Shown one piece after another: positions 1 through 64,000 of a DNA stretch of 64,000 nucleotides (within the stretch, counting starts at the first letter, position 1; each line of letters opens with the position of its first letter). The notes under the pieces are model-generated. The model made no database searches. It worked only from the letters and a program-made list of their open reading frames with translations, and was not told the origin of the DNA. Source of the stretch: Alphaproteobacteria bacterium (lineage in GTDB: Bacteria; Pseudomonadota; Alphaproteobacteria; Caulobacterales; Maricaulaceae). The DNA lies in the NCBI GenBank assembly GCA_016124665.1, contig WGNH01000017.1:62001-126000 (forward strand), in the 5' to 3' direction. Both the position numbers and the translations under genes were made by a program.

Positions 1-1205
1 AAGAAAGCTGCTGCCCCGATCACAATGTTCAACACCATGGAGACCGCAGCAAATTTCATCGGCGTCATTGTGTCTTCCCGCGCAAAAAAGCCTGGCGAGA
101 ACACCTTGATCAGGACAAAGGCCGGAAGACCCAGGGCGAAAGCCTGGACTGCCAGTTTTGTCGCTTCGGAATCTTCTGCTGTGAACGCGCCGCGCTGAAA
201 CAGGCCCTCAACCAGAAGGCCCGGCATGACCAGCAAGGCGGCCGCCGCCGGCAGAGTCAGCGCCATTGAAATTTCCACAGCCCGGTTGGTCGCATCCATG
301 GCGCCTTGGTCATCACCGGCTTTCAGCCGTCTGGAAAGGGTCGGCAAGAGTGCTACGCCCATCGCGATGCCGATGACACCCAGAGGCAGCTGATACAGCC
401 GGTCCGCGTAATACAGCAACGCAACAGCGCCATCCTGCAGGGTTGCAATCAGCTGACTGATGACAATATTGATCTGGGTCACGCCGCCGGCAATCGCGCC
501 CGGTACGCCCAGCACGATGAGTCGGCGGACTTTCGGCGTCAGCTGCGGCACGCGCAGGCCCAGCCGGATCCCGGACCGGCGGCATCCCCAATAAAGCATG
601 ACCGCCTGAACAACCCCGGAGAAGGGTACCGCGATCGTGATCCACAGGCCTGTGGTTTCCGGATTTCGTGGCGCCACAAGTAACACGCCGATCATGACGA
701 TATTCAGCGCAATCGGGGCCGCCGCTGACAATGCGAACCGGTCATGCGCATTCAGCGTCCCTCCCATCATTGCGGTCAGCGAGACAAGCAGGAGGTAGGG
801 CATGGTGATCTGCGTAAAAAGCACCGTCATTTCGAACAGGCCCGGCTCATCGACAAATCCCGGCGCAATGCCCCGGATGATGACGGGCATGAAGATCTGC
901 GCCATGACCGTCAGAACGGACAGCGTCACGATCATCACCGACAGTGTGTCACGCGCAAACCGCCGGGCTTCATCCCGGCCTTCGCCTTCCAGCGTCCGCG
1001 AGTAAAGCGGAATATAGGCCGCATTGAATGCGCCCTCGGCAAAAAACCGGCGAAACAGGTTGGGAAAACGGAAAGCGACAACGAAGGCTTCCGCTACCGG
1101 CCCTGTACCCAGCGCCGCGGCCAGCAATATCTCGCGTAAAAAGCCCAGCACCCGGCTGATGGCGGTAAACCCGCCAATAACGAAAGTGGATCGGAGCAAT
1201 CGCAT
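1..1205 (-). CDS. murJ: Lipid II flippase MurJ (MviN), 3' end outside the window
   Basis: Integral inner-membrane flippase that moves the peptidoglycan precursor lipid II to the periplasmic face. The first 401 codons are present; the C-terminal part lies left of the window. The N-terminus reads MRLLRSTFVIGGFTAISRVL, followed by the characteristic GFLREILLAAALGTG and FRFPNLFRRFFAEGAFN stretches of the family, then repeated hydrophobic segments. The ATG is at 1203-1205, only 2 bp after the glnD stop, so translation is probably coupled and the gene is the third of a mutS-glnD-murJ series on the minus strand. The family is usually about 510-530 aa, so roughly 110-130 residues are missing because of the window edge, not because of damage. 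Confidence 0.95.
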   Translation of the reverse strand, partial: MRLLRSTFVIGGFTAISRVLGFLREILLAAALGTGPVAEAFVVAFRFPNLFRRFFAEGAFNAAYIPLYSRTLEGEGRDEARRFARDTLSVMIVTLSVLTVMAQIFMPVIIRGIAPGFVDEPGLFEMTVLFTQITMPYLLLVSLTAMMGGTLNAHDRFALSAAAPIALNIVMIGVLLVAPRNPETTGLWITIAVPFSGVVQAVMLYWGCRRSGIRLGLRVPQLTPKVRRLIVLGVPGAIAGGVTQINIVISQLIATLQDGAVALLYYADRLYQLPLGVIGIAMGVALLPTLSRRLKAGDDQGAMDATNRAVEISMALTLPAAAALLVMPGLLVEGLFQRGAFTAEDSEATKLAVQAFALGLPAFVLIKVFSPGFFAREDTMTPMKFAAVSMVLNIVIGAAAF

Positions 1206-1207
1206 CG

Positions 1208-4027
1208 TCAGCGCCCGGCGCTTGCCCGGGCGCGGGCCAGCCCGCGCGTCCGTGCGGTTTCTTCAATGCGGGCCTCTTCTTCCGCCAGCACTGCCAGCAA
1301 AGCCGCCTTGATGTCGGCGATCTGCGCCGTATCCGAAAGCTTCTGGCCGTCCTTCAACACATAGAAAACATCTGTGGCGCGTTCGCCATAACCGTCAATG
1401 CGGGCCGATTGCAAAGCCAGCCCGGCATCGGCCAGCACTTCCGAGAGATCCGCCAGCAAGCCCGGACGATCCCGGCCCGACGCCTCGATCAGGGTCGCGG
1501 TTTCTGCGGCCTGCTGATCGATTGATACGGACGGAATAACGGTAAAGGCCGTTGCCCGGCGCGTCAGGCGTTGCGCGGGCCGCGTCCCGGATCGTGATTT
1601 CGACCCTGATGCAGCCCGGCGGACACGCTCGGCAAGGGCATCCCTGGCCCGCTCACGGTCATACCCGTAGGGTTGGCCGGATGCGTCCTGTACATAGAAA
1701 ACGTCAAACGCCTCACCGGAGGCGGTCGTCGAGACCTGTGCACCCACAACATTGGCGCCCAGCTGCGCAAGCACGGCAACAATGTCTGCAAACAACCGGT
1801 CCCGGTCCGGTGCAATCATCATGACTTCAGTGGCGGCCCGGCGTTTGTCGATCCGCGCCGCCGCAGCGACCAGATCTCCGCGCGCCCGGGCGGCGCGTAC
1901 GAAGGCTGCGTGCCGTAAACGGTCTGCTTCCGAAAAGGACAGCCAGTAGGAATCATCCAGATCAGCGGTCCAGTTACGCGCGAATTCATCGTCCACCCGC
2001 TTCAGTTTTTCGCGGAACAGGGCACGGGCATCATCCGCCTGTCCCTTAAGAAGGGCCCGGATCTCCGCTTCACCTTCACCGGATGTATCACCTTCGAGCA
2101 CATTGCGCGTTGCAGAGTAGAGATCGCGCAACAACTGTCCTTTCCAGCCATTCCAGATGCCGGGACCGACCGAACGGATATCAATCACTGTCAGGAGCGT
2201 CAGCAGGTTCAATCGTTCCATCGAGCCAACCTCCCGGGCAAACTCGATCACCGTGCGCGGGTCGCCGATATCGCGCCTCTGTGCTGTGTCGCTCATGAGA
2301 AGATGCGAACGGACCAGCCAGGCCACGAGTTCGACTTCCGCTTTCGGCAAACCCAGACGCGTGCAGGCCATGCGGGCCTGGAGCGCGCCCTCGACGCATT
2401 GATCCCCCTTGCCCTTGCCGGTGTCATGCAGCAGCGCGGCCAGATGCAGCGCCCGCCGGTTCTTGATGTCGTGGACAATCTTTGTGGCGATCGGGTGATC
2501 ATTGGGGTGATCCCCGGTTTCAATTTCGCGCAACAGGCCGATCAGTTGCAGCGTGTGTTCATCAACCGTGTAACGATGATACATGTTGAACTGGGTGCGG
2601 GCGACAATACTGCCAAACTCGGGCAGGAATTTCCCCAGAAGCCCGGCTTCGGTCATCAACCGCAAGACCAGTTGCGGCGCCGCCGAATCCAGCAGGATGG
2701 AGAAAAACACCCGGACCGCACGCGGATCCGACCGGAAATCATCGTCAATCAGGCGTATATTCTGACCCACCACCGCAATCGCATCAGGATGCAGATCCGT
2801 CCCCATTGCCGAAGCCGCCCAGAACAGCCGCATCAACAGGACGGGATCGTTCTCGATCGCCACATCGGCAGCAAAATCAAGACGGCCATCGACCAGCCGG
2901 AATGCTGCATCGACCGGCTCTCCGTGCGTGTCCTTTTCGGGCAGAAAGCGCGCCAGGCCGCGCGGGCGCGATTTGCGGTGATCCGCTTCCAGCTTGGCGC
3001 ACACAAGCCGTGTCAGGCTGCCGACATCCATCGCGGTCAGGAAATACCGCCGCATGAAACGCTCCACCGCGCTTTCCGCCTCGGCATCGTCAAATCCCAT
3101 ACGCGCAGCGATTTCCGGCTGGATGTCAAAGGTCAACCGGTCATCCTTGCCGCCGATAATGGCGTGAATGTGGAAACGGATCGTCCAGAAAAAATCAGAC
3201 GCGCGCAGATATTTCTCGACATCAGAGACGGTCAGAAGCCCGGAGGAAACCCAGCGCTCGAAAGCGTCGGCGCCGTAGAGGAATTGCGCCAGCCAGCGCA
3301 TCAGTTGCAGATCACGCAGCCCGCCCTTGGATTCCTTCAGATTGGGTTCGACCGTATAGCGCGAACGGCCCGCTTTTGCGATCCGGCTGTCCCGCTCCGC
3401 CAACTTGGCTTCAACAAAGGCGGCGCCTTTTGACTGCGCTTCATCACGGAGCGCCTGACGCAGCTTTTCGGCAAGACCGGGATCGCCGGCAATGTGCCGC
3501 AATGACAAAAGCGATGTGCGTTCGCCGATATTCGTATCAGCGATCTTCAGCGTTTCATCAATCGTGCGGACAGCCCCGCCGCCGATATCCAGCCCGCAAT
3601 CCCACAACACATAGATGACCTGCTCCAGAAAGGCGTTCTGGGCCTTGCTGGCGCGGTCCGGCTTGATGAAAAGAATATCGATATCCGAGCTCGGCGCGAG
3701 TTCTCCGGCGCCATAACCCCCGATCGCCAGAAGCGATATGCCATCCGCGGGTTTGCCTGCTTCAGCTGCCAGTGAATCGAACACCGCGCCAAGCACGGCA
3801 TTCATGACGCCCGATAGAAAGCGCGCAGCCTCAAGCCCGCCACTGGCTCCGTCCAGCTTGCGGAACGCTGCCTCCCGCCCGGCCTCGATAGATGCCTTTA
3901 TGCGGGTAATCGCGGCCAGACGCGCTGCGGTGTCCTGCCAGCCCTTGCCGCCCAGCGCCGCTGCCAGTTCAGCACGCAGTTTCAATCCATCAAGGGATGC
4001 CGGAAGCGAGGAAACAAGCATTGTCAC
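1208..4027 (-). CDS. glnD: Bifunctional [protein-PII] uridylyltransferase / uridylyl-removing enzyme GlnD
   Basis: Cytosolic sensor of glutamine that uridylylates PII proteins when nitrogen is short and removes UMP when glutamine is plentiful, controlling glutamine synthetase and the Ntr response. The 939-aa length is normal. A nucleotidyltransferase motif lies at about residues 103-117 (GGYGAGEL then SDIDILF, with the metal-binding Asp pair). The HD phosphohydrolase motif HDTGKGKGD is near residue 532. Two C-terminal ACT domains begin near 735 and 845 (APDRDRLFADIV and ASGRDRPGLLADLSEVL). It starts 27 bp after the mutS stop and ends 2 bp before murJ, consistent with one transcript. No key residue appears to be missing. 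Confidence 0.97.
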   Translation of the reverse strand: MTMLVSSLPASLDGLKLRAELAAALGGKGWQDTAARLAAITRIKASIEAGREAAFRKLDGASGGLEAARFLSGVMNAVLGAVFDSLAAEAGKPADGISLLAIGGYGAGELAPSSDIDILFIKPDRASKAQNAFLEQVIYVLWDCGLDIGGGAVRTIDETLKIADTNIGERTSLLSLRHIAGDPGLAEKLRQALRDEAQSKGAAFVEAKLAERDSRIAKAGRSRYTVEPNLKESKGGLRDLQLMRWLAQFLYGADAFERWVSSGLLTVSDVEKYLRASDFFWTIRFHIHAIIGGKDDRLTFDIQPEIAARMGFDDAEAESAVERFMRRYFLTAMDVGSLTRLVCAKLEADHRKSRPRGLARFLPEKDTHGEPVDAAFRLVDGRLDFAADVAIENDPVLLMRLFWAASAMGTDLHPDAIAVVGQNIRLIDDDFRSDPRAVRVFFSILLDSAAPQLVLRLMTEAGLLGKFLPEFGSIVARTQFNMYHRYTVDEHTLQLIGLLREIETGDHPNDHPIATKIVHDIKNRRALHLAALLHDTGKGKGDQCVEGALQARMACTRLGLPKAEVELVAWLVRSHLLMSDTAQRRDIGDPRTVIEFAREVGSMERLNLLTLLTVIDIRSVGPGIWNGWKGQLLRDLYSATRNVLEGDTSGEGEAEIRALLKGQADDARALFREKLKRVDDEFARNWTADLDDSYWLSFSEADRLRHAAFVRAARARGDLVAAAARIDKRRAATEVMMIAPDRDRLFADIVAVLAQLGANVVGAQVSTTASGEAFDVFYVQDASGQPYGYDRERARDALAERVRRAASGSKSRSGTRPAQRLTRRATAFTVIPSVSIDQQAAETATLIEASGRDRPGLLADLSEVLADAGLALQSARIDGYGERATDVFYVLKDGQKLSDTAQIADIKAALLAVLAEEEARIEETARTRGLARARASAGR

Positions 4028-4054
4028 CGGTTCTAGCGCGCGCCGTCTTTTGCG

Positions 4055-6733
4055 TCACTCATTGTCTTCGCCGGACAGGCGCTTCAGCTCATAAAGACAG
4101 TCCAGCGCCTCCCGCGGGCTCAGCCGGTCCGGATCAATCCGCTTCATCCGCTCGGACAATTGTGAGGGTTTTGCGGGCGCGGTCACAGGCATCGCCGAGA
4201 AAAGCGGTAATTCCGCCAGCGCCGCGGCCGGGGCATCTTCACTTTCAAGACGCTCGAGAATGGTTGTCGCCCGCGCTATGGCAGCCGGAGGCAATCCGGC
4301 GCGCCGGGCCACTTCAATGCCATAGGACCTGTCGGCCGGCCCTTCGGCGACCTGGTGCAAAAAGACCAGCTCGCCCTTCCATTCCCGCGCCCTGAGACTC
4401 AGATTCCCGGCGGCCGACAGCTCTTCAGCCAATCGGGTCATCTCGTGATAATGCGTCGCGAACAGTGCACGGCAGGTATTGATCTCATGCAGGTGCTCTG
4501 CTGCGGCCCACGCGATGGACAATCCGTCAAAGGTCGAGGTTCCGCGTCCCACTTCATCAAGGATCACAAAGCTCCTTGACGTGGCCTGATTAAGGATCGC
4601 GGCGGTTTCGACCATTTCATTCATGAATGTCGAACGTCCGCGGGCGAGGTCATCCGCCGCGCCAACACGTGAAAACAGCCGGTCGGCAATTCCGATCCGC
4701 GCCCGCGCCGCAGGCACATACAGCCCGGCCTGTGCCAGAATGATCATCAGGGCATTCTGCCGCAAATAGGTCGATTTACCGGCCATATTAGGACCGGTCA
4801 CCAGCAAGAGGCGGGCCCCGGACTTGCCATCTCCAGACATATGACAGTCATTGGGCGTGAACCCGGCTTCACCATCGCGTTTCAACGCGGCTTCAACCAC
4901 CGGATGTCGGCCGCTTTCAACCTCGAAAACGGCCTCCTCCGCCAGGTCCGGCCGCGTCCAGTTTGCGCGCCGGGCCAGTTCGGCATTGGCCGTTGCCACA
5001 TCGATCTCGGCAAGCGCCCGGGCGATGAAGCGGATGGTTTCGGCATTGTGCTCCACACGATCCCGGAACCCGCCAAAAGCCTCGACTTCCAGCGCCAGGG
5101 CCCGGCCGGCCGCGCCGGCAATTTTTGATTCCAGCTCCGCCAGTTCCGTCGTGGTAAAGCGTACCGCATTGGCCATGGTCTGGCGATGAATGAAGCCATC
5201 ATGCGCCATCAGCGGATCGGCATGGCGCGCACTGACTTCCACGAAATAGCCCAGCACATTGTTATGCTTGACCTTCAGATTGGTAACGCCTGTGGCCTCT
5301 GAATAGGTTTTTTGCAGACCCGCAATCAGCTTGCGGGAATCGTCGCGCAAGGCCCGCGCTTCATCCAGCGCCACAATCCAGCCTTCGGCGATAAATCCGC
5401 CATCCCGTACAAACAGTCCCGGCTCTTCGACCAGCGCGGCTTCGAGATCGGCGACCAACGAACGAAGGTCTTCAAACCCCTGAACATTCAGGGCCGCGGC
5501 CAGCTCTCCCAGCCTTTCAGGCAAGTCCAGTCCGGTCCCCGGAACCAATATGGCAGACAGGCTTTGCGCTTCATCCAGGGTTCGCCGCAGGGCAGAAAGA
5601 TCGCGGGGGCCACCGCGCGACAGAACAAGACGCGACAGAGCGCGTTCCGGATCGCCTGCCGCCTTCAGCCGGTCCCGCACTGTCGCGCTGGTTGGCGAAT
5701 TCAGAAAATATGTAAGCAGGTCCAGTCGCGAATTGATTTCTACAGGATCGGTCGAGGGCCTGCTCAGCCGCGCCGACAGGAGGCGGGCGCCGGGGGCCGT
5801 CACAGTCCCGTCGATCGCGTCCAGCAAGGAGCCCTTGCGCTGCCCGGCCAGCGTTCGGTCAATTTCCAGGCTGGCCCGAGTTGCCGGGTCAATGAGCAGA
5901 GCGCTCCCGCTCCGGATCTGCCGGGGCGCAGAGAGCTTCGCCGGAGCCCCGGCCTGCGCCAGTTCCAGATAGTCGAGCAAGGCACCAAGTGCCGCCGTTT
6001 CCGCCGACGTGAAATCACCGAACGCATCCAGTGAATCCACACCAAAGCGTTCCTTCAGTCTCCGTGTGGCTGACTTTGCATCGAATTTGGCGCGCGGCAG
6101 TGGCGTGATCCGGCCCCGCCCGACCCATGCTGCTGCCGCCACAAAATACTCTTCTGGCACCAGCAATTCCGCCGGATTGAGCGCACCCAGCTCGGCCGCT
6201 ACCCCGGTCTCGTCGACAGCGCTGGCGGCAAATTCACCCGTGGAAACTTCCGCCCAGGCAATGGCCATTCCGCCGGAGGCGGATGGCGCAAAAGCCGCGA
6301 TCCGGTTGGACGCTCTCGCCTCGAGCAGCGAATCTTCCGTCAGCGTGCCGGGCGTTACAATCCGCGCTAGTCCGCGCTGAACAGTTTTGGCGCCCCTTGC
6401 CTTGGCGGCCGCCGGATCTTCCAGCTGTTCACCCACCGCGACCTTGAAACCGGCGCGAATCAGGCGGGCCAGATAGGCTTCCGCCGTCGCCGCCGGAACA
6501 CCGCACATCGGGATCGGTTCACCCTGATGCTGACCCCTCTGGGTCAATGCAATATCCAGCGCCTCGGCCGCCCGTTTCGCATCGTCAAAGAAGAGTTCGT
6601 AGAAATCGCCCATCCGGTAAAAGAGCAAGGCATCTTTCGGCGTTTCCTCGCGCAAGGCGAGGAATTGCGCCATCATCGGCGTCGCGCCATCGGGGCTGGG
6701 AAACTGGCGGTCGGAGAGCGTGGGATCGGTCAT
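4055..6733 (-). CDS. mutS: DNA mismatch repair protein MutS
   Basis: Recognises mismatches and small loops and, as an ATPase clamp, recruits MutL. From the ATG at 6731-6733 the protein has 892 residues. The mismatch-reading Phe-x-Glu motif sits at residues 44-46 in GDFYELFF. The Walker A motif GPNMAGKSTYLRQ is near residue 648 and the Walker B/signature segment ILDEVGRGTSTFDG near 724. The reading frame can be opened 39 bp further upstream at a TTG, but the ATG start gives the usual MutS N-terminus and is preferred; no strong ribosome binding site supports either. It is divergent from the malic enzyme gene and heads the mutS-glnD-murJ series. Confidence 0.96.
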   Translation of the reverse strand: MTDPTLSDRQFPSPDGATPMMAQFLALREETPKDALLFYRMGDFYELFFDDAKRAAEALDIALTQRGQHQGEPIPMCGVPAATAEAYLARLIRAGFKVAVGEQLEDPAAAKARGAKTVQRGLARIVTPGTLTEDSLLEARASNRIAAFAPSASGGMAIAWAEVSTGEFAASAVDETGVAAELGALNPAELLVPEEYFVAAAAWVGRGRITPLPRAKFDAKSATRRLKERFGVDSLDAFGDFTSAETAALGALLDYLELAQAGAPAKLSAPRQIRSGSALLIDPATRASLEIDRTLAGQRKGSLLDAIDGTVTAPGARLLSARLSRPSTDPVEINSRLDLLTYFLNSPTSATVRDRLKAAGDPERALSRLVLSRGGPRDLSALRRTLDEAQSLSAILVPGTGLDLPERLGELAAALNVQGFEDLRSLVADLEAALVEEPGLFVRDGGFIAEGWIVALDEARALRDDSRKLIAGLQKTYSEATGVTNLKVKHNNVLGYFVEVSARHADPLMAHDGFIHRQTMANAVRFTTTELAELESKIAGAAGRALALEVEAFGGFRDRVEHNAETIRFIARALAEIDVATANAELARRANWTRPDLAEEAVFEVESGRHPVVEAALKRDGEAGFTPNDCHMSGDGKSGARLLLVTGPNMAGKSTYLRQNALMIILAQAGLYVPAARARIGIADRLFSRVGAADDLARGRSTFMNEMVETAAILNQATSRSFVILDEVGRGTSTFDGLSIAWAAAEHLHEINTCRALFATHYHEMTRLAEELSAAGNLSLRAREWKGELVFLHQVAEGPADRSYGIEVARRAGLPPAAIARATTILERLESEDAPAAALAELPLFSAMPVTAPAKPSQLSERMKRIDPDRLSPREALDCLYELKRLSGEDNE

Positions 6734-6853
6734 AAGGCACGGGAAATTGGCCGGGATTCGTGAGCTCTGCAAGCGGCCTTGACGCTTGCGTCGGACGCGC
6801 GCGGCGTTAGGGTCGAACCTGCCCTTCCCGCGATCCGCTCAGGAACACGATAG

Positions 6854-9133
6854 ATGTCAGACCGCACAAGCCCCGTGGATGATGAAGACGCGCTGCGATT
6901 TCACAGCCAGCCAACCCGCGGAAAACTCGCGCTTCAACCGACCAAGCCCATGGCGACGCAACGCGATCTGTCTCTCGCCTACTCGCCAGGCGTGGCCGCG
7001 CCGGTCAAGGCCATCGCCGCTGATCCCGATCTGGTCTACGAATACACGTCCAAGGGCAACCTTGTGGCGATTGTTTCCAATGGCACAGCCATTCTGGGCC
7101 TGGGCAATCTCGGCCCGCTGGCCTCCAAGCCGGTGATGGAAGGCAAGGCGGTCCTTTTCAAGCGCTTTGCCGATATTGACGGTATGGATATAGAGGTCGA
7201 TGAAAACGATCCCGACCTCTTCGTGGAATGCGTTGCGCGATTTGGCGAGACTTTCGGCGGCATCAATCTCGAAGATATCAAGGGCCCTGACTGCTTCATC
7301 ATCGAGCAAAAACTGCGTGAGCGGCTCGATATCCCCGTCTTTCATGACGACCAGCATGGCACTGCTATCATTGCGGCAGCGGGCATCATAAATGCCTGCG
7401 AAATTACAAAGCGCGACATTTCAAAGCTCAAAGTCGTGGTCAATGGGGCGGGCGCGGCCGGTATCGCTGTGCTCGAGCTGCTCAAGGCCATGGGGGTCAA
7501 TGCCAAGCATTGCATTCTATGCGATTCCCGCGGGCCCATTTATGAAGGCCGTGAGGACGGCATGAACCAGTGGAAAGCCGCTCATGCTGCACCGACCAAG
7601 GCGCGGACACTGGCCGAAGCACTGAAGGGCGCGGATTGTTTCCTGGGCCTGTCGGTCGCCGGCGCCATCGACGAGAACATGGTCAAGTCCATGGCGAAGG
7701 ACCCGATTATTTTCGCAATGGCCAATCCGGAGCCGGAAATCCGCCCGGAGGCCGTCCGTAAGGTCCGCAAGGATGCCATCATGGCCACCGGCCGGTCCGA
7801 TTATCCCAATCAGGTGAATAATGTGCTCGGCTTTCCCTATATTTTCCGCGGAGCGCTGGATGTGCGGGCCCGGACGATCAATGAGGAAATGAAGATCGCC
7901 TGCGCCAGAGCGCTGGCCAACCTGGCGAAGGAAGACGTGCCCGACGAGGTTGCGGCCGCCTATCACGGCCAGCGCCCCAGCTTCGGCAAGGATTACATCA
8001 TCCCTTCGCCCTTCGATCCGCGTCTGATTTCCTACATTCCGCCCTATGTCGCGCAAGCCGCCATGGATACCGGTGTGGCGAGGCGGCCGATCGAGGATAT
8101 GGCGGTCTACAAAAAATCACTTGCAAGGCGGCTGGATCCGACCGCCGCCTTGCTCCAGCGCATCCAGGGCGCAGTTGCCGGAAAGGGCAAGCGCATCGTC
8201 TTTGCCGAAGGCGAGGAACCCTCTGTCATTCGCGCAGCCTATGCTTTCCAGACGCAGGAGCTCGGCGAGGCCATTCTGGTGGGGCGCGAAGAACAGACCC
8301 GCGCCAATATGCGCCTTGTCGGCGTGCCGGAAGACGCGCTGACCATCGTCAATGCCCGCCTGTCAGAACGCAATGCAGACTATTCCGCCTTCCTCTATTC
8401 GCGGCTCCAGCGCGAAGGCTATCTGAAGCGGGATGTGCAGCGCCTCGTCAACAATGACCGCAACGTCTTCTCCGCCTGCATGGTAAAGCTGGGGGATGCT
8501 GACGGCATGGTCACCGGGGTGACACGCAATTACGATGCGGCATTGAATGATGTCGCGCGCGTGCTCGACCCGGCCGAGGGTGAGCGCGTCATCGGCATGT
8601 CCATCGTTCTGGCCAAGAACCAGACCTTCTTCATTGCCGATACCAATGTCACCGAATTCCCGGATTCAGAGGCCCTGGCGGATATCGCCTGTGAAGCCGC
8701 GGCTGCGGCGCGGCGCTTCGGTTTTGATCCGCGCGTGGCCTTCCTCTCCTATTCGACCTTCGGCAATCCCGCCGGTCAGCGCTCCGAAAAGCTTCAGGCA
8801 GCCGTGCGTATCCTGGACGAGCGCGGCGTGGATTTTGAATATGAAGGAGAGCTCGCTGCCGATGTCGCGCTCGATCCGGCCCACCGCCTGCTTTATCCAT
8901 TCTCGCGCCTGACCCGGGCGGCGAATGTACTGGTCATGCCGGCGATCCACTCGGCTTCCATCGCCACGCGGCTGATGGGCGCCGGCGCTGGCGCGACCGT
9001 GTTGGGGCCCATGCTTCTGGGTTTTGAGCGCCCGGTACAGATCGCCCGCCTCGGCGCGCCTGTGACCGAGATCACCACGCTCGCCGCCCTCGCCGCCTAT
9101 GATTTGTCGGCCGAGGCAGAAGCGGCGGAATAA
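6854..9133 (+). CDS. maeB: NADP-dependent malic enzyme with C-terminal phosphotransacetylase-like domain
   Basis: Oxidatively decarboxylates malate to pyruvate, producing NADPH and linking the TCA cycle to pyruvate/PEP metabolism in the cytosol. The 759-aa length is that of the large MaeB-type hybrid enzymes. Residues about 1-160 form the malic N-terminal domain (YSPGVAAPVKAI, TAILGLGNLGPLASKPVMEG). Residues about 165-410 form the NAD(P)-binding domain (VVNGAGAAGIAVLELL; DYPNQVNNVLGFPYIFRGALDVRA is conserved in the family). From about 430 to the end there is a phosphate acetyl/butyryltransferase-like domain, thought to be regulatory and catalytically inactive in this family. The convergent ampG gene ends one base beyond this stop codon. 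Confidence 0.96.
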   Translation: MSDRTSPVDDEDALRFHSQPTRGKLALQPTKPMATQRDLSLAYSPGVAAPVKAIAADPDLVYEYTSKGNLVAIVSNGTAILGLGNLGPLASKPVMEGKAVLFKRFADIDGMDIEVDENDPDLFVECVARFGETFGGINLEDIKGPDCFIIEQKLRERLDIPVFHDDQHGTAIIAAAGIINACEITKRDISKLKVVVNGAGAAGIAVLELLKAMGVNAKHCILCDSRGPIYEGREDGMNQWKAAHAAPTKARTLAEALKGADCFLGLSVAGAIDENMVKSMAKDPIIFAMANPEPEIRPEAVRKVRKDAIMATGRSDYPNQVNNVLGFPYIFRGALDVRARTINEEMKIACARALANLAKEDVPDEVAAAYHGQRPSFGKDYIIPSPFDPRLISYIPPYVAQAAMDTGVARRPIEDMAVYKKSLARRLDPTAALLQRIQGAVAGKGKRIVFAEGEEPSVIRAAYAFQTQELGEAILVGREEQTRANMRLVGVPEDALTIVNARLSERNADYSAFLYSRLQREGYLKRDVQRLVNNDRNVFSACMVKLGDADGMVTGVTRNYDAALNDVARVLDPAEGERVIGMSIVLAKNQTFFIADTNVTEFPDSEALADIACEAAAAARRFGFDPRVAFLSYSTFGNPAGQRSEKLQAAVRILDERGVDFEYEGELAADVALDPAHRLLYPFSRLTRAANVLVMPAIHSASIATRLMGAGAGATVLGPMLLGFERPVQIARLGAPVTEITTLAALAAYDLSAEAEAAE

Positions 9134-9134
9134 A

Positions 9135-10475
9135 CTAGATCGTTTCCCGCTCGGCGAACTTGAGTTTCCCTTTTGCGGCTTCGGTCCCGGCGATCATTAC
9201 AAATGCGAGCAATAGCGCTGCAGGGATCGTTACCGAAGCCGTGATGATGAAGAAGTACACATAGCCAACGGCGTCGGCGAGCACGCCGGAAAATCCGGAC
9301 AGGAATTTTGAGACCAGCGCATAGAACGATGCCAGCAACGCATATTGTGTCGCGGCATTGGCCGGATCGACGAGGCTGGAAAGATAGGCAATGAAGACAG
9401 TTGTCACAAATCCGCCAGCGAGATTGTCACCCACGATTGCTACGGTGAGCTGCCAGATACTGTCCGGACCAGCCGTGGCGGCCAGCCACGCATAGGCGCC
9501 GTTCGTAATGAAAGTGATGATCAATCCGATCACCATCGCGCGCATCAATCCGAACCGGAACGCCGCGACTCCGCCGATGAACAAGCCGGTGAAGGTCGCG
9601 ATCAGGCCAGGTCCGCTCTGAATTCCGCCTACGATAGCCCTGTTGAAACCAATATCGGCATAAAGTGGGCTTGCCATCACGCCCATGGTGAAATCGGACA
9701 TGCGATAGATCATGATCAGGGCAATGACCGGGAAGAACCAGAATCCGAGCCGGCCGAGAAACTGTTTGAACGGCTCCCAGACCGCATTGACCACCTTGCT
9801 TGCAAAGCCGCCTTCAAGTTCCCTTTTTCCGGCCCCGGCAGCGGGTTCCTTGATGAAGAAGACCAACACCATGGATATTCCCATGGCCAGCGCCATGGCG
9901 AGGAATGACCATGTCCAGTCCGACCATTCGGAAATCGCTAATCCCACCCCAGACGTCATGTAGGCAAAGCGGTAGCCGAGCGAATAAGCGGCCGCCATGT
10001 TCGCCTGCATCCGGTTCGGCGCTGATTCAATCCGCCAAGCATCGATGGCAACATCCAGCGTTGCGCCCGAATAGGAAAGCAGGAGTGCGCCGATTGCCAC
10101 CGGCAGAAGACCTTGTGTCGGATCGGTCTGAGAAATGATCACCAGCCCCGCAATCGTGCCCGTGATCGCTGTGACGATCCAGGAGCGGCGGGCACCGAAC
10201 AATGAATGTAGTATCGGAATTTTCACACGGTCGACGATCGGCGACCACAGGAACTTCAACGTATAAGACAGAGTGACCCAGTAGAAAAAGCCGATGGTCG
10301 AACGCTCGATTCCAGCGTCGCGCAGCCAGAATGACAGCTTCTGAAAGACCATGTAGAGCGGCAAGCCAGAAGCAAATCCGAGGATCAGCATCGAAAGCAT
10401 GACGGGAGTGAAATAGACCAGAACCGTTTCGCGCCAGCCGCGCTTGTCGCCGCCTGGCTGGATCACGTCTGTCAT
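9135..10475 (-). CDS. ampG: AmpG-family MFS permease (muropeptide importer-like)
   Basis: Predicted inner-membrane major facilitator protein of 446 aa with about twelve hydrophobic segments. The N-terminal pattern MLILGFASGLPLYMVFQKL followed by WLRDAGIERSTIGFF and TLKFLWSPIVDRVKIP is typical of AmpG, which imports GlcNAc-anhydroMurNAc peptides for cell-wall recycling. GATLDVAIDAWRIE in the fourth to fifth helix region is also family-typical. Substrate assignment is by family only; other AmpG-like proteins transport siderophores or have unknown cargo. It lies 15 bp downstream of a hybrid histidine kinase on the same strand, so the two are probably co-transcribed, and its stop is 1 bp from that of convergent maeB. 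Confidence 0.85.
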   Translation of the reverse strand: MTDVIQPGGDKRGWRETVLVYFTPVMLSMLILGFASGLPLYMVFQKLSFWLRDAGIERSTIGFFYWVTLSYTLKFLWSPIVDRVKIPILHSLFGARRSWIVTAITGTIAGLVIISQTDPTQGLLPVAIGALLLSYSGATLDVAIDAWRIESAPNRMQANMAAAYSLGYRFAYMTSGVGLAISEWSDWTWSFLAMALAMGISMVLVFFIKEPAAGAGKRELEGGFASKVVNAVWEPFKQFLGRLGFWFFPVIALIMIYRMSDFTMGVMASPLYADIGFNRAIVGGIQSGPGLIATFTGLFIGGVAAFRFGLMRAMVIGLIITFITNGAYAWLAATAGPDSIWQLTVAIVGDNLAGGFVTTVFIAYLSSLVDPANAATQYALLASFYALVSKFLSGFSGVLADAVGYVYFFIITASVTIPAALLLAFVMIAGTEAAKGKLKFAERETI

Positions 10476-10490
10476 CAGCCTGTCTCCGAT

Positions 10491-12326
10491 CTATCCGGAA
10501 ACGACCCTGAAACGGTTTTGCGCTTTCGACAAGCTCAACACTGTTCCCGTCAGGGTCTGAGGATCGACCGGCTTGGTCAGGAAGGCGTTCATCCCCGCCT
10601 CCATGCAGGCGCGGCGGTCCACTTCTGACGTATTGGCGGTCAGGGCGATCATCGGAATCTGGATGCCGGCCTCGCGCGCCGCTCTGGCAACAGACGGCCC
10701 GTCCATTTCCGGCATGCGCAGATCAATCAGCGCCGCATCCAGCCCGCCTGCCATCAGCCGGTCCAGCGCCTCGCGGCCATTCATGGCGCGTTCGGGATGG
10801 GCACCGAGCCGGATCAGGGTGCGTTCAGCAATCAGACCGTTGACCGGATCGTCCTCGGCAATCAGCACACGCAGACCGGACAAAGGCCAGCCCTCTCCTT
10901 CGAGGCGGTTATTGTCACCAGCCTGTCCCGGCATGGCGTCCCGTATAAAGCGCTCGAGACTTTTCCGGCGCACAGGTGTCACCAGCCAGCCATCGGCTCC
11001 TGGCGGGGGATTGTCACGTATCCGGTCTTTCGAGGTCGCTTCCGTCAGGATCAGCGTCCGTTTGGCCCCGGATTCCTGGGCCCGGTCTGCCCATCTTGCA
11101 TCAAGCAATACGGTCATGCCCCGTGCCGACCCCATGCGGTCCGGATTGGACAGCGTGCGGGCGTCTCCGCCCAGCGCCAGTATCTGTGCCGACAGCGCGT
11201 TTCGCGTCACCCGGCAGGGCGAGGCGATCATGACGCTTTCGCCGGCCAGTGGCCGGTCGGTCCGGACGCCCTTCCGGATCGGAACGGGAAGCGCCGCCCA
11301 GAAGGACGCTCCGTCACCCGGCGAGCTTTCCAGCCCGATTTCACCATTCATGGCCTCGACCAGCTTTTTCACCATCGCAAGACCCAGCCCGGCGCCGCTT
11401 TCCTTCAATTGCGCCGACCCTTTCCCGCGCTCGAAATGATCGAAAATTCTTGATTGATCTCCTGTATCAATGCCGGGACCAGTATCTCGCACCGTGATGA
11501 TCAGGCGCGCCCGGTCTTCGCTGTCGATATCACCAGACAATTCTACCCATGCGCCGCCTTCGGAAGTGAATTTCACCGCATTGCCGAGCAGGTTGAACAG
11601 GATCTGGCGCAAACGCGCCGTATCTGCCAGCACTTCCTCCGGAGCCGATTCGCGGACGACACAGGCGAGCGACAATCCTTTTTCCGCCGCACGGGGTGCT
11701 AGCAATTCGACGGCATGCCGCGCGAGGTCGGCCGGGCGGACCGGTTCGGGCCGCAGATCGACATGTCCGGCGTCAAGACGCGACAGGTCGAGAATTTCAT
11801 CAATCAGTCCGAGTCCGTGCATGGCGCTATCGGCAACAGCGCGCACATATTCGCGCTGATCCGGCTGCAGGGTGGTAAGCGCCAGGAGGTCGGCAACCCC
11901 TTTGACGCCTGCCAGCGGTGTCCGCAGCTCATGGGTCACGGACGCAAAGAATCGTGTCCGCGCATCCTCAGCTTCGCGCCGCTCCGCGTCGGCGTCACGC
12001 TGGTCGGTGACATCCCTGCCAATGGAGATCGAGCCTCCGCTTTCAACCGGGCGCTCATCCCACTCCACCCAGCGATTGCCGGCGCGGGTGCGCATCAGCG
12101 CTTCGAACCGTCGGGAACCCTTGTCCGCCGGACCCGCGGGAGCAACGGCAAACCAGCGTCCGGTCCAGTCCGACCGCCGCCCGCCAAACGCCGACAGGAA
12201 GGCATGGTTTACAAACCGCACGCGGCCGTCAGCGGCGCGCAAGAGCGCCATCTCGCCCGTCGAGTCCAGCGCGATCAGGGCGGCTTCAGCGGCCTCGGAG
12301 GCCGCGCGATCCGGAGTCTCTGTCAT
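10491..12326 (-). CDS. Hybrid sensor histidine kinase with C-terminal receiver domain
   Basis: Signalling kinase of 611 aa without evident membrane segments, so probably cytosolic. A PAS-like input domain covers about residues 15-110. The HisKA phospho-acceptor is His132 in FFASVTHELRTPLAG. The HATPase domain follows (N box LLGNAVKF, G1 DTGPGID, G2 GAGLGLAMVKK). Residues about 365-460 resemble a receiver fold but lack the acidic pocket, suggesting a degenerate pseudo-receiver. The C-terminal receiver (LIAEDDPVN, phospho-acceptor Asp near 534 in LIDLRMPEMDG, Lys in LTKPVD) looks intact. The signal is unknown. Tight linkage to the AmpG-like permease hints at cell-wall status, but that is only inference. 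No cognate regulator is adjacent. Confidence 0.9.
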   Translation of the reverse strand: MTETPDRAASEAAEAALIALDSTGEMALLRAADGRVRFVNHAFLSAFGGRRSDWTGRWFAVAPAGPADKGSRRFEALMRTRAGNRWVEWDERPVESGGSISIGRDVTDQRDADAERREAEDARTRFFASVTHELRTPLAGVKGVADLLALTTLQPDQREYVRAVADSAMHGLGLIDEILDLSRLDAGHVDLRPEPVRPADLARHAVELLAPRAAEKGLSLACVVRESAPEEVLADTARLRQILFNLLGNAVKFTSEGGAWVELSGDIDSEDRARLIITVRDTGPGIDTGDQSRIFDHFERGKGSAQLKESGAGLGLAMVKKLVEAMNGEIGLESSPGDGASFWAALPVPIRKGVRTDRPLAGESVMIASPCRVTRNALSAQILALGGDARTLSNPDRMGSARGMTVLLDARWADRAQESGAKRTLILTEATSKDRIRDNPPPGADGWLVTPVRRKSLERFIRDAMPGQAGDNNRLEGEGWPLSGLRVLIAEDDPVNGLIAERTLIRLGAHPERAMNGREALDRLMAGGLDAALIDLRMPEMDGPSVARAAREAGIQIPMIALTANTSEVDRRACMEAGMNAFLTKPVDPQTLTGTVLSLSKAQNRFRVVSG

Positions 12327-12371
12327 GGGTGATATGTCTAGTCCTGAACCGGTTAAGGAAGCGCTTCCACG

Positions 12372-13910
12372 CTACCCGGCGGCGACCCGGTTCCTGCCGG
12401 GCGCGGTCAGGACACCGGCACCGGGAGCGCTCCGGCGTAATGACAAGGCTTCAGCGATGTGAACCCGGCGTACACCCTCGGACCCGTCAAGATCGGCAAT
12501 CGTCCGGGCCGACCGCAAAACCCGATGATAACCGCGTGCCGTCAGCCCCATGGCTTCAGCCGCCTGATTGATCAATTGTTGTCCTCCCCGGTCCGGCTCC
12601 GCCACATGTTCCAGCAATTCCGCCGTCAACCGGGCATTCAACCGCCCGCGTTCCGATTGCGCATCGCGTGCCCGTGCGACACGGGCCGCGGCCTCTGCCG
12701 TGCCTTCCGTGGGCGGCGGCAGGGCGAGGTCAGCGGGCGTGACAGGAGGCACTTCAACATGAAGGTCGATGCGGTCCATCATCGGACCGGACACCCGGGC
12801 CTGATAATCCGCCGCACAGCGCGGACCGCGCTTGCAGGCTTCGCCATTGGCCCCCGCCCAGCCACAACGGCAGGGATTCATCGCCGCAATCAGCTGGAAG
12901 TGGGCCGGATAGGAAATATGCGCATTGGCGCGGGCGACAACAATCTCGCCCGTCTCCAGTGGCTGGCGCAGACTGTCGAGCACCTGCGGGTGAAATTCAG
13001 GCAATTCATCGAGGAATAGCACGCCATGATGCGCCAGCGAGGCCTCCCCGGGCTTGGCTTTCTGGCCGCCACCAACCATGGCCGCCATCGAGGCCGAATG
13101 GTGCGGTGCCCGGAAGGGCCGCGACCGGGTCAGCCGCCCGCGTTCCAGCAACCCTGCTACGGACTGGATCATGGAGACATCCAGCAATTCGGACGCGGAC
13201 AACGGCGGAAGCAGGCCGGGAAGGCGCGCCGCCATCATCGATTTTCCGGACCCGGGCGGCCCGACCATCAGGAGGTTGTGCCCGCCCGCCGCGGCGATCT
13301 CCAGCGCCCGCTTGGCGCTTTCCTGTCCTTTGACATCCCTGAGATCGAGGTCAGGCCGGCTGTCGATCAGATCACCGGGAACAGGCCGGGACAGCATTTG
13401 CCGGCCCTTGAAATGATTGACCAGCTGGATCAGCGAGGCGGGGGCCAGAATGGAGAGCTCGCCCCCGGCCCAGGCCGCTTCCGGACCACACGCTTCCGGA
13501 CAGATGAATCCGAGATCGTGCTCGCTGGCCGCCATGGCAGCGGGCAGGGCCCCCGGCGTCATGTTGATGGACCCATCCAGTCCCAGCTCACCCATGGCGA
13601 GGTGGTCGGCAGCCGCATCCGGCGGAATGACGTCCATGGCCGCCATCAGGCACAGGGCGATGGGAAGATCGAAATGCGCGCCTTCCTTCGGCCGGTCTGC
13701 CGGCGCGAGATTGACGATCACCCGGCCGGGCGGCAGCGACAGGCCGATGGCGGCGAACGCAGCACGCACCCGCTCCCGGCTCTCGGCAACCGCCTTGTCC
13801 GCCAGCCCGACCACCATGAAGGCCGGCTGGCCGCCGGCAAACTGTGCCTGCGCGTCCACGCGCCGCGCTTTTGCGCCTTCAAAGGCAATTGTTGTGGTGC
13901 TGGCCGCCAT
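12372..13910 (-). CDS. comM: YifB/ComM family Mg-chelatase-like AAA+ ATPase
   Basis: The ComM/YifB family comprises hexameric helicases that promote branch migration during integration of transforming DNA; many non-competent bacteria also carry them. The 512-aa protein has the N-terminal ChlI-type domain (VVGLADKAVAESRERVRAAF, VNLAPADRPKEGAHFDLPIALC), Walker A GPPGSGKSMMAARLPG near residue 216, the segment FRAPHHSAS, Walker B GVLFLDELPEF, and a C-terminal Mg_chelatase_C domain (INQAAEAMGLTARGYHRVLR). The ATG at 13908-13910 follows a purine-rich stretch. About 93 bp upstream is a GAAC-N7-GAAC motif matching the alphaproteobacterial LexA box, suggesting DNA-damage control, with a perfect 17-bp palindrome between box and gene. 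Confidence 0.93.
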   Translation of the reverse strand: MAASTTTIAFEGAKARRVDAQAQFAGGQPAFMVVGLADKAVAESRERVRAAFAAIGLSLPPGRVIVNLAPADRPKEGAHFDLPIALCLMAAMDVIPPDAAADHLAMGELGLDGSINMTPGALPAAMAASEHDLGFICPEACGPEAAWAGGELSILAPASLIQLVNHFKGRQMLSRPVPGDLIDSRPDLDLRDVKGQESAKRALEIAAAGGHNLLMVGPPGSGKSMMAARLPGLLPPLSASELLDVSMIQSVAGLLERGRLTRSRPFRAPHHSASMAAMVGGGQKAKPGEASLAHHGVLFLDELPEFHPQVLDSLRQPLETGEIVVARANAHISYPAHFQLIAAMNPCRCGWAGANGEACKRGPRCAADYQARVSGPMMDRIDLHVEVPPVTPADLALPPPTEGTAEAAARVARARDAQSERGRLNARLTAELLEHVAEPDRGGQQLINQAAEAMGLTARGYHRVLRSARTIADLDGSEGVRRVHIAEALSLRRSAPGAGVLTAPGRNRVAAG

Positions 13911-13967
13911 GTCCCATCCCCTGTCCGGACGCTCCCGCTGGAGTAAGTCCTTATGATATCAACAGCT

Positions 13968-13984
13968 TTCCACAAATTGTGGAA
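13968..13984. repeat. 17-bp perfect inverted repeat upstream of comM
   Basis: TTCCACAA-A-TTGTGGAA, with two 8-bp arms around a single central base, lies 58 bp upstream of the comM start and just inside the SOS-like box. The symmetric form suits a homodimeric DNA-binding protein better than an RNA hairpin, since the loop would be too short without opening pairs. The cognate protein is unknown. Confidence 0.6.
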
Positions 13985-14002
13985 CAATTCCGATCAAAAC
14001 AG

Positions 14003-14017
14003 GAACATAGTAAGAAC
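14003..14017. promoter_or_regulatory. Candidate LexA (SOS) box upstream of comM
   Basis: The sequence is GAAC-N7-GAAC with spacer ATAGTAA, the exact direct-repeat format (GTTC-N7-GTTC on the other strand) described for LexA boxes in Alphaproteobacteria. It lies 93-107 bp upstream of comM in the comM-gshB gap. This is further from the start codon than many LexA sites, so the promoter would have to lie far upstream or repression would act at a distance. Confidence 0.55.
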
Positions 14018-14044
14018 GAATGACCATTGCGAGTCAAGGTTGCG

Positions 14045-14998
14045 TCAGATTTGTTTGCCCAGACGCCGGTCCACAGCATCCCAGAACAACGCCGCCGCAT
14101 CCACGCCGGAAAAGCGTTTCAGCTCCTGCACGCCGGTGGGGGAGGTGACATTGATCTCGGTCAGCCGGTCGCCGATCACATCGATCCCGACCAGGACAAG
14201 GCCGCGCTGCTTCAGCACCGGCCCGATCACCTCGCAGATATGCCGGTCGGCCGCGTTCAGCTCGGCGGCTTCCGCCCGGCCGCCCACATGCATGTTGGAG
14301 CGGGTTTCTCCCGGCTGTGGCACACGGTTGATGACGCCGGCAGGTTCGCCATCAATCAGGATAACGCGCCGGTCGCCTGCCGCCACATTCGGCAGAAACG
14401 CCTGGGCGATGATCGGTTCCCGGTTGATGCCGAAAAACATTTCCACGATGGACGAGAAATTGCCGTCATCGGGCTTTATCCGGAAGACGCCGGCCCCGCC
14501 ATTACCGTAGAGCGGCTTGAGGATGATATCCCCGTGTTCGGCCCGGAACGTCTTGATTGCAGCAACATCGCGTGAAATCAGCGTCGGCGGGATGAGAGCG
14601 GGAAAATCCAGCGGAAAGATTTTCTCCGGGCTGGAGCGGACCCATTCCGGATCATTGAGTACCAGCGTCCGGCCTTTCAGGTATTCCAGAATGTGACAGG
14701 CCGTGATGTAGGACATGTCAAAGGGCGGATCCTGGCGCATCAACACCACATCGACATCATCTGCCAGATCCAGCGTCTCGCGCTCACCCTCAATGGCCGG
14801 CTGCTCTTTGACGCGCTGGACCGTTACGGGCCGCGCTCGGGCCGTGATTTTCCCCGCCTCCCAGGACAGGTGTTGCGGCTGATAGGTCCACAATCTGTGA
14901 CCTCGTGCCTGCGCGGCCTCCATCAGGGCAAAACTGGTATCGCCATTGATATCGACTCCGGAAACCGGGTCCATCTGCACCGCAATGCGAAGGCTCAT
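14045..14998 (-). CDS. gshB: Glutathione synthase (prokaryotic ATP-grasp type)
   Basis: Ligates gamma-glutamylcysteine and glycine with ATP in the last step of glutathione synthesis, in the cytosol. The 317 aa match the family. The N-terminus MSLRIAVQMDPVSGVDINGD is typical (MDP near the start, then GD). Conserved stretches include LMRQDPPFDMSYITACHILE, LNDPEWVRSSPEKIF, DIILKPLYGNGGAGVFRI and the C-terminal GIDVIGDRLTEINVTSPTGVQE, which forms the ATP/Mg site. It is 12 bp downstream of the BON-lipoprotein gene and probably belongs to the rsmI-yraN-BON-gshB transcript. The order rsmI, yraN, gshB is common in Alphaproteobacteria. Confidence 0.96.
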   Translation of the reverse strand: MSLRIAVQMDPVSGVDINGDTSFALMEAAQARGHRLWTYQPQHLSWEAGKITARARPVTVQRVKEQPAIEGERETLDLADDVDVVLMRQDPPFDMSYITACHILEYLKGRTLVLNDPEWVRSSPEKIFPLDFPALIPPTLISRDVAAIKTFRAEHGDIILKPLYGNGGAGVFRIKPDDGNFSSIVEMFFGINREPIIAQAFLPNVAAGDRRVILIDGEPAGVINRVPQPGETRSNMHVGGRAEAAELNAADRHICEVIGPVLKQRGLVLVGIDVIGDRLTEINVTSPTGVQELKRFSGVDAAALFWDAVDRRLGKQI

Positions 14999-15010
14999 TG
15001 TCTGTCCTGA

Positions 15011-15676
15011 CTAGTCTATGGGTGTGACCGGGGCTGACCGTACATCCTGCGGAGGATCGAGGGATGGCAAGGAATCAAGGGCCGGAATGGCCTCGCCGCC
15101 ACAGGCTACCGCCTGCCTTTCCCCGCGTGCGACGGGCGTTGTCTCTTCGCCAATAACGCGGACCAGAGTGACGACGTCGGTCACACCATCCACGAGAGAG
15201 GCATGTTGCGCGGCACGCTCCAGCTCACCTCGCGTCCGTGCAATGCCGAGCAGGAAGACACGGCCGTTTTCAGCCTCGACATTGTAATTGACGCTGCGCA
15301 CCGACCTGTCGCGCAAGAGGCGCGAGCGCACTTGCTGGGTAATCCAGCTATCGCGGGCTCCGTCGCGCAGGGTCGAGGCACTCCCGACTTCGATTTCATT
15401 CTCGACCGCCCGGACGGCGAGAGCAGACCAGGCCAGGCATTCCGCCTGCCGACGGTCCTCTTCGCGCGGAGCTGTACCGGTTAGCAATGCCAGACCGTCA
15501 GTCACTTCGACATCCACGCCATCGAGCGCATACCCTTCAGCGCGGGTCATGGCGGCCTTGATGGAAAGCGAGGCATTGGTATCGTCAATATCACGGCCAA
15601 TCGACCGTTCAGGCTGCATCGCGGCGCAGGCCGAAAGCGACAGCGCCAGAAATGCGGGAATGAATCGGAAAATCAT
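15011..15676 (-). CDS. BON-domain lipoprotein
   Basis: Predicted periplasmic lipoprotein of 221 aa. The N-terminus MIFRFIPAFLALSLSACAAM is a signal peptide ending in a lipobox (LSAC). Two BON domains follow, at about residues 35-105 and 110-180 (each with a hydrophobic beta core and a central Gly-x-Ala/Thr turn, VTDGLALLTGTAP and NGRVFLLGIAR). BON proteins such as OsmY and DolP bind membrane phospholipid and protect envelope integrity. The ATG at 15674-15676 is chosen because GGAG lies nine bases upstream; the frame is open for 13 more codons. It sits between yraN and gshB on the same strand, a common alphaproteobacterial arrangement. Confidence 0.9.
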   Translation of the reverse strand: MIFRFIPAFLALSLSACAAMQPERSIGRDIDDTNASLSIKAAMTRAEGYALDGVDVEVTDGLALLTGTAPREEDRRQAECLAWSALAVRAVENEIEVGSASTLRDGARDSWITQQVRSRLLRDRSVRSVNYNVEAENGRVFLLGIARTRGELERAAQHASLVDGVTDVVTLVRVIGEETTPVARGERQAVACGGEAIPALDSLPSLDPPQDVRSAPVTPID

Positions 15677-15736
15677 GCGTCGATACTCCAGAATGGGCCG
15701 CCCCGCCCGGGACACTATCCGGGCAAATGATTCCGT

Positions 15737-16123
15737 TCAATTAATGTCCGGGGCAGATCGGCCCTCGGGCCAGAAAGCCTGACGGACATGATACGGCAGG
15801 CGCCAGGCACGGATCACGATCAGATCATAACGGATGGCGAGACCGGTAAATTGCCGCCGTCGGCCTGTAAAGCTGGATGTGCCACGGATGATGCGCTGCT
15901 GCTGGTGCCAGGTCAGAGCGTTGATTCCGTCTTCCAGCGTGTTGCGGGCCTTGACCTCGACAATCGCCAGAAGACCACCCTTGCAGGCCACAATGTCGAG
16001 TTCGCCGGACGGCGTTTTCTCGCGCATGGCAACAATCCGGTATCCTTTCAGCATCAGCCACAGGGCCGCCCACTTCTCGGACCGGCGGCCCCGGGCTTCA
16101 GCCCTCTGGCGCTGACCGGTCAC
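15737..16123 (-). CDS. yraN: YraN family protein (UPF0102, endonuclease-like fold)
   Basis: Small 128-aa protein of the YraN/UPF0102 family. The family has a restriction-endonuclease-like fold, but its biological role is not established. The putative catalytic core is visible as GELDIVACKGGLLAIVEVKAR (the E-x-D...E-V-K pattern). The N-terminal RRSEKWAALWLMLKGYRIVA is also typical. It starts with a GTG that overlaps the rsmI stop by four bases (GTGA), so it is translationally coupled to rsmI, its usual partner across proteobacteria. I see no damage. Confidence 0.92.
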   Translation of the reverse strand: MTGQRQRAEARGRRSEKWAALWLMLKGYRIVAMREKTPSGELDIVACKGGLLAIVEVKARNTLEDGINALTWHQQQRIIRGTSSFTGRRRQFTGLAIRYDLIVIRAWRLPYHVRQAFWPEGRSAPDIN

Positions 16124-17016
16124 CCGCCGCCCTCTTTCAGGACTTGCGCCCGGGCGTAGAGGTCGCGCTTGCTGAGCCCGGTAGCCTGCGCGACTCTTGC
16201 CGCTGCGCCCTTGACGCCAAGTCCGGGGATCAGGGCCGTCAATTCGGCATCAATGTCCACCTGCACGTTATCGCCAGCCTCGCCCGGCCCGACCAGAAGC
16301 GTGATTTCGCCACGCGGTGCGCCTGCCCCGGCATAAAAGTCCGCCAGCTCGCGAATCGGTCCGCGCCGGTATTCCTCGAATTTCTTGGTCAGCTCCCGGG
16401 CCACAACCGCCTCGCGATCCCCGAGAACAGACGCGATATCGGCCAGACTCGCCGCCAGCCGCGGACCGGATTCATAAAAAACCAGCGTCCCCGGAATGGC
16501 GGCTAACTCCTTCAGGCGATTTTGTCGCGTCCCCGACCGTGGCGGCAAAAACCCGGCAAAGAAAAACGCGTCGCTCGGCAGGCCTGAAGCCGCCAGCCCA
16601 GCCAGCAGGGCGGAAGCCCCCGGCAGCGATCGGACCGGATGGCCGGCCTCGACCGCTTCCCGCACCAGCTTGTAGCCGGGGTCGGAAATCAGCGGCGTAC
16701 CGGCGTCGGAGATCAGAACGACGCGCTCGCCATCTGCCAGCGCCTGAAGAATGTCCGGCCGCATCTTCGCCCCGTTATGATCATGATAGGGCTGAACTTT
16801 CGCGCTGATGCCGTAAGCGTCCATCAGTTTCCGGGCAACGCGCGTGTCCTCGGCCAGTATACGATCCGCACCGGCAAGTGCGTCCAGCGCACGCAGCGTA
16901 ATATCCCGCAAATTGCCAATCGGCGTCGAAACAATGTTGAGGCCCGGCTCAGGCGGTTGCGGTGCGGGAGCGCGGCGGCTAGTTTTGGCCGGAATATCTG
17001 AAGGCGGTTCGGACAT
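16120..17016 (-). CDS. rsmI: 16S rRNA (cytidine(1402)-2'-O)-methyltransferase RsmI
   Basis: Uses S-adenosylmethionine to 2'-O-methylate C1402 in the ribosomal decoding centre. The 298-aa protein shows LNIVSTPIGNLRDITLRAL near residue 28, LAEDTRVARKLMDAYGI, VVLISDAGTPLISDPGYKLV and LPGASALLAGLAASGLP, all diagnostic of the tetrapyrrole-methylase-type RsmI family. The frame stays open far upstream through a Gly-rich antisense of a proline run, which is clearly not coding here. The chosen ATG at 17014-17016 has GGGAG four bases upstream. Its start codon shares the bases CATG with that of the divergent lipoprotein gene. Confidence 0.94.
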   Translation of the reverse strand: MSEPPSDIPAKTSRRAPAPQPPEPGLNIVSTPIGNLRDITLRALDALAGADRILAEDTRVARKLMDAYGISAKVQPYHDHNGAKMRPDILQALADGERVVLISDAGTPLISDPGYKLVREAVEAGHPVRSLPGASALLAGLAASGLPSDAFFFAGFLPPRSGTRQNRLKELAAIPGTLVFYESGPRLAASLADIASVLGDREAVVARELTKKFEEYRRGPIRELADFYAGAGAPRGEITLLVGPGEAGDNVQVDIDAELTALIPGLGVKGAAARVAQATGLSKRDLYARAQVLKEGGG

Positions 17017-18331
17017 GATTCTCCCAACATCTTTGCGCGGCTTGCGCAAACTACCAAGACCGATTGTTGTAACGCTGGCCCTGACGGCATTGGCAGCTTG
17101 TGCCAGCACGCCGCCTCCACCGCCACCGCCCCCTCCGCCGCCGGTCGTCACCGAGCCGGAAGTGACAGAGCCGGAGGTCATTGAGCCGGAGATCATCCGC
17201 GAAGGCGGCCTGATCCCGCACCACCTCGAGGGCCGCGAGGTCACGCGCGCCGCCCTGCTTTTACCCTTCAGCCATCCCAATGCAGCTGCGCGCAATGAAG
17301 CGGCAAATCTTCTGCAAGCCGCTGAACTGGCCCTGTTCGAACACGGACCGGAGACCCTGGTTTTGATGCCGAAAGATACAGGCGGCACTAATGAAGGCGC
17401 GCGCCAGGCAGCGCAGGCCGCAATCGATGACGGCGCTGATATTATCCTGGGCCCCCTGTTTGGTGCAGCGGCCACTGCGGCAGGAGACGTGGCCCGCCGT
17501 TACGATGTGCCCGTACTGGCTTTCTCGACCGACACGTCGATCGCCGGCAACGGCGTGTATCTGCTGAGCCTTCCGCCCGAGCAGGAAGTTGCCCGGATTA
17601 CGGCCTATGTGGCCCGGCTGGGCGTTGAACGATTCGCGTTTATCGGGCCGGGAGGGGCCTATGGCAGCGCCGTGCGCGATGCGCTGGCGGAGACCGCTGA
17701 GCTGAATGGCGGATATCTGGCGGCCGAGGAAACCTATGTCGGGGGTGTCGAGGCCATGACATCGGCGGCCCGCCGTCTCTCGCAGCTGGGCTTTACCAGC
17801 CTTGAGGCCGAAGATGCGATGATGTTCAATTCCAGCGAATGGGTCCCGTCAGCCGACGCGCCCTTCCAGGCTGTGATGTTGCCGGAGGGCGGTACCCGTT
17901 TGAGGACGCTCGGACCGCTATTACCCTATCACGAGATCGATCCTCTGATCGTCCGTTTTCTCGGGACGGGCCTGTGGAATGACGAGGAGACACGGCGCGA
18001 ACCGGTCTTGCATGGCGGCTGGTTCGCCGGGCCAGACGCCGAAGCTCATAGTGCATTTTCCGCGCAATATCAGTCCGCCTTTGGCGATGAACCCTCAAGA
18101 ATCGCCAGTCATGCCTATGACGCGGTCCTGCTGGCGGTCTTTTTCGCCAATGAAGGAGAGGTCAGCCGCGAGGCGCTCGAGGATCCCGAAGGGTTTTATG
18201 GCGCGGACGGCCTGTTCCGCTTCCGGGCAGATGGCCGCATCGAGCGGGGTCTGGCCGTATACGAGGTCCGCCATGACGGTTTCCGGGTCATCGACCCGGC
18301 GCCGCGCAGTTTTGATCCGGCCGTGTTCTAG
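17015..18331 (+). CDS. Penicillin-binding protein activator-like lipoprotein (LppC/LpoA family)
   Basis: Predicted outer-membrane lipoprotein of 438 aa. A signal peptide with Arg/Lys residues and a hydrophobic stretch ends in the lipobox LAAC near residue 29. A run of eleven prolines and three acidic V/I-EPE repeats form a linker. From about residue 65 the protein is a periplasmic-binding-protein-like LppC domain (RAALLLPFSHPNAAARNEA, DDGADIILGPLFGAAATAAG, FAFIGPGGAYG). LpoA proteins activate PBP1A in gammaproteobacteria; in Alphaproteobacteria the role is by homology only. It diverges from rsmI, its usual neighbour. Its stop codon interlocks with that of hemW in CTAG. Confidence 0.88.
   Translation: MILPTSLRGLRKLPRPIVVTLALTALAACASTPPPPPPPPPPPVVTEPEVTEPEVIEPEIIREGGLIPHHLEGREVTRAALLLPFSHPNAAARNEAANLLQAAELALFEHGPETLVLMPKDTGGTNEGARQAAQAAIDDGADIILGPLFGAAATAAGDVARRYDVPVLAFSTDTSIAGNGVYLLSLPPEQEVARITAYVARLGVERFAFIGPGGAYGSAVRDALAETAELNGGYLAAEETYVGGVEAMTSAARRLSQLGFTSLEAEDAMMFNSSEWVPSADAPFQAVMLPEGGTRLRTLGPLLPYHEIDPLIVRFLGTGLWNDEETRREPVLHGGWFAGPDAEAHSAFSAQYQSAFGDEPSRIASHAYDAVLLAVFFANEGEVSREALEDPEGFYGADGLFRFRADGRIERGLAVYEVRHDGFRVIDPAPRSFDPAVF
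17110..17143 (+). repeat. Polyproline-encoding tract
   Basis: Eleven consecutive proline codons (CCG/CCT/CCA/CCC mixed) follow the lipobox of the LppC-like lipoprotein. The codons vary, so the amino-acid run and not the DNA repeat is conserved. Such runs stall ribosomes and need elongation factor P. Confidence 0.85.
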
Positions 18332-19464
18332 GGACAAAGCGCCGCCGCCAGCCCATCGGCCAGCAGGCGGCCTTCCCCGGTGAGCCGCAACTGCGTGCCA
18401 TCCTGAGCCAACCAGCCTTGAGCCAGATATCGCGCGGCTTCATCCTCATCAACCGTCAGCCCGGTGACCTGTTCCAGCTGCGCCAGATCAAGGCCGGTAT
18501 CAATCCGCAACCCCATCAGTATGCGCTCCCGGACCTCGTCCAGGGCCGACAGTTTTTCACTCTTTGATCCCGTGCCGGTTTCCGAAATCCGGCGAATATA
18601 GTCCGCCGGACGCAGCGCCGTATCTACGGCCCGCCGCCCGCCGAGCGCATGAGAGCCGATCCGGCCATGGGCCCCGGGGCCAATCCCGATCCAGTCTGCA
18701 CCTTCCCAGTATAGCCGGTTATGGCGTGACTCCGCACCCGGCTTGGCGTGGTTGGAAATCTCGTAGGGGAGAAAACCGGCTTCCTGACAAAGCGCCTGAG
18801 TGGTGCGGTACAGGCGTTCTCCCAATGCGTCTCCGGGAGGCTTGATCTCGCCGCGCTCGACACGTTTGAAAAACGCCGTGCCCGGTTCGATCGTGAGCTG
18901 GTACAGTGACAGATGCGAAACACCCAGCGCCAGAACGTCTGACAATTCTGAGGCCCAGCTCGCTGCGGTTTGACCTTCGCGGGCATAGATGACGTCGATC
19001 GAAACCCGGGCAAAGCAGGAGAGGGCCGCCTCCAGCGCCATTCGGCTGGCCGCCCCGTCATGGTCTCGGCCGAGCGCCCTCAGCGCATCATCATCAAAGC
19101 TTTGCACACCAAGGGACAGCCGGTTGATACCGGCATCCGAAAACCCCCGGAATCCCGCAGCATCATTCGGATTGGCTTCCAGGCCGATCTCGGCATCGCA
19201 CTCGAAACCGAAAAAACGGTCCGCCGCCTGCACGATCCTTCCGATCTGCTCCGGCTTCAGCAAGGACGGCGTGCCACCACCAAAATGAAGCGAGGTGAGT
19301 TTGCGGCCTGGCAATTCGCCGGCCCAATATGCCAGATCGGCCAGCAGCGCATCAAACAGGGCGCTATCGTCACCCCGCGCCCGGTACACATTGAAATCGC
19401 AATAGGGACAGATCCGCGCGCAATATGGCCAGTGGACATAGAGACCCAGTGGCGTATCAGTCAT
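18328..19464 (-). CDS. hemW: Radical SAM protein HemW (haem chaperone, HemN-like)
   Basis: HemW proteins bind haem and a [4Fe-4S] cluster and are thought to insert haem into haemoproteins; they were long misannotated as coproporphyrinogen III dehydrogenase. The 378-aa protein begins LGLYVHWPYCARICPYCDFN, giving the CxxxCxxC radical SAM motif at about residues 15-22. SLHFGGGTPSLL, EIGLEANPND and RLSLGVQSFDDDALRALGR are the usual downstream signatures, and the C-terminal HemN-type domain is present. It overlaps the end of rdgB by 8 bp, so the two are one operon. The classical HemN N-terminal extension is absent, which favours HemW. Confidence 0.9.
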   Translation of the reverse strand: MTDTPLGLYVHWPYCARICPYCDFNVYRARGDDSALFDALLADLAYWAGELPGRKLTSLHFGGGTPSLLKPEQIGRIVQAADRFFGFECDAEIGLEANPNDAAGFRGFSDAGINRLSLGVQSFDDDALRALGRDHDGAASRMALEAALSCFARVSIDVIYAREGQTAASWASELSDVLALGVSHLSLYQLTIEPGTAFFKRVERGEIKPPGDALGERLYRTTQALCQEAGFLPYEISNHAKPGAESRHNRLYWEGADWIGIGPGAHGRIGSHALGGRRAVDTALRPADYIRRISETGTGSKSEKLSALDEVRERILMGLRIDTGLDLAQLEQVTGLTVDEDEAARYLAQGWLAQDGTQLRLTGEGRLLADGLAAALCP

Positions 19465-20047
19465 TCCCGAACTCGGCCTCGATCAGCCGGGACAGGGCCC
19501 TGCCCCGGTGGCTGAGCGCCGCTTTCTCCGCAGAACTCATTTCAGCAAACACGCGGTGGTCTCCTTCAGGCCGGAAGACCGGATCATAGCCGAATCCGGC
19601 GTCACCGCGAGGTGGCCAGACCACCTCCCCCTCGATCCGGCCTTCATAGATGCGGTCCGCTTCACCCGGGACAACCAGCGCCAATACACAGACGAAGGCG
19701 GCACTGCGGTCATTGCGGCCACTTGCCGTCAGTTCCGACTCGATCCGCTGCATGGCACAGTTGAAATCCCGACTCTCCCCGGCCCAGCGCGCTGAATGAA
19801 TGCCCGGTTGACCGTCAAGGGCGCTGACACACAAACCGGAATCATCCGCCAGCGCCGGCAGACCGGTGGCGAGACTGGCGGCACGGGCTTTCAGCAACGC
19901 ATTTCCGGCGAATGTCGCTTCCGTTTCTTCCGGTTCGGGAAGTGAAAGTTCTGCAGCTGACTGCAAATTCACACCGAAGCGTGCCAGCTGATCACCTATC
20001 TCTTTGATTTTTCCATGGTTATGGGACGCCAACACCCATGATTTCAT
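19457..20047 (-). CDS. rdgB: dITP/XTP pyrophosphatase (RdgB/HAM1)
   Basis: Housecleaning enzyme that hydrolyses dITP, ITP and XTP to monophosphates, keeping deaminated purines out of DNA and RNA. Family signatures are all visible: WVLASHNHGKIKEI at the N-terminus, ETEATFAGNALLKARAASLATGLPALADDSGLCV, PGIHSARWAG, and the C-terminal PRGDAGFGYDPVFRPEG followed by FAEMSSAEKAALSHRGRAL. The start is taken at the ATG 20045-20047 (MKSWVLAS, 196 aa); another ATG three codons upstream is possible. hemW overlaps its 3' end. In most Alphaproteobacteria rph is directly upstream; here it is separated by the DUF2975/HTH cassette. Confidence 0.95.
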   Translation of the reverse strand: MKSWVLASHNHGKIKEIGDQLARFGVNLQSAAELSLPEPEETEATFAGNALLKARAASLATGLPALADDSGLCVSALDGQPGIHSARWAGESRDFNCAMQRIESELTASGRNDRSAAFVCVLALVVPGEADRIYEGRIEGEVVWPPRGDAGFGYDPVFRPEGDHRVFAEMSSAEKAALSHRGRALSRLIEAEFGND

Positions 20048-20097
20048 ACCTGTCATCTGTCGATTTTACCTCAAATTTTATCGCATTTCGGAAAATT

Positions 20098-20116
20098 AAT
20101 ATCGAAAAACGATATT
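20098..20116. repeat. AT-rich inverted repeat in the rdgB/cassette gap
   Basis: AATATCG - AAAAA - CGATATT, with 7-bp arms and a 5-base A-run loop, lies in an AT-rich gap. It could be a regulator-binding site for the divergent transcripts or a weak hairpin. No T-run follows on either strand that would make it a convincing terminator. Confidence 0.55.
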
Positions 20117-20133
20117 TTCTGCTTGCGATCCCT

Positions 20134-20157
20134 GGATTTTATGTTTATCGATAAATC
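20134..20157. repeat. Palindromic element containing TTTATCGATAAA, candidate operator
   Basis: A perfect 12-bp palindrome TTTATCGATAAA occupies 20144-20155 and sits asymmetrically inside a wider GGATTT...AAATCC pair. It lies 80-100 bp upstream of the 38-aa ORF, where a promoter is expected, in DNA noticeably more AT-rich than its surroundings. A plausible cognate protein is the small HTH regulator encoded in the cassette, but this is inference. Confidence 0.5.
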
Positions 20158-20234
20158 CACGGACGGCGAAATGATCGTCCGGATAACAAAACAAAAGCCT
20201 TTGGTCGATTGAAACGAAACACAGGAGTATGAAA

Positions 20235-20351
20235 ATGGTCAGGTCCGAAAACACTGCAGCCCGCACTTTTTTTGCGGTTGCGATCAATGCGTTCCTCATC
20301 ATCGCGGTCGGCGCCGGCGTGGTTGCCGCTCTGACCCCGGCGATTGCATGA
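20235..20351 (+). CDS. Small single-pass membrane protein, 38 aa, unknown
   Basis: A short ORF preceded by AGGAG seven bases upstream of the ATG at 20235 (an ATG at 20229 is in frame but too close to the Shine-Dalgarno). The peptide begins MVRSENTAARTFFAVAINAF and continues as a hydrophobic Ala/Val/Ile/Gly-rich helix of about 22 residues ending in LTPAIA, so it is predicted to span the inner membrane once. It ends 63 bp before the DUF2975 gene on the same strand and may be the first gene of that transcript. I do not recognise a family. The good Shine-Dalgarno and clean topology argue for a real gene, but the short length leaves doubt. Confidence 0.6.
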   Translation: MVRSENTAARTFFAVAINAFLIIAVGAGVVAALTPAIA

Positions 20352-20414
20352 GCGTAAAACGGCCCCGGCGGTAGCGAGACGCGCCGCCGGGGGCCCAGAA
20401 GGGGGCGGGAAGGT

Positions 20415-20957
20415 ATGGAGGAAACCAAAACAGGACCGATGATCGGGGGTCTGAAATGGCTCCTGGATATCATCTGGTATCTCTTGTGGGCGGTACTCAC
20501 TGTCAGTGCCGTGACCGTACTTCTCGCCACGGTCCTGTTCGGAGCACAGCTCTTTGGCTGGCTGCCGGGCGGAGTGGCCACCTCTCTCATGGGGGCGGTG
20601 GACCGGATTATCATGTTGCCACTGCTTGTGGCGGAAATCGTGACCCTGCTGGTGATCGTGCATCGCCTCAGGCTGATCGTGAGGACACTAATTTCGGGCG
20701 ATCCCTTTGTCCCTGAAAATGCCGGACATCTGCGGATCATTGCGATTGCCATCGGTCTCTATCAGATCGTCCGATATGCCGCCCAGGGGCTGGTCGCGAT
20801 CTCGCTGGCCGTCTTCGGCTTCCGGATCGGAGGCGTGGAGCTCACGCATTTCGATCTCAATCTCGGGCCATGGTTCGCCGTGGCTGCGCTTCTGGTGTTG
20901 TCGGAGGTCCTTCGCGAAGGGGCCCGGATGCGCCAGGAACAGAAATTGACGATTTAG
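20415..20957 (+). CDS. DUF2975 domain membrane protein
   Basis: 180-aa protein with four predicted transmembrane segments (around residues 15-45, 58-80, 100-125 and 140-165), matching the DUF2975 family: a loop reading IVRTLISGDPFVPENAGHLRIIAIA is the family hallmark. The family's function is unknown; members are almost always encoded immediately upstream of a small YozG-like HTH regulator, as here (13 bp gap), which suggests a membrane-linked control module. It is the central gene of a small plus-strand cassette sitting between rdgB and rph. Its own start at 20415 has a poorly spaced ribosome binding site, so coupling to an upstream reading frame is possible. Confidence 0.85.
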   Translation: MEETKTGPMIGGLKWLLDIIWYLLWAVLTVSAVTVLLATVLFGAQLFGWLPGGVATSLMGAVDRIIMLPLLVAEIVTLLVIVHRLRLIVRTLISGDPFVPENAGHLRIIAIAIGLYQIVRYAAQGLVAISLAVFGFRIGGVELTHFDLNLGPWFAVAALLVLSEVLREGARMRQEQKLTI

Positions 20958-20970
20958 GGAGGCGCGAAAC

Positions 20971-21201
20971 ATGCCCATTCGCGTCACCCTCGACAGGATG
21001 CTCCTCGAGCGCCGCATGTCTCTGACAGAGCTGTGCGACCGGGTCGGCATCACAATGGCCAACCTGTCCATCCTCAAGACAGGCAAGGCCAAGGCGGTCA
21101 GATTTTCGACGCTGGAATCGTTGTGCAAGGAGCTGGATTGCCAGCCCGGCGACCTTCTGAGCTTCGATGAGGATGAGGACGGAACCGGCAGCGACGCCTG
21201 A
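20971..21201 (+). CDS. Small XRE/YozG-type helix-turn-helix regulator
   Basis: 76-aa DNA-binding protein consisting of little more than an HTH_26/Cro-type domain: MSLTELCDRVGITMANLSILK is the helix-turn-helix and CKELDCQPGDLLSF the typical end, followed by an acidic tail. It has a strong ribosome binding site (GGGAGG, eight bases before the ATG) and follows the DUF2975 gene by 13 bp, its usual partner. It probably autoregulates the cassette and may bind the AT-rich palindromes at 20098-20157; this is inference. Transcription likely ends in the nested hairpin at 21246-21345. Confidence 0.9.
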   Translation: MPIRVTLDRMLLERRMSLTELCDRVGITMANLSILKTGKAKAVRFSTLESLCKELDCQPGDLLSFDEDEDGTGSDA

Positions 21202-21245
21202 TCCGTCCCAGACGAGCCCCCGGCGGATTTTCCACCGGACGGTGA

Positions 21246-21345
21246 AGAAGCAGCGGGAGCGGGCCTGATTGGCATACGCCCCTTCCCAAGAGCGCCGATC
21301 GGGCCTTTTTCAGCCCCCCAGCGCGCTCCCGCTGCTTCTCTTTTT
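21246..21345 (+). terminator. Nested double-stem terminator after the HTH gene
   Basis: The outer stem is a perfect 16-bp inverted repeat, 21246-21261 (AGAAGCAGCGGGAGCG) with 21324-21339, followed by TCTTTTTT. Exactly adjoining it is an inner 12-bp stem, 21262-21273 (GGCCTGATTGGC) with 21294-21305 (GCCGATCGGGCC), in which all twelve positions pair if two G-U pairs are allowed; it is followed at once by TTTTT at 21306-21310. The inner stem plus T-run is a good Rho-independent terminator for the plus-strand cassette. The outer stem plus T-run would be a second one. On the minus strand no T-run follows, so rph is not obviously terminated here. Confidence 0.75.
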
Positions 21346-21347
21346 TC

Positions 21348-22058
21348 TTATAATACAGAATTCTGGATTTCGCCTAGCTCGGCAATGCCTTTTCGTGCCA
21401 GCTCGAAAAGCCTGTTGAAATCGTCCTGTGGCAGGGGCCGGTCCTCGGCCGTGGCCTGGATCTCGACAATCCCGCCAGCGGCGGTCATCACGAAATTCGC
21501 ATCGGTTTGGGCCTGGCTGTCTTCTTCATATTCCAGATCAAGACGCGCCGTACCACCAACCATGCCGCAGGAAACCGCTGCCAGCTGGTCCTGGACCGGG
21601 TCGGTCTTCAGAACGCCTTCCTCAACCAGCCATCCCGTAGCCAGTTTCAAGGCCACCCATGCGCCGGTGATCGCCGCCGTCCGTGTGCCGCCATCAGCCT
21701 GGATCACATCGCAATCCAGCGTCACCTGCCGCTCTCCCAATGCCTTGAGGTCGATCACCGCCCGCAGGGAACGCCCGATGAGGCGCTGGATTTCCTGTGT
21801 CCGGCCGGATTGTTTCCCGGCGGCGGCCTCGCGGCGGCCCCGCGTATGTGTGGCGCGCGGTAACATGCCGTATTCCGCCGTCACCCAGCCCTTGCCGGAA
21901 TTGCGCATCCAGGGCGGCACATTCTCCTCGACGCTGGCCGTGCACAAGACGTGCGTATTGCCGCATTTGATCAGGCAGGAGCCTTCCGCATAGGGCGAAA
22001 CACCGGTTTCGATGGTCACTTCGCGCAAGGCATCAAGGGCGCGGCCATAAGGTCTCAT
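21348..22058 (-). CDS. rph: Ribonuclease PH
   Basis: Phosphorolytic 3'-exoribonuclease that trims tRNA precursors. The 236-aa protein matches the family: [20 protein letters not shown] at the N-terminus, [65 protein letters not shown] and [21 protein letters not shown] are all canonical, including the Arg and Asp residues of the phosphate/catalytic site. It is divergent from hrcA with a 117-bp gap. Its normal downstream partner rdgB is displaced by about 1.3 kb. Confidence 0.97.
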
Positions 22059-22098
22059 AGTGTCGTCTCCGATTGGGGCCTGCTCCGTCTAGCGGCGG

Positions 22099-22122
22099 GC
22101 CATCCCGGCGTAAACCGGGGAT
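22099..22122. repeat. GC-rich imperfect hairpin in the rph/hrcA gap
   Basis: ATCCCGG and CCGGGGAT face each other around a six-base loop (CGTAAA), with one bulged base. The stem lies in the leader between divergent rph and hrcA and may be a small dispersed repeat or an mRNA-stabilising hairpin. No further copy was recognised in this window. Confidence 0.4.
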
Positions 22123-22175
22123 CACCGCTTTGCCGGATTGAATGGCAAAGCTGCATGTCCTAACTGAATGGCAGA

Positions 22176-23246
22176 ATGACCACCAACAACCCGAATATGC
22201 CCAATCTGACCGATCTGGATGAGCGCTCGCGCCAGATTTTCCGCGAAATCGTGGACACCTATCTGGAGACGGGCGATCCGGTTGGGTCCCGCACCCTGTC
22301 CCGGCGCGAAGGCGTGGGCCTTTCGCCGGCCTCGATCCGCAATACCATGTCGGATCTGGCCGCCATCGGGCTCCTGACCGCACCGCATCAGAGCGCGGGA
22401 CGCATGCCCACGCATGCGGGTTTGCGCCTCTTCGTCGACGGGCTGTTGCAGGTTGGCGAACCCTCCTCGGAGGACCGCAAAGCGATTGAATCGCGCGTCG
22501 CTCCGACGGCCGCAAAGGTGTCAGACGTCCTCTCCGAGGCATCATCCATGCTCGCAGGACTGGCCGGAGGGGCCGGGCTGGTGACCACGCCATCGCGCGA
22601 AACCGCATTGAAACACGTCGAATTCGTACCGGTCAGCGCCTATGAGACGCTCGCCATTCTGGTGTCCGAAGACGGATCGGTCGAAAATCGCATGATGGTG
22701 GCCCCGCCGGGCCTGCCGGCGTCGGCCATGGTGGAAGCCGGAAACTATCTCTCCGCCCGGCTCAAGGGCCGGTCGCTCAAGCAGGCGGCCGAGGAAATCC
22801 GCGCCGAGCTCAAGGACCGCCGGGCCTCGCTGGATGCTGCGGCCAGCGCACTTGTCGAGCAAGGGCTGGCCAGCTGGTCAGGCGGCGAGGAACGGGCGCT
22901 TATCATTCGCGGTCAGGCGCAATTGCTGGACAATGTCGCCGCCGCCGAAGACCTTGAACGCATCCGCATGCTGTTTGATGAGATCGAACGCAAGGAGGGC
23001 CTGATCGCCCTTCTGGACAAGGCGCGCGATGCAGAAGGTGTGCGCCTGTTCATTGGTGCGGAGAACCCGCTTTTCTCCCTCTCGGGTTCAAGTGTGATTG
23101 TCGCTCCCTATATGGATTCCGAGCGGCGCATTATCGGGGCGCTGGGGGTGATCGGACCGACGCGTCTGAATTATGCCCGGGTGATTCCCATGGTCGATTA
23201 TACCGCCCGCGTTGTCGGGCGATTGCTGGACAAATCCCGCAACTAG
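22176..23246 (+). CDS. hrcA: Heat-inducible transcription repressor HrcA
   Basis: Represses chaperonin genes by binding the CIRCE element, with GroEL as co-factor for its folding. The 356-aa protein has the N-terminal winged-helix region ([30 protein letters not shown], then [31 protein letters not shown]) and the C-terminal GAF-like domain ([17 protein letters not shown] at the end). I see no CIRCE inverted repeat in the adjacent gaps, so its targets are expected elsewhere (groESL). The start may be the ATG at 22176 or the one at 22197; neither has a strong ribosome binding site. grpE follows 18 bp downstream, the usual alphaproteobacterial pair. Confidence 0.95.
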
Positions 23247-23264
23247 ACGGGTCAAGAGGACAAG

Positions 23265-23945
23265 ATGGCTGAAAAAAACGACGATCAACCGATTGCAGAC
23301 CGGATCGAGGAAATCGAGGCCGCAGAGGCGGAGGCGCTGGCCGAAGCTGAAGCGGCAGAGGCCGCAATGGCAGAGGATGAGGCGGCAGAGCCGTCACCGG
23401 AAGATGCCATTCGCGCCCTGCAGGCCGAACTGGAGGACACGCGGGACCGCTTGCTGCGCACCGCAGCCGAGGTTCAGAACGCGCGCAGGCGTGCTGAAAA
23501 AGAGGTGAAGGATGCCCGCCAGTATGCCATTTCCGGCTTTGCAGGTGACATTCTGAATGTCGCGGACAATCTCTCCCGCGCCCTCCAGGTGGCCCGGTCT
23601 GAATCGCTCGAAGGCCCGGCCAAAACACTCGTCGATGGTGTCGCGCTGACGGAAAAGACCCTGCTCTCGACGCTGGAGCGCCATGGCGTGAAGCGCGTGG
23701 AGCCGGCACCGGGTGATGCCTTTGACCCCAACCACCATCAGGCCACCACCCAGATTCCCTCCGAGCAGAAGGCCGGCACCATCGCGGCCAGCTTTGCGCC
23801 CGGCTATGTCATCGGTGACCGCACCTTGCGCGCCGCCATGGTAGCGGTGTCTGCTGGCCAGCCCGCCACAGATGAAGACGGCGGATCCGGTGATGCCCGG
23901 GACGACACGGCCGGGCCCGGCTCCGGCATCGACGTGAAGGCCTGA
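23265..23945 (+). CDS. grpE: Nucleotide exchange factor GrpE
   Basis: Co-chaperone that releases ADP from DnaK. The 226-aa protein starts with an acidic, Ala/Glu-rich region (residues 1-50), then the long coiled coil (ALQAELEDTRDRLLRTAAEVQNARRR) and the C-terminal beta domain with the signature VEPAPGDAFDPNHHQA and GYVIGDRTLRAAMVAVS. The last 25 residues form a Gly/Asp-rich tail. A good ribosome binding site (GAGG, five bases before the ATG) supports the start. It follows hrcA by 18 bp and is presumably co-transcribed with it. dnaK lies 3.9 kb downstream as a separate unit. Confidence 0.96.
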   Translation: MAEKNDDQPIADRIEEIEAAEAEALAEAEAAEAAMAEDEAAEPSPEDAIRALQAELEDTRDRLLRTAAEVQNARRRAEKEVKDARQYAISGFAGDILNVADNLSRALQVARSESLEGPAKTLVDGVALTEKTLLSTLERHGVKRVEPAPGDAFDPNHHQATTQIPSEQKAGTIAASFAPGYVIGDRTLRAAMVAVSAGQPATDEDGGSGDARDDTAGPGSGIDVKA

Positions 23946-24011
23946 CCGCATGAGTTGATTCCGGCCCGGATTTGTCCTCCTCTGTTTGTCTGATCAGGGG
24001 AGGATCGGATC

Positions 24012-25313
24012 ATGGAATTTCTGATGGCGGCGGTCAGCACACCCGCCAGCTTTGATGCCGCTGCGGCGACAGACGCCTATATCGCCACCATGGATGCCGC
24101 TGCGCGGGCGCGCTCGGATGCCTATTTCGAAGGTGGCTACTGGCTGATTCTGGTCAATCTGATCGCGGGCCTCGCCATGGCGGGATTGCTTTTGCAGACC
24201 GGCTTTTCAAGAGGCCTGCGCGACCGGATTCACGGGCTGGTCAGATCGAAATCCCTGACCGTCGCCCTCTATGCGGCCATCTACACCATCGTCACCACGG
24301 TCATTCTTTTTCCGCTGACGCTCTGGCAGGGCTATTTCCGCGAACACGCCTACGGCCTGTCGGCCATGTCGCTCGGCGGCTGGCTGGGAGAACAGGTCAT
24401 CGGCCTCGTTACCGGCGTCATCATGGCGGCCATCTTCCTGACGATTTTCTATCTTGTGCTGCGCCTTGCCAAACGCGCCTGGTGGATCTGGGGCGCGGCC
24501 GTGTCGGTGGTCCTGCTGGCCGTCGCGATCTTCATCTCGCCTGTCTATATCGATCCGCTCTTCAATGAATATCAGCCGATGGAAGAAGGCGAGCTGCGTG
24601 ATGACATTCTCGCACTCGCCGAAGCCAACGGCATTCCCGCCGATAATGTCTATGTCTTTGATGTGTCACGTCAGTCCAACCGCATCACCGCCAATGTGAA
24701 TGGTCTGTTCGGCACCACCCGCATCGCCCTGTCGGATACGCTGATCGACAATACCGATCCCGATGAGGTTCTGGCCGTCATGGGCCATGAAATGGGCCAT
24801 TACGCGCTCAACCATCTCTGGGAAATGTTCATCATCTTTGCGGTGGTTCTGGCCATCGGCTTTGCCTTCACCGACCGGCTCTTCGCCTTCGTGAATGGCC
24901 GGTTCGGCAAGAACTGGGGCGTTTCGGGCATTTCCGATATTGCCGGCCTGCCGCTTCTGGCGGCCTGTCTGTCAGTCTATTTCTTTCTGGCCACACCCGT
25001 CTTCAACACGGTGATCCGGACCAATGAAGCCGAGGCCGATCTCTTCGGCCTCAACGCCGCCCGTGAACCGGACGGCTTTGCCACCGCCGCGCTGCGCCTC
25101 GCCTCCTATCGCAAGATTGATCCGGGTGCTTTCGAGGAATTTGTCTTTTTCGACCACCCGTCTGGCCGCGCCCGCATTGCCATGTCCATGCAGTGGAAGG
25201 CCGGACAGCTGGCCCTGGGAGCGGAAGACCAGACGCCGGAATTGCGCCTTGATCGCGCGGAAGCCATTTCTACGGCGCTGGTGAGAGGGCGGGAAGCGGC
25301 GGAAGGGCCATAG
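24012..25313 (+). CDS. M48 family zinc metallopeptidase (Ste24/CAAX-protease type)
   Basis: 433-aa polytopic membrane protease. An N-terminal half with about five hydrophobic segments and the CAAX-protease-type motif LTLWQGYFREHAYGLS is followed by the zinc site HEMGH (near residue 259, in VLAVMGHEMGHYALNH) and a third ligand in the downstream RTNEAEADLFGLNAA. Two further membrane segments lie between. Eukaryotic Ste24 cleaves prenylated proteins; bacterial homologues are thought to act in membrane protein quality control. The architecture is clearly M48A-like, not HtpX, which is shorter. The gene stands alone, 66 bp after grpE. Confidence 0.9.
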   Translation: MEFLMAAVSTPASFDAAAATDAYIATMDAAARARSDAYFEGGYWLILVNLIAGLAMAGLLLQTGFSRGLRDRIHGLVRSKSLTVALYAAIYTIVTTVILFPLTLWQGYFREHAYGLSAMSLGGWLGEQVIGLVTGVIMAAIFLTIFYLVLRLAKRAWWIWGAAVSVVLLAVAIFISPVYIDPLFNEYQPMEEGELRDDILALAEANGIPADNVYVFDVSRQSNRITANVNGLFGTTRIALSDTLIDNTDPDEVLAVMGHEMGHYALNHLWEMFIIFAVVLAIGFAFTDRLFAFVNGRFGKNWGVSGISDIAGLPLLAACLSVYFFLATPVFNTVIRTNEAEADLFGLNAAREPDGFATAALRLASYRKIDPGAFEEFVFFDHPSGRARIAMSMQWKAGQLALGAEDQTPELRLDRAEAISTALVRGREAAEGP

Positions 25314-25428
25314 CCTGTTGGCCGGATCACAACCGCACCCATATTCATCACAAACCGTGACGGGAATGTGTGTCGCCAGCATAGGGTGACTTTGTCATGG
25401 TCTGGTCAATCCGCACACAGGAGTGAGC

Positions 25429-26952
25429 ATGTTACCGAACTGGGCAATGGATACGCTTGCGATCCTGACACAGCTTTTCATCTTTTCGCTGGGTGCGGCA
25501 GCACTTGTGATTGTCATTCTCTTCATCATCGATATCAGCCAGACCCAGGATGCTGTCCGCCGGAATTATCCGGTCGTCGGGCGGTTCCGGAATCTCTTCA
25601 CCCGGCTGGGTGAGTTTTTCCGCCAGTATTTCTTCGCCATGGACCGGGAGGAATTGCCCTTCAACCGCGCCGAGCGCGAATGGGTGTATCGCTCCGCAAA
25701 GGGAGAGGGCGGAACCATCGCCTTCGGGTCGACCAAACCGCTGACGCCTGTGGGCACCGCCATCTTTGTCAACTGTCCCTATCCGGTACTCGAAGATGAT
25801 GTCGCCCATACCGAAACCATGCGGATCGGCCCGTTTGCGCGCCTGCCTTATGACGCCCCCTCTTTCTTCAATATTTCAGGCATGAGCTATGGTGCCCTGT
25901 CCCGGCCCGCCGTGCGCGCCCTGTCACGCGGCGCGGCCAAGGCCGGAATCTGGCTCAATACCGGTGAGGGCGGGCTCTCCGATGCGCATCTGGAAGGCGG
26001 TTGCGACATTGTCTTCCAGATCGGCACGGCGAAATACGGCGTGCGCAATGCCGAGGGCGGGTTGTCAGATGAAAAACTGAAAGCCGTCGCCAGCCTCGAA
26101 CAGGTCAGAATGTTCGAACTCAAACTCTCGCAAGGCGCGAAACCCGGCAAGGGCGGCATCCTTCCGGCAGAGAAGGTGACGCAGGAAATCGCGGATATTC
26201 GAGGTATCCCGGCGGGAATTGCGTCCCACTCGCCCAACCGGCATCCGGAGGTCGCGAACAATCAGGAACTCCTCGACTTTGTTGCCCGTATCCGGGAGGT
26301 TTCAGGCAAGCCCGTGGGCATCAAATTCGTGGTCGGGGCCTATGGCTGGCTGGACGCGCTGTGCGAGGAAATCAAGGCGCGCGGCATTGAAAGCGCGCCG
26401 GACTTTTTCACCATCGATTCCGGTGATGGCGGCACCGGCGCCGCGCCCATGGCGCTGATGGACAATGTCGGACTGACCATCCGCGAAAGCCTGCCCATGG
26501 TAGCGGGTATTCTGCGTCATCACGGGCTGAAAGAACGCATCCGCATCATCGCCTCGGGAAAGCTCCTGATCCCGTCTGCCGTGGCCTGGGCCCTCGCAGC
26601 GGGGGCCGATTTTGTCCAGTGTGGCCGCGGCTTCATGTTCTCGCTTGGCTGTATCCAGGCGATGAAATGCCACATGAATACTTGCCCCACCGGCGTTACG
26701 ACGCACAAGAAAGCCCTGCAGCGCGGTCTGGTGCCGGAGGACAAGGCCGAAAAGGTCGCCCTATACGCCAATACGCTGCGCGAACACGTGGAAATCATCG
26801 CCCATTCCTGCGGCGTCAGCGAACCACGGCAGCTCAAACCCATGCATGTGCGGCTGGTACAGGCCAATGGCCGGTCAAAGGCCATGGACAATCTCAACTT
26901 CATTCCGCCGGAGGAATTGCGGCAGGATCGCAGCCTGCCGGAGCAGGCTTAG
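25429..26952 (+). CDS. FMN-binding glutamate synthase family protein
   Basis: 507-aa membrane-anchored flavoprotein. One or two hydrophobic segments near the N-terminus precede a GltB-like FMN/Fe-S barrel. Visible signatures are INISGMSYGALSRPAVRALSRGA-type text (here FFNISGMSYGALSRPA), LNTGEGGLSDAHLEGG, ASHSPNRHPEV, TIDSGDGGTGAAPMALMDNVG and the 3Fe-4S cysteine cluster GCIQAMKCHMNTCPTGV. It lacks the amidotransferase domain of true GltB, so it is not a complete glutamate synthase, and its substrate is unknown. The ATG at 25429 is preferred over the GTG at 25423 because AGGAG lies five bases upstream. Its stop interlocks with the alkB stop. Confidence 0.88.
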   Translation: MLPNWAMDTLAILTQLFIFSLGAAALVIVILFIIDISQTQDAVRRNYPVVGRFRNLFTRLGEFFRQYFFAMDREELPFNRAEREWVYRSAKGEGGTIAFGSTKPLTPVGTAIFVNCPYPVLEDDVAHTETMRIGPFARLPYDAPSFFNISGMSYGALSRPAVRALSRGAAKAGIWLNTGEGGLSDAHLEGGCDIVFQIGTAKYGVRNAEGGLSDEKLKAVASLEQVRMFELKLSQGAKPGKGGILPAEKVTQEIADIRGIPAGIASHSPNRHPEVANNQELLDFVARIREVSGKPVGIKFVVGAYGWLDALCEEIKARGIESAPDFFTIDSGDGGTGAAPMALMDNVGLTIRESLPMVAGILRHHGLKERIRIIASGKLLIPSAVAWALAAGADFVQCGRGFMFSLGCIQAMKCHMNTCPTGVTTHKKALQRGLVPEDKAEKVALYANTLREHVEIIAHSCGVSEPRQLKPMHVRLVQANGRSKAMDNLNFIPPEELRQDRSLPEQA

Positions 26953-27563
26953 GCAGGAATTGTAACCCGCCGCATCGTCAGATTGAGGCGGCCACCCTGT
27001 GGCACAAGGGTCGATGTGCCCGGGTAGATTCGGTCCACCCCGTGATAACAACGCCGCGCTGCCCCGCCGAGCACCACCACATCGCCCGATGACAGGATCA
27101 GGGAATGCGTTTTGCCTTTCCGGCTTGGCCCGCCAAGCCGGAAGCGGGCCTTGTCCCCCAGAGAGACGGACACAACAGCCGCATCCGTTGCCTCCTCGTC
27201 CCAATCGATATGCAGACCCATCCGGGAGGTCTCCGTATAATAGTTGACCAGGCAGGCTTCGAAGGGCGCACCATAGCCGGACACGTCATCCCAGAGACGG
27301 ATGAGTAGATCCGGCGGGGCGGGCCAGGACGCGCCGGTTTGTGGATGCACCGCCTCATAGCGGTAGCCTTTGTCCTTGTCCGTCATCCAGCCCAGCGGTC
27401 CGAAATTCGTCATGGTCACGCTGAGCGGCTGGCCGGTGCGGGGCATGCGCGGACGGAAAAAGGGCGCGGTATTTGCGGCGTCCAGGACGGCCTCGACCAG
27501 CGCGGCCTGTTGGGTCCGGTCATAATAGCCGGGCAGATATCTGAAACCGTCTGGCAAACTCAT
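26949..27563 (-). CDS. alkB: Alpha-ketoglutarate-dependent dioxygenase AlkB
   Basis: Fe(II)/2-oxoglutarate oxygenase that removes alkyl lesions (1-methyladenine, 3-methylcytosine) from DNA and RNA. The 204-aa protein starting at the ATG 27561-27563 contains the iron-binding HIDWDE (His-x-Asp), a distal His in CYHGVDRI, and the 2-oxoglutarate-binding Arg in LNLTMRRVTIP; VNYYTETSRMGLHID is typical. The reading frame is open far upstream, but that extension overlaps the dnaK promoter on the other strand and has no family similarity. It is convergent with the glutamate-synthase-like gene and divergent from dnaK. I see no SOS or Ada-type site in front. Confidence 0.9.
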   Translation of the reverse strand: MSLPDGFRYLPGYYDRTQQAALVEAVLDAANTAPFFRPRMPRTGQPLSVTMTNFGPLGWMTDKDKGYRYEAVHPQTGASWPAPPDLLIRLWDDVSGYGAPFEACLVNYYTETSRMGLHIDWDEEATDAAVVSVSLGDKARFRLGGPSRKGKTHSLILSSGDVVVLGGAARRCYHGVDRIYPGTSTLVPQGGRLNLTMRRVTIPA

Positions 27564-27640
27564 GCGCAAAAGGATAGACGATGTCCCGTCTGCGGCCAGT
27601 GAAACGTACTGCAAACACCTGAATTGATTCGCCCCACACC

Positions 27641-27672
27641 CTTGCGGGTTATGCCGGGTCTCCCTATCTCCG
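27641..27672 (+). promoter_or_regulatory. Sigma-32 (RpoH) heat-shock promoter of dnaK
   Basis: CTTG at 27641-27644, an 18-base spacer and CCTATCTCCG at 27663-27672 match the alphaproteobacterial heat-shock consensus CTTG-N17/18-CYTATNTNNG at every specified position. Transcription would start near 27680, leaving a leader of about 145 bases before dnaK. Confidence 0.8.
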
Positions 27673-27825
27673 GCAGCGAGCCGGGTGTCCGGCAAATGGA
27701 TAAGTGACGAAACAGGCGGCTGCGCCTGAAGCCATTGGGGGATCTGCGTCCGGCGAACCGGTGCTTCGGGCCGGTTGGACATGCGGAACAGTCCTGCCCA
27801 ACAAGAAAACGGAGACGAACACGTC

Positions 27826-29748
27826 ATGAGCAAGGTTATCGGTATTGACCTCGGAACCACGAATTCCTGCGTAGCGGTCATGGATGGCGGCAGCGCCAGG
27901 GTGATCGAGAATTCGGAAGGCGCCCGGACCACCCCGTCTGTTGTGGCCTTCACCGAAGATGGTGAGCGCCTGATCGGCCAGCCCGCCAAGCGGCAGGCTG
28001 TGACCAATCCGGAACAGACCTTCTTTGCCATCAAGCGCCTGATCGGCCGCAACATGTCTGACCCGATGGTCAAGAAGGACGCCGATATGGTGCCCTACAA
28101 GATCATTGCCTCTGACAATAATGACGCCTGGGTCCAGGGCCGCGACAAAAAATACTCTCCGTCTGAAATTTCCGCCTTCATCCTGCAGAAAATGAAGGAA
28201 ACGGCTGAATCCTATCTCGGCGAGAAGGTTGAGCAGGCCGTCATCACCGTGCCCGCCTATTTCAACGACTCGCAGCGCCAGGCCACCAAGGATGCCGGCA
28301 AGATTGCGGGCCTTGAAGTGCTCCGTATCATCAACGAGCCGACGGCAGCAGCGCTCGCCTATGGCCTCGACAAGGGTGATAACCGCACGATTGCCGTCTA
28401 TGATCTGGGCGGCGGCACCTTCGACGTGTCGATCCTCGAGATCGGCGATGGCGTCTTCGAGGTGAAAGCCACCAATGGTGACACCTTCCTCGGCGGTGAG
28501 GATTTCGACCTGCGCATCGTTGATTACCTTGCAGACGAGTTCAAGAAAGAGCACGCGATTGACCTGCGCAAGGACAAGCTGGCGCTGCAACGCCTGAAGG
28601 AAGAAGCCGAAAAGGCCAAGAAGGAGCTCTCCTCCGCGACCTCCTATGAGGTCAATCTGCCCTTCATCACCGCCGATGCGTCCGGCCCGAAACACCTGAC
28701 CATGAAACTCTCCCGCGCCAAGCTGGAATCGCTGGTCGAGGATCTGGTCAAGCGCACGATCGAGCCGTGCAAGAAGGCCCTGAAGGATGCCGGGATGTCT
28801 GCATCCGATATTCAGGACGTGGTGCTGGTTGGCGGCATGACCCGCATGCCGAAAGTCCAGGAAGCCGTGAAAGCTTTCTTCGGCCGTGAGCCCCACAAGG
28901 GCGTGAACCCCGACGAAGTCGTCGCCATGGGCGCGGCCATCCAGGCCGGTGTTCTGCAAGGTGATGTGAAGGACGTGCTTCTGCTCGACGTGACCCCGCT
29001 GTCTCTCGGCATCGAGACGCTCGGCGGTGTCTTCACCTCGCTGATCGAGCGCAACACCACCATTCCGACGAAAAAATCCCAGACATTCTCGACCGCTGAG
29101 GACAATCAGCAGGCCGTGACCATCAAGGTCTTCCAGGGCGAGCGCCAGATGGCCGCTGACAACAAGCTTCTGGGTCAGTTCGACCTGATGGGCATTGCTC
29201 CGGCACCGCGTGGCATGCCCCAGATCGAGGTGACCTTCGACATTGATGCCAACGGCATTGTCAATGTGTCGGCCAAGGACAAGGCGACGGGCAAGGAACA
29301 GCAGATCCGGATCCAGGCATCCGGCGGCCTGTCCGATGACGATATCGAGAAAATGGTCAAGGACGCCGAGGCCAATGCCGAAGCCGACAAGAAACGCAAG
29401 GAGCTGGTCGAGGCCAAAAATAATGCCGAGGCCCTGATCCATCAGACCGAAAAACAGCTCGAGGAGTTTGGTGACAAGGTCGGCGATGATGTGAAAGCCG
29501 AAATCACCAAGGCCTCCGATGAGCTGAAAGCTGTCAAGGACGGTGAAGACGCGGCCGAAATCCAGGCCAAGACGCAGGCGCTTGTGCAGGCGGCGATGAA
29601 GCTGGGTGAAGCCATGTATGCAGCGCAGCAGGCCGAAGGCGGCGATGATGGTGATAGCTCCGGCTCTGCTGATGAAGATGTCGTCGATGCCGAATATTCC
29701 GAAGTCGATGGCGACGACTCCGATGGCGACAAGAAAGAGAACGCTTAA
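27826..29748 (+). CDS. dnaK: Chaperone protein DnaK (Hsp70)
   Basis: ATP-driven chaperone for protein folding and heat-shock control. The 640-aa protein starts [20 protein letters not shown] at the ATG 27826, 51 bp inside a longer open frame; the earlier start is rejected because it adds an unrelated leader. Signatures include [54 protein letters not shown] and the substrate-binding domain, with an acidic tail ending [13 protein letters not shown]. The sigma-32 promoter at 27641-27672 lies about 155 bp upstream. dnaJ follows after a 65-bp gap containing a hairpin. Confidence 0.98.
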
Positions 29749-29768
29749 CCAGCGTATCGGATGACCGG

Positions 29769-29789
29769 CGCCCTGCTGTTTGCAGGGCG
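29769..29789 (+). terminator. Hairpin between dnaK and dnaJ (leaky terminator or mRNA stabiliser)
   Basis: CGCCCTGC - TGTTT - GCAGGGCG forms a perfect 8-bp GC-rich stem with a 5-base loop, 20 bp after the dnaK stop. It is followed by TCTCTC, not a run of T, so it should terminate only partially or protect the dnaK mRNA 3' end. Either would give more DnaK than DnaJ from one transcript. Confidence 0.65.
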
Positions 29790-29813
29790 TCTCTCACCTG
29801 AAGGCAAACCTCC

Positions 29814-30989
29814 ATGGCGAAGCGTGATTATTACGATGTGCTCGGCGTTGACCGGACGGCCGACGACAAGGCGCTGAAAAGCGCCTATCGCAAACTGGCC
29901 ATGCAGTATCACCCGGACCGCAATCCCGGCGATGCCGAAGCTGAAGCGCGCTTCAAGGAAGTCGGAGAGGCCTATGCGGCCCTCTCTGATCCGCAAAAAC
30001 GCGCCGCCTATGACCAGATGGGTCATGCCGCCTTTGAAGGCGGTATGGGCGGCAGCGGACAGGGTCCGTTCGGAGGACATGCCGGAGCGGCCGATTTCGC
30101 CGATATTTTCGAGCAGGTCTTTGGCGGTGGTTTTGGCGGCATGGGAGGGCGCCGGGGCGCGCGCCGCAGCAACGGGCCGGCCCGCGGTTCCGACCTTCGC
30201 TATGATCTCGAAGTCAGCCTGAAAGACGCTTTCGAGGGCAAATCGGAAACCCTGAAGGTTCCGACCAGTCTGACCTGTGAGCGTTGCAGCGGAAATGGTG
30301 CCGAGCCAGGCACGCCGCTGGAGACCTGTGGCACGTGTGCAGGACAGGGTGTGGTCACCGCCGGCAACGGCATGTTCCGCATTCGCCAGACCTGCCCGGC
30401 CTGTGGCGGACAGGGCAAGACGGTTTCCGAGCCTTGCCATGAGTGTGACGGTGTGGGTCAGGTCCGCAAGGTGCGGACGCTGAATGTCGATATTCCGGCC
30501 GGCGTGGAAGATGGCATGCGCATTCGCCTGGCCGGTGAGGGCGAGGCCGGTGCCCGCGGCGGGCCACGGGGCGATCTCTACATATTTGTCTCGATCCGGC
30601 ACCACGATCTCTTCGAGCGCGATGGCCCCAATCTCTATTGCCGCGCGACCGTGCCGATGGTGACCGCCGCTCTGGGCGGCTCGATCTGTTGTCCGGTGAT
30701 AGATGGCGGCAAGGCCGAGCTGAAAATCCCGCCTGCATCCCAGACCGGAAAACGTATGCGGCTGAAGGGCAAGGGCATGCCCCGGCTGCGCGGCGGGCCA
30801 CGCGGCGACATGATTGTCGAACTATATGTTGAAACGCCGCGCAATCTGACAGAACGCCAGAAGGAGTTGTTGCAGGAATTCTGCGAGCTCTCCGGTGGAA
30901 ACTGTAATCCGGAATCAGAAGGATTTGTCGGCAAGGCAAAACGCTTCTGGGACGATCTCACCAGCGAGGATGGCCGGCCCAGCGTCTAG
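29814..30989 (+). CDS. dnaJ: Chaperone protein DnaJ (Hsp40)
   Basis: Co-chaperone that delivers clients to DnaK and stimulates its ATPase. The 391-aa protein has the J domain at residues 1-70 (YYDVLGVDRTADDKALKSAY, the HPD tripeptide in MQYHPDRNPGD), a Gly-rich region at about 75-120, the zinc-finger domain with four CxxCxG-type repeats (CERCSGNG, CGTCAGQG, CPACGGQG, CHECDGVG) and the C-terminal substrate domains. It follows dnaK after 65 bp including a hairpin. Its stop interlocks with that of the convergent TetR gene in CTAG. Confidence 0.97.
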   Translation: MAKRDYYDVLGVDRTADDKALKSAYRKLAMQYHPDRNPGDAEAEARFKEVGEAYAALSDPQKRAAYDQMGHAAFEGGMGGSGQGPFGGHAGAADFADIFEQVFGGGFGGMGGRRGARRSNGPARGSDLRYDLEVSLKDAFEGKSETLKVPTSLTCERCSGNGAEPGTPLETCGTCAGQGVVTAGNGMFRIRQTCPACGGQGKTVSEPCHECDGVGQVRKVRTLNVDIPAGVEDGMRIRLAGEGEAGARGGPRGDLYIFVSIRHHDLFERDGPNLYCRATVPMVTAALGGSICCPVIDGGKAELKIPPASQTGKRMRLKGKGMPRLRGGPRGDMIVELYVETPRNLTERQKELLQEFCELSGGNCNPESEGFVGKAKRFWDDLTSEDGRPSV

Positions 30990-31630
30990 GCAGACGGCGC
31001 GGTCAGATACCACAGCGCCGCCTTCTGGATGTCCGATGTAAAGGCGCGGCGCGCCGCTGCATTGTCTTGCAGATCGGCCTGGAACAGCGCCGCATCGCGG
31101 CTCAAACCGATCACCAGGGTCAGCAGAAACCGCGCCGCGGGTGGTGCAAAGTGTGGCGGCTTGATCTTGAGCACTATTAGTGTTTTCGACAGATCCTCGG
31201 CCAGTGTTTTAGGCGGCTGGGCGAGATCCACCGGGCGGCCCGCCAGCCGCGAGAGCAGAGCCCGGTTCTCAAGCCCGTGAGCCACGCAGTCCTCGGCCAG
31301 TTGCCCGATCCAGCGATGCACATCGCGGTGCCGTCTTGCTTCCTGATTGCCCGCCATCAGCCTGTTTGTCAGCACATCGAGCCGGTCGGCATAGAGCGCG
31401 TCCAGCGCCGCCGCCTTGTCCGCAAAGCGGCCATAGAATGCGCCCACAGAGGATTTTGCCTTGCGCGCAATATCCGCAACGGTGAGGGCATCAATCGAGT
31501 TGTCCTGAACGGATTTCTCCAGAATCTTGAGGATTCGGGCCCGCGTGGCGCGGCTGCGCGCCTGCATGGCAGGGCGCACACCGGACGCCGGCCCCGATCC
31601 GGCCTCGTCTTCGATTTTCCACTCCGCCAA
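30986..31630 (-). CDS. TetR-family transcriptional regulator
   Basis: DNA-binding regulator of 214 aa. The N-terminal helix-turn-helix is RARILKILEKSVQDNSIDAL followed by TVADIARKAKSSVGAFYGRFADKAAALDAL, typical of TetR; the C-terminal ligand domain is not assignable. The start is uncertain: the longest frame begins with TTG at 31630, preceded by GAGAAG eight bases upstream, and an ATG at 31567 would remove 21 residues but keep the DNA-binding domain. A TTAA-N7-TTAA motif resembling a CtrA box lies at 31635-31649, immediately before the TTG. It is divergent from no assigned gene on the plus strand and convergent with dnaJ. Confidence 0.87.
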   Translation of the reverse strand: MAEWKIEDEAGSGPASGVRPAMQARSRATRARILKILEKSVQDNSIDALTVADIARKAKSSVGAFYGRFADKAAALDALYADRLDVLTNRLMAGNQEARRHRDVHRWIGQLAEDCVAHGLENRALLSRLAGRPVDLAQPPKTLAEDLSKTLIVLKIKPPHFAPPAARFLLTLVIGLSRDAALFQADLQDNAAARRAFTSDIQKAALWYLTAPSA

Positions 31631-31634
31631 GGGC

Positions 31635-31649
31635 TTAACTTCTCATTAA
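31635..31649. promoter_or_regulatory. TTAA-N7-TTAA motif (CtrA-box-like) upstream of the TetR gene
   Basis: TTAA-CTTCTCA-TTAA matches the core of the CtrA full-site consensus. It begins 5 bp before the putative TTG start of the TetR regulator, so CtrA binding there would block or overlap its expression signals, or act on a promoter facing the other way. The core contains only eight specified bases, all A or T. Confidence 0.4.
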
Positions 31650-31803
31650 GAACATCGAATCAGTGATTTGGAGGCTAGTTTATATTCGAACCGAATTCTA
31701 GTTCTTATAAAGGGGGGACACGTGACAGGAGAAATATTACCTTGCCAAAACAGGCGGCGGCACTGGCTGACCTGCTTAAGGCCGCGTCCTGTGTCCTGAA
31801 TGT

Positions 31804-32358
31804 CTATTGCCGGCGGACGCAGAGACTTGTCCAGTTTTCCCGGGCGCCGGCGTCGGTCACCACAGCTCCGCTCCAGGAGAAGCCGCTATCACTTATGTCC
31901 GAAAAGGTCAGGCGGGATATGATTTCTGTCCCGTCCGGCCGCGTCAGCGGGCGGGTCAGGACGATGTCCTCTCCCTCCAGCCCTCCGGTCCAGATGCCAT
32001 TTGAATAACCCGGCTCCGAAAAGAAGCCGACTTTCCATACGCCCTCGGCCTCATCAAACTGGCGGATATTCGTCGTATAGAATCCCGGCGCCCAGTACTG
32101 GTCCTGTATGGCGTGTCCGTTCAGGAAATAATGCCCGTTCCAGATGGCCGGAAATTCGACCCATTCCCCGTCTGGTCCCAGCCGCCGGTCGGTACAATCG
32201 AAGGCGCCGGCGAAGAAGGCAAACTGTGCCAGTTCGGCGGGTGCCGCCGGATTCGGCTGGCCGAAAGGATGCGCCACGCTGGGCTCATATTGTGTATCCG
32301 GGATGGGCGGAGCGGCTTGCTCCAAAAGGATCGCGGCGATTAACGTCATGACATTCAT
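31804..32358 (-). CDS. Hypothetical exported protein
   Basis: 184-aa protein that I do not recognise with confidence. A short hydrophobic N-terminus (MNVMTLIAAILLEQAAPPIP) suggests export. The rest is rich in Trp, Tyr and Gly with alternating polar strands (FAGAFDCTDRRLGPDGEWVEFPAIWNGHYFLNG, WSGAVVTDAGARENWTSLCV), reminiscent of lipocalin-like or DUF1579-like beta-barrels. Two cysteines could form a disulphide (in DCTDRR and SLCVRR). The ATG at 32356-32358 is chosen because AGGAG lies six bases upstream. It faces away from dapB, with 98 bp between start codons, and no operon partner is apparent. Confidence 0.75.
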   Translation of the reverse strand: MNVMTLIAAILLEQAAPPIPDTQYEPSVAHPFGQPNPAAPAELAQFAFFAGAFDCTDRRLGPDGEWVEFPAIWNGHYFLNGHAIQDQYWAPGFYTTNIRQFDEAEGVWKVGFFSEPGYSNGIWTGGLEGEDIVLTRPLTRPDGTEIISRLTFSDISDSGFSWSGAVVTDAGARENWTSLCVRRQ

Positions 32359-32456
32359 GATAATCTCCTCTGTATCGGGTAACAATAATCGCTTCACCAT
32401 TCCTGCTATAGTATGTTCAACAAGATTTGATCCGCTATGAACCGGGGCGAGGCAAG

Positions 32457-33269
32457 ATGACGTTGAACATTGCGATTGTCGGAATTGGCGGACGATTGGG
32501 CAGCACGATAGCCCGCGAAATCATGCTCGATGAGCGCTTCGAACTTACCGGAGGCGTGGTGCGCGCGGATTCCGATTACGCGGATCAGGATCTCGGCGAG
32601 ATCGCCGGAACGGGATGGATCGGGAAACAGACGGTCATCCGCCTGGAAGACGCGCTGGAAAATGCTGACGCTGTGATTGACGCTTCCACGCCTCAAGCCA
32701 CAACGGCCATTGCCAACCGGCTCGCAGATCTCGGCGGGCCCGCCCTGTTATGCGGCGTCACCGGCCTCAACCGGGCCCAGACCGACGCGCTGCGGGCTGC
32801 AGGTGAAAAACTCCCGGTCCTCGCGGCACGCAATTTCTCCATCGGCCTGGCGCTGGTTGAAATGCTGGTCTCGACGGCCGCTGCGGGTCTTCCCGTGGAG
32901 AAATGGGATGCCGAGATCAGCGAGACCCATCACCGCAACAAAGTGGATGCGCCTTCTGGAACCGCCCTGGTTCTGGGCGAGTCCATTGCCACAGCGCGCG
33001 GCCAGATCCTCGACATGGTGGCCGAGCGGGGGCGCAGCGGTCCGGACCAGAGCCGGCGGCCGGGAGCCATCGGATTTGCCGCCTTGCGCGGCGGCGCGAT
33101 TATTGGCGAACACGATGTGCGCTTTTTATCGGATAATGAAGAAATAAGCATTACCCACCGGGCACTCGACCGGCGCGTTTTTGCCCTTGGGGCCCTGACG
33201 GCGGCCCAGTGGCTGGTGAAGCAGGAAGCCGGCCTCTATACCATGCGGGACGTGATCAGCGGCAATTGA
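32457..33269 (+). CDS. dapB: 4-hydroxy-tetrahydrodipicolinate reductase
   Basis: NAD(P)H-dependent reductase of the lysine/diaminopimelate pathway, needed for peptidoglycan. The 270-aa protein has the nucleotide-binding N-terminus (LNIAIVGIGGRLGSTIAREI), ADAVIDASTPQATTAIANRL, ARNFSIGLALVEMLV and the catalytic motif ETHHRNKVDAPSGTAL, with the active-site His and Lys. The ATG at 32457 is chosen over an upstream TTG because the family begins just before the Gly-rich loop; a GAGG-like ribosome binding site lies close. It is transcribed away from the hypothetical exported protein and stands alone before a YafY-type regulator 51 bp downstream. Confidence 0.96.
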   Translation: MTLNIAIVGIGGRLGSTIAREIMLDERFELTGGVVRADSDYADQDLGEIAGTGWIGKQTVIRLEDALENADAVIDASTPQATTAIANRLADLGGPALLCGVTGLNRAQTDALRAAGEKLPVLAARNFSIGLALVEMLVSTAAAGLPVEKWDAEISETHHRNKVDAPSGTALVLGESIATARGQILDMVAERGRSGPDQSRRPGAIGFAALRGGAIIGEHDVRFLSDNEEISITHRALDRRVFALGALTAAQWLVKQEAGLYTMRDVISGN

Positions 33270-33320
33270 CCCGGCCCCGCCACACAAGGCATAAGGAGCA
33301 GGCAACAGTCAGGAATTGAC

Positions 33321-33935
33321 ATGAGCCGCGCCCGCCGTCTTGTAGACATTGTCCGAACCCTGAAATCCGCTGCCCCCGGGGCGCTGACCGCGCACCAGAT
33401 TGCGGAAAAATTCAGCGTCTCGGAACGCACGATTTACCGTGACATGGCCAAGCTGATCGATTCCGGCGTACCGATCGAGGGCGAAGCCGGGCTTGGCTAC
33501 TGGCTGGCGCCGGATGACGGCCCGCCGCCGATTTCCCTGACCTGGCGTCAGGCCCAGATCCTGTGGCGCGGGGCCCGCCTGATTGCACTGACGGCAGAGG
33601 AAGAATTCGCACTGGACGCGGTCAAGGCCCAAGCGCAACTCTCGAAAATCCTGGGCGGACAACGCGTCGACAGGCTCGAGGGCCACCCCATACTGTCATT
33701 AACTGACAAACTGCGTCCGGCGCCGGCAGTGCTGGCCGCATTCAACCGTGCGCTCGAGCGGCAAACCGCCATCCGGATTACCTATGTCGATCTGCATGAG
33801 GACGACCGGATCATCGAGGGCCGGCCGGTCGCGGTCACGCCGGTGGGCGAAATGCGGATTCTGACCCTGTCAACTCCTGACGAATTTATTCATCTGCGCG
33901 CCGAACGCGTCAGAAAACTGACGCTTCGGGCCTGA
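33321..33935 (+). CDS. YafY-type HTH regulator (degenerate WYL domain)
   Basis: 204-aa DNA-binding protein with an N-terminal HTH_11 domain (RRLVDIVRTLKSAA, TAHQIAEKFSVSERTIYRDMAKLIDSGVPIEGEAGLGYWL) typical of YafY/DeoR-like regulators, and a short C-terminal domain. The C-terminal part (AIRITYVDLHEDDRIIEGRPVAVTPVGEMRILTLST...LRAERVRKLTL) matches the WYL domain in overall pattern, but the tripeptide W-Y-L itself is absent, so ligand sensing may be altered. Usual relatives are about 225-235 aa. The stop TGA directly abuts the reversed stop of the glyoxalase gene, sharing the palindrome TGATCA. Confidence 0.85.
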   Translation: MSRARRLVDIVRTLKSAAPGALTAHQIAEKFSVSERTIYRDMAKLIDSGVPIEGEAGLGYWLAPDDGPPPISLTWRQAQILWRGARLIALTAEEEFALDAVKAQAQLSKILGGQRVDRLEGHPILSLTDKLRPAPAVLAAFNRALERQTAIRITYVDLHEDDRIIEGRPVAVTPVGEMRILTLSTPDEFIHLRAERVRKLTLRA

Positions 33936-34400
33936 TCACCAGCTTCCGGTATTTTCCATGGAGGCCCAGGGTTCCTGCTTGTCCCGGGCCTCACCTGCCT
34001 GAAGCAATTCCACGGAGATCCCGTCCGGCGATTTGACAAAGGCCATACGCCCGTCCCGTGGCGGCCGGTGGATCGTGTAACCAAGCCCCGCCATGCGGGC
34101 GCAGACCGCGTAAATGTCCTGAACCCGGTAAGCGAGATGACCGAAATTCCGGCCGCCGGTATAGGCCTCCGGATCCCAGTTGTGCGTCAGTTCGATGGTC
34201 GGCAATCCGGCCGGGATAGGGCTTTCTTCTCCGCTATACCCGCCGCGTTTCATGTCATCCGGGCTCGCAAGGAATATCAGCGTGAACCGGCCGGCCTCGC
34301 TGTCCACGCGGCGGATCTCCTTCAGGCCCAGCCCGTCGCAGAAGAAACGCAGTGTTTCATCGACATCGCTGACCCGGATCATGGTGTGAAGATATTCCAT
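33936..34400 (-). CDS. gloA: Lactoylglutathione lyase-like VOC protein (glyoxalase I)
   Basis: 154-aa metalloenzyme of the vicinal-oxygen-chelate superfamily, predicted to isomerise the methylglyoxal-glutathione hemithioacetal. Metal-ligand candidates are His5 (EYLHTMIRVSD), Glu near 70 (TIELTHNW), His near 87 (NFGHLAYRV) and Glu near 132 (DGISVELLQ), which is the full glyoxalase I set. ETLRFFCDGLGLKEIRR is also characteristic. It follows a small membrane-protein gene with a one-base stop-start overlap (TAATG), so the two are co-translated. The C-terminal tail after ELLQAGEARD is longer than usual. Glutathione is available, as gshB is in the window. Confidence 0.88.
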   Translation of the reverse strand: MEYLHTMIRVSDVDETLRFFCDGLGLKEIRRVDSEAGRFTLIFLASPDDMKRGGYSGEESPIPAGLPTIELTHNWDPEAYTGGRNFGHLAYRVQDIYAVCARMAGLGYTIHRPPRDGRMAFVKSPDGISVELLQAGEARDKQEPWASMENTGSW

Positions 34401-34963
34401 TATTGCCCCTCTTCATTTGGCGCGCCGTCGGCAATGATGCGCGCCCGGCGGGCCCATTTCGGCCGCGCCCGTTTGATCGCGACGTTGTCCAGCGACTCGC
34501 CGCGCGCGCGCATCAGTGCCGCATTGAAGGATTCAGGCGCCCGCTGGTGGTGAAACCGGGCCGCCACAAACCCGCACAATGCCCAGGCGCCGACAAGACC
34601 GAAAAACATATAGAACATCCATGGATAATATCCCGGTGCGAATACATCGCTGGCCCCCACAAAAGCCGTGATCCAGCTCCAGAAGGCCAGAAGCCCCATA
34701 ACCGCCGGTGGTGTAATCAGAATGGCCGCCAGCAGCGCGGCCGCGGTATAAATCGTCCAGCGCGGCGCATAACCATCGACATAGGCCCGGACAAAACCGG
34801 CCTCGTCGACCCCGGCAATTGTGTGTGCCCGGTCAATCAGGCGGCCGCCATATTCTTCCCGCGCATCATGGCGCAGGCGCGCCGTGGCCACAAACCAGCG
34901 GACCACAAGGCCTACAGTGGTGAACAGGGCAAGAAGGGCAGCAATCAGAAACGGATCCGTCAT
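34400..34963 (-). CDS. Hypothetical inner-membrane protein
   Basis: 187-aa protein that I do not recognise. It has a hydrophobic N-terminal segment (PFLIAALLALFTTVGLVVRWFV), a polar stretch (residues 28-65), and three further hydrophobic segments (YTAAALLAAILITPPAVMGLL, FWSWITAFVG and YMFFGLVGAWALCGFVAARFHH), ending in a basic cytosolic tail with KRARPKWARRARI. Its stop codon overlaps the gloA start by one base, suggesting co-translation, and it starts 9 bp after the Ada-like gene, so ada-like, membrane protein and gloA form one minus-strand operon. Confidence 0.75.
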   Translation of the reverse strand: MTDPFLIAALLALFTTVGLVVRWFVATARLRHDAREEYGGRLIDRAHTIAGVDEAGFVRAYVDGYAPRWTIYTAAALLAAILITPPAVMGLLAFWSWITAFVGASDVFAPGYYPWMFYMFFGLVGAWALCGFVAARFHHQRAPESFNAALMRARGESLDNVAIKRARPKWARRARIIADGAPNEEGQ

Positions 34964-34972
34964 GCGCCAAAT

Positions 34973-35830
34973 CTAGGCGCTTGCGGCCTCATAGGCCAGC
35001 ATGGCGCGCTTGCGATTCACACCCCAGTGATATCCGGTCAGACGCCCGTCCGATGCCAGAACGCGGTGACAGGGAATGAGCCAGCTCACCGGATTGGCCC
35101 CGACCGCCGCTCCCACGGCCCGCGATGCCTTGGGGGTACACACCTCGCTGGCAATATCGCGATAGGTCACGGTCTGGCCGGAAGGAATGCCGAGCAGGGC
35201 GCGCCAGACCTGGCGCTGCCAGGGTGTGCCATAGAGCGCCAGCGGTACCGGCCCGCCCGATTCGGTAAAAATCCGCATCGCCCAGCGAAGGGCTTCATCA
35301 TCATCGCGAGTGTATTGCGCTGCCGGATACCGGCGGTGCAGATCATCAAAAGCCGTATCCAGATCGGGATCTGCAAAGGCCAGGGCCGACAGGCCGCGCG
35401 GCGAAATCAGGAATACGCCCGGTCCGAAAGGGGTGGGGGCCATGCCCCAGATAAAGGACAGGCCGGCACCGCGGGCCCTCGCTTGACCGGGTGTAACCGC
35501 CTCGTGAGCGATGAAAAGATCATGCAGACGGCCCGGCCCGGACAGGCCGGCCTCAAAACTGGCATCAAGAATGCTGGCCCCGTCCGCCAGCGCCTCGCGC
35601 GCTGCCGAATGCGCGAGGGCGCCGACATATTTTTTCGGGCTCACCCCGACCCAGCGCGAAAACACGCGCTGGAAATGATGCGGCGACAGTTCGGCAGCAG
35701 CAGCGGCAGCCGCAAGGTCGGGATGGTCCCGCCAGTGATCGCCCAGGAATTCCAGCGCCTCGCTGATGCGGTCGAAATCGCGCGCAGCGGCATAGAGATC
35801 ATAGGCGAGGGAGTCTGCAATATCGGTCAT
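34973..35830 (-). CDS. Ada-like protein: AraC-type HTH fused to O6-methylguanine-DNA methyltransferase
   Basis: 285-aa protein combining an N-terminal AraC-type HTH (AAAAAELSPHHFQRVFSRWVGVSPKKYVGAL, residues 40-75) with a suicide O6-alkylguanine methyltransferase domain at about 120-285. The acceptor Cys is in IPCHRVLASDGRLTGYHWG near residue 257, preceded by GQTVTYRDIASEV. The N-terminal zinc-binding Ada domain that senses methyl-phosphotriesters (C-x3-C...C-x2-C) is missing, so the classical Ada switch cannot work the same way; the HTH may respond to methylation of the catalytic Cys instead. It heads a three-gene operon with a membrane protein and gloA. Repair is well supported, regulation is inference. 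Confidence 0.9.
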   Translation of the reverse strand: MTDIADSLAYDLYAAARDFDRISEALEFLGDHWRDHPDLAAAAAAAELSPHHFQRVFSRWVGVSPKKYVGALAHSAAREALADGASILDASFEAGLSGPGRLHDLFIAHEAVTPGQARARGAGLSFIWGMAPTPFGPGVFLISPRGLSALAFADPDLDTAFDDLHRRYPAAQYTRDDDEALRWAMRIFTESGGPVPLALYGTPWQRQVWRALLGIPSGQTVTYRDIASEVCTPKASRAVGAAVGANPVSWLIPCHRVLASDGRLTGYHWGVNRKRAMLAYEAASA

Positions 35831-35855
35831 GTGCCAAGAATGGCGTCAGCCGCGT

Positions 35856-36398
35856 CTACGCGCCACCCGTTTCTTGCGGCGATGGCGCGCGGGCGCGGCT
35901 GAGTGCCAGCCTGATCGCCTCTCCCAGATCCGGCCGTTCGCGCGGACTGAGAAAACTGCCGACGATCAGCCGCTTGCCGGAGGCTGACAGTTCAACCGCT
36001 GCATCATGCTTGCCGGCATGGTGAAGCGTGACGCGGGCCCACGCCGTCGGCAGGACATAATGACGTGTCACGCCATTGGGGTGCTGCCGGTGGATCAGGA
36101 CCCGGTCACGGGCGATCCGGATGATTTCCCGCCGCCGCCCATCGCGGTAGCTGATCTTGAAGGCCAGCCAGACCAGGAAAATGTCGAGACCGAAGAAGAA
36201 CGGGATCGGCCACGCGCCCATTCGCAAATAAACAAGTCCGGCAGTAAAGCTCATAACCGCCAGAACAACCATGAGCGCGATGAAGCCGGGATTGGGCAGG
36301 GACCGGTTGGGGGCCAGCACCGCATCCATGAAAAGCGGGCCGTCAGGGGCTTCGGGAAGGCGCAATTCCGCCGGACAGGATTCAACAGGGCCTTGCAT
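35856..36398 (-). CDS. DUF2244 domain membrane protein
   Basis: 180-aa inner-membrane protein of the DUF2244 family, function unknown, found mostly in Alphaproteobacteria near nth. Signatures are APNRSLPNPGFIALMVVLA, a two-helix hairpin around residues 35-80 (VLAVMSFTAGLVYLRMGAW and FFFGLDIFLVWLAFKISY) and the downstream RDRVLIHRQHPNGVTRHYVLPTAWARV. The start is taken as the ATG at 36396-36398; a TTG three codons upstream is also possible. It is divergent from lysE, 70 bp apart, with nth just beyond, matching the known neighbourhood. The C-terminal region has no obvious motif. Confidence 0.85.
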   Translation of the reverse strand: MQGPVESCPAELRLPEAPDGPLFMDAVLAPNRSLPNPGFIALMVVLAVMSFTAGLVYLRMGAWPIPFFFGLDIFLVWLAFKISYRDGRRREIIRIARDRVLIHRQHPNGVTRHYVLPTAWARVTLHHAGKHDAAVELSASGKRLIVGSFLSPRERPDLGEAIRLALSRARAPSPQETGGA

Positions 36399-36468
36399 TT
36401 GGTCCAATATAGAATCCTGTCCCGGAAAGTCGCGTGACGAATTGGCTCACATGCATTAGGCGCAAGAC

Positions 36469-37086
36469 ATGATCGAACCCGCCCTCCTTCTCGGCTTCAT
36501 GGTCACCGCGCTCATCATCGAGCTCACACCGGGCCCGAACATGGCCTGGCTGATCATGCTCAGTCTCAGCGAGGGGCGCAGGGCGGGCTATATGGCCAGC
36601 GGCGGCATCGCACTGGGTCTCTTGTTGATCTCCGGTCTCGCCGCATTGGGGCTGGCCGCGCTGATTTCCGCCTCGCCCCTGCTGTACGAAGGATTGCGGT
36701 GGACCGGCGCGCTTTTCCTGCTTTATCTCGCGGTGGAAGGCTGGCTGTCCGCAGGAAAAACCGCCCCGGCGATGGCAGCCAGGCAGAACTGGCAGCATGG
36801 CCTGCGCGGTTTTGTCATTAATGTGCTGAATCCGAAAGCCGCCTTCTTCTATGTGACGGTTCTGCCGCAATTCATCGCCACGGGCCGCGATGAACGCACA
36901 CAGGCCCTGATCCTCGCCCTGACCTCGGTGGCGATTGCGACGATCATCCATTTATTGCTTGTGACGCTCGCAGCCAGCCTGCGAGGGTTCATCGAGAATG
37001 AGCGCCAGAACCGTCTGGTGCGCCGGATCCTCGCCGTGGGTCTGGCCATCGTCGCTGTCTGGCTTTTGATCTCGACCGCACGATAG
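36469..37086 (+). CDS. LysE/RhtB family amino-acid exporter
   Basis: 205-aa inner-membrane protein with about six hydrophobic segments. The family motif ITPGPNM is present as IELTPGPNMAWLIMLSLSEGRRAGYMASGGIALG near residues 19-53, and VINVLNPKAAFFYVTVLPQFI is the second hallmark. LysE/RhtB proteins export amino acids such as lysine, homoserine or threonine; the substrate cannot be read from sequence. It is divergent from the DUF2244 gene and followed 38 bp later by nth on the same strand. Nothing unusual is seen. Confidence 0.9.
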   Translation: MIEPALLLGFMVTALIIELTPGPNMAWLIMLSLSEGRRAGYMASGGIALGLLLISGLAALGLAALISASPLLYEGLRWTGALFLLYLAVEGWLSAGKTAPAMAARQNWQHGLRGFVINVLNPKAAFFYVTVLPQFIATGRDERTQALILALTSVAIATIIHLLLVTLAASLRGFIENERQNRLVRRILAVGLAIVAVWLLISTAR

Positions 37087-37124
37087 GGCTTGGCGCGGCA
37101 CAGGCGGCGGGCTATCGGTCTCTC

Positions 37125-37787
37125 ATGCCGCGCAAGAAAAAACCTGCCCCGTTCACGACCGAGGAAGCCACGGATTTGTTCGCCCGGCTGGCCGAAGTCC
37201 GGCCCGAGCCGGCAACCGAGCTGGAATACGTCAACCCCTTCACCCTGGTGGTGGCTGTTGCCCTGTCGGCCCAGGCCACGGATGTCGGGGTCAACAAGGC
37301 GACGAGAAAACTGTTTGCCATTGCCGATACGCCGGAAAAGATGGCGGCGCTCGGTGAGGACGGAATCCGGGAGCACATCAAGACCATTGGCCTGTTCCGC
37401 AACAAGGCCAGAAATGTCCATGCGCTCTCGCGTATGATTCTGGAGGAGTTTGACGGTGAAGTCCCCCGGACCCGTGAAGCGCTGGAAAAACTGCCCGGCG
37501 TCGGCCGCAAGACCGCCAATGTGGTGATGAATGAGGCGTTCGGCGAACCGACCATCGCCGTCGATACGCATATCTTCCGGGTCTCGAACCGGACCGGCCT
37601 CGCGCCGGGGAAAAATCCGCTCGAGGTCGAGCTCAAACTGGAAAAAATCATCCCTTCGCAATATCTGAAGGGGGCGCATCACTGGCTGATCCTGCACGGA
37701 CGCTATACCTGCAAGGCCCGCAAACCCGATTGCGGAAATTGCGCGATTGCCGATCTCTGCCGGTATGAGGAGAAGATGCCCGCCTAA
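37125..37787 (+). CDS. nth: Endonuclease III (DNA glycosylase/AP lyase)
   Basis: Base-excision-repair enzyme that removes oxidised pyrimidines and cleaves abasic sites. The 220-aa protein shows the helix-hairpin-helix LEKLPGVGRKTANVVMNEAFG with the catalytic Lys (in GRKTA), the catalytic Asp in AVDTHIFRVSNRTG, and the [4Fe-4S] cysteines C-x6-C-x2-C-x5-C in TCKARKPDCGNCAIADLC. NPFTLVVAVALSAQATDVGVNKAT at the N-terminus is typical. It follows lysE on the same strand. Its stop interlocks with the stop of the convergent lipoprotein gene (CTAA). Confidence 0.97.
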   Translation: MPRKKKPAPFTTEEATDLFARLAEVRPEPATELEYVNPFTLVVAVALSAQATDVGVNKATRKLFAIADTPEKMAALGEDGIREHIKTIGLFRNKARNVHALSRMILEEFDGEVPRTREALEKLPGVGRKTANVVMNEAFGEPTIAVDTHIFRVSNRTGLAPGKNPLEVELKLEKIIPSQYLKGAHHWLILHGRYTCKARKPDCGNCAIADLCRYEEKMPA

Positions 37788-38251
37788 CCGGGCCGGACGA
37801 TGTCCTCATAACCGAAAGCGTCCCGCAACCCGTCGCGCAGATCACGCATGGCCGCATTGTTGCAACCCTGGAACCATTCGACCGTGTGCGATCCCCGGCG
37901 GTTCGTCCATGTCACGGTCAGGGTCGGCATGTCCGAGAGCGGCGGGCCGGGGCAGACGGAAGGATTATTGTAGGTGATGTCAGACGGCAGCCTGAAAAAG
38001 TCAGCCTCTTCCAGCAAATACACCATCCGCGCATAACTGCCGGTCTCAAGGCGGCCTTCGGTCAGGCCGTTGATGCGTGTGAACCGCTCGCCATTGAGAA
38101 GATAACGGTCATCCGGTGTCAGGGTCACATCATAGATCGGACACTGGCCAAAACACGGGCCTTCAGACACCTCGATCGATCCGGTCTCATTCGAACTGGT
38201 TGCACAGGCCGCGAGAGCAAAAAGGGTGATTGTCATCAGGAAGGCGCGCAT
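37784..38251 (-). CDS. DUF6438-type lipoprotein
   Basis: 155-aa predicted lipoprotein. A signal peptide MRAFLMTITLFALAACATSS contains the lipobox LAAC. The mature part matches what I know as the DUF6438 domain: EGPCFGQCPIYDVTLTPDD near residue 30 (with the paired Cys of CFGQCP), DFFRLPSDITY and DMPTLTVTWTNRRGSHTVEWFQGC. Four cysteines in the mature part could form two disulphides. Function is unknown. It is convergent with nth, ending within the same four bases. A 51-bp gap separates it from the ATP-grasp gene downstream of nothing else, so it is likely transcribed alone. Confidence 0.8.
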   Translation of the reverse strand: MRAFLMTITLFALAACATSSNETGSIEVSEGPCFGQCPIYDVTLTPDDRYLLNGERFTRINGLTEGRLETGSYARMVYLLEEADFFRLPSDITYNNPSVCPGPPLSDMPTLTVTWTNRRGSHTVEWFQGCNNAAMRDLRDGLRDAFGYEDIVRPG

Positions 38252-38302
38252 CGTCGAATCTCCGGTTCTTTCGTCTCACCATGCCGCACAATGTCGGCAA
38301 AG

Positions 38303-39205
38303 TCATGACATTCCCGCCGGTTTTGCTAACAGCCGGTCAAGCGCTGCCGCAAAATGTGCTCCCATATATGCGCCCTGCTCGGGATAGAAATAGGGCTCGA
38401 TCAGCTCCAGCTCCATCACTTTCCAGCCATCATCCGCTCCGCGCATCAGATCGACCCGGGCATAGAGAAGCGGGCCGGAAACCGTTTCCAGCGCCGCATG
38501 CGCCAGGGCCAGCGCATCGGCGGGCGGATCGGCTTTTACCTCTGTCGCGCCATACATGGATTGCGTGCGATAATCCCCCGCCCGGGGCTTTTTCACCAGA
38601 CCGTGGGAGAAAACCCGGTCAAAAAACAAAAGCGTCAGCTCGCCTTCCTGCTCTGCGGCTTTCAGGAAAGGCTGGATCAGGCAGGCATCCGGCGGCAATT
38701 CCGCGGCAGGTGGCAGTGGTGCGCCTTTTTTCAGACGCGCCTGCCGCCACGCGCTGGCACCAATGCGCGGCTTGATGACAATATCGTCAGTGCCCAGCGC
38801 CGCGAAGGCACTGTGCAGCGCCGCCTCGTCCGCAGCATCTGCCCAGAGCGTAGGGATGGTGGCTATGCCCTGGCCGGCCAGATCCCTCAGATAGGACTTG
38901 TCAGTATTCCAGCGCACCGTCTCGATCGGATTGAGCAGCGCAACCTGTTTGCTGATCCGGCCCAACGTCTCCAGAAACAGGGCCGGTTTCTGCATGTAAT
39001 CCCAACACGTGCCGATGATGACAGCCTCATAGGCAGAGGGGTCAAAAGCCGGATCATCCCATACGGCCTCCTCCAGCGAAATCAGGCGATGCTTGCAGGC
39101 CGGCTGCAACGCTGAAAATTCCAGGGCGTGCTCCCACACATCCTCGCGGACTTCGGCATGTCCTTCGATCATGCAGGTAGCGGTCAGAAAAGCAGCGCGT
39201 CTCAT
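38303..39205 (-). CDS. ATP-grasp enzyme, uncharacterised (DcsG/glutathione-synthase-like)
   Basis: 300-aa protein with an ATP-grasp-type layout. Visible elements are a pre-ATP-grasp domain with VIIGTCWDYMQKPALFLETL, the loop NPIETVRWNTDKSYLRDLAGQGIATIPT, the Lys-containing strand DDIVIKPRIGASAWRQARL, and the C-terminal catalytic stretch LYARVDLMRGADDGWKVMELELIEPYFYPEQG with acidic Mg-ligands. The closest described relative I know by pattern is DcsG of the D-cycloserine pathway, which ligates two amino-acid-like substrates, but the actual substrates here are unknown. It is a single gene, divergent from the PfkB kinase, with no biosynthetic cluster around it. Confidence 0.8.
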   Translation of the reverse strand: MRRAAFLTATCMIEGHAEVREDVWEHALEFSALQPACKHRLISLEEAVWDDPAFDPSAYEAVIIGTCWDYMQKPALFLETLGRISKQVALLNPIETVRWNTDKSYLRDLAGQGIATIPTLWADAADEAALHSAFAALGTDDIVIKPRIGASAWRQARLKKGAPLPPAAELPPDACLIQPFLKAAEQEGELTLLFFDRVFSHGLVKKPRAGDYRTQSMYGATEVKADPPADALALAHAALETVSGPLLYARVDLMRGADDGWKVMELELIEPYFYPEQGAYMGAHFAAALDRLLAKPAGMS

Positions 39206-39318
39206 GCTTCAGCGGGTTAGCGCGCACAAGCACAGCCTGCAAGCTTGCCGCGCCGTTGACCGCGCGCTAAGGCCCGTCCTGACAAAAACCTTACAGCGTT
39301 AATGCGCAGGAGCCGGAT

Positions 39319-40323
39319 ATGAGCCAGACTGTTTACGATGTTATCGGTGTTGGAAATGCCATTGTGGATGTCATCGCCTCCTGCAACGATGCCTTCCTGA
39401 CAGATCAGGATATCGGGAAGGGGGCCATGACCCTGATCGATGAAGACCGGGCCAGGGAGCTCTATGCGGCCATGGCGCCGGGCAAGGAAGTGTCCGGCGG
39501 ATCTGCAGCAAACACGCTGGCCGGAATCGCCTCTTTCGGAGCCCGCGGAGCCTATATCGGAAAGGTCGCGGATGACGAGCTGGGCGAGATTTTCCGCCAT
39601 GATCTCAATGCCGCCGGTGTCGATTACACGACGGCCCCGCTGGTGGGTGGCCCGCTGACGGCGCGTTGCCTGATCAATGTCACCCCGGATGCCCAGCGCT
39701 CCATGTCGACCTTTCTGGGAGCCTCCGTCTTCTTTTCTGAAGACGATATAGATGCAGAAAAGATCGCTTCGGCCCGCATCACCTATCTGGAAGGTTATCT
39801 CTTCGACCGCGATGAGGCCAAGGAGGCCTTTGTAAAAGCTGCAGAAATCGCCAAGGCAGCGAACCGGCTGACCTCGCTGACCCTGTCAGACAGTTTCTGC
39901 GTGGACCGCCACCGCGCCGCTTTCCGCCAGCTCGTCCGCAACCATGTCGATATATTGTTCGCCAACGAGGCCGAGCTGGTTTCGCTCTATGAAACCGGGG
40001 ATTTTGATGCGGCATTGGACGCGGTTAGGGCCGAGACCCGCATTGCCGCCATCACGCGGTCCGAAAAGGGGGCGGTGCTGATTGACAGGGGGGAGGCCAT
40101 TTCCATTCCCGCAGAGCCTGTCAGCAAGGTCGTCGACACGACGGGAGCCGGTGATCTGTTCGCTGCCGGAATGCTGACCGGATTGGCAAGAGGTCTCGAC
40201 ATGGAAGCCTCCGGACGCCTGGGCGCGATCGCCGCCGCCGAGATCATCTCCCATATCGGCGCGCGCCCGAATATCAGCCTCAGGGAGCTGGCCCAAAAGA
40301 ACGGAATTGAGCTTGGCGGCTGA
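39319..40323 (+). CDS. PfkB-family adenosine kinase-like sugar kinase
   Basis: 334-aa cytosolic kinase of the ribokinase/PfkB family. N-terminal signature YDVIGVGNAIVDVIASCNDAF and the Gly-rich GGSAANTLAGIASFGARGAYIG are as in adenosine kinases; the C-terminal VVDTTGAGDLFAAGMLTGLARG carries the catalytic Asp. Alphaproteobacterial homologues are annotated as adenosine kinase, but substrates of PfkB members vary and this is not decided by the sequence. AGGAG lies six bases upstream of the ATG. It is divergent from the ATP-grasp gene and followed after 230 bp by the GGDEF-EAL gene. Confidence 0.88.
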   Translation: MSQTVYDVIGVGNAIVDVIASCNDAFLTDQDIGKGAMTLIDEDRARELYAAMAPGKEVSGGSAANTLAGIASFGARGAYIGKVADDELGEIFRHDLNAAGVDYTTAPLVGGPLTARCLINVTPDAQRSMSTFLGASVFFSEDDIDAEKIASARITYLEGYLFDRDEAKEAFVKAAEIAKAANRLTSLTLSDSFCVDRHRAAFRQLVRNHVDILFANEAELVSLYETGDFDAALDAVRAETRIAAITRSEKGAVLIDRGEAISIPAEPVSKVVDTTGAGDLFAAGMLTGLARGLDMEASGRLGAIAAAEIISHIGARPNISLRELAQKNGIELGG

Positions 40324-40343
40324 TTTCAAGTGTTACACAGCTA

Positions 40344-40403
40344 TTAACCGCAGTCTTCAAATGCAGGCCGGGTCTGTTAACGAAACCTGATTGTCCCTTT
40401 AAC
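40344..40403. promoter_or_regulatory. Three TTAAC half-sites upstream of the GGDEF-EAL gene
   Basis: TTAAC occurs at 40344-40348, 40377-40381 and 40399-40403, all in the same orientation, in the 230-bp gap before the c-di-GMP gene. CtrA can bind TTAAC-type half-sites in Caulobacter. None has the TTAA-N7-TTAA spacing, so this is a weak prediction. Confidence 0.3.
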
Positions 40404-40553
40404 CGTGTTTCAAACCCTTTCTGCCATCTTGCCCCCGAACGAGAAAAACAATCTCCGGGTGGTAGGACATGTTTCCAGGTGGTTTGAAAGACACATTCGC
40501 GTCTGAAAGCTGCATGTCTGTGCCGGTCCGGACCAGCTGACCAAGGGCGCTCC

Positions 40554-42653
40554 ATGGCACCGCTTCACAGCCTGATCTCACGCTTCATGCGTTCGCTTGT
40601 CATGAAGTTCACCGTCATGACGGCCCTGCTCATGATGGCGACGGCGACCTTCCTGATGGTGATAGAAAACCGGAATGTGCGCCAGGACAATCAGGCCGTG
40701 CTGGTCGAGCGCGCCAGCATGAAGGCGCAGATGCTCGCGCTGAATGTGTCGGATGATATTCTTGCTGATGACCGCAACCGCCTCCAGGGGCGCGTTTCCA
40801 GCCTGGTTGAGCGGGCGGACGTCACCGAGGCCTTCATAGCCGATGCCCGCCGCCGGACACTTGTGCATAGCGACGCCTCTTCTTCCATTCATGCCGGGCT
40901 GGCGACAGATCCGCTGGTCGTCATGGCGCTGGGTTCCGGCGAAACCCGGTCGGAAATCCGTGGCAATGCCGTGCATGTCGCCGCGCCGGTTTACAGCACC
41001 GCCAATCGGCTGGTCGGGGTGGTCTACACCCAGTCATCCATGGATGAATTGCATGCCGCTTCCCGGGCGGCCCTGCAGCGCCACGCGCTGACAGCAACGG
41101 TCGCACTCCTGATCTTTCTGCCGATCGCCGGCGGTCTCGTCTTCTGGGCGCTGCGGCCGATTGCACGCCTGACCGACGCAGCCCGGACCGCATCATCCAA
41201 ATCCCTGGATGTCCGCATCAATGTCAAGACCGGCGATGAGCTCGAGGTATTGGCCAATGCCTTCAACCGCATGCTGTCGCGGATCGATTCCAATCTGAAA
41301 CGCATTCACCGCCTGGCTTATGTCGACATGGTCACCGAATTGCCGAACCGCGAACGCTTCCGAAAGGAAGTCGAGCGCGTCACGCGCAAGGCTGTCGAGG
41401 AAGAAACCAGCGGGGCTGTGCTCTTTCTTGATCTGGATCGCTTCAAGCGCGTCAATGATTCTCTGGGCATTGGCGAAGGCGACCGCTTGCTGGAAATGGT
41501 GGCGCGCCGCTTGCGTGAAGCCGCGCGGGGCTATGATCTTTCGCGTGGGGGCGAAGGCGAGCCGTCCATGGTGGCGCGTCTGGGCGGTGATGAATTCACC
41601 CTGCTTGTGCCTCATATCGAGAGCTCGGCCGATGTTGCGCGCTATGCCCAGCAGATCATCTCGGCTATCCGCCGCCCGTTCGATGTTTCCGGTCACCAGG
41701 TTTTTCTGGGCGTCAGCATCGGCGTTGCCGTTTTCCCGCAAGACGGGGCCGAGCCGGAAAGCCTGTTGCGCCATGCTGACCTTGCCATGGCGCATGCCAA
41801 GGAAACCGGCGGCAATGCGGCCAACTTCTTCGAGCCACGGATGAACCAGACTGCCTTCGAGCGCCTCGTGCTGGAAAACGAGCTTCGTGACGCCGTGAAG
41901 GACAATCAGCTGGTTGTGTATTATCAGCCGAAAGTCCGCATGAGCGACGGTATTATCGAGGGATCCGAGGCGCTGGTGCGCTGGAACCATCCCACATCCG
42001 GCCTGCTCAGCCCGGGTCATTTTATCGAAGCCGCCGAGGAATCCGGCCTGATTGGCGAGATCGGCGACTGGGTGATGCGCAATGCCTGTAGCCAGGCTGC
42101 CGAATGGGCCAGTCACGGTTTGAGCCTGCCCGTCGCGGTCAATGTTTCGGCCATGCAGTTCGAGCGACCCGGCTTTGCCGACACGGTCATGGAAATCCTC
42201 GAACAGACCGGCCTGCCGCCCGAATTGCTTGAAATCGAGCTGACCGAATCCATCGCCATGCGCGATCCCCAGCGCGTCATTGATCAGGTTCAGCCCCTGC
42301 GCGACCGCGGCGTCAAATTCGCGATCGACGATTTCGGGACCGGACACTCTTCCCTGTCCTATCTGACGCGCATGCCGTTTGACGTCTTCAAGATTGACCA
42401 GAGCTTTGTCCGCTCCATGTCACAGGATCCGCATTCGCGCGCCGTGGTCGAAACCATCCTTGCGCTTGCCAGGGCGCTGAAGCTGAAAACCGTGGCCGAG
42501 GGCGTCGAGACAACCGAACAGCTCACCGCCCTCCGTGAGGAGGGGGCAACGCTGGCCCAGGGTTATCTTTTCTCCAAACCCGTTCCGGCGGCCGATTTCG
42601 AGGTCTATGCCCGCAACAGCCTGGCCGACGATGTAAGGGCTGCGCGCGCCTGA
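40554..42653 (+). CDS. Membrane-bound GGDEF-EAL protein with HAMP domain (c-di-GMP turnover)
   Basis: 699-aa signalling protein. It has a transmembrane helix at about residues 17-38, a periplasmic sensor region up to about 178, a second helix near 180-202 and a HAMP linker near 203-255. The GGDEF domain follows, with the intact signature in [11 protein letters not shown] near residue 343; an I-site RxxD is absent at the expected position. The EAL domain is intact: [12 protein letters not shown] near 470, [31 protein letters not shown] and AEGVETTEQ. Both synthesis and degradation of c-di-GMP are therefore possible. The gene precedes hslV by 64 bp on the same strand, probably by chance. Confidence 0.93.
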
Positions 42654-42717
42654 TCAGCGGGCCTTGACGGCAGACGGCCGGACCCCGACCTTGCCTCCGA
42701 TACATCCGGAGGCTTCC

Positions 42718-43278
42718 ATGACACAAACCGACAAGGTGCCGGGCTGGCGCGGCACCACGATTCTGGGCGTCCGCAAGGGTGGCAAATTCGTGCTCGCCGG
42801 AGACGGGCAGGTCTCGGTTGGCCCGACCATCATGAAGGGCAATGCCCGCAAGGTGCGCCGGCTGGCCGGTGGCAAGGTCGTGGCCGGATTTGCGGGGGCC
42901 ACAGCAGACGCCTTTGCCCTGTTCGAGCGGCTCGAATCCAAACTTGAAAAACATTCCGGCCATCTTGCCCGCGCCTGTGTCGAACTCGCCAAGGACTGGC
43001 GCACGGACCGCTATCTGCGCCGCCTAGACGCCATGCTCATCGTCGGCGACAAGGACGTTACCTATCTGATCACGGGGGCGGGCGATGTGCTCGAGCCGGA
43101 AGATGGCGTGGTCGCCGTCGGTTCAGGCGGAAATTTCGCCCTGTCCGCTGCACGCGCCCTCATGGAATATGAAGAGGATGCCGAAACGCTGGCCCGCAAG
43201 GCCATGGCGATTGCCGCCCGCATCTGTGTCTACACCAATGACCAATTGACCATCGAGGTGATGGAGGCAGGCGAATAG
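42718..43278 (+). CDS. hslV: ATP-dependent protease subunit HslV (ClpQ)
   Basis: Proteolytic subunit of the HslUV protease, related to proteasome beta subunits. The 186-aa protein begins [20 protein letters not shown]; the Gly-Thr-Thr junction marks the N-terminal catalytic Thr exposed after processing. [22 protein letters not shown] and [19 protein letters not shown] are diagnostic. The ATG at 42718 is preferred over earlier frames because GGAGG lies five bases upstream. Its stop is followed immediately by the reversed stop of a VOC gene, which separates it from hslU by about 520 bp; the two subunits are usually adjacent or one gene apart. Confidence 0.97.
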
Positions 43279-43710
43279 TCAGCGCGCGAAAATCTGTGTC
43301 TCGTCCCGGAACGTCTTGAATTCCAGCGCATTGCCGCTGGGATCAATGACAAAGAAGGTGCCCTGTTCGCCTGCCAGCCCCTTGAACCGCACATAGGGCT
43401 CGATCAGGAAATCAGCCCCGCCCGCTTTCAGCCTGGCGGCCAGCTTTTCCCAGGCATCCCAGTCCATCAACAGGCCGAAATGGCGCACGGGCACTTTTTT
43501 GCCATCGACATCATTGGCAATGGCACCGCCACATTCTTCCGGCGCGAAATGCGCCACGATCTGGTGGCCGAACAGGTCGAAATCGATCCAGTGACCGGGG
43601 TCCTCCCGGCCTTCCGGACAGCCCAGCAGGCCGCCATAAAAGCCGCGGGCCGACTCCAGATCATGAACCGGAAACGCCAGATGAAAGCGGGGCCGTATTG
43701 TGTTTGGCAT
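43279..43710 (-). CDS. VOC family (glyoxalase/bleomycin-resistance-like) protein between hslV and hslU
   Basis: 143-aa protein of the vicinal-oxygen-chelate fold: RFHLAFPVHDLESARGFYGGLLGCPEG at the N-terminus, HFGLLMDWDAWEKLAARLKAGG in the middle and GTFFVIDPSGNALEFKTFRD at the C-terminus, with metal ligand candidates His, His and Glu. The ATG at 43708-43710 has GAGGA five bases upstream and is preferred over an upstream TTG-type extension. Enzymatic substrate is unknown. It lies on the opposite strand inside hslVU: its stop abuts the hslV stop and its start is 85 bp from that of hslU, so the hslU promoter presumably overlaps its own. Confidence 0.85.
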   Translation of the reverse strand: MPNTIRPRFHLAFPVHDLESARGFYGGLLGCPEGREDPGHWIDFDLFGHQIVAHFAPEECGGAIANDVDGKKVPVRHFGLLMDWDAWEKLAARLKAGGADFLIEPYVRFKGLAGEQGTFFVIDPSGNALEFKTFRDETQIFAR

Positions 43711-43795
43711 GAAAATCCTCAGCTCCGGTATTTGTGGAAGCAGGCAGGGCAGACTACATGGCATGTAGAATTAAACCGGAAAGACCGCCCTGCCC

Positions 43796-45100
43796 ATGAC
43801 TGATTTTTCGCCCCGCGAGATTGTTTCCGAACTCGACCGCTTCATCATCGGTCAGAAAGACGCCAAGCGTGCCGTCGCCATAGCGCTGCGCAATCGCTGG
43901 CGCCGCAGCCAGCTTGAACCGGGCCTGCGCGAGGAAGTCACGCCGAAGAATATTCTGATGATCGGGCCGACCGGCGTCGGCAAGACCGAGATTTCGCGGC
44001 GCCTGGCCAAACTGGCCCGCGCGCCCTTCCTGAAAGTCGAGGCGACCAAATTCACCGAAGTCGGCTATGTCGGCCGCGACGTGGACCAGATTGCGCGGGA
44101 CCTGGTCGAAATCGCCATCGGCATGGTGCGCGATGAAAAGCGTGAGGCTGTTCGCTCCCGCGCCCACAAAATGGCGGAAGACCGCGTGCTCAAGGCGCTG
44201 GTGGGCAATACTGCCAGTGATGCCACAAAGGACAGCTTCCGCAAGAAGCTTCGGGATGGCGAGCTTGATGACAAGGAGATCGAGATCGATCTCGCTGATA
44301 ACAGCTCGCCCTTCCAGCAGCTGGACATTCCCGGCCTGCCGGGCGGGGCGGGCGTTCTCAACCTGTCGGACATGTTCGGCAAGGGAATGGGCGGAAAATC
44401 CAAACGCATCCGCACCACTGTCAAGGAGGCCTATGAGCCGCTGATCGCCGAAGAAGCCGACAAGCTGATCGATGAAAGCGCCATCGCGGCGGAAGCCATT
44501 CGCATGGCCGAAAATGACGGCATCGTCTTCCTCGATGAAGTCGACAAGATCACCGCCCGGTCAGATGCCCGCGGAGCCGATGTCAGCCGCGAAGGTGTGC
44601 AACGTGACCTGCTGCCGCTGATCGAGGGCACGACGGTCTCCACCAAGCATGGGCCCGTCAAGACCGACCATATCCTCTTTATTGCCTCCGGTGCTTTTCA
44701 TGTCGCCAAACCGTCGGACATGTTGCCGGAATTGCAGGGCCGCTTGCCCATCCGCGTTGAATTGCGGGCGCTGACCAAAGAGGATTTCAAGCGCATCCTG
44801 ACGGAGCCGGAAGCCAGCCTGATCAAGCAGTATACTGCCTTGATGGGCACCGAAGAGGTGACGCTGGACTTCACCGATGACGCCATTGACGAGATTGCAG
44901 GTCTGGCCGCGTCGGTGAATGAAAGCGTCGAGAATATCGGCGCAAGACGGCTTCAGACCGTCATGGAGAAGCTGGTCGAGGACATCTCCTTCACCGCATC
45001 CGACCGCGCCGGTGAAACCGTCCGGATTGATGGTGAATTTGTCCGCAAGACGGTCGGCGAACTTGCCGGCAATGCGGATCTGTCGAAATTCATTCTCTAG
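43796..45100 (+). CDS. hslU: ATP-dependent protease ATPase subunit HslU (ClpY)
   Basis: AAA+ unfoldase that feeds substrates to HslV. The 434-aa protein begins [34 protein letters not shown], has Walker [21 protein letters not shown] near residue 60, the intermediate I domain at about 110-240, Walker [12 protein letters not shown] near 245, and the C-terminal tail ending [12 protein letters not shown] that docks into HslV. All elements are intact. It is divergent from the VOC gene that separates it from hslV. Its stop interlocks with that of the convergent smr gene in CTAG. Confidence 0.97.
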
Positions 45101-45639
45101 CCGTTGCGGATCATCACATAGAAAGCGCCATCGCCGCCATGACGCCGATGGGCTGTGGCGTATCCCGACACCAGATGCCGCAATTCCGGTTCCGCCAGCC
45201 ATTCCGGAAACCGTCTCCGGATCACACCGGGCGGCGCATCGCCGGGCCCGCGCTCCCGGGCACCGGCCTTTCCCTTTCCGGTAATGACCAGAACCGCACG
45301 AAACCCCCGCGACCGGGCAGCGTGCAGGAAATGGCCCAGCGCCGTGCGCGCCGCCTCCTGTGTCATCCCGTGAAGGTCAATCCTCGCGTCAATCTCGACG
45401 CGGCCCCGCCGCAGGCGGCGATCGGCAGAGCGGTCAGCGGGCGGCGGCTTGGCTTTGGCCGCCCCCGGTTGAGGAGCCGGTTTCCGGTCAGGCTGGCCGG
45501 TCCGGGTGATTGTCGGCCCGGCCGTTTCGGCCATCCATTCGGCTTCAAGGTCTTCACGAGGCGGATGGAGCGGCGTCACGGTTTTTATTACCTGCCGCCA
45601 GATCTGGCGTTCGTCCGGTTTGAGACGGCGCCCGCTCAT
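45097..45639 (-). CDS. Smr domain protein (MutS2 C-terminal-like nuclease)
   Basis: 180-aa protein with a C-terminal Smr domain: [41 protein letters not shown], followed by FYVMIRNG. The DLHG and ITGKG motifs are those of the nicking-endonuclease/RNA-cleaving Smr fold. The N-terminal 80 residues are Pro/Arg-rich and probably disordered. The ATG at 45637-45639 overlaps the mltA stop by four bases (ATGA), so it is translationally coupled to mltA. The tim44-like, mltA and smr order is common in Alphaproteobacteria. Cellular function is unknown. Confidence 0.9.
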
Positions 45640-46871
45640 GCCGGCTGGAGCAATTGTTCGGCCACGGCATGTGGCAGAAGCACAATCCATTCCGCCTGCG
45701 CCCGGGTTGATCCGGCGCGCCGCTCCGCGGTTTCACCCCAGCCATAGAAAAAGTCCCCGCGCATCGGCCCGCGAATCGCCCCGCCCGTATCCTGCGTCAC
45801 CATAAGGCCTTGCCAGCTGGGTGCTTCCGGCAAGTCGGCGCTGATGATGACCGGTACGCCATAGGGCAGGAAGGCCGGATCTACCGCAATGGATGCCATC
45901 GGTGTCAGGGGCAGGCCCGCGGCTCCGCGCGGCCCGAGCCCGGGATCGGGCAGGGCTTCCAACCCGAAGAAGACATAACGCGGATTGACCGCGAAGAGAC
46001 CGGCGGTCGCCTCCGGTCCGTTTTCATTCAGCCAGGATTCGATTCCCGCCTTCGACGCCTGGTGCAATTCCAGCTCGCCGCGCGCCACCAGCTCCCGGCC
46101 AATCGACGCATAAGGCAGGCCGTTATGGGCAGAAAAGGCGGCGCGAAGCGTTTCGCCATCCTCGAAAACCAGCCGGCCGGAGCCCTGGATCTGCAGGAAA
46201 AAGACATCGATCGGCCGGCCCCAGGCGAGCGGCGCACCGGCATTTCCGGTCTCGATCTCTGCCCGGTCCAGATAGGGAATGAAGCGGTTGCCCTCAACGC
46301 GGCCCATCAGCCTTTGGCCGGCCAGTTCCTCGGAAAAATCACCCAGATCCGCCGAAAGGAGGTCCTCCGGCCGCGATCGTATGGGCTGGGTAAACGCGCC
46401 CTGACGGGTCCGGCGCACCTCGACTTCCGGCTCGTAATAGCCCGTGAGCAGGCCCGATGCCGTGTCCCCCGCAGTGATGCGGACCGGGACAAAGCGGGAT
46501 TCAAAAAACGCGCGCGGAGACATCGCCTCGCGGCCGCGGCACACCGCCTGCCAGTCAGCGGCAGTGCCGCCAATCTCCGTGCGAGGCGACAGCGCCTGGC
46601 CGGGCGGCATCCGGCCGATTGACTCGCAGGAGCGGGAAAAAGCGCCATAAGCGGGGGCAAGATCAAGATCAGGCCAGGACCGGATATCCGGCCAGTCGAG
46701 CAATTGATATCGGAGTTCCGACTCCACCACAGGTCCGGGTTCTGGCTCTGGCAGAGGCTCCGGAGGCGGTCCGTCCTGCCGCGTACACGACAGCAGCAGA
46801 AGTGAGAGTGCGAGTGCGCTAAGCGGTCCTGACGCCCGCCAGCTTCCAGTTCGGGTCACGGCTGCCAGCAT
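45636..46871 (-). CDS. mltA: Membrane-bound lytic murein transglycosylase MltA family
   Basis: 411-aa lipoprotein that cleaves the glycan of peptidoglycan to 1,6-anhydromuropeptides. A signal peptide (RASGPLSALALSLLLLSC) with lipobox LLSC is followed by a Pro/Glu linker and the MltA domain (LTGYYEPEVEVRRTRQGAF, VFFLQIQGSGRLVFEDG) and the 3D domain (MASIAVDPAFLPYGVPVII, LMVTQDTGGAIRGPMRGDFFYG) containing the catalytic Asp. The start is uncertain: ATG 46871 or GTG 46859 both give a full signal peptide, and both overlap the Tim44-like gene by 40-53 bp. Products would be imported by the AmpG-like permease at 9135-10475. Confidence 0.93.
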   Translation of the reverse strand: MLAAVTRTGSWRASGPLSALALSLLLLSCTRQDGPPPEPLPEPEPGPVVESELRYQLLDWPDIRSWPDLDLAPAYGAFSRSCESIGRMPPGQALSPRTEIGGTAADWQAVCRGREAMSPRAFFESRFVPVRITAGDTASGLLTGYYEPEVEVRRTRQGAFTQPIRSRPEDLLSADLGDFSEELAGQRLMGRVEGNRFIPYLDRAEIETGNAGAPLAWGRPIDVFFLQIQGSGRLVFEDGETLRAAFSAHNGLPYASIGRELVARGELELHQASKAGIESWLNENGPEATAGLFAVNPRYVFFGLEALPDPGLGPRGAAGLPLTPMASIAVDPAFLPYGVPVIISADLPEAPSWQGLMVTQDTGGAIRGPMRGDFFYGWGETAERRAGSTRAQAEWIVLLPHAVAEQLLQPA

Positions 46872-47421
46872 CCTTTTCAAAGGTCCAGATTTCCTCAACC
46901 GTATTGAGCCGGGTGAGATCGCCCGAGACACGTTGCCCGTCCTTGTCTTTCGTTTCCGTTGAGATGTCGGCCTTGAACCGCACTTTCACCGAGAAAACCT
47001 GCCCGTCTTGCTGGCTTTCGAGAATCTCCGATTCCGCAATACGGTCAATTTCCGTCACGGTCGTCTGATCCCGGCTTTCACGATCGGAAATGGCTTTCTC
47101 ATACCGGCTATAGACTTTTGGGGTCAGAAGCGGCCGCAGCGCGTCGCGGTCGCCCTTGGCAAAGCCTTCAACCACCAGCGCATAGGCTTTCCTGGCACCC
47201 TCCAGAAACAGTGCCGGATCCATGTCGACAGCCCATTTTGATCCGGTTTCGCCATCCGTCATGGCAGGGGAGATTTCTGCCGCATTCGGTTTTTCATCCT
47301 GTGCGGGCGTCACCGGGCGCAGATCAGGCGTATGCCCGGTCTTGCGGCCCAGAACCATGAAAAGGCGATAGCCGAAAAAGGCGGCCGCGCCTGCGGCTAT
47401 AAGGAGAGTAATCAGTTCCAT
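46819..47421 (-). CDS. Tim44/TimA-like inner-membrane protein
   Basis: 200-aa protein with one N-terminal membrane helix (ELITLLIAAGAAAFFGYRLFMVLG) and a C-terminal Tim44-like domain (FLEGARKAYALVVEGFAKGDRDALRPLLTPKVYSRYEKAISDRES, then VSVKVRFKADISTETKDKDG and EEIWTFEKDAGSRDPNWKLAGVRTA). Bacterial homologues (TimA) are found in Alphaproteobacteria and are related to the mitochondrial import motor subunit Tim44; their role is not settled. It is divergent from secB, with 170 bp between start codons, a conserved pairing in the group. The mltA gene overlaps its 3' end. Confidence 0.9.
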   Translation of the reverse strand: MELITLLIAAGAAAFFGYRLFMVLGRKTGHTPDLRPVTPAQDEKPNAAEISPAMTDGETGSKWAVDMDPALFLEGARKAYALVVEGFAKGDRDALRPLLTPKVYSRYEKAISDRESRDQTTVTEIDRIAESEILESQQDGQVFSVKVRFKADISTETKDKDGQRVSGDLTRLNTVEEIWTFEKDAGSRDPNWKLAGVRTA

Positions 47422-47591
47422 TCAGGAATATGGCTCCATCAATTTGGTCTTGGTCCTAACATAGGCCGGACCGGTCCGGGAGTCAGCCCGCAGCGACTGT
47501 CTTGCTCCCATGGCGCGCACATGTTACCCGCGCGCCTTCCCTCAATAGCCCGGACAAGCCGGGCCTTCGCTTACGGGCTGGAGAAACGATC

Positions 47592-48110
47592 ATGGCTGAT
47601 ACGCCGGAAACTGGCGCGACCCCGCCGCAGAATGACCAACAAAACATGCCGCAAATGCGGATCCTGGCGCAATATATCAAGGATTTGTCATTCGAGAATC
47701 CCGGCGCGCCGGCCACGCTGCGGGCCAATCAGGCGCAACCGAATATTGACCTGAATATCGATGTTCAGGCCAAGGCGCTGGAAGGCAATGCCTATGAAGT
47801 CGCGATCATCATGTCGGCCCGGGCCACGCGTGGCGAGGAAACCACCTTCATCTGCGAGCTGACCTATTGCGGCCTGTTCGATCTCCTGAACTTCGATGAT
47901 GTGTCGCGTCAGCCGATGTTGCTGGTGGAGTGCCCGCGGCTGATCTTCCCTTATGCCCGCCGCGTGTTTGCGGATGCGACCCGCGATGGCGGTTTCCCGC
48001 CCTTGATGCTGGAGCCGATCGACTTTGCCGGCCTTTACCGCCAGCAACTGGCCAAGCAACAGGCCGCCGCCGGCAATACGCCAGCAAATGGCGACACGCC
48101 GGTCCAGTAA
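47592..48110 (+). CDS. secB: Protein-export chaperone SecB
   Basis: Tetrameric cytosolic chaperone that keeps precursors unfolded and hands them to SecA. The 172-aa protein contains QMRILAQYIKDLSFENPGAP, DLNIDVQAKALEGNAYEVAI, FICELTYCGLF, LLVECPRLIFPYARRVFADATRDGGFPPLMLEPIDFAGLYRQQ, all canonical. The ATG at 47592 with GGAG eight bases upstream is chosen over a longer frame. It diverges from the Tim44-like gene and converges with dnaQ after 9 bp. Confidence 0.97.
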   Translation: MADTPETGATPPQNDQQNMPQMRILAQYIKDLSFENPGAPATLRANQAQPNIDLNIDVQAKALEGNAYEVAIIMSARATRGEETTFICELTYCGLFDLLNFDDVSRQPMLLVECPRLIFPYARRVFADATRDGGFPPLMLEPIDFAGLYRQQLAKQQAAAGNTPANGDTPVQ

Positions 48111-48119
48111 CAGAACGGA

Positions 48120-48812
48120 TCAGAGCAGCCCGGTCTTTTTCCAGACCGGGCGCTCGCCCAGCGTCTCGACAAATGCCAGATGGGCGGCGGCTTCGGCTTC
48201 CGTCAGCCGCGAGGCAAGCGGTTGCGGACGCGCCGGACGGGCTGGAAAGACAACGGCACCGCCCGTTTCACCCCCATCCCCGGACAAGTCCAGCGCACGT
48301 TCACGGCCACCATTCAGCTCGAGATAGACATCTGCCAGCAACAGGGCGTCGATGATGGCGCCGTGCTTATCCCGGGATTCGAGAGAGACTCCGAAACGCT
48401 TGCAGAGCGCGTCCAGTGAGGCATGCGCCCCGGGAAACATCTTCCGCGCCATGACAACGGTATCGATCCAGCGCTCATTGGCGATGATGGGTTTGCCGGC
48501 GCGCTCCAGCTCCATATTGATGAAACCGCGGTCGAAAGGCGCATTATGCGCCACCACATTGGCGTCGCCGACAAATTCCAGAAAGGCATCGGCAACGTCT
48601 GCAAAGAGAGGTTTGTCGGCCAGAAATTCCGCCGTCAGTCCGGTGATTTCCGTGGCCTTTGCCGGAACACTGCGTTGCGGATTGACATAGGAATGCCAGG
48701 TCCGGCCCGTGGGGATGAAATCCTCGACTTCAACACAACCCATCTCTGTAATCCGGTCTCCTGTACGCGGGTCCAGGCCAGTGGTTTCGGTATCAAAGAC
48801 GATTTCACGCAT
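48120..48812 (-). CDS. dnaQ: DNA polymerase III epsilon subunit (proofreading 3'-5' exonuclease)
   Basis: 230-aa DEDDh exonuclease that proofreads replication. Exo I is REIVFDTETTGLDPRTGDRITEMGCVEV at the N-terminus, with the metal-binding Asp and Glu; Exo II is VVAHNAPFDRGFINMEL; Exo III contains SLDALCKRFGVSLESRDKHGAIIDALLLADVYLEL with the catalytic His and Asp. The C-terminal tail is the usual site for binding the alpha subunit. It is the last gene of ppsR-maf-aroE-coaE-dnaQ, starting 3 bp after the coaE stop. This set next to the origin is the Caulobacter-like arrangement. Confidence 0.97.
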   Translation of the reverse strand: MREIVFDTETTGLDPRTGDRITEMGCVEVEDFIPTGRTWHSYVNPQRSVPAKATEITGLTAEFLADKPLFADVADAFLEFVGDANVVAHNAPFDRGFINMELERAGKPIIANERWIDTVVMARKMFPGAHASLDALCKRFGVSLESRDKHGAIIDALLLADVYLELNGGRERALDLSGDGGETGGAVVFPARPARPQPLASRLTEAEAAAHLAFVETLGERPVWKKTGLL

Positions 48813-48815
48813 GCT

Positions 48816-49430
48816 TTAGTGTCTGGACTGATTTGACGCGGCCTTCAAACCGGCGATCAGCTCTTCCACAGATTTCCTTGCGGCTTCGAAGCCCAGAGAC
48901 GTGTCGATCAGGAAATCGGCGCGTTTGCGTTTTTCCGCATCCGGAACCTGCCGCGACAGGATTTGTCGGAATTTGGCCTCTGTCATTCCTTCCCGCGCCA
49001 TAACCCGCTCGCGCTGGACCGCTTCCGGGGCGGTGACCACCAGAATGCCGTCCACACTTGTCTCTGCGCCGGTTTCAAACAGCAGCGGAATATCAAGGAC
49101 CACGATGGGCGCCCCTGCTTGCCGGGCGGCTTCCAGAAAATCCCGGCGCTTTGCCGCCACCAGCGGATGAACAATGGCATTCAGGCGGTCGAAGCCGGAA
49201 GCATCGTCCGCCAGGGCCGCCGAGAGCTTCGCGCGGGAAACTTCGCCATCTTCGACACTTCCGGGAAACGCCGCCTCGATGAGCGGTACGGCTTCCCCGC
49301 CTCTGGCATAGAGGGCGTGCACGACCGCATCGGAATCAAACACCGGAATACCGGCCTCGCGGAACATGTTGGCCGTTGTCGACTTTCCCATGCCGATGGA
49401 TCCGGTCAGTCCGAGCTTGTAGACACTCAT
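48816..49430 (-). CDS. coaE: Dephospho-CoA kinase
   Basis: Final step of coenzyme A synthesis: ATP phosphorylates the 3' hydroxyl of dephospho-CoA. The 204-aa protein begins YKLGLTGSIGMGKSTTANMF, the P-loop, followed by GIPVFDSDAVVHALYARGG, LVAAKRRDFLEA, VVLDIPLLFETGAE and RVMAREGMTEAKFRQILSRQVPDAEKRKRADFLIDT. All are canonical. Its start overlaps the aroE stop by four bases (ATGA), so it is coupled to aroE and sits 3 bp before dnaQ. Confidence 0.97.
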   Translation of the reverse strand: MSVYKLGLTGSIGMGKSTTANMFREAGIPVFDSDAVVHALYARGGEAVPLIEAAFPGSVEDGEVSRAKLSAALADDASGFDRLNAIVHPLVAAKRRDFLEAARQAGAPIVVLDIPLLFETGAETSVDGILVVTAPEAVQRERVMAREGMTEAKFRQILSRQVPDAEKRKRADFLIDTSLGFEAARKSVEELIAGLKAASNQSRH

Positions 49431-50257
49431 GGCGCCAGCGCCTTCCTGAGCAATGCATCAGCCTTGACGGTTTCGGGCACCGCAACACCAAACAGAGCTT
49501 CGAAGGAGGGCCGGGCCTGCCCGATCAGCATGGAAAGGCCGTCAATCAGGATGAGACCGGCCGCTTTGGCGCCCTCAGTGAAGGGGCGGCGGGCCGGAGT
49601 GTACAGGGTATCAAAAGCAATCGCGCCGGGTTTGCAGATCGTCCAGTCAATGTCCGGGCCGGTTTTGCCGTCCAGGCCAAGGCTCGTGGCATTGACGATG
49701 ATATCGGCTGAATGCAGGACATCTTCGATATTGTCCGGCCCCAGACTTTCGCCATTGAAGGTTTTGGCAAGCTCATCGGCTCTGGAGCGTGTGCGATTGG
49801 CGACCAGAATCCGAGCCGCCTCGCCTTGCCGGGCAGCGGCGCAGACCGCGCGCGCCACACCCCCTGCGCCCAGGATCAATACCGATCGTTGGCTGAAAGA
49901 CTGCCCGGCACCGGCAAGGGCAGAGTGGATGCCGTCAATATCTGTATTCCGGGCCTCGATCCCCTCCGCCCCGAAAAGCAGAAGATTGGCTGCGCCGGTT
50001 TCGATCACGGCTTCAGACTGCTGGTCAGCGCATTCAGCCGCTATTGTCTTGAAGGGCAGGGTCACATTCAGCCCGGCAATACCGGATTTACCGAGGGCGC
50101 GAAGATTCTTTGCTGACAGGTCCGGATTGGCCGCCAACGGCACATAGGCCCCATTGATTCCGGCCGCCTCTATCCAGCTGTTCATCAGGAGTGGCGACAG
50201 GGAGTGTGTCACCGGCGCGCCGATCACACCGGCGATCCGTGTATCCCCGGTAATCAT
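49427..50257 (-). CDS. aroE: Shikimate dehydrogenase
   Basis: NADPH-dependent enzyme of the shikimate pathway to aromatic amino acids. The 276-aa protein shows GVIGAPVTHSLSPLLMNSW at the N-terminus (shikimate-binding Ser), GLNVTLPFKTIA with the catalytic Lys, NTDIDGIHSAL, the Rossmann loop LILGAGGVARAVCAAA and the NADP-specific NRTRSRADELA. The segment FDTLYTPARRPF and the final GLSMLIGQARPSFEALFG are typical. It overlaps both maf (upstream) and coaE (downstream) by four bases, ATGA at each junction. Confidence 0.97.
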   Translation of the reverse strand: MITGDTRIAGVIGAPVTHSLSPLLMNSWIEAAGINGAYVPLAANPDLSAKNLRALGKSGIAGLNVTLPFKTIAAECADQQSEAVIETGAANLLLFGAEGIEARNTDIDGIHSALAGAGQSFSQRSVLILGAGGVARAVCAAARQGEAARILVANRTRSRADELAKTFNGESLGPDNIEDVLHSADIIVNATSLGLDGKTGPDIDWTICKPGAIAFDTLYTPARRPFTEGAKAAGLILIDGLSMLIGQARPSFEALFGVAVPETVKADALLRKALAP

Positions 50258-50841
50258 GCCGGAATGACGCCTTCGCGGCGCAGCAGCGCCAGTACAGGCA
50301 GGAGCGGCAGGCCGAGTATGGCGTAATAGTCGCCTTCGATTTTCTCGAAAAGCTGCGCGCCAAGTCCTTCAAATGCATAGGCTCCGACGCTGGCCGTCAA
50401 TTCATCCCCGGCTGTTTCCATATAGTGGTCCAGAAAAGCATTGGAAAAATCCCTGACGCTCAGATCGCTGTCCTCGGTATGAGTCCAGATGGTTTCACCC
50501 TTGCGGACCGCCGCCAGCCCCGAATGGAGAATATGGGTTTTGCCGCGCAGCGTCTGCAACCGCGCCCTTGCTTCATCCTTCGACCGGGCCTTGTCGTAGA
50601 TCTGCCCGTCGAGGCCAAGGATCTGGTCCGCGCCCAGAACCACAGCCTCCTCTCCGGCTTGCACCGCTTTTGCCTTGGCTTCCGCCAGTTTGATTGCCAG
50701 TCCGGACGGGTCTTTGCCGATCCATTCCGCCTTGATGGCATCCTCATCGACACCCGATGTCTGGACCTCGAACGCCACGCCTGCGTCTTCCAGTATCTGG
50801 CGGCGAATCGCGCTGCCGGAGGCCAGAATCAGACGGGTCAT
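50254..50841 (-). CDS. maf: Maf family nucleotide pyrophosphatase
   Basis: 195-aa protein of the Maf/Ham1 housecleaning NTPase group. LILASGSAIRRQILEDAGV at the N-terminus, AVVLGADQILGLDGQIYDKA in the middle and DYYAILGLPLLPVLALL near the C-terminus are family signatures. Maf proteins hydrolyse modified or canonical pyrimidine triphosphates and influence septum formation; the exact subfamily is not decided here. The start overlaps the ppsR stop by four bases. Confidence 0.94.
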   Translation of the reverse strand: MTRLILASGSAIRRQILEDAGVAFEVQTSGVDEDAIKAEWIGKDPSGLAIKLAEAKAKAVQAGEEAVVLGADQILGLDGQIYDKARSKDEARARLQTLRGKTHILHSGLAAVRKGETIWTHTEDSDLSVRDFSNAFLDHYMETAGDELTASVGAYAFEGLGAQLFEKIEGDYYAILGLPLLPVLALLRREGVIPA

Positions 50842-51674
50842 GACGCTTTCGCCTTACGGTCATTGATGAGATTGAGGATTTTTGCGGCCGTCTCCTCGAC
50901 CGAGCGGCGTGTCACATCAATGGTTGGCCAGCCATGGCGGGCGTACAATCGTTTAGCCGTGATGATCTCATCCTTTACCGATGTATCATCCACATATTCG
51001 GTATCCCGGCCTTCATTCAGCGATAACAGCCGGTTACGGCGGATCTGGACAATCCTTTCCGGAGAAGCGGTCAGACCGACGATCAGCGGGTTTTTGAGAT
51101 TTTCAATGCCGGCCGGTTCCATCGCGCCCCGTACCAGCGGAATATTGGCCGCCTTGACGCCCCGATGCGCAAGATAGATGCAGGTCGGCGTTTTCGATGT
51201 GCGGCTGACACCCAGCAGCACGACATCGGCACCTTCCAGATTTCCGCCCTGTCCATCATCATGCATGATCGCATAATTGAGCGCTTCAATCCGCTCATAA
51301 TACTGGGCATCCAGATCGTGCTGGGCCCCGGCACGGCTGGAGGGCGGCATCGCCAGATATCCCGACAGCGTGGCGATGATCGGATCCAGGATCGCAATCG
51401 CAGGCACACCGATCTTCTGGCAATGATCTTCCAGCCGCCGGCGCATGTCGGCAGAAACAATGGTGTACATGACAACACCGGGGGCGCGTTCGATCTCCTC
51501 CAGGGCGCGGTCAAGCTGACGCGGCGAGCGGACGAGCGCGTAAAGATGCTCGATCAGTTCCACATCTTCAAACTGCGCCACCGAGGCGCGCATCACTTCT
51601 CCCAGCGTTTCGCCGGTTGAATCCGATACCAGATGAACATGAAAACTGCGGGGAGCAGATTTGGACTTGGGCAT
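50838..51674 (-). CDS. ppsR: Pyruvate, water dikinase / PPDK regulatory protein (DUF299)
   Basis: 278-aa bifunctional kinase/phosphorylase that inactivates and reactivates PEP synthase or pyruvate phosphate dikinase by ADP-dependent phosphorylation. Family signatures are FHVHLVSDSTGETLGEVMRA at the N-terminus, the P-loop-like GVSRTSKTPTCIYLAHRG, ANIPLVRGA and GLTASPERIVQIRRNRL. Which target enzyme is present cannot be told from this window. It is the first gene of a five-gene minus-strand operon reading away from the origin; its start codon is 25 bp from the CtrA box at 51699. In Caulobacter this gene also borders the origin. Confidence 0.93.
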   Translation of the reverse strand: MPKSKSAPRSFHVHLVSDSTGETLGEVMRASVAQFEDVELIEHLYALVRSPRQLDRALEEIERAPGVVMYTIVSADMRRRLEDHCQKIGVPAIAILDPIIATLSGYLAMPPSSRAGAQHDLDAQYYERIEALNYAIMHDDGQGGNLEGADVVLLGVSRTSKTPTCIYLAHRGVKAANIPLVRGAMEPAGIENLKNPLIVGLTASPERIVQIRRNRLLSLNEGRDTEYVDDTSVKDEIITAKRLYARHGWPTIDVTRRSVEETAAKILNLINDRKAKAS

Positions 51675-51698
51675 GCGCGCTATCGGTCCGGACGGGGG

Positions 51699-51713
51699 TT
51701 AATGAAGTGTTAA
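51699..51713. promoter_or_regulatory. Perfect CtrA box TTAA-N7-TTAA at the origin
   Basis: TTAA-TGAAGTG-TTAA followed by C matches the full CtrA site TTAA-N7-TTAAC exactly. It lies 25 bp upstream of ppsR and at the left edge of the predicted origin. In Caulobacter, CtrA bound to such sites silences the origin in swarmer cells. Confidence 0.75.
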
Positions 51714-51818
51714 CAAGTCAGGGACTCGTTAACACCCTCACGGGCGAATTTGTCTTACCCCCGATCATCGGGGAAAGCCGCCCGTCTTGTCCATTCCGAA
51801 TTCACAGCGGACCTGATG

Positions 51819-51827
51819 TGTGGACAA
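51819..51827 (-). promoter_or_regulatory. DnaA box (8 of 9)
   Basis: Reads TTGTCCACA on the minus strand, one mismatch from TTATCCACA. It faces the perfect box 40 bp to its right. Confidence 0.65.
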
Positions 51828-51865
51828 ATGGCCGGCCGATACCGAAATTAACATCCACAGGCTGT

Positions 51866-51874
51866 TTATCCACA
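51866..51874 (+). promoter_or_regulatory. Perfect DnaA box TTATCCACA
   Basis: Exact consensus box, just left of the AT-rich core. A weaker box (ACATCCACA, 7 of 9) precedes it at 51851-51859, and further 7-of-9 boxes lie at 51984-51992 (minus strand) and 52007-52015. Confidence 0.85.
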
Positions 51875-52127
51875 CGTAATCCCGCTACAATATCAATCAA
51901 CATATTGAATGAAAGAAAGAATTAGGGTTTTCCTGTTTTGTAAACAGAAGACCATTCTGATTTTAATAAACAGTCAGGAATTGTGTGGATTCCGGGGAAA
52001 AGACACTTCCCCACACAACCCACACACCAACGACTCTCACAATCAATAAAACAAGACTCTGTAAGAAAGGGGGAGAAGTGATTAACGCGGATTGCCTTCC
52101 GGCATATTGCCCCCTAACCCTCCGGTC

Positions 52128-53150
52128 ATGACCAAAAGCATTCTGAAAGTTCTGAACGGAGAAGCGCTCGATCAGCCGCCGGTATGGCTGATGAGACAGG
52201 CCGGGCGCTACTTGCCGGAATACCGGGAAGTCCGGTCCGGTGCGAAGAGTTTCATCGACTTCTGCCTGACGCCGGATAAGGCAACAGAAGTCACCTTGCA
52301 GCCCATCCGCCGCTTTAACTTTGATGCGGCAATCTTGTTTGCCGATATTCTTTTGATCCCAATGACTTTGGGCCGCAAGGTCTGGTTCGAGACCGGTGAA
52401 GGCCCGAAGCTTGATCCATTGTCAGCAGACGACATTGCCGGCCTAGAGATCGGTGATGTCGAGGCCATACTCGGACCGGTCGGTCAGACCGTCGCCAGTC
52501 TCTCGGTCGCACTTCCGGCGGAGACGGCATTGATCGGATTTGCCGGCTCGCCCTGGACGGTCGCGACCTACATGATCGAAGGCGGCGGATCAAAAGACCG
52601 CTGGAATGCACGGCGGATGTATTGGCAATATCCGCAGGCCATGGCGCGTCTGCTTGACCTGATCGCCGACGCCACAATCCGCTATCTGGTGATGCAGGCC
52701 AGAGCCGGGGCCGAAGTGCTGAAACTCTTCGATAGCTGGGCGGAAGGGCTGCCGCCGCCCATGTTCGAGGACATGGTCATCCGTCCGACACGCCGCATTG
52801 TTGATGGCCTCCGGGCAGCCGGAATTACCTGTCCGGTTATCGGCTTTCCGAAAGGGGCCGGGCCGAACTATATCGGCTATGCAGAGCGTAGTGGTGTGAC
52901 CGCCCTGGCGCTGGATCACGGTCTCAATACGCAATGGGCATTGGATAATCTGCCGGAGCGCATGCCGCTGCAGGGACAACTGGACCCTGCCGCGCTGCGC
53001 GCCGGCGGGGAAGCGCTTGACGCTGAAATTGATCGGATCATTTCCGCTTTCCGGGGCCGGCCGCATATTTTCAATCTGGGCCATGGCATAACACCGGATG
53101 TTCCGGTTGCACATGTCGAGCAACTGGTGCGGAAAATCAGAGGCGAATAG
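52128..53150 (+). CDS. hemE: Uroporphyrinogen decarboxylase
   Basis: Decarboxylates uroporphyrinogen III to coproporphyrinogen III in haem synthesis. The 340-aa protein begins with the usual LKVLNGEALDQPPVWLMRQAGRYLPEYREVR (two Arg of the substrate site), then DAAILFADILLIPMTLG, IGFAGSPWTVATYMIEGGGS, LKLFDSWAEGLPP and a conserved C-terminus FNLGHGITPDVPVAHVEQLV. The ATG at 52128 is preferred over one 36 bp upstream, which would only add an unrelated leader. It is the first gene right of the origin, as in Caulobacter where the hemE promoter overlaps Cori; hemH follows 2 bp later. Confidence 0.97.
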   Translation: MTKSILKVLNGEALDQPPVWLMRQAGRYLPEYREVRSGAKSFIDFCLTPDKATEVTLQPIRRFNFDAAILFADILLIPMTLGRKVWFETGEGPKLDPLSADDIAGLEIGDVEAILGPVGQTVASLSVALPAETALIGFAGSPWTVATYMIEGGGSKDRWNARRMYWQYPQAMARLLDLIADATIRYLVMQARAGAEVLKLFDSWAEGLPPPMFEDMVIRPTRRIVDGLRAAGITCPVIGFPKGAGPNYIGYAERSGVTALALDHGLNTQWALDNLPERMPLQGQLDPAALRAGGEALDAEIDRIISAFRGRPHIFNLGHGITPDVPVAHVEQLVRKIRGE

Positions 53151-53152
53151 GC

Positions 53153-54190
53153 ATGGCGCGCAAGATTGCGATCGTATTGTTCAATCTCGGCGGACCGGAC
53201 GGTCCGGATGATGTGAAGCCCTTTTTGCGCAATCTCTTCCGCGACCCTGCCATTATCGGCGCACCGGGACCGGTCCGCGAGGCGCTGGCCTGGTTTATTT
53301 CCACAATGCGGGCACCATCGGCCCGGAAGAATTACGAGCTGATGGGCGGAGGATCACCCCTCCTGGCGGAATCGCAAAAACAGGCAGACGCCCTGATAGC
53401 ACGGTTGAAGGCCGAGAATACGGGCGACGATTTCAGGACCTTTATCGCCATGCGTTACTGGCATCCCTTTGTGGAAGAAGCCGTCAGTGCGGTGAAAGAC
53501 TGGGGTGCCGATGAAATCGTGCTTCTGCCGCTCTATCCGCAGTATTCAACCTCGACGACGGGTTCGTCCTTGACCGGATGGCAGCAAGCCGGTGGTGGCG
53601 AAGCCCGGATTGTCTGTTGTTATCCCGGGCACCCGGACTTTATCAAGGCCCATGCTGATCTGATCCGCGACAAGTGGACCGCGGCCGGAGCGCCGGACAC
53701 TATACGTCTGCTGTTTTCTGCGCACGGTCTGCCGGAGCGGACCGTCAAACAGGGCGATCCCTATCAATGGCAAATCGAGCAGACCGCGGCGTCTGTTGCG
53801 CAAGCGCTGCCGGAATTGCCCGACTGGCAGATCTGCTATCAGTCCCGGGTTGGCCCGCTGAAATGGATCGGTCCGTCCACGGAAGACGCAATCAGTCAGG
53901 CCGCCCGTGACGGAAAAGCCATCCTGCTCACCCCGATTGCCTTTGTTTCGGAACATATCGAGACGCTGGTCGAGCTGGATGATGAATATGGTGAACTGGC
54001 TGCTGAAGAAGGGATCGGAACCTATTTGCGGGTGCCTGCACTGGGCATTCATGAAGGCTATATCGAGACTCTGGCGCAGTTGACTCTGGAGGCACTGAAC
54101 GGTCCCGCAGGTCTGAAACCGCCTTGCGGCAAGCGGCTTTGCCCGGCAGGTTTTTCCAAATGCCCCAATCATGTGAGCGAACATGTCTGA
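53153..54190 (+). CDS. hemH: Ferrochelatase
   Basis: Inserts Fe2+ into protoporphyrin IX, the last haem step, at the inner membrane. The 345-aa protein has IVLFNLGGPDGPDDVKPFLRNLF at the N-terminus, MRYWHPFVEEAV, LPLYPQYSTSTTGSSL, FSAHGLPERTVKQGDPY with the catalytic His, YQSRVGPLKWIGPSTEDAI and FVSEHIETLVELDDEY with His and Glu. The C-terminal CGKRLCPAGFSKCPNH contains cysteines that may bind a [2Fe-2S] cluster, as in some other ferrochelatases. It starts 2 bp after hemE and overlaps hemJ by 8 bp. Confidence 0.96.
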   Translation: MARKIAIVLFNLGGPDGPDDVKPFLRNLFRDPAIIGAPGPVREALAWFISTMRAPSARKNYELMGGGSPLLAESQKQADALIARLKAENTGDDFRTFIAMRYWHPFVEEAVSAVKDWGADEIVLLPLYPQYSTSTTGSSLTGWQQAGGGEARIVCCYPGHPDFIKAHADLIRDKWTAAGAPDTIRLLFSAHGLPERTVKQGDPYQWQIEQTAASVAQALPELPDWQICYQSRVGPLKWIGPSTEDAISQAARDGKAILLTPIAFVSEHIETLVELDDEYGELAAEEGIGTYLRVPALGIHEGYIETLAQLTLEALNGPAGLKPPCGKRLCPAGFSKCPNHVSEHV

Positions 54191-54647
54191 GGTTGTGATA
54201 GCCGCCTATGACTGGCTGCGCGGTTTACACATCCTGGCGGTTATTGCCTGGATGGCGGGCCTGCTCTACCTGCCGCGCCTGTTTGTCTATCATTGTACGG
54301 CAATACCGGGGGGGGAGCTCGACGAGGTCCTCAGACTTCAGGAACACCGCCTCCTGAAATTCATAATGAATCCGGCCATGATTGCGGCCTGGATTTTTGG
54401 CCTGTTACTGATCTGGTCGAATGCCGAGCGCTCTGGTGGCTGGTCTGTCTTTTTGCAATGGGATTGGGCCGTGAAATTCGCAGCCATCTCCCTGATGACA
54501 GGTCTGCATCACATCTTTGCCATCCGGAAAAAGCACTTTGAAGCCGGCACCAATGACTGGCCCCAGCGGAAATACCGCATTTACAATGAATTGCCTGCGC
54601 TTCTGGCCATTATCACTGTTCTGGTTGCGACCGTCGCCCTGCGCTAG
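54183..54647 (+). CDS. hemJ: Protoporphyrinogen IX oxidase HemJ
   Basis: 154-aa inner-membrane protein with about four helices, oxidising protoporphyrinogen IX to protoporphyrin IX. The N-terminal YDWLRGLHILAVIAWMAGLLYLPRLFVYH includes a conserved His of the family (haem ligand); NPAMIAAWIFGLLLIW, WAVKFAAISLMTGLHHIF and YRIYNELPALLAIITVLVATV complete it. It overlaps hemH by 8 bp, so hemE-hemH-hemJ form a haem operon transcribed away from the origin. A bulged hairpin follows the stop at 54648-54667, without a T-run. Confidence 0.93.
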   Translation: MSEVVIAAYDWLRGLHILAVIAWMAGLLYLPRLFVYHCTAIPGGELDEVLRLQEHRLLKFIMNPAMIAAWIFGLLLIWSNAERSGGWSVFLQWDWAVKFAAISLMTGLHHIFAIRKKHFEAGTNDWPQRKYRIYNELPALLAIITVLVATVALR

Positions 54648-54686
54648 TTCCGGCTTGACGCCGAACCCCGCCTGTGTCAGTCGTCA

Positions 54687-54717
54687 GGAAAGTTTCGCGA
54701 CCGCGAAATTCCTTTCC
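54687..54717 (+). promoter_or_regulatory. Strong hairpin in the rho leader
   Basis: GGAAAG-TTTCGCG-AC-CGCGAAA-TTC-CTTTCC folds into a long stem: a 6-bp outer stem and a 7-bp inner stem (6 bp with a 4-base loop in practice), with only a 3-base bulge. A second hairpin, TTCCGC-TGCCTG-GCGGAA, lies at 54775-54792. Both sit in the 207-bp gap before rho, where an autoregulatory leader is known in other bacteria. Confidence 0.6.
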
Positions 54718-54854
54718 CGGTGTGCGCCAGACCAGCGGCGAACCCGGAGACCCTGACACACCCGTTTTTGACTGTTCCGCTGCCTGGCGGAATCCGTCCG
54801 ATAAACAGGCCAGATTGAAACATACCTCCCCCTTTTCGACACAAGTGAGTCCCG

Positions 54855-56237
54855 ATGTCCGATTATAATGACGATATGGAATCTGATGACGACGATCTCG
54901 ATAACGAGAACGATTCCGATCTGGATGAGTCCGAGGCAGAACCGAAAACCCTGCCGGACATGCTGGCCGGCATGACCCGCATGACCCTTCAGGAATTGAA
55001 GGAAAAAAAGCCCACGGAATTGCTGGAAATCGCCGAGGTCCTCGACATCGAGAATGCGGCAACCATGCGCAAACAGGGCATCATGTTTGCGGTCCTGAAA
55101 GAAGTGGCCGAGCGCGGTGTCGAGATTTCCGGTGGCGGGACTCTTGAAATTCTCCAGGATGGTTTCGGTTTTCTGCGATCGCCGGAAGCCAATTATCTGG
55201 CCGGGCCGGACGACATCTATGTCTCGCCGAACCAAATCAAGAAATTCGGCCTACGCACCGGAGACACCGTTGAAGGCGAGATCCGCGCGCCGCGGCGTGG
55301 TGAACGCTATTTCGCGCTGCTCAAGATCAGCCTCATCAATTTTTCCGATCCCGAAGCTGCGCGTCACAAGATCCATTTTGACAATTTGACGCCGCTTTAT
55401 CCTGAAGAGCGCTTCAATCTGGAATTGCCGGACCCCACGAAGAAGGACCGGACCGGCCGCGTGATCGATATTGTGGCGCCGATCGGCAAGGGCCAGCGGG
55501 CCCTGATTGTGGCGCCGCCGCGGACGGGCAAGACGATGATTCTTCAGAACATCGCCAATGCCATCGAGACCAATCACCCGGATTGCTACCTTATTGTGCT
55601 TCTGATCGACGAGCGGCCCGAGGAAGTCACCGACATGCAGCGCACCGTGAAAGGCGAGGTCGTCTCCTCGACTTTTGACGAGCCGGCGACGCGCCACGTC
55701 CAGGTGGCCGACATGGTGATCGAAAAGGCCAAGCGCCTGGTCGAACATGGCCGCGATGTGGTCATCCTGCTCGATTCCATCACCCGTCTCGGCCGCGCCT
55801 ACAACACGGTGGTTCCCTCATCCGGCAAGGTTCTGACCGGCGGTGTCGACGCCAATGCCCTGCAGCGGCCGAAACGTTTCTTCGGTGCCGCCCGGAATAT
55901 CGAGCATGGCGGCTCGCTCTCCATCATCGCCACGGCGCTGATCGATACCGGCTCGCGCATGGACGAAGTGATTTTCGAAGAATTCAAGGGGACGGGCAAT
56001 TCGGAAATCGTTCTCGACCGCAAAGTGGCCGACAAGCGCGTTTTCCCGGCCATCGACATTCTCAAGTCCGGAACCCGCAAGGAAGAGCTGCTCGTCGACA
56101 AGGTCGATCTGCAGAAAACCTATGTTCTGCGCCGCATCCTCAACCCGATGGGCGCCCAGGACGCGATCGATTTCCTTCTGTCCAAGCTTAAGGAAACAAA
56201 GACCAATTCGGACTTTTTTGATTCAATGAACACCTAG
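54855..56237 (+). CDS. rho: Transcription termination factor Rho
   Basis: Hexameric RNA-dependent ATPase that ends transcription. The 460-aa protein carries an unusually acidic N-terminal extension of about 35 residues (Asp/Glu/Asn/Ser-rich), then the Rho N-terminal domain ([22 protein letters not shown]), the RNA-binding cold-shock-like domain ([20 protein letters not shown]), Walker [16 protein letters not shown], the Q-loop region and the R-loop ([47 protein letters not shown]). The ATG at 54855 lacks a strong ribosome binding site, and internal ATGs exist within the acidic part, so the extension's length is uncertain. The leader holds two hairpins. Confidence 0.97.
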
Positions 56238-56244
56238 GCTGATC

Positions 56245-56871
56245 ATGCCGGCACCAGATATCACGCTCTATTACGCGCCTCTGACCCGGGCCATCCGGCC
56301 CCGTTGGGTGATGGAGGAAATGGGCATTCCCTACCGGCTGGAGCGCCCGAACTTCAAACATGGCAATGTCGGGGGTGAGGCCTACAAGACGATCAATCCG
56401 CTGCAGAAAATCCCGGCGATGCGCGATGGCGAGACGCTGATGCTGGAATCACTGGCGATGATGCAATATCTCGCCGGGAAATACGGCCCGACGGATCTGG
56501 TTGTGACGCCGGATGAGCCTGATTATGCCCGCTATCTGGAATGGCTGCATTTCGGAGAAGCCAGCATGGTCATGGCGAACAGCCTGATGCTGGCGCACAC
56601 AATGCTGCTGCCCGAAGACAAGCGCAATCCGGGTCTGGCCCGGTGGGCAAAATCCGAATTCGATAAACAGGCACTACTGATCACCAGCCGTGGCCTCGAA
56701 GGGCGCGAATGGCTCGCCGGTGACCGGCTCACCCTTGCTGACATGTCGATTGTCTACATGCTGCTTCTGGTGAAGCTGGTGAAGCAGTTTGATGACGTGC
56801 CGGATGAACTCAAGGCCTATTTCAAACGCGCAACGGCACGGGACAGCTGGAAACGCGCCACCGCCGATTAA
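56245..56871 (+). CDS. Glutathione S-transferase family protein
   Basis: 208-aa cytosolic protein. The N-terminal thioredoxin-fold domain (ITLYYAPLTRAIRPRWVMEEMGIPYRLER, then NPLQKIPAMRDGETLMLESLAMMQYLAGKYG) has the cis-Pro and the Glu-Ser pair that binds glutathione; the C-terminal domain is all-helical (LEGREWLAGDRLTLADMSIVYMLLL). Substrate is not predictable. It starts 7 bp after rho and is presumably read through from it. Its stop interlocks with that of the GDPD gene (TTAA). Confidence 0.9.
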   Translation: MPAPDITLYYAPLTRAIRPRWVMEEMGIPYRLERPNFKHGNVGGEAYKTINPLQKIPAMRDGETLMLESLAMMQYLAGKYGPTDLVVTPDEPDYARYLEWLHFGEASMVMANSLMLAHTMLLPEDKRNPGLARWAKSEFDKQALLITSRGLEGREWLAGDRLTLADMSIVYMLLLVKLVKQFDDVPDELKAYFKRATARDSWKRATAD

Positions 56872-57704
56872 TCAGCGCGGCAATAGGAATTCCATCGTCC
56901 GAATGCACGCACGGCCGCTTCCGGATTATCCGATGCCAGCAATTCTATATGCTGCGCGTCGATGAAATCATAATCGATCGAGCCGTCCGCTTCCGCAGGA
57001 AAATCATGGATGGCGGTTTCGATTCCCTGCCCGGTCAGGAAGGCTTCGGTGCGGGCGTCGGGAACACCCCGCCCGGCCCAGGCCAGCAGGGAAGAAAACT
57101 GAAGCTCGCTGTTGAGCACAATGTCGCGGTCCGTGAATGGCAGGGAAATGCCGATATCGGTCGAAACGGCCTGGATCGCACCCGCCTCCTCAACATCATA
57201 GATGATGATGAGGCTCTGGCCTGCCATTCCCTCTGCAAGTGCAAGTTCGGCAATACGGGCAGGAGAGAGGCCTTTCAGGTCGAGCTCCAGATAGAGTCCG
57301 GTTTCGCGGGCAATTTCGAAAGCCTCTGCCAGCGTCGGGATGCGATCAGCCGTCCTGTGGCCTTCTGAATCGACCAGGTAATGCGGCTGCAGGTCCTCCA
57401 GCGTCAGCTCGGCGACGGTCCCGCTTGCGGTCGTCGTCCGGTCCAGTGTCGCGTCATGCATCAGGATAATTTCACCATCTGCGGTTTCACGAAGGTCGAT
57501 TTCGGCAAAGGCCGCGCCCAGCTCTGCGGCCCGGCGCAAACCGGACAGGGAATTTTCTGGAATTCCCGGCTCGAATCCCCCCGCCCGGTGGACGGCCACC
57601 AGAGTGATATCGGCCTCGCGTGCGCAATCAAGCAGGCCGCTGACGGGCAAGAGGCCCGACGTGATTTGCAAGCTCAGAAAAATCAGCGAAACGCCGGGAA
57701 ACAT
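56868..57704 (-). CDS. Glycerophosphodiester phosphodiesterase family protein
   Basis: 278-aa secreted or membrane-anchored protein with a GDPD TIM barrel. The N-terminal hydrophobic segment (FPGVSLIFLSLQITSGLLPV) looks like a signal peptide. Catalytic elements are VAVHRAGGFEPGIPENSLSG (His-Arg and Glu), AAFAEIDLRETADGEIILMHDATLDRTT (Glu, Asp and second His) and LYLELDLKG. It would hydrolyse deacylated phospholipids to glycerol-3-phosphate. It starts 12 bp after the dienelactone hydrolase stop and may be co-transcribed with it. Residue pattern PGIPENSLSG differs slightly from the usual APENT. Confidence 0.87.
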   Translation of the reverse strand: MFPGVSLIFLSLQITSGLLPVSGLLDCAREADITLVAVHRAGGFEPGIPENSLSGLRRAAELGAAFAEIDLRETADGEIILMHDATLDRTTTASGTVAELTLEDLQPHYLVDSEGHRTADRIPTLAEAFEIARETGLYLELDLKGLSPARIAELALAEGMAGQSLIIIYDVEEAGAIQAVSTDIGISLPFTDRDIVLNSELQFSSLLAWAGRGVPDARTEAFLTGQGIETAIHDFPAEADGSIDYDFIDAQHIELLASDNPEAAVRAFGRWNSYCRAD

Positions 57705-57716
57705 GGTGCGTCTGTC

Positions 57717-58415
57717 CTATCCGAGATGCGCCTGCAGAAAGGCGCGGGTGCGTGTATTGGCCAGATCGGCCGCCCTGGCATCAAAATGTGCGCCGCCCTG
57801 CCGGGCAAAGGCATGATCATTGTCCGGATAGTCATGAAGTGTGACATGCGGATTATCGTCCAGCCCCTCATGCATGGCTTTTTGGGCCTTCGCGTCTACA
57901 AATTCGTCCTTTCCCGCGACATGCAGCATCAGATGCCCCGAAATATTTCCGGCCTCCTCCAGATAGTCCGGAATCTTGACGCCGTAATAGCCGACGCAGG
58001 CATCTGCGTCCGTGCGGCAGGCCGTGAGATAGGCCAGCAAACCGCCAAGGCAGTATCCAATTGCGCCGGCCTTGCCATTGGCAGCCGGATCGCGCCGGGC
58101 CACATCAAGGGTTTCCGCAATATCCTTGACCCCGGTATCTGGATCAAATTTACCGAACAATTCAAAGGCTTTATCCCACTCTTCCCTGGTCTGGTCGGTA
58201 ATGTCTATGCCCGGCTCGATTCGCCAGAATAGATCCGGGCAGATGGCGACATATCCCTGATCCGCCAGATCATCGCAGATATCGCGCATCACCTGATTGA
58301 TGCCGAAGATTTCCTGTATGACGATAATCGCGGGGCCGTTGCCGCCCTTCGGGGCGGCGCGATAGGCTTGGAATTCGCCATCTGGGCTGTGGATCGTGAT
58401 CATTTCGGATGCCAT
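57717..58415 (-). CDS. Dienelactone hydrolase family protein
   Basis: 232-aa alpha/beta hydrolase. Elements are EFQAYRAAPKGGNGPAIIVIQEIFGINQVMRDICDDLADQGYVAICPDLFWR at the N-terminus (Glu of the catalytic network), AGAIGYCLGGLLAYL with the nucleophile Cys, and NDHAFARQGGAHFDARAA with the catalytic His. Dienelactone hydrolase itself acts in chlorocatechol degradation, but most homologues have other, unknown substrates. It is divergent from the DUF6489 gene, 83 bp apart, and followed by the GDPD gene. Confidence 0.9.
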   Translation of the reverse strand: MASEMITIHSPDGEFQAYRAAPKGGNGPAIIVIQEIFGINQVMRDICDDLADQGYVAICPDLFWRIEPGIDITDQTREEWDKAFELFGKFDPDTGVKDIAETLDVARRDPAANGKAGAIGYCLGGLLAYLTACRTDADACVGYYGVKIPDYLEEAGNISGHLMLHVAGKDEFVDAKAQKAMHEGLDDNPHVTLHDYPDNDHAFARQGGAHFDARAADLANTRTRAFLQAHLG

Positions 58416-58498
58416 GAGGTCTCTCCCTCGATTTGCTTTTTGCAGCGTGCCGGTTGAGAGGATATAAGCTTGAGCGCCGACAACAAGGGAAGCCGTCC

Positions 58499-58735
58499 AT
58501 GAAGGTCAAGATTGATATCGATTGTACACCGGCCGAGGCCCGCGCCTTTTTCGGCCTTCCCGACGTTACGCCGCTGAATGAAGCGATGGTCAAGGAAATG
58601 TCGAGACGCATGAAGGACAATATGTCCTCGCTCGAACCGGATGTGTTGATGAAGAACTGGATGAGCTTCGGCGGCCAGATGCAGGATCAGTTCATGACAT
58701 TGATGCGCCAGGCTGGACAGACACCCAAAGAATAG
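58499..58735 (+). CDS. DUF6489 family small protein
   Basis: 78-aa cytosolic protein of unknown function. MKVKIDIDCTPAEARAFFGL-PDVTPLNEAMVKEMSRRMKDNM is the pattern I associate with DUF6489, found in Alphaproteobacteria upstream of mnmE. The middle and C-terminal parts are Met-rich helix (LKNWMSFGGQMQDQFMTLMRQAG-like text), similar to poly(3-hydroxyalkanoate)-associated or phasin-like helices only in composition. The ATG at 58499 has GGGAAG upstream. mnmE begins 5 bp after its stop. Confidence 0.8.
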   Translation: MKVKIDIDCTPAEARAFFGLPDVTPLNEAMVKEMSRRMKDNMSSLEPDVLMKNWMSFGGQMQDQFMTLMRQAGQTPKE

Positions 58736-58740
58736 CGCTC

Positions 58741-60066
58741 ATGTCACCCGATACCATATTTGCCCTGGCCACGCCGCCGGGACGCTCGGGCGTGGCCGTG
58801 ATCCGCCTTTCCGGTCCGCTGACACGGGCGATTCTCGATTCGACGCTCGGCGGACAGCGTCCGGAACCGCGAAAAGCGGCCCTGCGCATGATCCGTGATG
58901 CCGGCGGACAGGCCATTGATCAGGGCTTGATCCTGTTCTTCCCCGGCCCGGCCAGCTTTACAGGTGAGGATTGTGCCGAATTCCAGATTCATGGCGGTCC
59001 GGCGATCATCGAGGCGCTGCTGGATCGCCTGCTTGAGCTGGGCGCCCGGCCGGCAGAAGCGGGGGAATTCACGCGCCGTGCCTTCGAGCATGGCAAGCTG
59101 GACCTCACCGAAGCGGAAGGTCTGGCTGATCTGATCGACGCCGAGACATCGGCCCAGCGCGAACAGGCCCTCGCGCAGATGACCGGCGCCCTCAAATCAC
59201 TTTACGAGGACTGGCGCGCCCGACTGGTGTCAATCATGGCCGCCATCGAGGGCGAGATCGACTTTCCCGATGAAGAGGGCGTGCCGGATCATCTGGCACA
59301 GACGGCCCGAACGGCGATCCAGTCCCTTCAGGATCAAATGGCGCGCCATCTGGATGACAATCATCGCGGCGAGAAAATCCGCGACGGTTTCAACATCGCC
59401 ATTATCGGCCCGCCCAATGCCGGCAAGTCGAGCCTGTTGAACGCGCTGGCCAGGCGGGAGGCGGCCATTGTGACCGATATTCCCGGCACCACGCGGGACA
59501 TTGTCGAGGTCCGCACAATTCTGGGGGGGTTTGCGGTGACTCTTGCTGACACGGCGGGGCTGAGGGCGGCTCAGGACATTGTCGAGCAAGAGGGGATAAA
59601 GCGTGCGCTGACTCGTGCTGACTCTGCGGATTTGGTGGTGGGTGTGCTGGATGGAAGTGCTGTCTGGAATCAGGAGATGACTCGAGTCTTGGAAAAATCC
59701 CACCTCCTGGTGGCGAACAAGTCGGATCTGGACCAAAGGCTGACTCTCCCTGACTCTGATGTGGCGGTGATTCGCGCCGCGATCACCAAAGGCGAAGGCG
59801 TTCCGGATATTGAGCGCTGGCTTGAGTCAGAAGTGACGAAACGTCTCGGGCGGCGGGAGATGCCGGCCCTTTCCCGCGCCCGCCATCGCCGGAATGTGGA
59901 ACAGGCGTTTGCGGCATTGGCGCGGGCGGCGGAATCCCTGGATCAGCCTGAATTTGCTGGTGAGGATTTGCGTCTGGCCACGCGCTCCCTGGAGAGTCTG
60001 ACCGGGCGGGTGGATATTGAGGAGGTGCTGGGCGAGGTCTTTTCCCGCTTCTGTGTCGGAAAATAG
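58741..60066 (+). CDS. mnmE: tRNA uridine-5-carboxymethylaminomethyl(34) synthesis GTPase MnmE
   Basis: GTPase that, with MnmG, modifies U34 in the wobble position of tRNAs. The 441-aa protein has the N-terminal tetrahydrofolate-binding domain (TIFALATPPGRSGVAVIRLSG, FFPGPASFTGEDCAEFQIHGG), the G domain (Walker A GPPNAGKSSLLNAL near residue 224, DIPGTTRDIV, DTAGLR, NKSD) and the C-terminal FCVGK with the catalytic Cys. DNA from about 59530 to 59830 is atypical: it uses CTG/GTG/ACT/TCT codons heavily and holds a cluster of GANTC sites. It starts 5 bp after the DUF6489 gene. Confidence 0.97.
   Translation: MSPDTIFALATPPGRSGVAVIRLSGPLTRAILDSTLGGQRPEPRKAALRMIRDAGGQAIDQGLILFFPGPASFTGEDCAEFQIHGGPAIIEALLDRLLELGARPAEAGEFTRRAFEHGKLDLTEAEGLADLIDAETSAQREQALAQMTGALKSLYEDWRARLVSIMAAIEGEIDFPDEEGVPDHLAQTARTAIQSLQDQMARHLDDNHRGEKIRDGFNIAIIGPPNAGKSSLLNALARREAAIVTDIPGTTRDIVEVRTILGGFAVTLADTAGLRAAQDIVEQEGIKRALTRADSADLVVGVLDGSAVWNQEMTRVLEKSHLLVANKSDLDQRLTLPDSDVAVIRAAITKGEGVPDIERWLESEVTKRLGRREMPALSRARHRRNVEQAFAALARAAESLDQPEFAGEDLRLATRSLESLTGRVDIEEVLGEVFSRFCVGK
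59538..59936. repeat. Cluster of eleven GANTC (CcrM) methylation sites inside mnmE
   Basis: GANTC occurs at 59538, 59610, 59620, 59667, 59679, 59684, 59742, 59752, 59769, 59824 and 59932. Eight of them fall within 164 bp (59610-59773), where chance predicts fewer than one. Six share the longer form TGACTC. Codon choice in this part differs from the rest of mnmE. Confidence 0.8.
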
Positions 60067-60071
60067 CTTTG

Positions 60072-60087
60072 TGTTCCACGTGGAACA
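60072..60087. promoter_or_regulatory. parS: parS centromere site 1 (mnmE-mnmG gap)
   Basis: TGTTCCACGTGGAACA is a perfect 16-bp palindrome of the chromosomal parS class (core of TGTTNCACGTGNAACA), extended by one further pairing base on each side. It lies 5 bp after mnmE and 68 bp before mnmG, where ParB would nucleate on the origin-proximal DNA. Confidence 0.9.
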
Positions 60088-60154
60088 CGGCCCCCTCCCC
60101 TCGACTCCGGCGTGCGGAGACATTACATAGCGCGGCCCTGATGGAGTTGATGCG

Positions 60155-62017
60155 ATGACCTCGAATTGGGACGTCATCATTATTGGTGGTGGCCATGCCG
60201 GCTGCGAAGCGGCAGCGGCGAGCGCACGCTTGGGCGCGCGCACGCTTCTGCTCACCCACAATCCCGGGACAATCGGCGAAATGTCCTGCAATCCGGCGAT
60301 TGGTGGCCTCGGCAAGGGGCATCTGGTCCGCGAAATCGACGCCATGGACGGCATTATGGGCCGGATGGCAGATGCCTCCGGCATCCAGTTCCGCCTGTTG
60401 AACCGCTCCAAGGGTCCGGCTGTACGCGGCCCCCGCACGCAGTCTGACCGGCGGCTCTATCGGGAAGCCATGCAGGCCGAGCTCGCGGCAACACCCGGCC
60501 TGACCATTGAGGCGGCCGCCATCGAGGATCTGATGGTTGAGGACAGCGGCCGGGTTACGGGCGTGATCGCTGCGGATGGCCGGCGCTGGTCCTGTCAGGC
60601 CGTGGTTCTGACCACTGGCACTTTCCTGAAAGGCGTTATCCATCGCGGACTGGAACGCACACCGGCGGGCCGCTTCGGGGAAAAGCCGGCCATCGGCCTG
60701 TCCGACCGGCTCTACGGGCTGGGTTTGCGGATGGGCCGTTTGAAAACCGGAACACCTGCCCGGCTCAAGGGGTCGACCATCAACTGGTCAGTACTGGAAC
60801 GCCAGCCGGCGGACGAAACCCCTGTGCCCTTCTCCTTTCTGACGGACCGGATTTCGGTCCCACAGATCGAATGCGGCATTACCCACACGACACCGGAAAC
60901 CCACCGCATTATTGCCGAAAACCTGGATCAGTCCGCCGTCTATAGCGGTGGCATTTCAGGCCGGGGCCCCCGTTATTGTCCGTCCATTGAAGACAAGATC
61001 CATCGCTTCGCCGACAAGGACAGTCACCAGATTTTCCTCGAACCGGAGGGGCTGGACACGGATCTGGTCTATCCCAATGGCATATCGACCTCTTTGCCCG
61101 ATGACGTGCAATTGCAATTCCTACGCACCATTCCCGGTTTGGAGACTGTCGAGGTCGCGCGCTATGGCTATGCCATTGAATATGACTATGTCGATCCGCG
61201 CGAACTGACGGCGGACCTCCAGGTCCGCGCGGCCCCCGGCCTGTATCTCGCCGGCCAGATCAATGGCACGACCGGATATGAGGAAGCGGCCGCCCAGGGT
61301 TTGATGGCCGGCCTCAATGCAGCGCGCGCCGCACATCAGGAAGATCCCGTCATTCTGAGCCGGTCTGACGCCTATATCGGCGTGTTGATCGATGACCTCG
61401 TGACTCGAGGTGTCAGTGAGCCTTATCGCATGTTCACCAGCCGGGCTGAATACCGATTGTCCCTGCGCGCAGACAATGCGGATCAGCGCCTGACTCCTCT
61501 TGCCATCGGCCTCGGAGGTGTGTCCCCAGAGCGCACGCAGCGCTATGCGCGCAAGTCATCCCGTCTGGACGCCGGACGGGACGTGATCAGCCGACTCTCA
61601 CTGACACCGAAAGAAGCCGGATCCGTGGGCATTGCCGTCAATCAGGACGGGCACCGGCGGACGGCCAGGGAATTGCTCAGCTATCCGGAGGTCGGCTGGC
61701 CGCAGATCGTGACCGCCTTTCCGGAGCTGTCTGAAGTTGACCCGGGGATCGGAGAGCAATTGGCCATCGAGGCCATCTACGCGAATTACCTGCAGCGGCA
61801 GGATGCCGACATACTGGCCTTCCGGCGCGACGAAGCCATCACCCTGCCGGCCGGCATCGATTTCGATCTGATCGGCGGTCTGTCTTCGGAAGCCCGGGAA
61901 AAGCTGAAAGCCGCCCGCCCGGCCACACTTGGCCAGGCCAGCCGCATTGAAGGTGTCACGCCGGGCGCGGTCACCGCGATCCTTGCCCATATCAAATCTG
62001 CCCGGCGGGCCGGCTAG
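60155..62017 (+). CDS. mnmG: tRNA uridine-5-carboxymethylaminomethyl(34) synthesis enzyme MnmG (GidA)
   Basis: FAD-dependent partner of MnmE in U34 tRNA modification. The 620-aa protein starts [22 protein letters not shown] (dinucleotide-binding loop), followed by [69 protein letters not shown] and [18 protein letters not shown]; the C-terminal helical domain with [23 protein letters not shown] is complete. It follows the first parS site. rsmG starts 1 bp after its stop. Confidence 0.98.
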
Positions 62018-62018
62018 C

Positions 62019-62669
62019 ATGGGGTTCGGGCCAGAGGAGTTCCGGAAAGCCACCGGTGTTTCACGTGAAACACTCGCGGCCTTCACCATCTGGCACGACA
62101 TGCTGGCCGAGGCCAACACGGCCACAAACCTCGTTGGACGCTCGACCATGGACGATTTCTGGAAACGTCATGCCCTCGACGGATTCCAGCTCATCGATCA
62201 CGCCCCGCAGGACGGGCTGTGCTGGCTCGACCTTGGGGCGGGCGCAGGCATCCCCGGCCTGGCACTGGCGCTGGCGATGAAAGACCGCGGCCTAACGGCA
62301 TCCAAACTGGTCATGGTCGAATCGGTCGGCAAGAAGGCGCGATTCGTTCAGGCCACGATCGATGCCACGGGCGCGCCGGCCCGCATGGAAAACTGCCGTG
62401 TTGAAGCCCTGGATCAGACGGAAAAATTCGATGTCATTACGGCCCGCGCCGTCGCTGCACTCGATAAATTGCTCTGGTATGCCTATCCGCTGTTGAAAAC
62501 CGGCGGAATCTGCCTCTTTCCCAAGGGGCAGCGCTACCGTCAGGAATTGACGGATGCCAATAAATACTGGACCTTCGACGCAGATGTTCGGCCAAGTCAG
62601 ACCAGTGAGGAAGGAGTCATACTCCATATTTCCTCCCTCCGGCCGAAGAAGGGAAACCGGCATGCCTGA
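62019..62669 (+). CDS. rsmG: 16S rRNA (guanine(527)-N7)-methyltransferase RsmG (GidB)
   Basis: Methylates G527 of 16S rRNA; loss gives low-level streptomycin resistance. The 216-aa protein has NTATNLVGRSTMDDFWKRHALDGFQL, LDLGAGAGIPGLALALAM, LVMVESVGKKARFVQAT and DVITARAVAALDKLLWYAYPLL, all canonical. The ATG at 62019 is chosen because it lies just after the mnmG stop and gives the usual length; the longer frame is antiframe of mnmG. Residues 14-19 (GVSRET) are encoded by the second parS site, so this N-terminal protein sequence is constrained by centromere function. It overlaps parA by 8 bp. Confidence 0.96.
   Translation: MGFGPEEFRKATGVSRETLAAFTIWHDMLAEANTATNLVGRSTMDDFWKRHALDGFQLIDHAPQDGLCWLDLGAGAGIPGLALALAMKDRGLTASKLVMVESVGKKARFVQATIDATGAPARMENCRVEALDQTEKFDVITARAVAALDKLLWYAYPLLKTGGICLFPKGQRYRQELTDANKYWTFDADVRPSQTSEEGVILHISSLRPKKGNRHA
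62057..62072. promoter_or_regulatory. parS: parS centromere site 2 (inside rsmG)
   Basis: TGTTTCACGTGAAACA matches the canonical bacterial parS sequence at all 16 positions, extended by one pairing base on each side. It overlaps codons 13-18 of rsmG and lies 600 bp before parA. Together with the site at 60072 it makes a two-copy centromere about 8-10 kb from the origin. Confidence 0.95.
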
Positions 62670-63504
62670 GATGAACCGCGGAAAAGCGCCCAAAGTGATC
62701 GCCATCGCCAATCAGAAAGGCGGGGTCGGCAAGACCACCACAACGATCAATCTGGGAACGGCGCTGGCCGCGATCGGCAAGCAGGTCGTGATTCTGGATA
62801 TAGACCCGCAGGGCAATGCCTCCACAGGTCTCGGCGTGCCGCCAGCTGACCGCAAGATCACGACCTATGATGTGCTGGTGGGAGAGCAGCCACTGGAGCG
62901 GGCCCTGGTCGATACACTCGTCCCCGGTCTCTCGCTGGCCCCGTCCGACCCGGATCTGTCCGGAGCCGAACTGGAGCTCGCTTCGGCGCCCCGCCGGTCC
63001 TACCGCATGCGGCATGCCATCGACCGCCTCCGCAAACGCCTGAGCGATGCAGGGCAACATTGCGATTATGTCCTGATTGATTGTCCGCCCTCGCTCAATC
63101 TGTTGACGGTCAATGCATTGACATCTGCTGACTCTGTGCTGGTACCGCTTCAGTGCGAATTCTTCGCTCTGGAGGGTCTCAGCCAGTTGATGCGCACCAT
63201 TGATCTCGTTCGCACCAACCTCAATCCACGTCTCGCCGTCCAGGGCGTCGTTCTGACCATGTTTGACAGCCGCAACAATCTCTCCGGCCAGGTCGAGGCC
63301 GATGTGCGCGAACATTTCGGGGATCAGGTCTACAAGACCCGCATTCCCCGCAATGTCCGGGTCTCGGAGGCGCCGTCGTTCGGCAAGCCGGTCCTGCTCT
63401 ATGATCTCAACTGCTCCGGCAGTCAGGCCTATATCGCGCTTGCAAAAGAAATCGTCCAGCAAGAAAAACGTCAAAGTATTGAAAACGAAAGAGTTCCGGC
63501 ATGA
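62662..63504 (+). CDS. parA: Chromosome partitioning ATPase ParA
   Basis: 280-aa Walker-type ATPase that moves ParB-parS complexes towards the new pole; in Caulobacter it is essential. The deviant Walker A is ANQKGGVGKTTTTINLGTAL near residue 17 (with the signature Lys), followed by VVILDIDPQGNASTGLG, DYVLIDCPPSLNLLTVNAL, PLQCEFFALEGLSQL and VLLYDLNCSGSQAYIALAKE. The ATG at 62662 gives the usual start a few residues before the P-loop; a longer frame runs into rsmG. It overlaps rsmG by 8 bp and parB by 4 bp (ATGA). Confidence 0.98.
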   Translation: MPEMNRGKAPKVIAIANQKGGVGKTTTTINLGTALAAIGKQVVILDIDPQGNASTGLGVPPADRKITTYDVLVGEQPLERALVDTLVPGLSLAPSDPDLSGAELELASAPRRSYRMRHAIDRLRKRLSDAGQHCDYVLIDCPPSLNLLTVNALTSADSVLVPLQCEFFALEGLSQLMRTIDLVRTNLNPRLAVQGVVLTMFDSRNNLSGQVEADVREHFGDQVYKTRIPRNVRVSEAPSFGKPVLLYDLNCSGSQAYIALAKEIVQQEKRQSIENERVPA

Positions 63505-64000
63505 CTGCTGAACGCACACGCGGTCTCGGCCGCGGCCTTTCCGCGCTTCTGAATGATGGCGATATGGCCGATGCCCCGGCGGCCGGCTCGAAATCGGCTC
63601 AAATGCTTCCCATTGAGGAGATCAGCGCCAACCCGGATCAGCCGCGCCGCACATTTTCCGAAGACGATCTCAAATCGCTGGCCGCCTCCATAGCGGAAAA
63701 AGGCCTGTTGCAGCCGGTCCTTGTCCGTCCTGCCCCCACAGGCGGCGGCTATCAGATTGTGGCGGGCGAACGCCGCTGGCGCGCGGCACAGCTGGCGCGT
63801 CTGCACGAAATTCCCGTGCTTGTCCGGGACCTTACCGATCGCGAAACGCTGGAAATCGCCATTGTCGAGAATGTCCAGCGGGCCGACCTCAATCCCGTTG
63901 AGGAGGCGCGGGCCTACAAGCAGCTCGTTGACCGCTTCGAGCACACACAGGACGAAATTGCCCGCGCCGTCGGCAAGAGCCGCAGCCATATCGCCAATAT
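63501..64000 (+). CDS. parB: Chromosome partitioning protein ParB, 3' end outside the window
   Basis: parS-binding CTPase that spreads from its sites and is moved by ParA. The first 166 codons are present. TRGLGRGLSALLNDGD at the N-terminus includes the Arg-Gly-Leu-Gly-Arg-Gly-Leu ParA-interacting motif; the ParB/Srx domain follows (LPIEEISANPDQPRRTFSEDDLKSLAASI, GLLQPVLVRPA, VAGERRWRAAQLARLHEIPVLV and ENVQRADLNPVEEARAY). The beginning of the helix-turn-helix, VGKSRSHIAN, ends at the window edge. The ATG overlaps the parA stop by four bases. The rest of the central and dimerisation domains should continue to the right. Confidence 0.97.
   Translation, partial: MTAERTRGLGRGLSALLNDGDMADAPAAGSKSAQMLPIEEISANPDQPRRTFSEDDLKSLAASIAEKGLLQPVLVRPAPTGGGYQIVAGERRWRAAQLARLHEIPVLVRDLTDRETLEIAIVENVQRADLNPVEEARAYKQLVDRFEHTQDEIARAVGKSRSHIAN

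Follow-up and report, generated by a model that had tools for sequence, protein, structure and literature searches.

Does the gap between the divergent genes ppsR and hemE in this genome serve as the chromosomal origin and, if it does, is initiation there held back by the cell-cycle regulator CtrA? The wider interest lies in how such a regulator gains, then loses, control of an origin. The window, by which we mean the whole 64-kb stretch of DNA analysed here, covers C14:62001-126000 in an assembly of 46 contigs and 2.7 Mb. HemE of this marine bacterium shares 99.7% identity with the protein of Hyphobacterium indicum 2ED5, placing the organism in the genus Hyphobacterium. A sequence-only reading of the window had taken the gap for a Caulobacter-like origin gated by CtrA.

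Results

The putative chromosomal origin (oriC) is the ppsR-hemE intergenic gap at 51675..52127 (453 bp, 48% GC). To its left lies a gene of the ppsR family (PPDK/PEP synthase regulator subfamily; 50838..51674, minus strand), which scores 325.5 bits with NF003742 (cut-off 225) and falls below the cut-off of the PpsR equivalog model NF049928 (159.3 vs 350); to its right lies hemE (52128..53150, plus strand; TIGR01464, 378.6 bits). Transcription does change direction here, as the sequence-only reading had said, and its description of the gap as the only long gene-free one is roughly right, the gap being the longest by a crude choice of open reading frames with a runner-up of 337 bp. Beyond hemE, profile models identify hemH, a hemJ-like gene (120.6 bits, cut-off 138.05), rho and mnmE, followed by mnmG, rsmG, parA and parB, which were named by eye from translations. 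On the other side, ppsR is flanked by maf, an aroE-like gene whose best models score below their own cut-offs, a coaE-like frame (by eye), dnaQ and secB. A perfect parS-like 16-mer, TGTTTCACGTGAAACA, is found at 62057..62072, 10 kb off the gap, and a second parS-like site with two mismatches, TGTTCCACGTGGAACA, lies at 60072-60087 between mnmE and mnmG. We take COG1806/DUF299 to be the ppsR family. Flanking hemE and COG1806 genes are a published criterion for Caulobacter-type origins (PMC1914354); the gap is bounded by hemE and ppsR and holds a cluster of DnaA boxes with an AT-rich segment.

Every motif that the earlier reading had listed is present in the gap, and motif enrichment was assessed against 2000 dinucleotide shuffles of the gap. 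The DnaA boxes comprise an exact box, TTATCCACA (51866..51874, plus strand; P 0.016), a box with one mismatch, TTGTCCACA (51819..51827, minus), and the weak boxes ACATCCACA (51851..51859, plus; two mismatches), GAATCCACA (51984..51992, minus; two mismatches) and TTCCCCACA (52007..52015, plus; 7-of-9). Matches to TTATNCACA at up to two mismatches number 11 vs 4.1 in shuffles and the TCCACA core occurs 4 times vs 0.31, counts that no shuffle reached. The AT-rich stretch at 51871..51990, which is likely to be the unwinding region, includes the lowest-GC 100 bp of the window (in 10-bp steps; start 51891, 30% GC). It also includes a match to the IHF consensus, AATCAACATATTG (51895..51907, plus), with P 0.03 for WATCAANNNNTTR and 0.13 for the looser WATCAN5WTR. 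An imperfect repeat, TTTTNNNAACAGAA-N4-TTCTGATTTTAA, spans 51936-51969 of the window and is kept partly or wholly in the five closest genus gaps.

With regard to CtrA, the full TTAA-N7-TTAA box TTAATGAAGTGTTAA (51699-51713; P 0.0085) lies within a putative edge operator, GTTAATGAAGTGTTAACAAG (TTAA-N7-TTAAC; 51698..51717), centred 32 bp away from the start codon of ppsR. This operator contains the 9-mer TGTTAACAA (51708..51716, minus), the position of a TGTGNAYAA DnaA box in the group of relatives called clade A below; read on the minus strand as TTGTTAACA, it is the DnaA consensus with two mismatches. TTAAC gives 7 strand-hits vs a shuffle mean of 1.13 (P 0.0005), with plus-strand half-sites at 51729..51733, 51848..51852 (overlapping the weak DnaA box at 51851) and, near hemE, 52082..52086. 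The four GANTC sites (51723, 51988, 52032 and 52055) show no excess over chance in the gap (P 0.13, shuffles); those at 52032 and 52055 precede hemE by ~70-95 bp. A single further exact TTAA-N7-TTAA occurs in the window; it lies at 31635-31649, directly upstream of a TetR-like gene named by eye (30986-31630, minus), and GANTC sites occur near it at 31532 and 31657.

Skew was followed in a closed congener (G004; 2,690,927 bp) using 60 samples of 20 kb, or ~45% of the chromosome. After detrending, the lowest cumulative GC skew falls in the sample at 2,250,001, which adjoins the hemE sample (2,298,688), and the highest falls roughly half a chromosome from there, in the sample at 900,001. Raw skew has its minimum at 2,520,001 instead, some 220 kb off hemE, because one arm has almost no skew. 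In our own fragmented genome, contig C14 (130.6 kb) has no clear skew switch at the gap: skew declines as far as ~84 kb, stays almost level beyond hemE (114 kb) and then declines again. A search of the G004 samples (~45% of the chromosome) for dif, allowing up to six mismatches to the E. coli core, returned none. The raw minimum in G004 and the lack of a sharp switch in C14 are what might be said for the gap being a mere divergent promoter region, with the origin elsewhere. Against this stand the detrended minimum beside hemE with its maximum near the antipode, the AT-rich core and DnaA boxes in the gap, the parS-like site 10 kb away and the persistence of the neighbourhood, ppsR being upstream of hemE in 78/81 loci and beside all 103 family gaps fetched (overlapping sets). 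We consider an origin elsewhere very improbable and the gap very probably the chromosomal origin. The flanking genes, the motif enrichment, the nearby parS and the detrended skew of the congener thus bear out the earlier reading on this point, although the skew of that congener agreed with it only after detrending.

Within the genus, hemE was found in 7/8 genomes and seven gaps, the window's included, were aligned; the middle of this alignment has diverged, so that single boxes there may be misaligned. The edge operator is kept in 7/7 gaps, with its left half reading TTGA (one mismatch) in G002 and G007. The half-site at 51729 recurs in 5/7 gaps, and that at 52082 reads TTAAC or TTAAT in 4/7. 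The half-site at 51848, TTGAC in the nearest congener, is unkept in the six aligned congeners, as are the IHF match and the GANTC at 51988. The GACTC at 52032..52036 is present in 7/7 gaps and the GANTC at 52055..52059 in 5/7, where its middle base (C, T, G, T, A) varies as if the methylation site itself were selected. Regarding the DnaA boxes, we found that: (i) the box at 51819 has an aligned copy in G001 only, and G006 has TGTGGATAA at gap position 162 (145 for the box in the window's own gap), unaligned with it; (ii) the exact box at 51866 is exact in G001, TTTTTCACA in G003 and degenerate in the other aligned gaps; and (iii) the weak box at 52007 occurs in varied form in 6/7 gaps, being the same in G001, TTACCCACA in G003 and in G006, TTACTCACA in G004 and TTCTCCACA in G002, and is absent from G007. 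Gating by CtrA is plausible insofar as the full box is conserved, but the half-site at 51848, the IHF match and the GANTC at 51988 are absent even from the nearest congener.

The sequence-only reading had named the absence of ctrA as a ground against itself; ctrA is present (NF045991, 426.6 bits, cut-off 350), and the receiver domain of its product matches the solved CtrA receiver 4qpj. The gene chpT is on the same contig as ctrA, and dnaA is on the window's contig; a DnaA C-terminal domain in a 120-aa frame separate from dnaA was also observed (L169, G000:C22:67837-68022). A gene for a CcrM-like methylase with N6_N4_Mtase and RAMA domains is present, its N end cut (586.9 bits with the Caulobacter CcrM model, below the cut-off of 830), and GANTC is half as frequent in the window as in dinucleotide shuffles (166 vs 319), as expected with a CcrM-type methylase. 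The ctrA promoter (L045:930-1020) carries GTTAAC twice at 10-bp spacing plus GTTAACCAT, with three GANTC nearby, and autoregulation of ctrA appears likely from these motifs. We found no match to gcrA in our own assembly (G000); gcrA was found in 7/7 congeners and in 131/137 family genomes. A true loss was rejected because all seven congeners have the gene, and an assembly gap is probable. A genome-wide count of the strict motif TTAAN7TTAAC (6 places; 7 matches vs 14 for the backward control pattern) was set aside as too rare to inform.

The position of CtrA-like sites was compared across the family, where hemE was found in 120 genomes, 103 gaps were fetched and 97 were counted; five gaps without hemE in the fetched stretch were left out, as was the one gap of g2, which has edge-like and other sites and was counted apart. 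A CtrA-like site was defined as TTAA-N7-TTAA with no more than one mismatch, ppsR starts are tblastn-based estimates, and the position windows (edge, middle, hemE side) were drawn after the site histogram. The edge-site genera, namely g1 (Hyphobacterium), g12, g18 and g4, are a pool formed after the positions had been seen and are not a clade; they have a site at the ppsR edge in 42/42 gaps (shuffle mean 5.0, maximum 11). Clade A (g6, g13, g14, g15 and g19), a clade in both trees described below, has a middle site in 25/25 gaps (shuffle mean 0.5, maximum 3) and an edge site in 0/25. Group B, a single clade among 6 rows of the 10-gene tree, has a hemE-side site in 24/30 gaps (shuffle mean 3.9, maximum 9) and an edge site in 3/30; in the PpsR tree, g9 (a member of B with no site) falls outside this group and g2 inside. 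These means and maxima come from 100 shuffles and, the relatives being non-independent, serve as comparisons and not as probabilities over independent events. AT-rich gaps readily produce one-mismatch sites by chance (22.6 expected over the 42 gaps of the edge-site genera and 32.9 over the 30 of group B), and therefore it is the position of such sites that carries information and not their presence. In distance from ppsR, the range for clade A (~180-320) overlaps that for much of B (~280-400); 'middle' and 'hemE side' may thus be a single interior address, the hemE leaders differing in length. Four further loci from Rhodobiaceae-like and related MAGs (L011, L013, L017 and L038) have ppsR-hemE gaps with 4-8 DnaA boxes at up to one mismatch, and neither a full CtrA site nor GANTC turned up when these four gaps were searched.

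A quick 10-gene tree of 28 rows joins g1, g12 and clade A (SH-aLRT 99) and g4, g18 and group B (97), with A and B each at 100. Holding the edge-site genera together is rejected in this tree (p-AU 7.25e-8; the group was named only once the sites were known); the PpsR tree alone does not reject them as one clade (p-AU 0.109; 0.307 for g1 and g12 alone). The 10-gene tree splits the edge-site genera, and the edge operator is thus present in both main clades. At least three changes are needed to explain this, in line with a single gain followed by two losses or with separate gains. For the one-mismatch labels, minimal change counts on the PpsR tree (8 for edge, 13 for middle) were noisy and were not used. 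The operator of g1, GTTAATGAAGTGTTAACAAGT, is nearly identical to that of one g18 gap (L195), GTTAATAAAGTGTTAACAAGT, which favours a single old edge site, and the presence of edge sites on both sides of the main split is an argument for the CtrA type being old within the family. Counter to this, the four Rhodobiaceae-like gaps have DnaA-like boxes, by eye, at the ppsR edge.

In the first 110 bp of the gap, the edge 9-mer takes one of two forms. The CtrA type, TGTTAAYAA, is found in 39/42 gaps of the edge-site genera and in 0/25 of clade A; the DnaA box TGTGNAYAA is found in 0/42 and 19/25, respectively, where shuffles give at most 2, and the remaining 6 gaps of clade A have TGTGAACAT. The two forms are mutually exclusive at the edge and at their closest are one base apart; TGTTAACAA and TGTGAATAA represent the exchange that we propose. 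A flank, TT[TG]TCC, follows 7-13 bases further on in 13/41 boxes of the edge genera plus g2 (all of them g12) and in 8/24 of clade A, and was seen in 0/7 g1 gaps and in no g18 gap. The flank is common to g12 and clade A only, so for Hyphobacterium the equation of the two 9-mers rests on position and on g12. The wider context TG-TTAA-YAA surrounds 35/44 edge sites, 1/36 middle sites of clade A and 0/33 hemE-side sites of B. CtrA alone is not expected to demand this context, so the DnaA-like frame may still matter at the edge CtrA site.

Discussion

Taken as a whole, our preferred model is of a Hyphobacterium origin at which DnaA triggers initiation and CtrA, from the edge operator, holds it back, and we think it reasonably likely to hold. 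DnaA would occupy a single strong box, together with several weak ones, around the AT-rich core (51871-51990), and would melt that core; phosphorylated CtrA would occupy the conserved operator at the ppsR edge (51698-51717), in clade A the place of a DnaA box; and bound CtrA would curb assembly of the DnaA complex and/or transcription at the edge when the cell should not replicate. Judged from sequence, the two CtrA steps differ in strength: CtrA quite probably binds the edge site, while a restraining effect of this binding on initiation is conceivable but slightly easier to doubt than to accept. Some 100 bp separate the operator from the nearest DnaA box that has no more than one mismatch, which would make simple exclusion of DnaA, of the kind described in Cori of Caulobacter crescentus, less direct.

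A simpler scenario is that the conserved box is an operator of the ppsR promoter, through which CtrA regulates ppsR and has no action on replication here. The centre of the box lies 32 bp ahead of the ppsR start, a distance that would roughly suit an activator site if the transcript were leaderless. Furthermore, in 39/42 edge-site gaps the site starts 20-40 bp from the estimated ppsR start, and middle (3/42) and hemE-side (2/42) sites are no commoner in these gaps than in shuffles. Weighing against this, no conserved -10 is apparent between box and start (g12, by eye), and a CtrA-like site lies at least 200 bp from both genes in 25/25 gaps of clade A and in 21/23 Caulobacteraceae-like gaps (assigned by title or tree place; L005 has an edge site as well, the sites of L023 are elsewhere, and L032 is without any). 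The constant feature is therefore the presence of a CtrA-like site in the gap and not of one at ppsR. We regard control of ppsR alone as rather unlikely. Less likely still, to the point of being improbable, is the gate as originally read, with the full site and three half-sites acting jointly across the origin. The enrichment of TTAAC in the gap and the recurrence of the half-site at 51729 are in keeping with it, but the other two half-sites are poorly or incompletely kept in the genus, and the five-site layout of Cori (PMC1914354) is not what we see. Nor does the layout in the gap look like a thinned-out Caulobacter array, because an edge site is found in 42/42 gaps of four family genera.

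The alternation of the two 9-mers suggests that a DnaA box and a CtrA half-site can exchange at the ppsR edge. Extending this, the origin may have stayed fixed in this family while the CtrA operator moved, with a swap between TGTGAAYAA and TGTTAAYAA at the edge such that one base decides between initiator and brake. We put this forward tentatively, as less likely than not, and have lowered our estimate of it somewhat, because the interior addresses may be one and the flank is missing in g1 and g18. If true, a fixed origin, a moving CtrA site and a near one-base exchange would be testable by point mutations in marine laboratory strains. The placement of CtrA sites hints that a cell-cycle brake on replication can move during evolution.

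That hemE/ppsR origins carry CtrA sites is already known (PMC1914354, PMC4468827). Cori shares with the gap its hemE/COG1806 flanks, DnaA boxes, AT-rich region and TTAA-N7-TTAA CtrA sites (PMC1914354). It differs in having five CtrA sites along its length (PMC4468827), whereas the gap has one full site, at the ppsR edge. Two G-boxes in Cori adjoin or overlap CtrA sites (PMC4468827); the gap has the exact box TTATCCACA and no TGATCCACA, and its overlaps are between the edge site and a DnaA-like 9-mer with two mismatches, and between the unkept half-site at 51848 and a weak box. Weakening all five Cori sites had a mild effect on the laboratory cell cycle, and the sites became essential with nutrients plus antibiotics (PMC4468827). 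In Hyphomonas neptunium there is a CtrA ChIP-seq signal next to the origin (PMC7200025), and S. meliloti is reported to be without CtrA binding next to its origin (PMC4433202). Among marine Caulobacter origins some use CtrA, a use that probably evolved independently (reviewed in PMC4468827, citing Shaheen et al. 2009). The hemE origins of Wolbachia, Rickettsia, Anaplasma and Ehrlichia were similarly predicted from DnaA, CtrA and IHF motifs, some with few CtrA sites; these bacteria differ in being obligately intracellular, and in Wolbachia the COG1806 gene is not adjacent (PMC1914354). In the open-licence literature, outside which Shaheen et al. 2009 falls, we found nothing on how the position of the site differs between clades or on an exchange of DnaA and CtrA sites. 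What appears to be new relative to these systems is the clade-wise position of the CtrA-like site over 97 family gaps, together with the alternation of the edge 9-mer.
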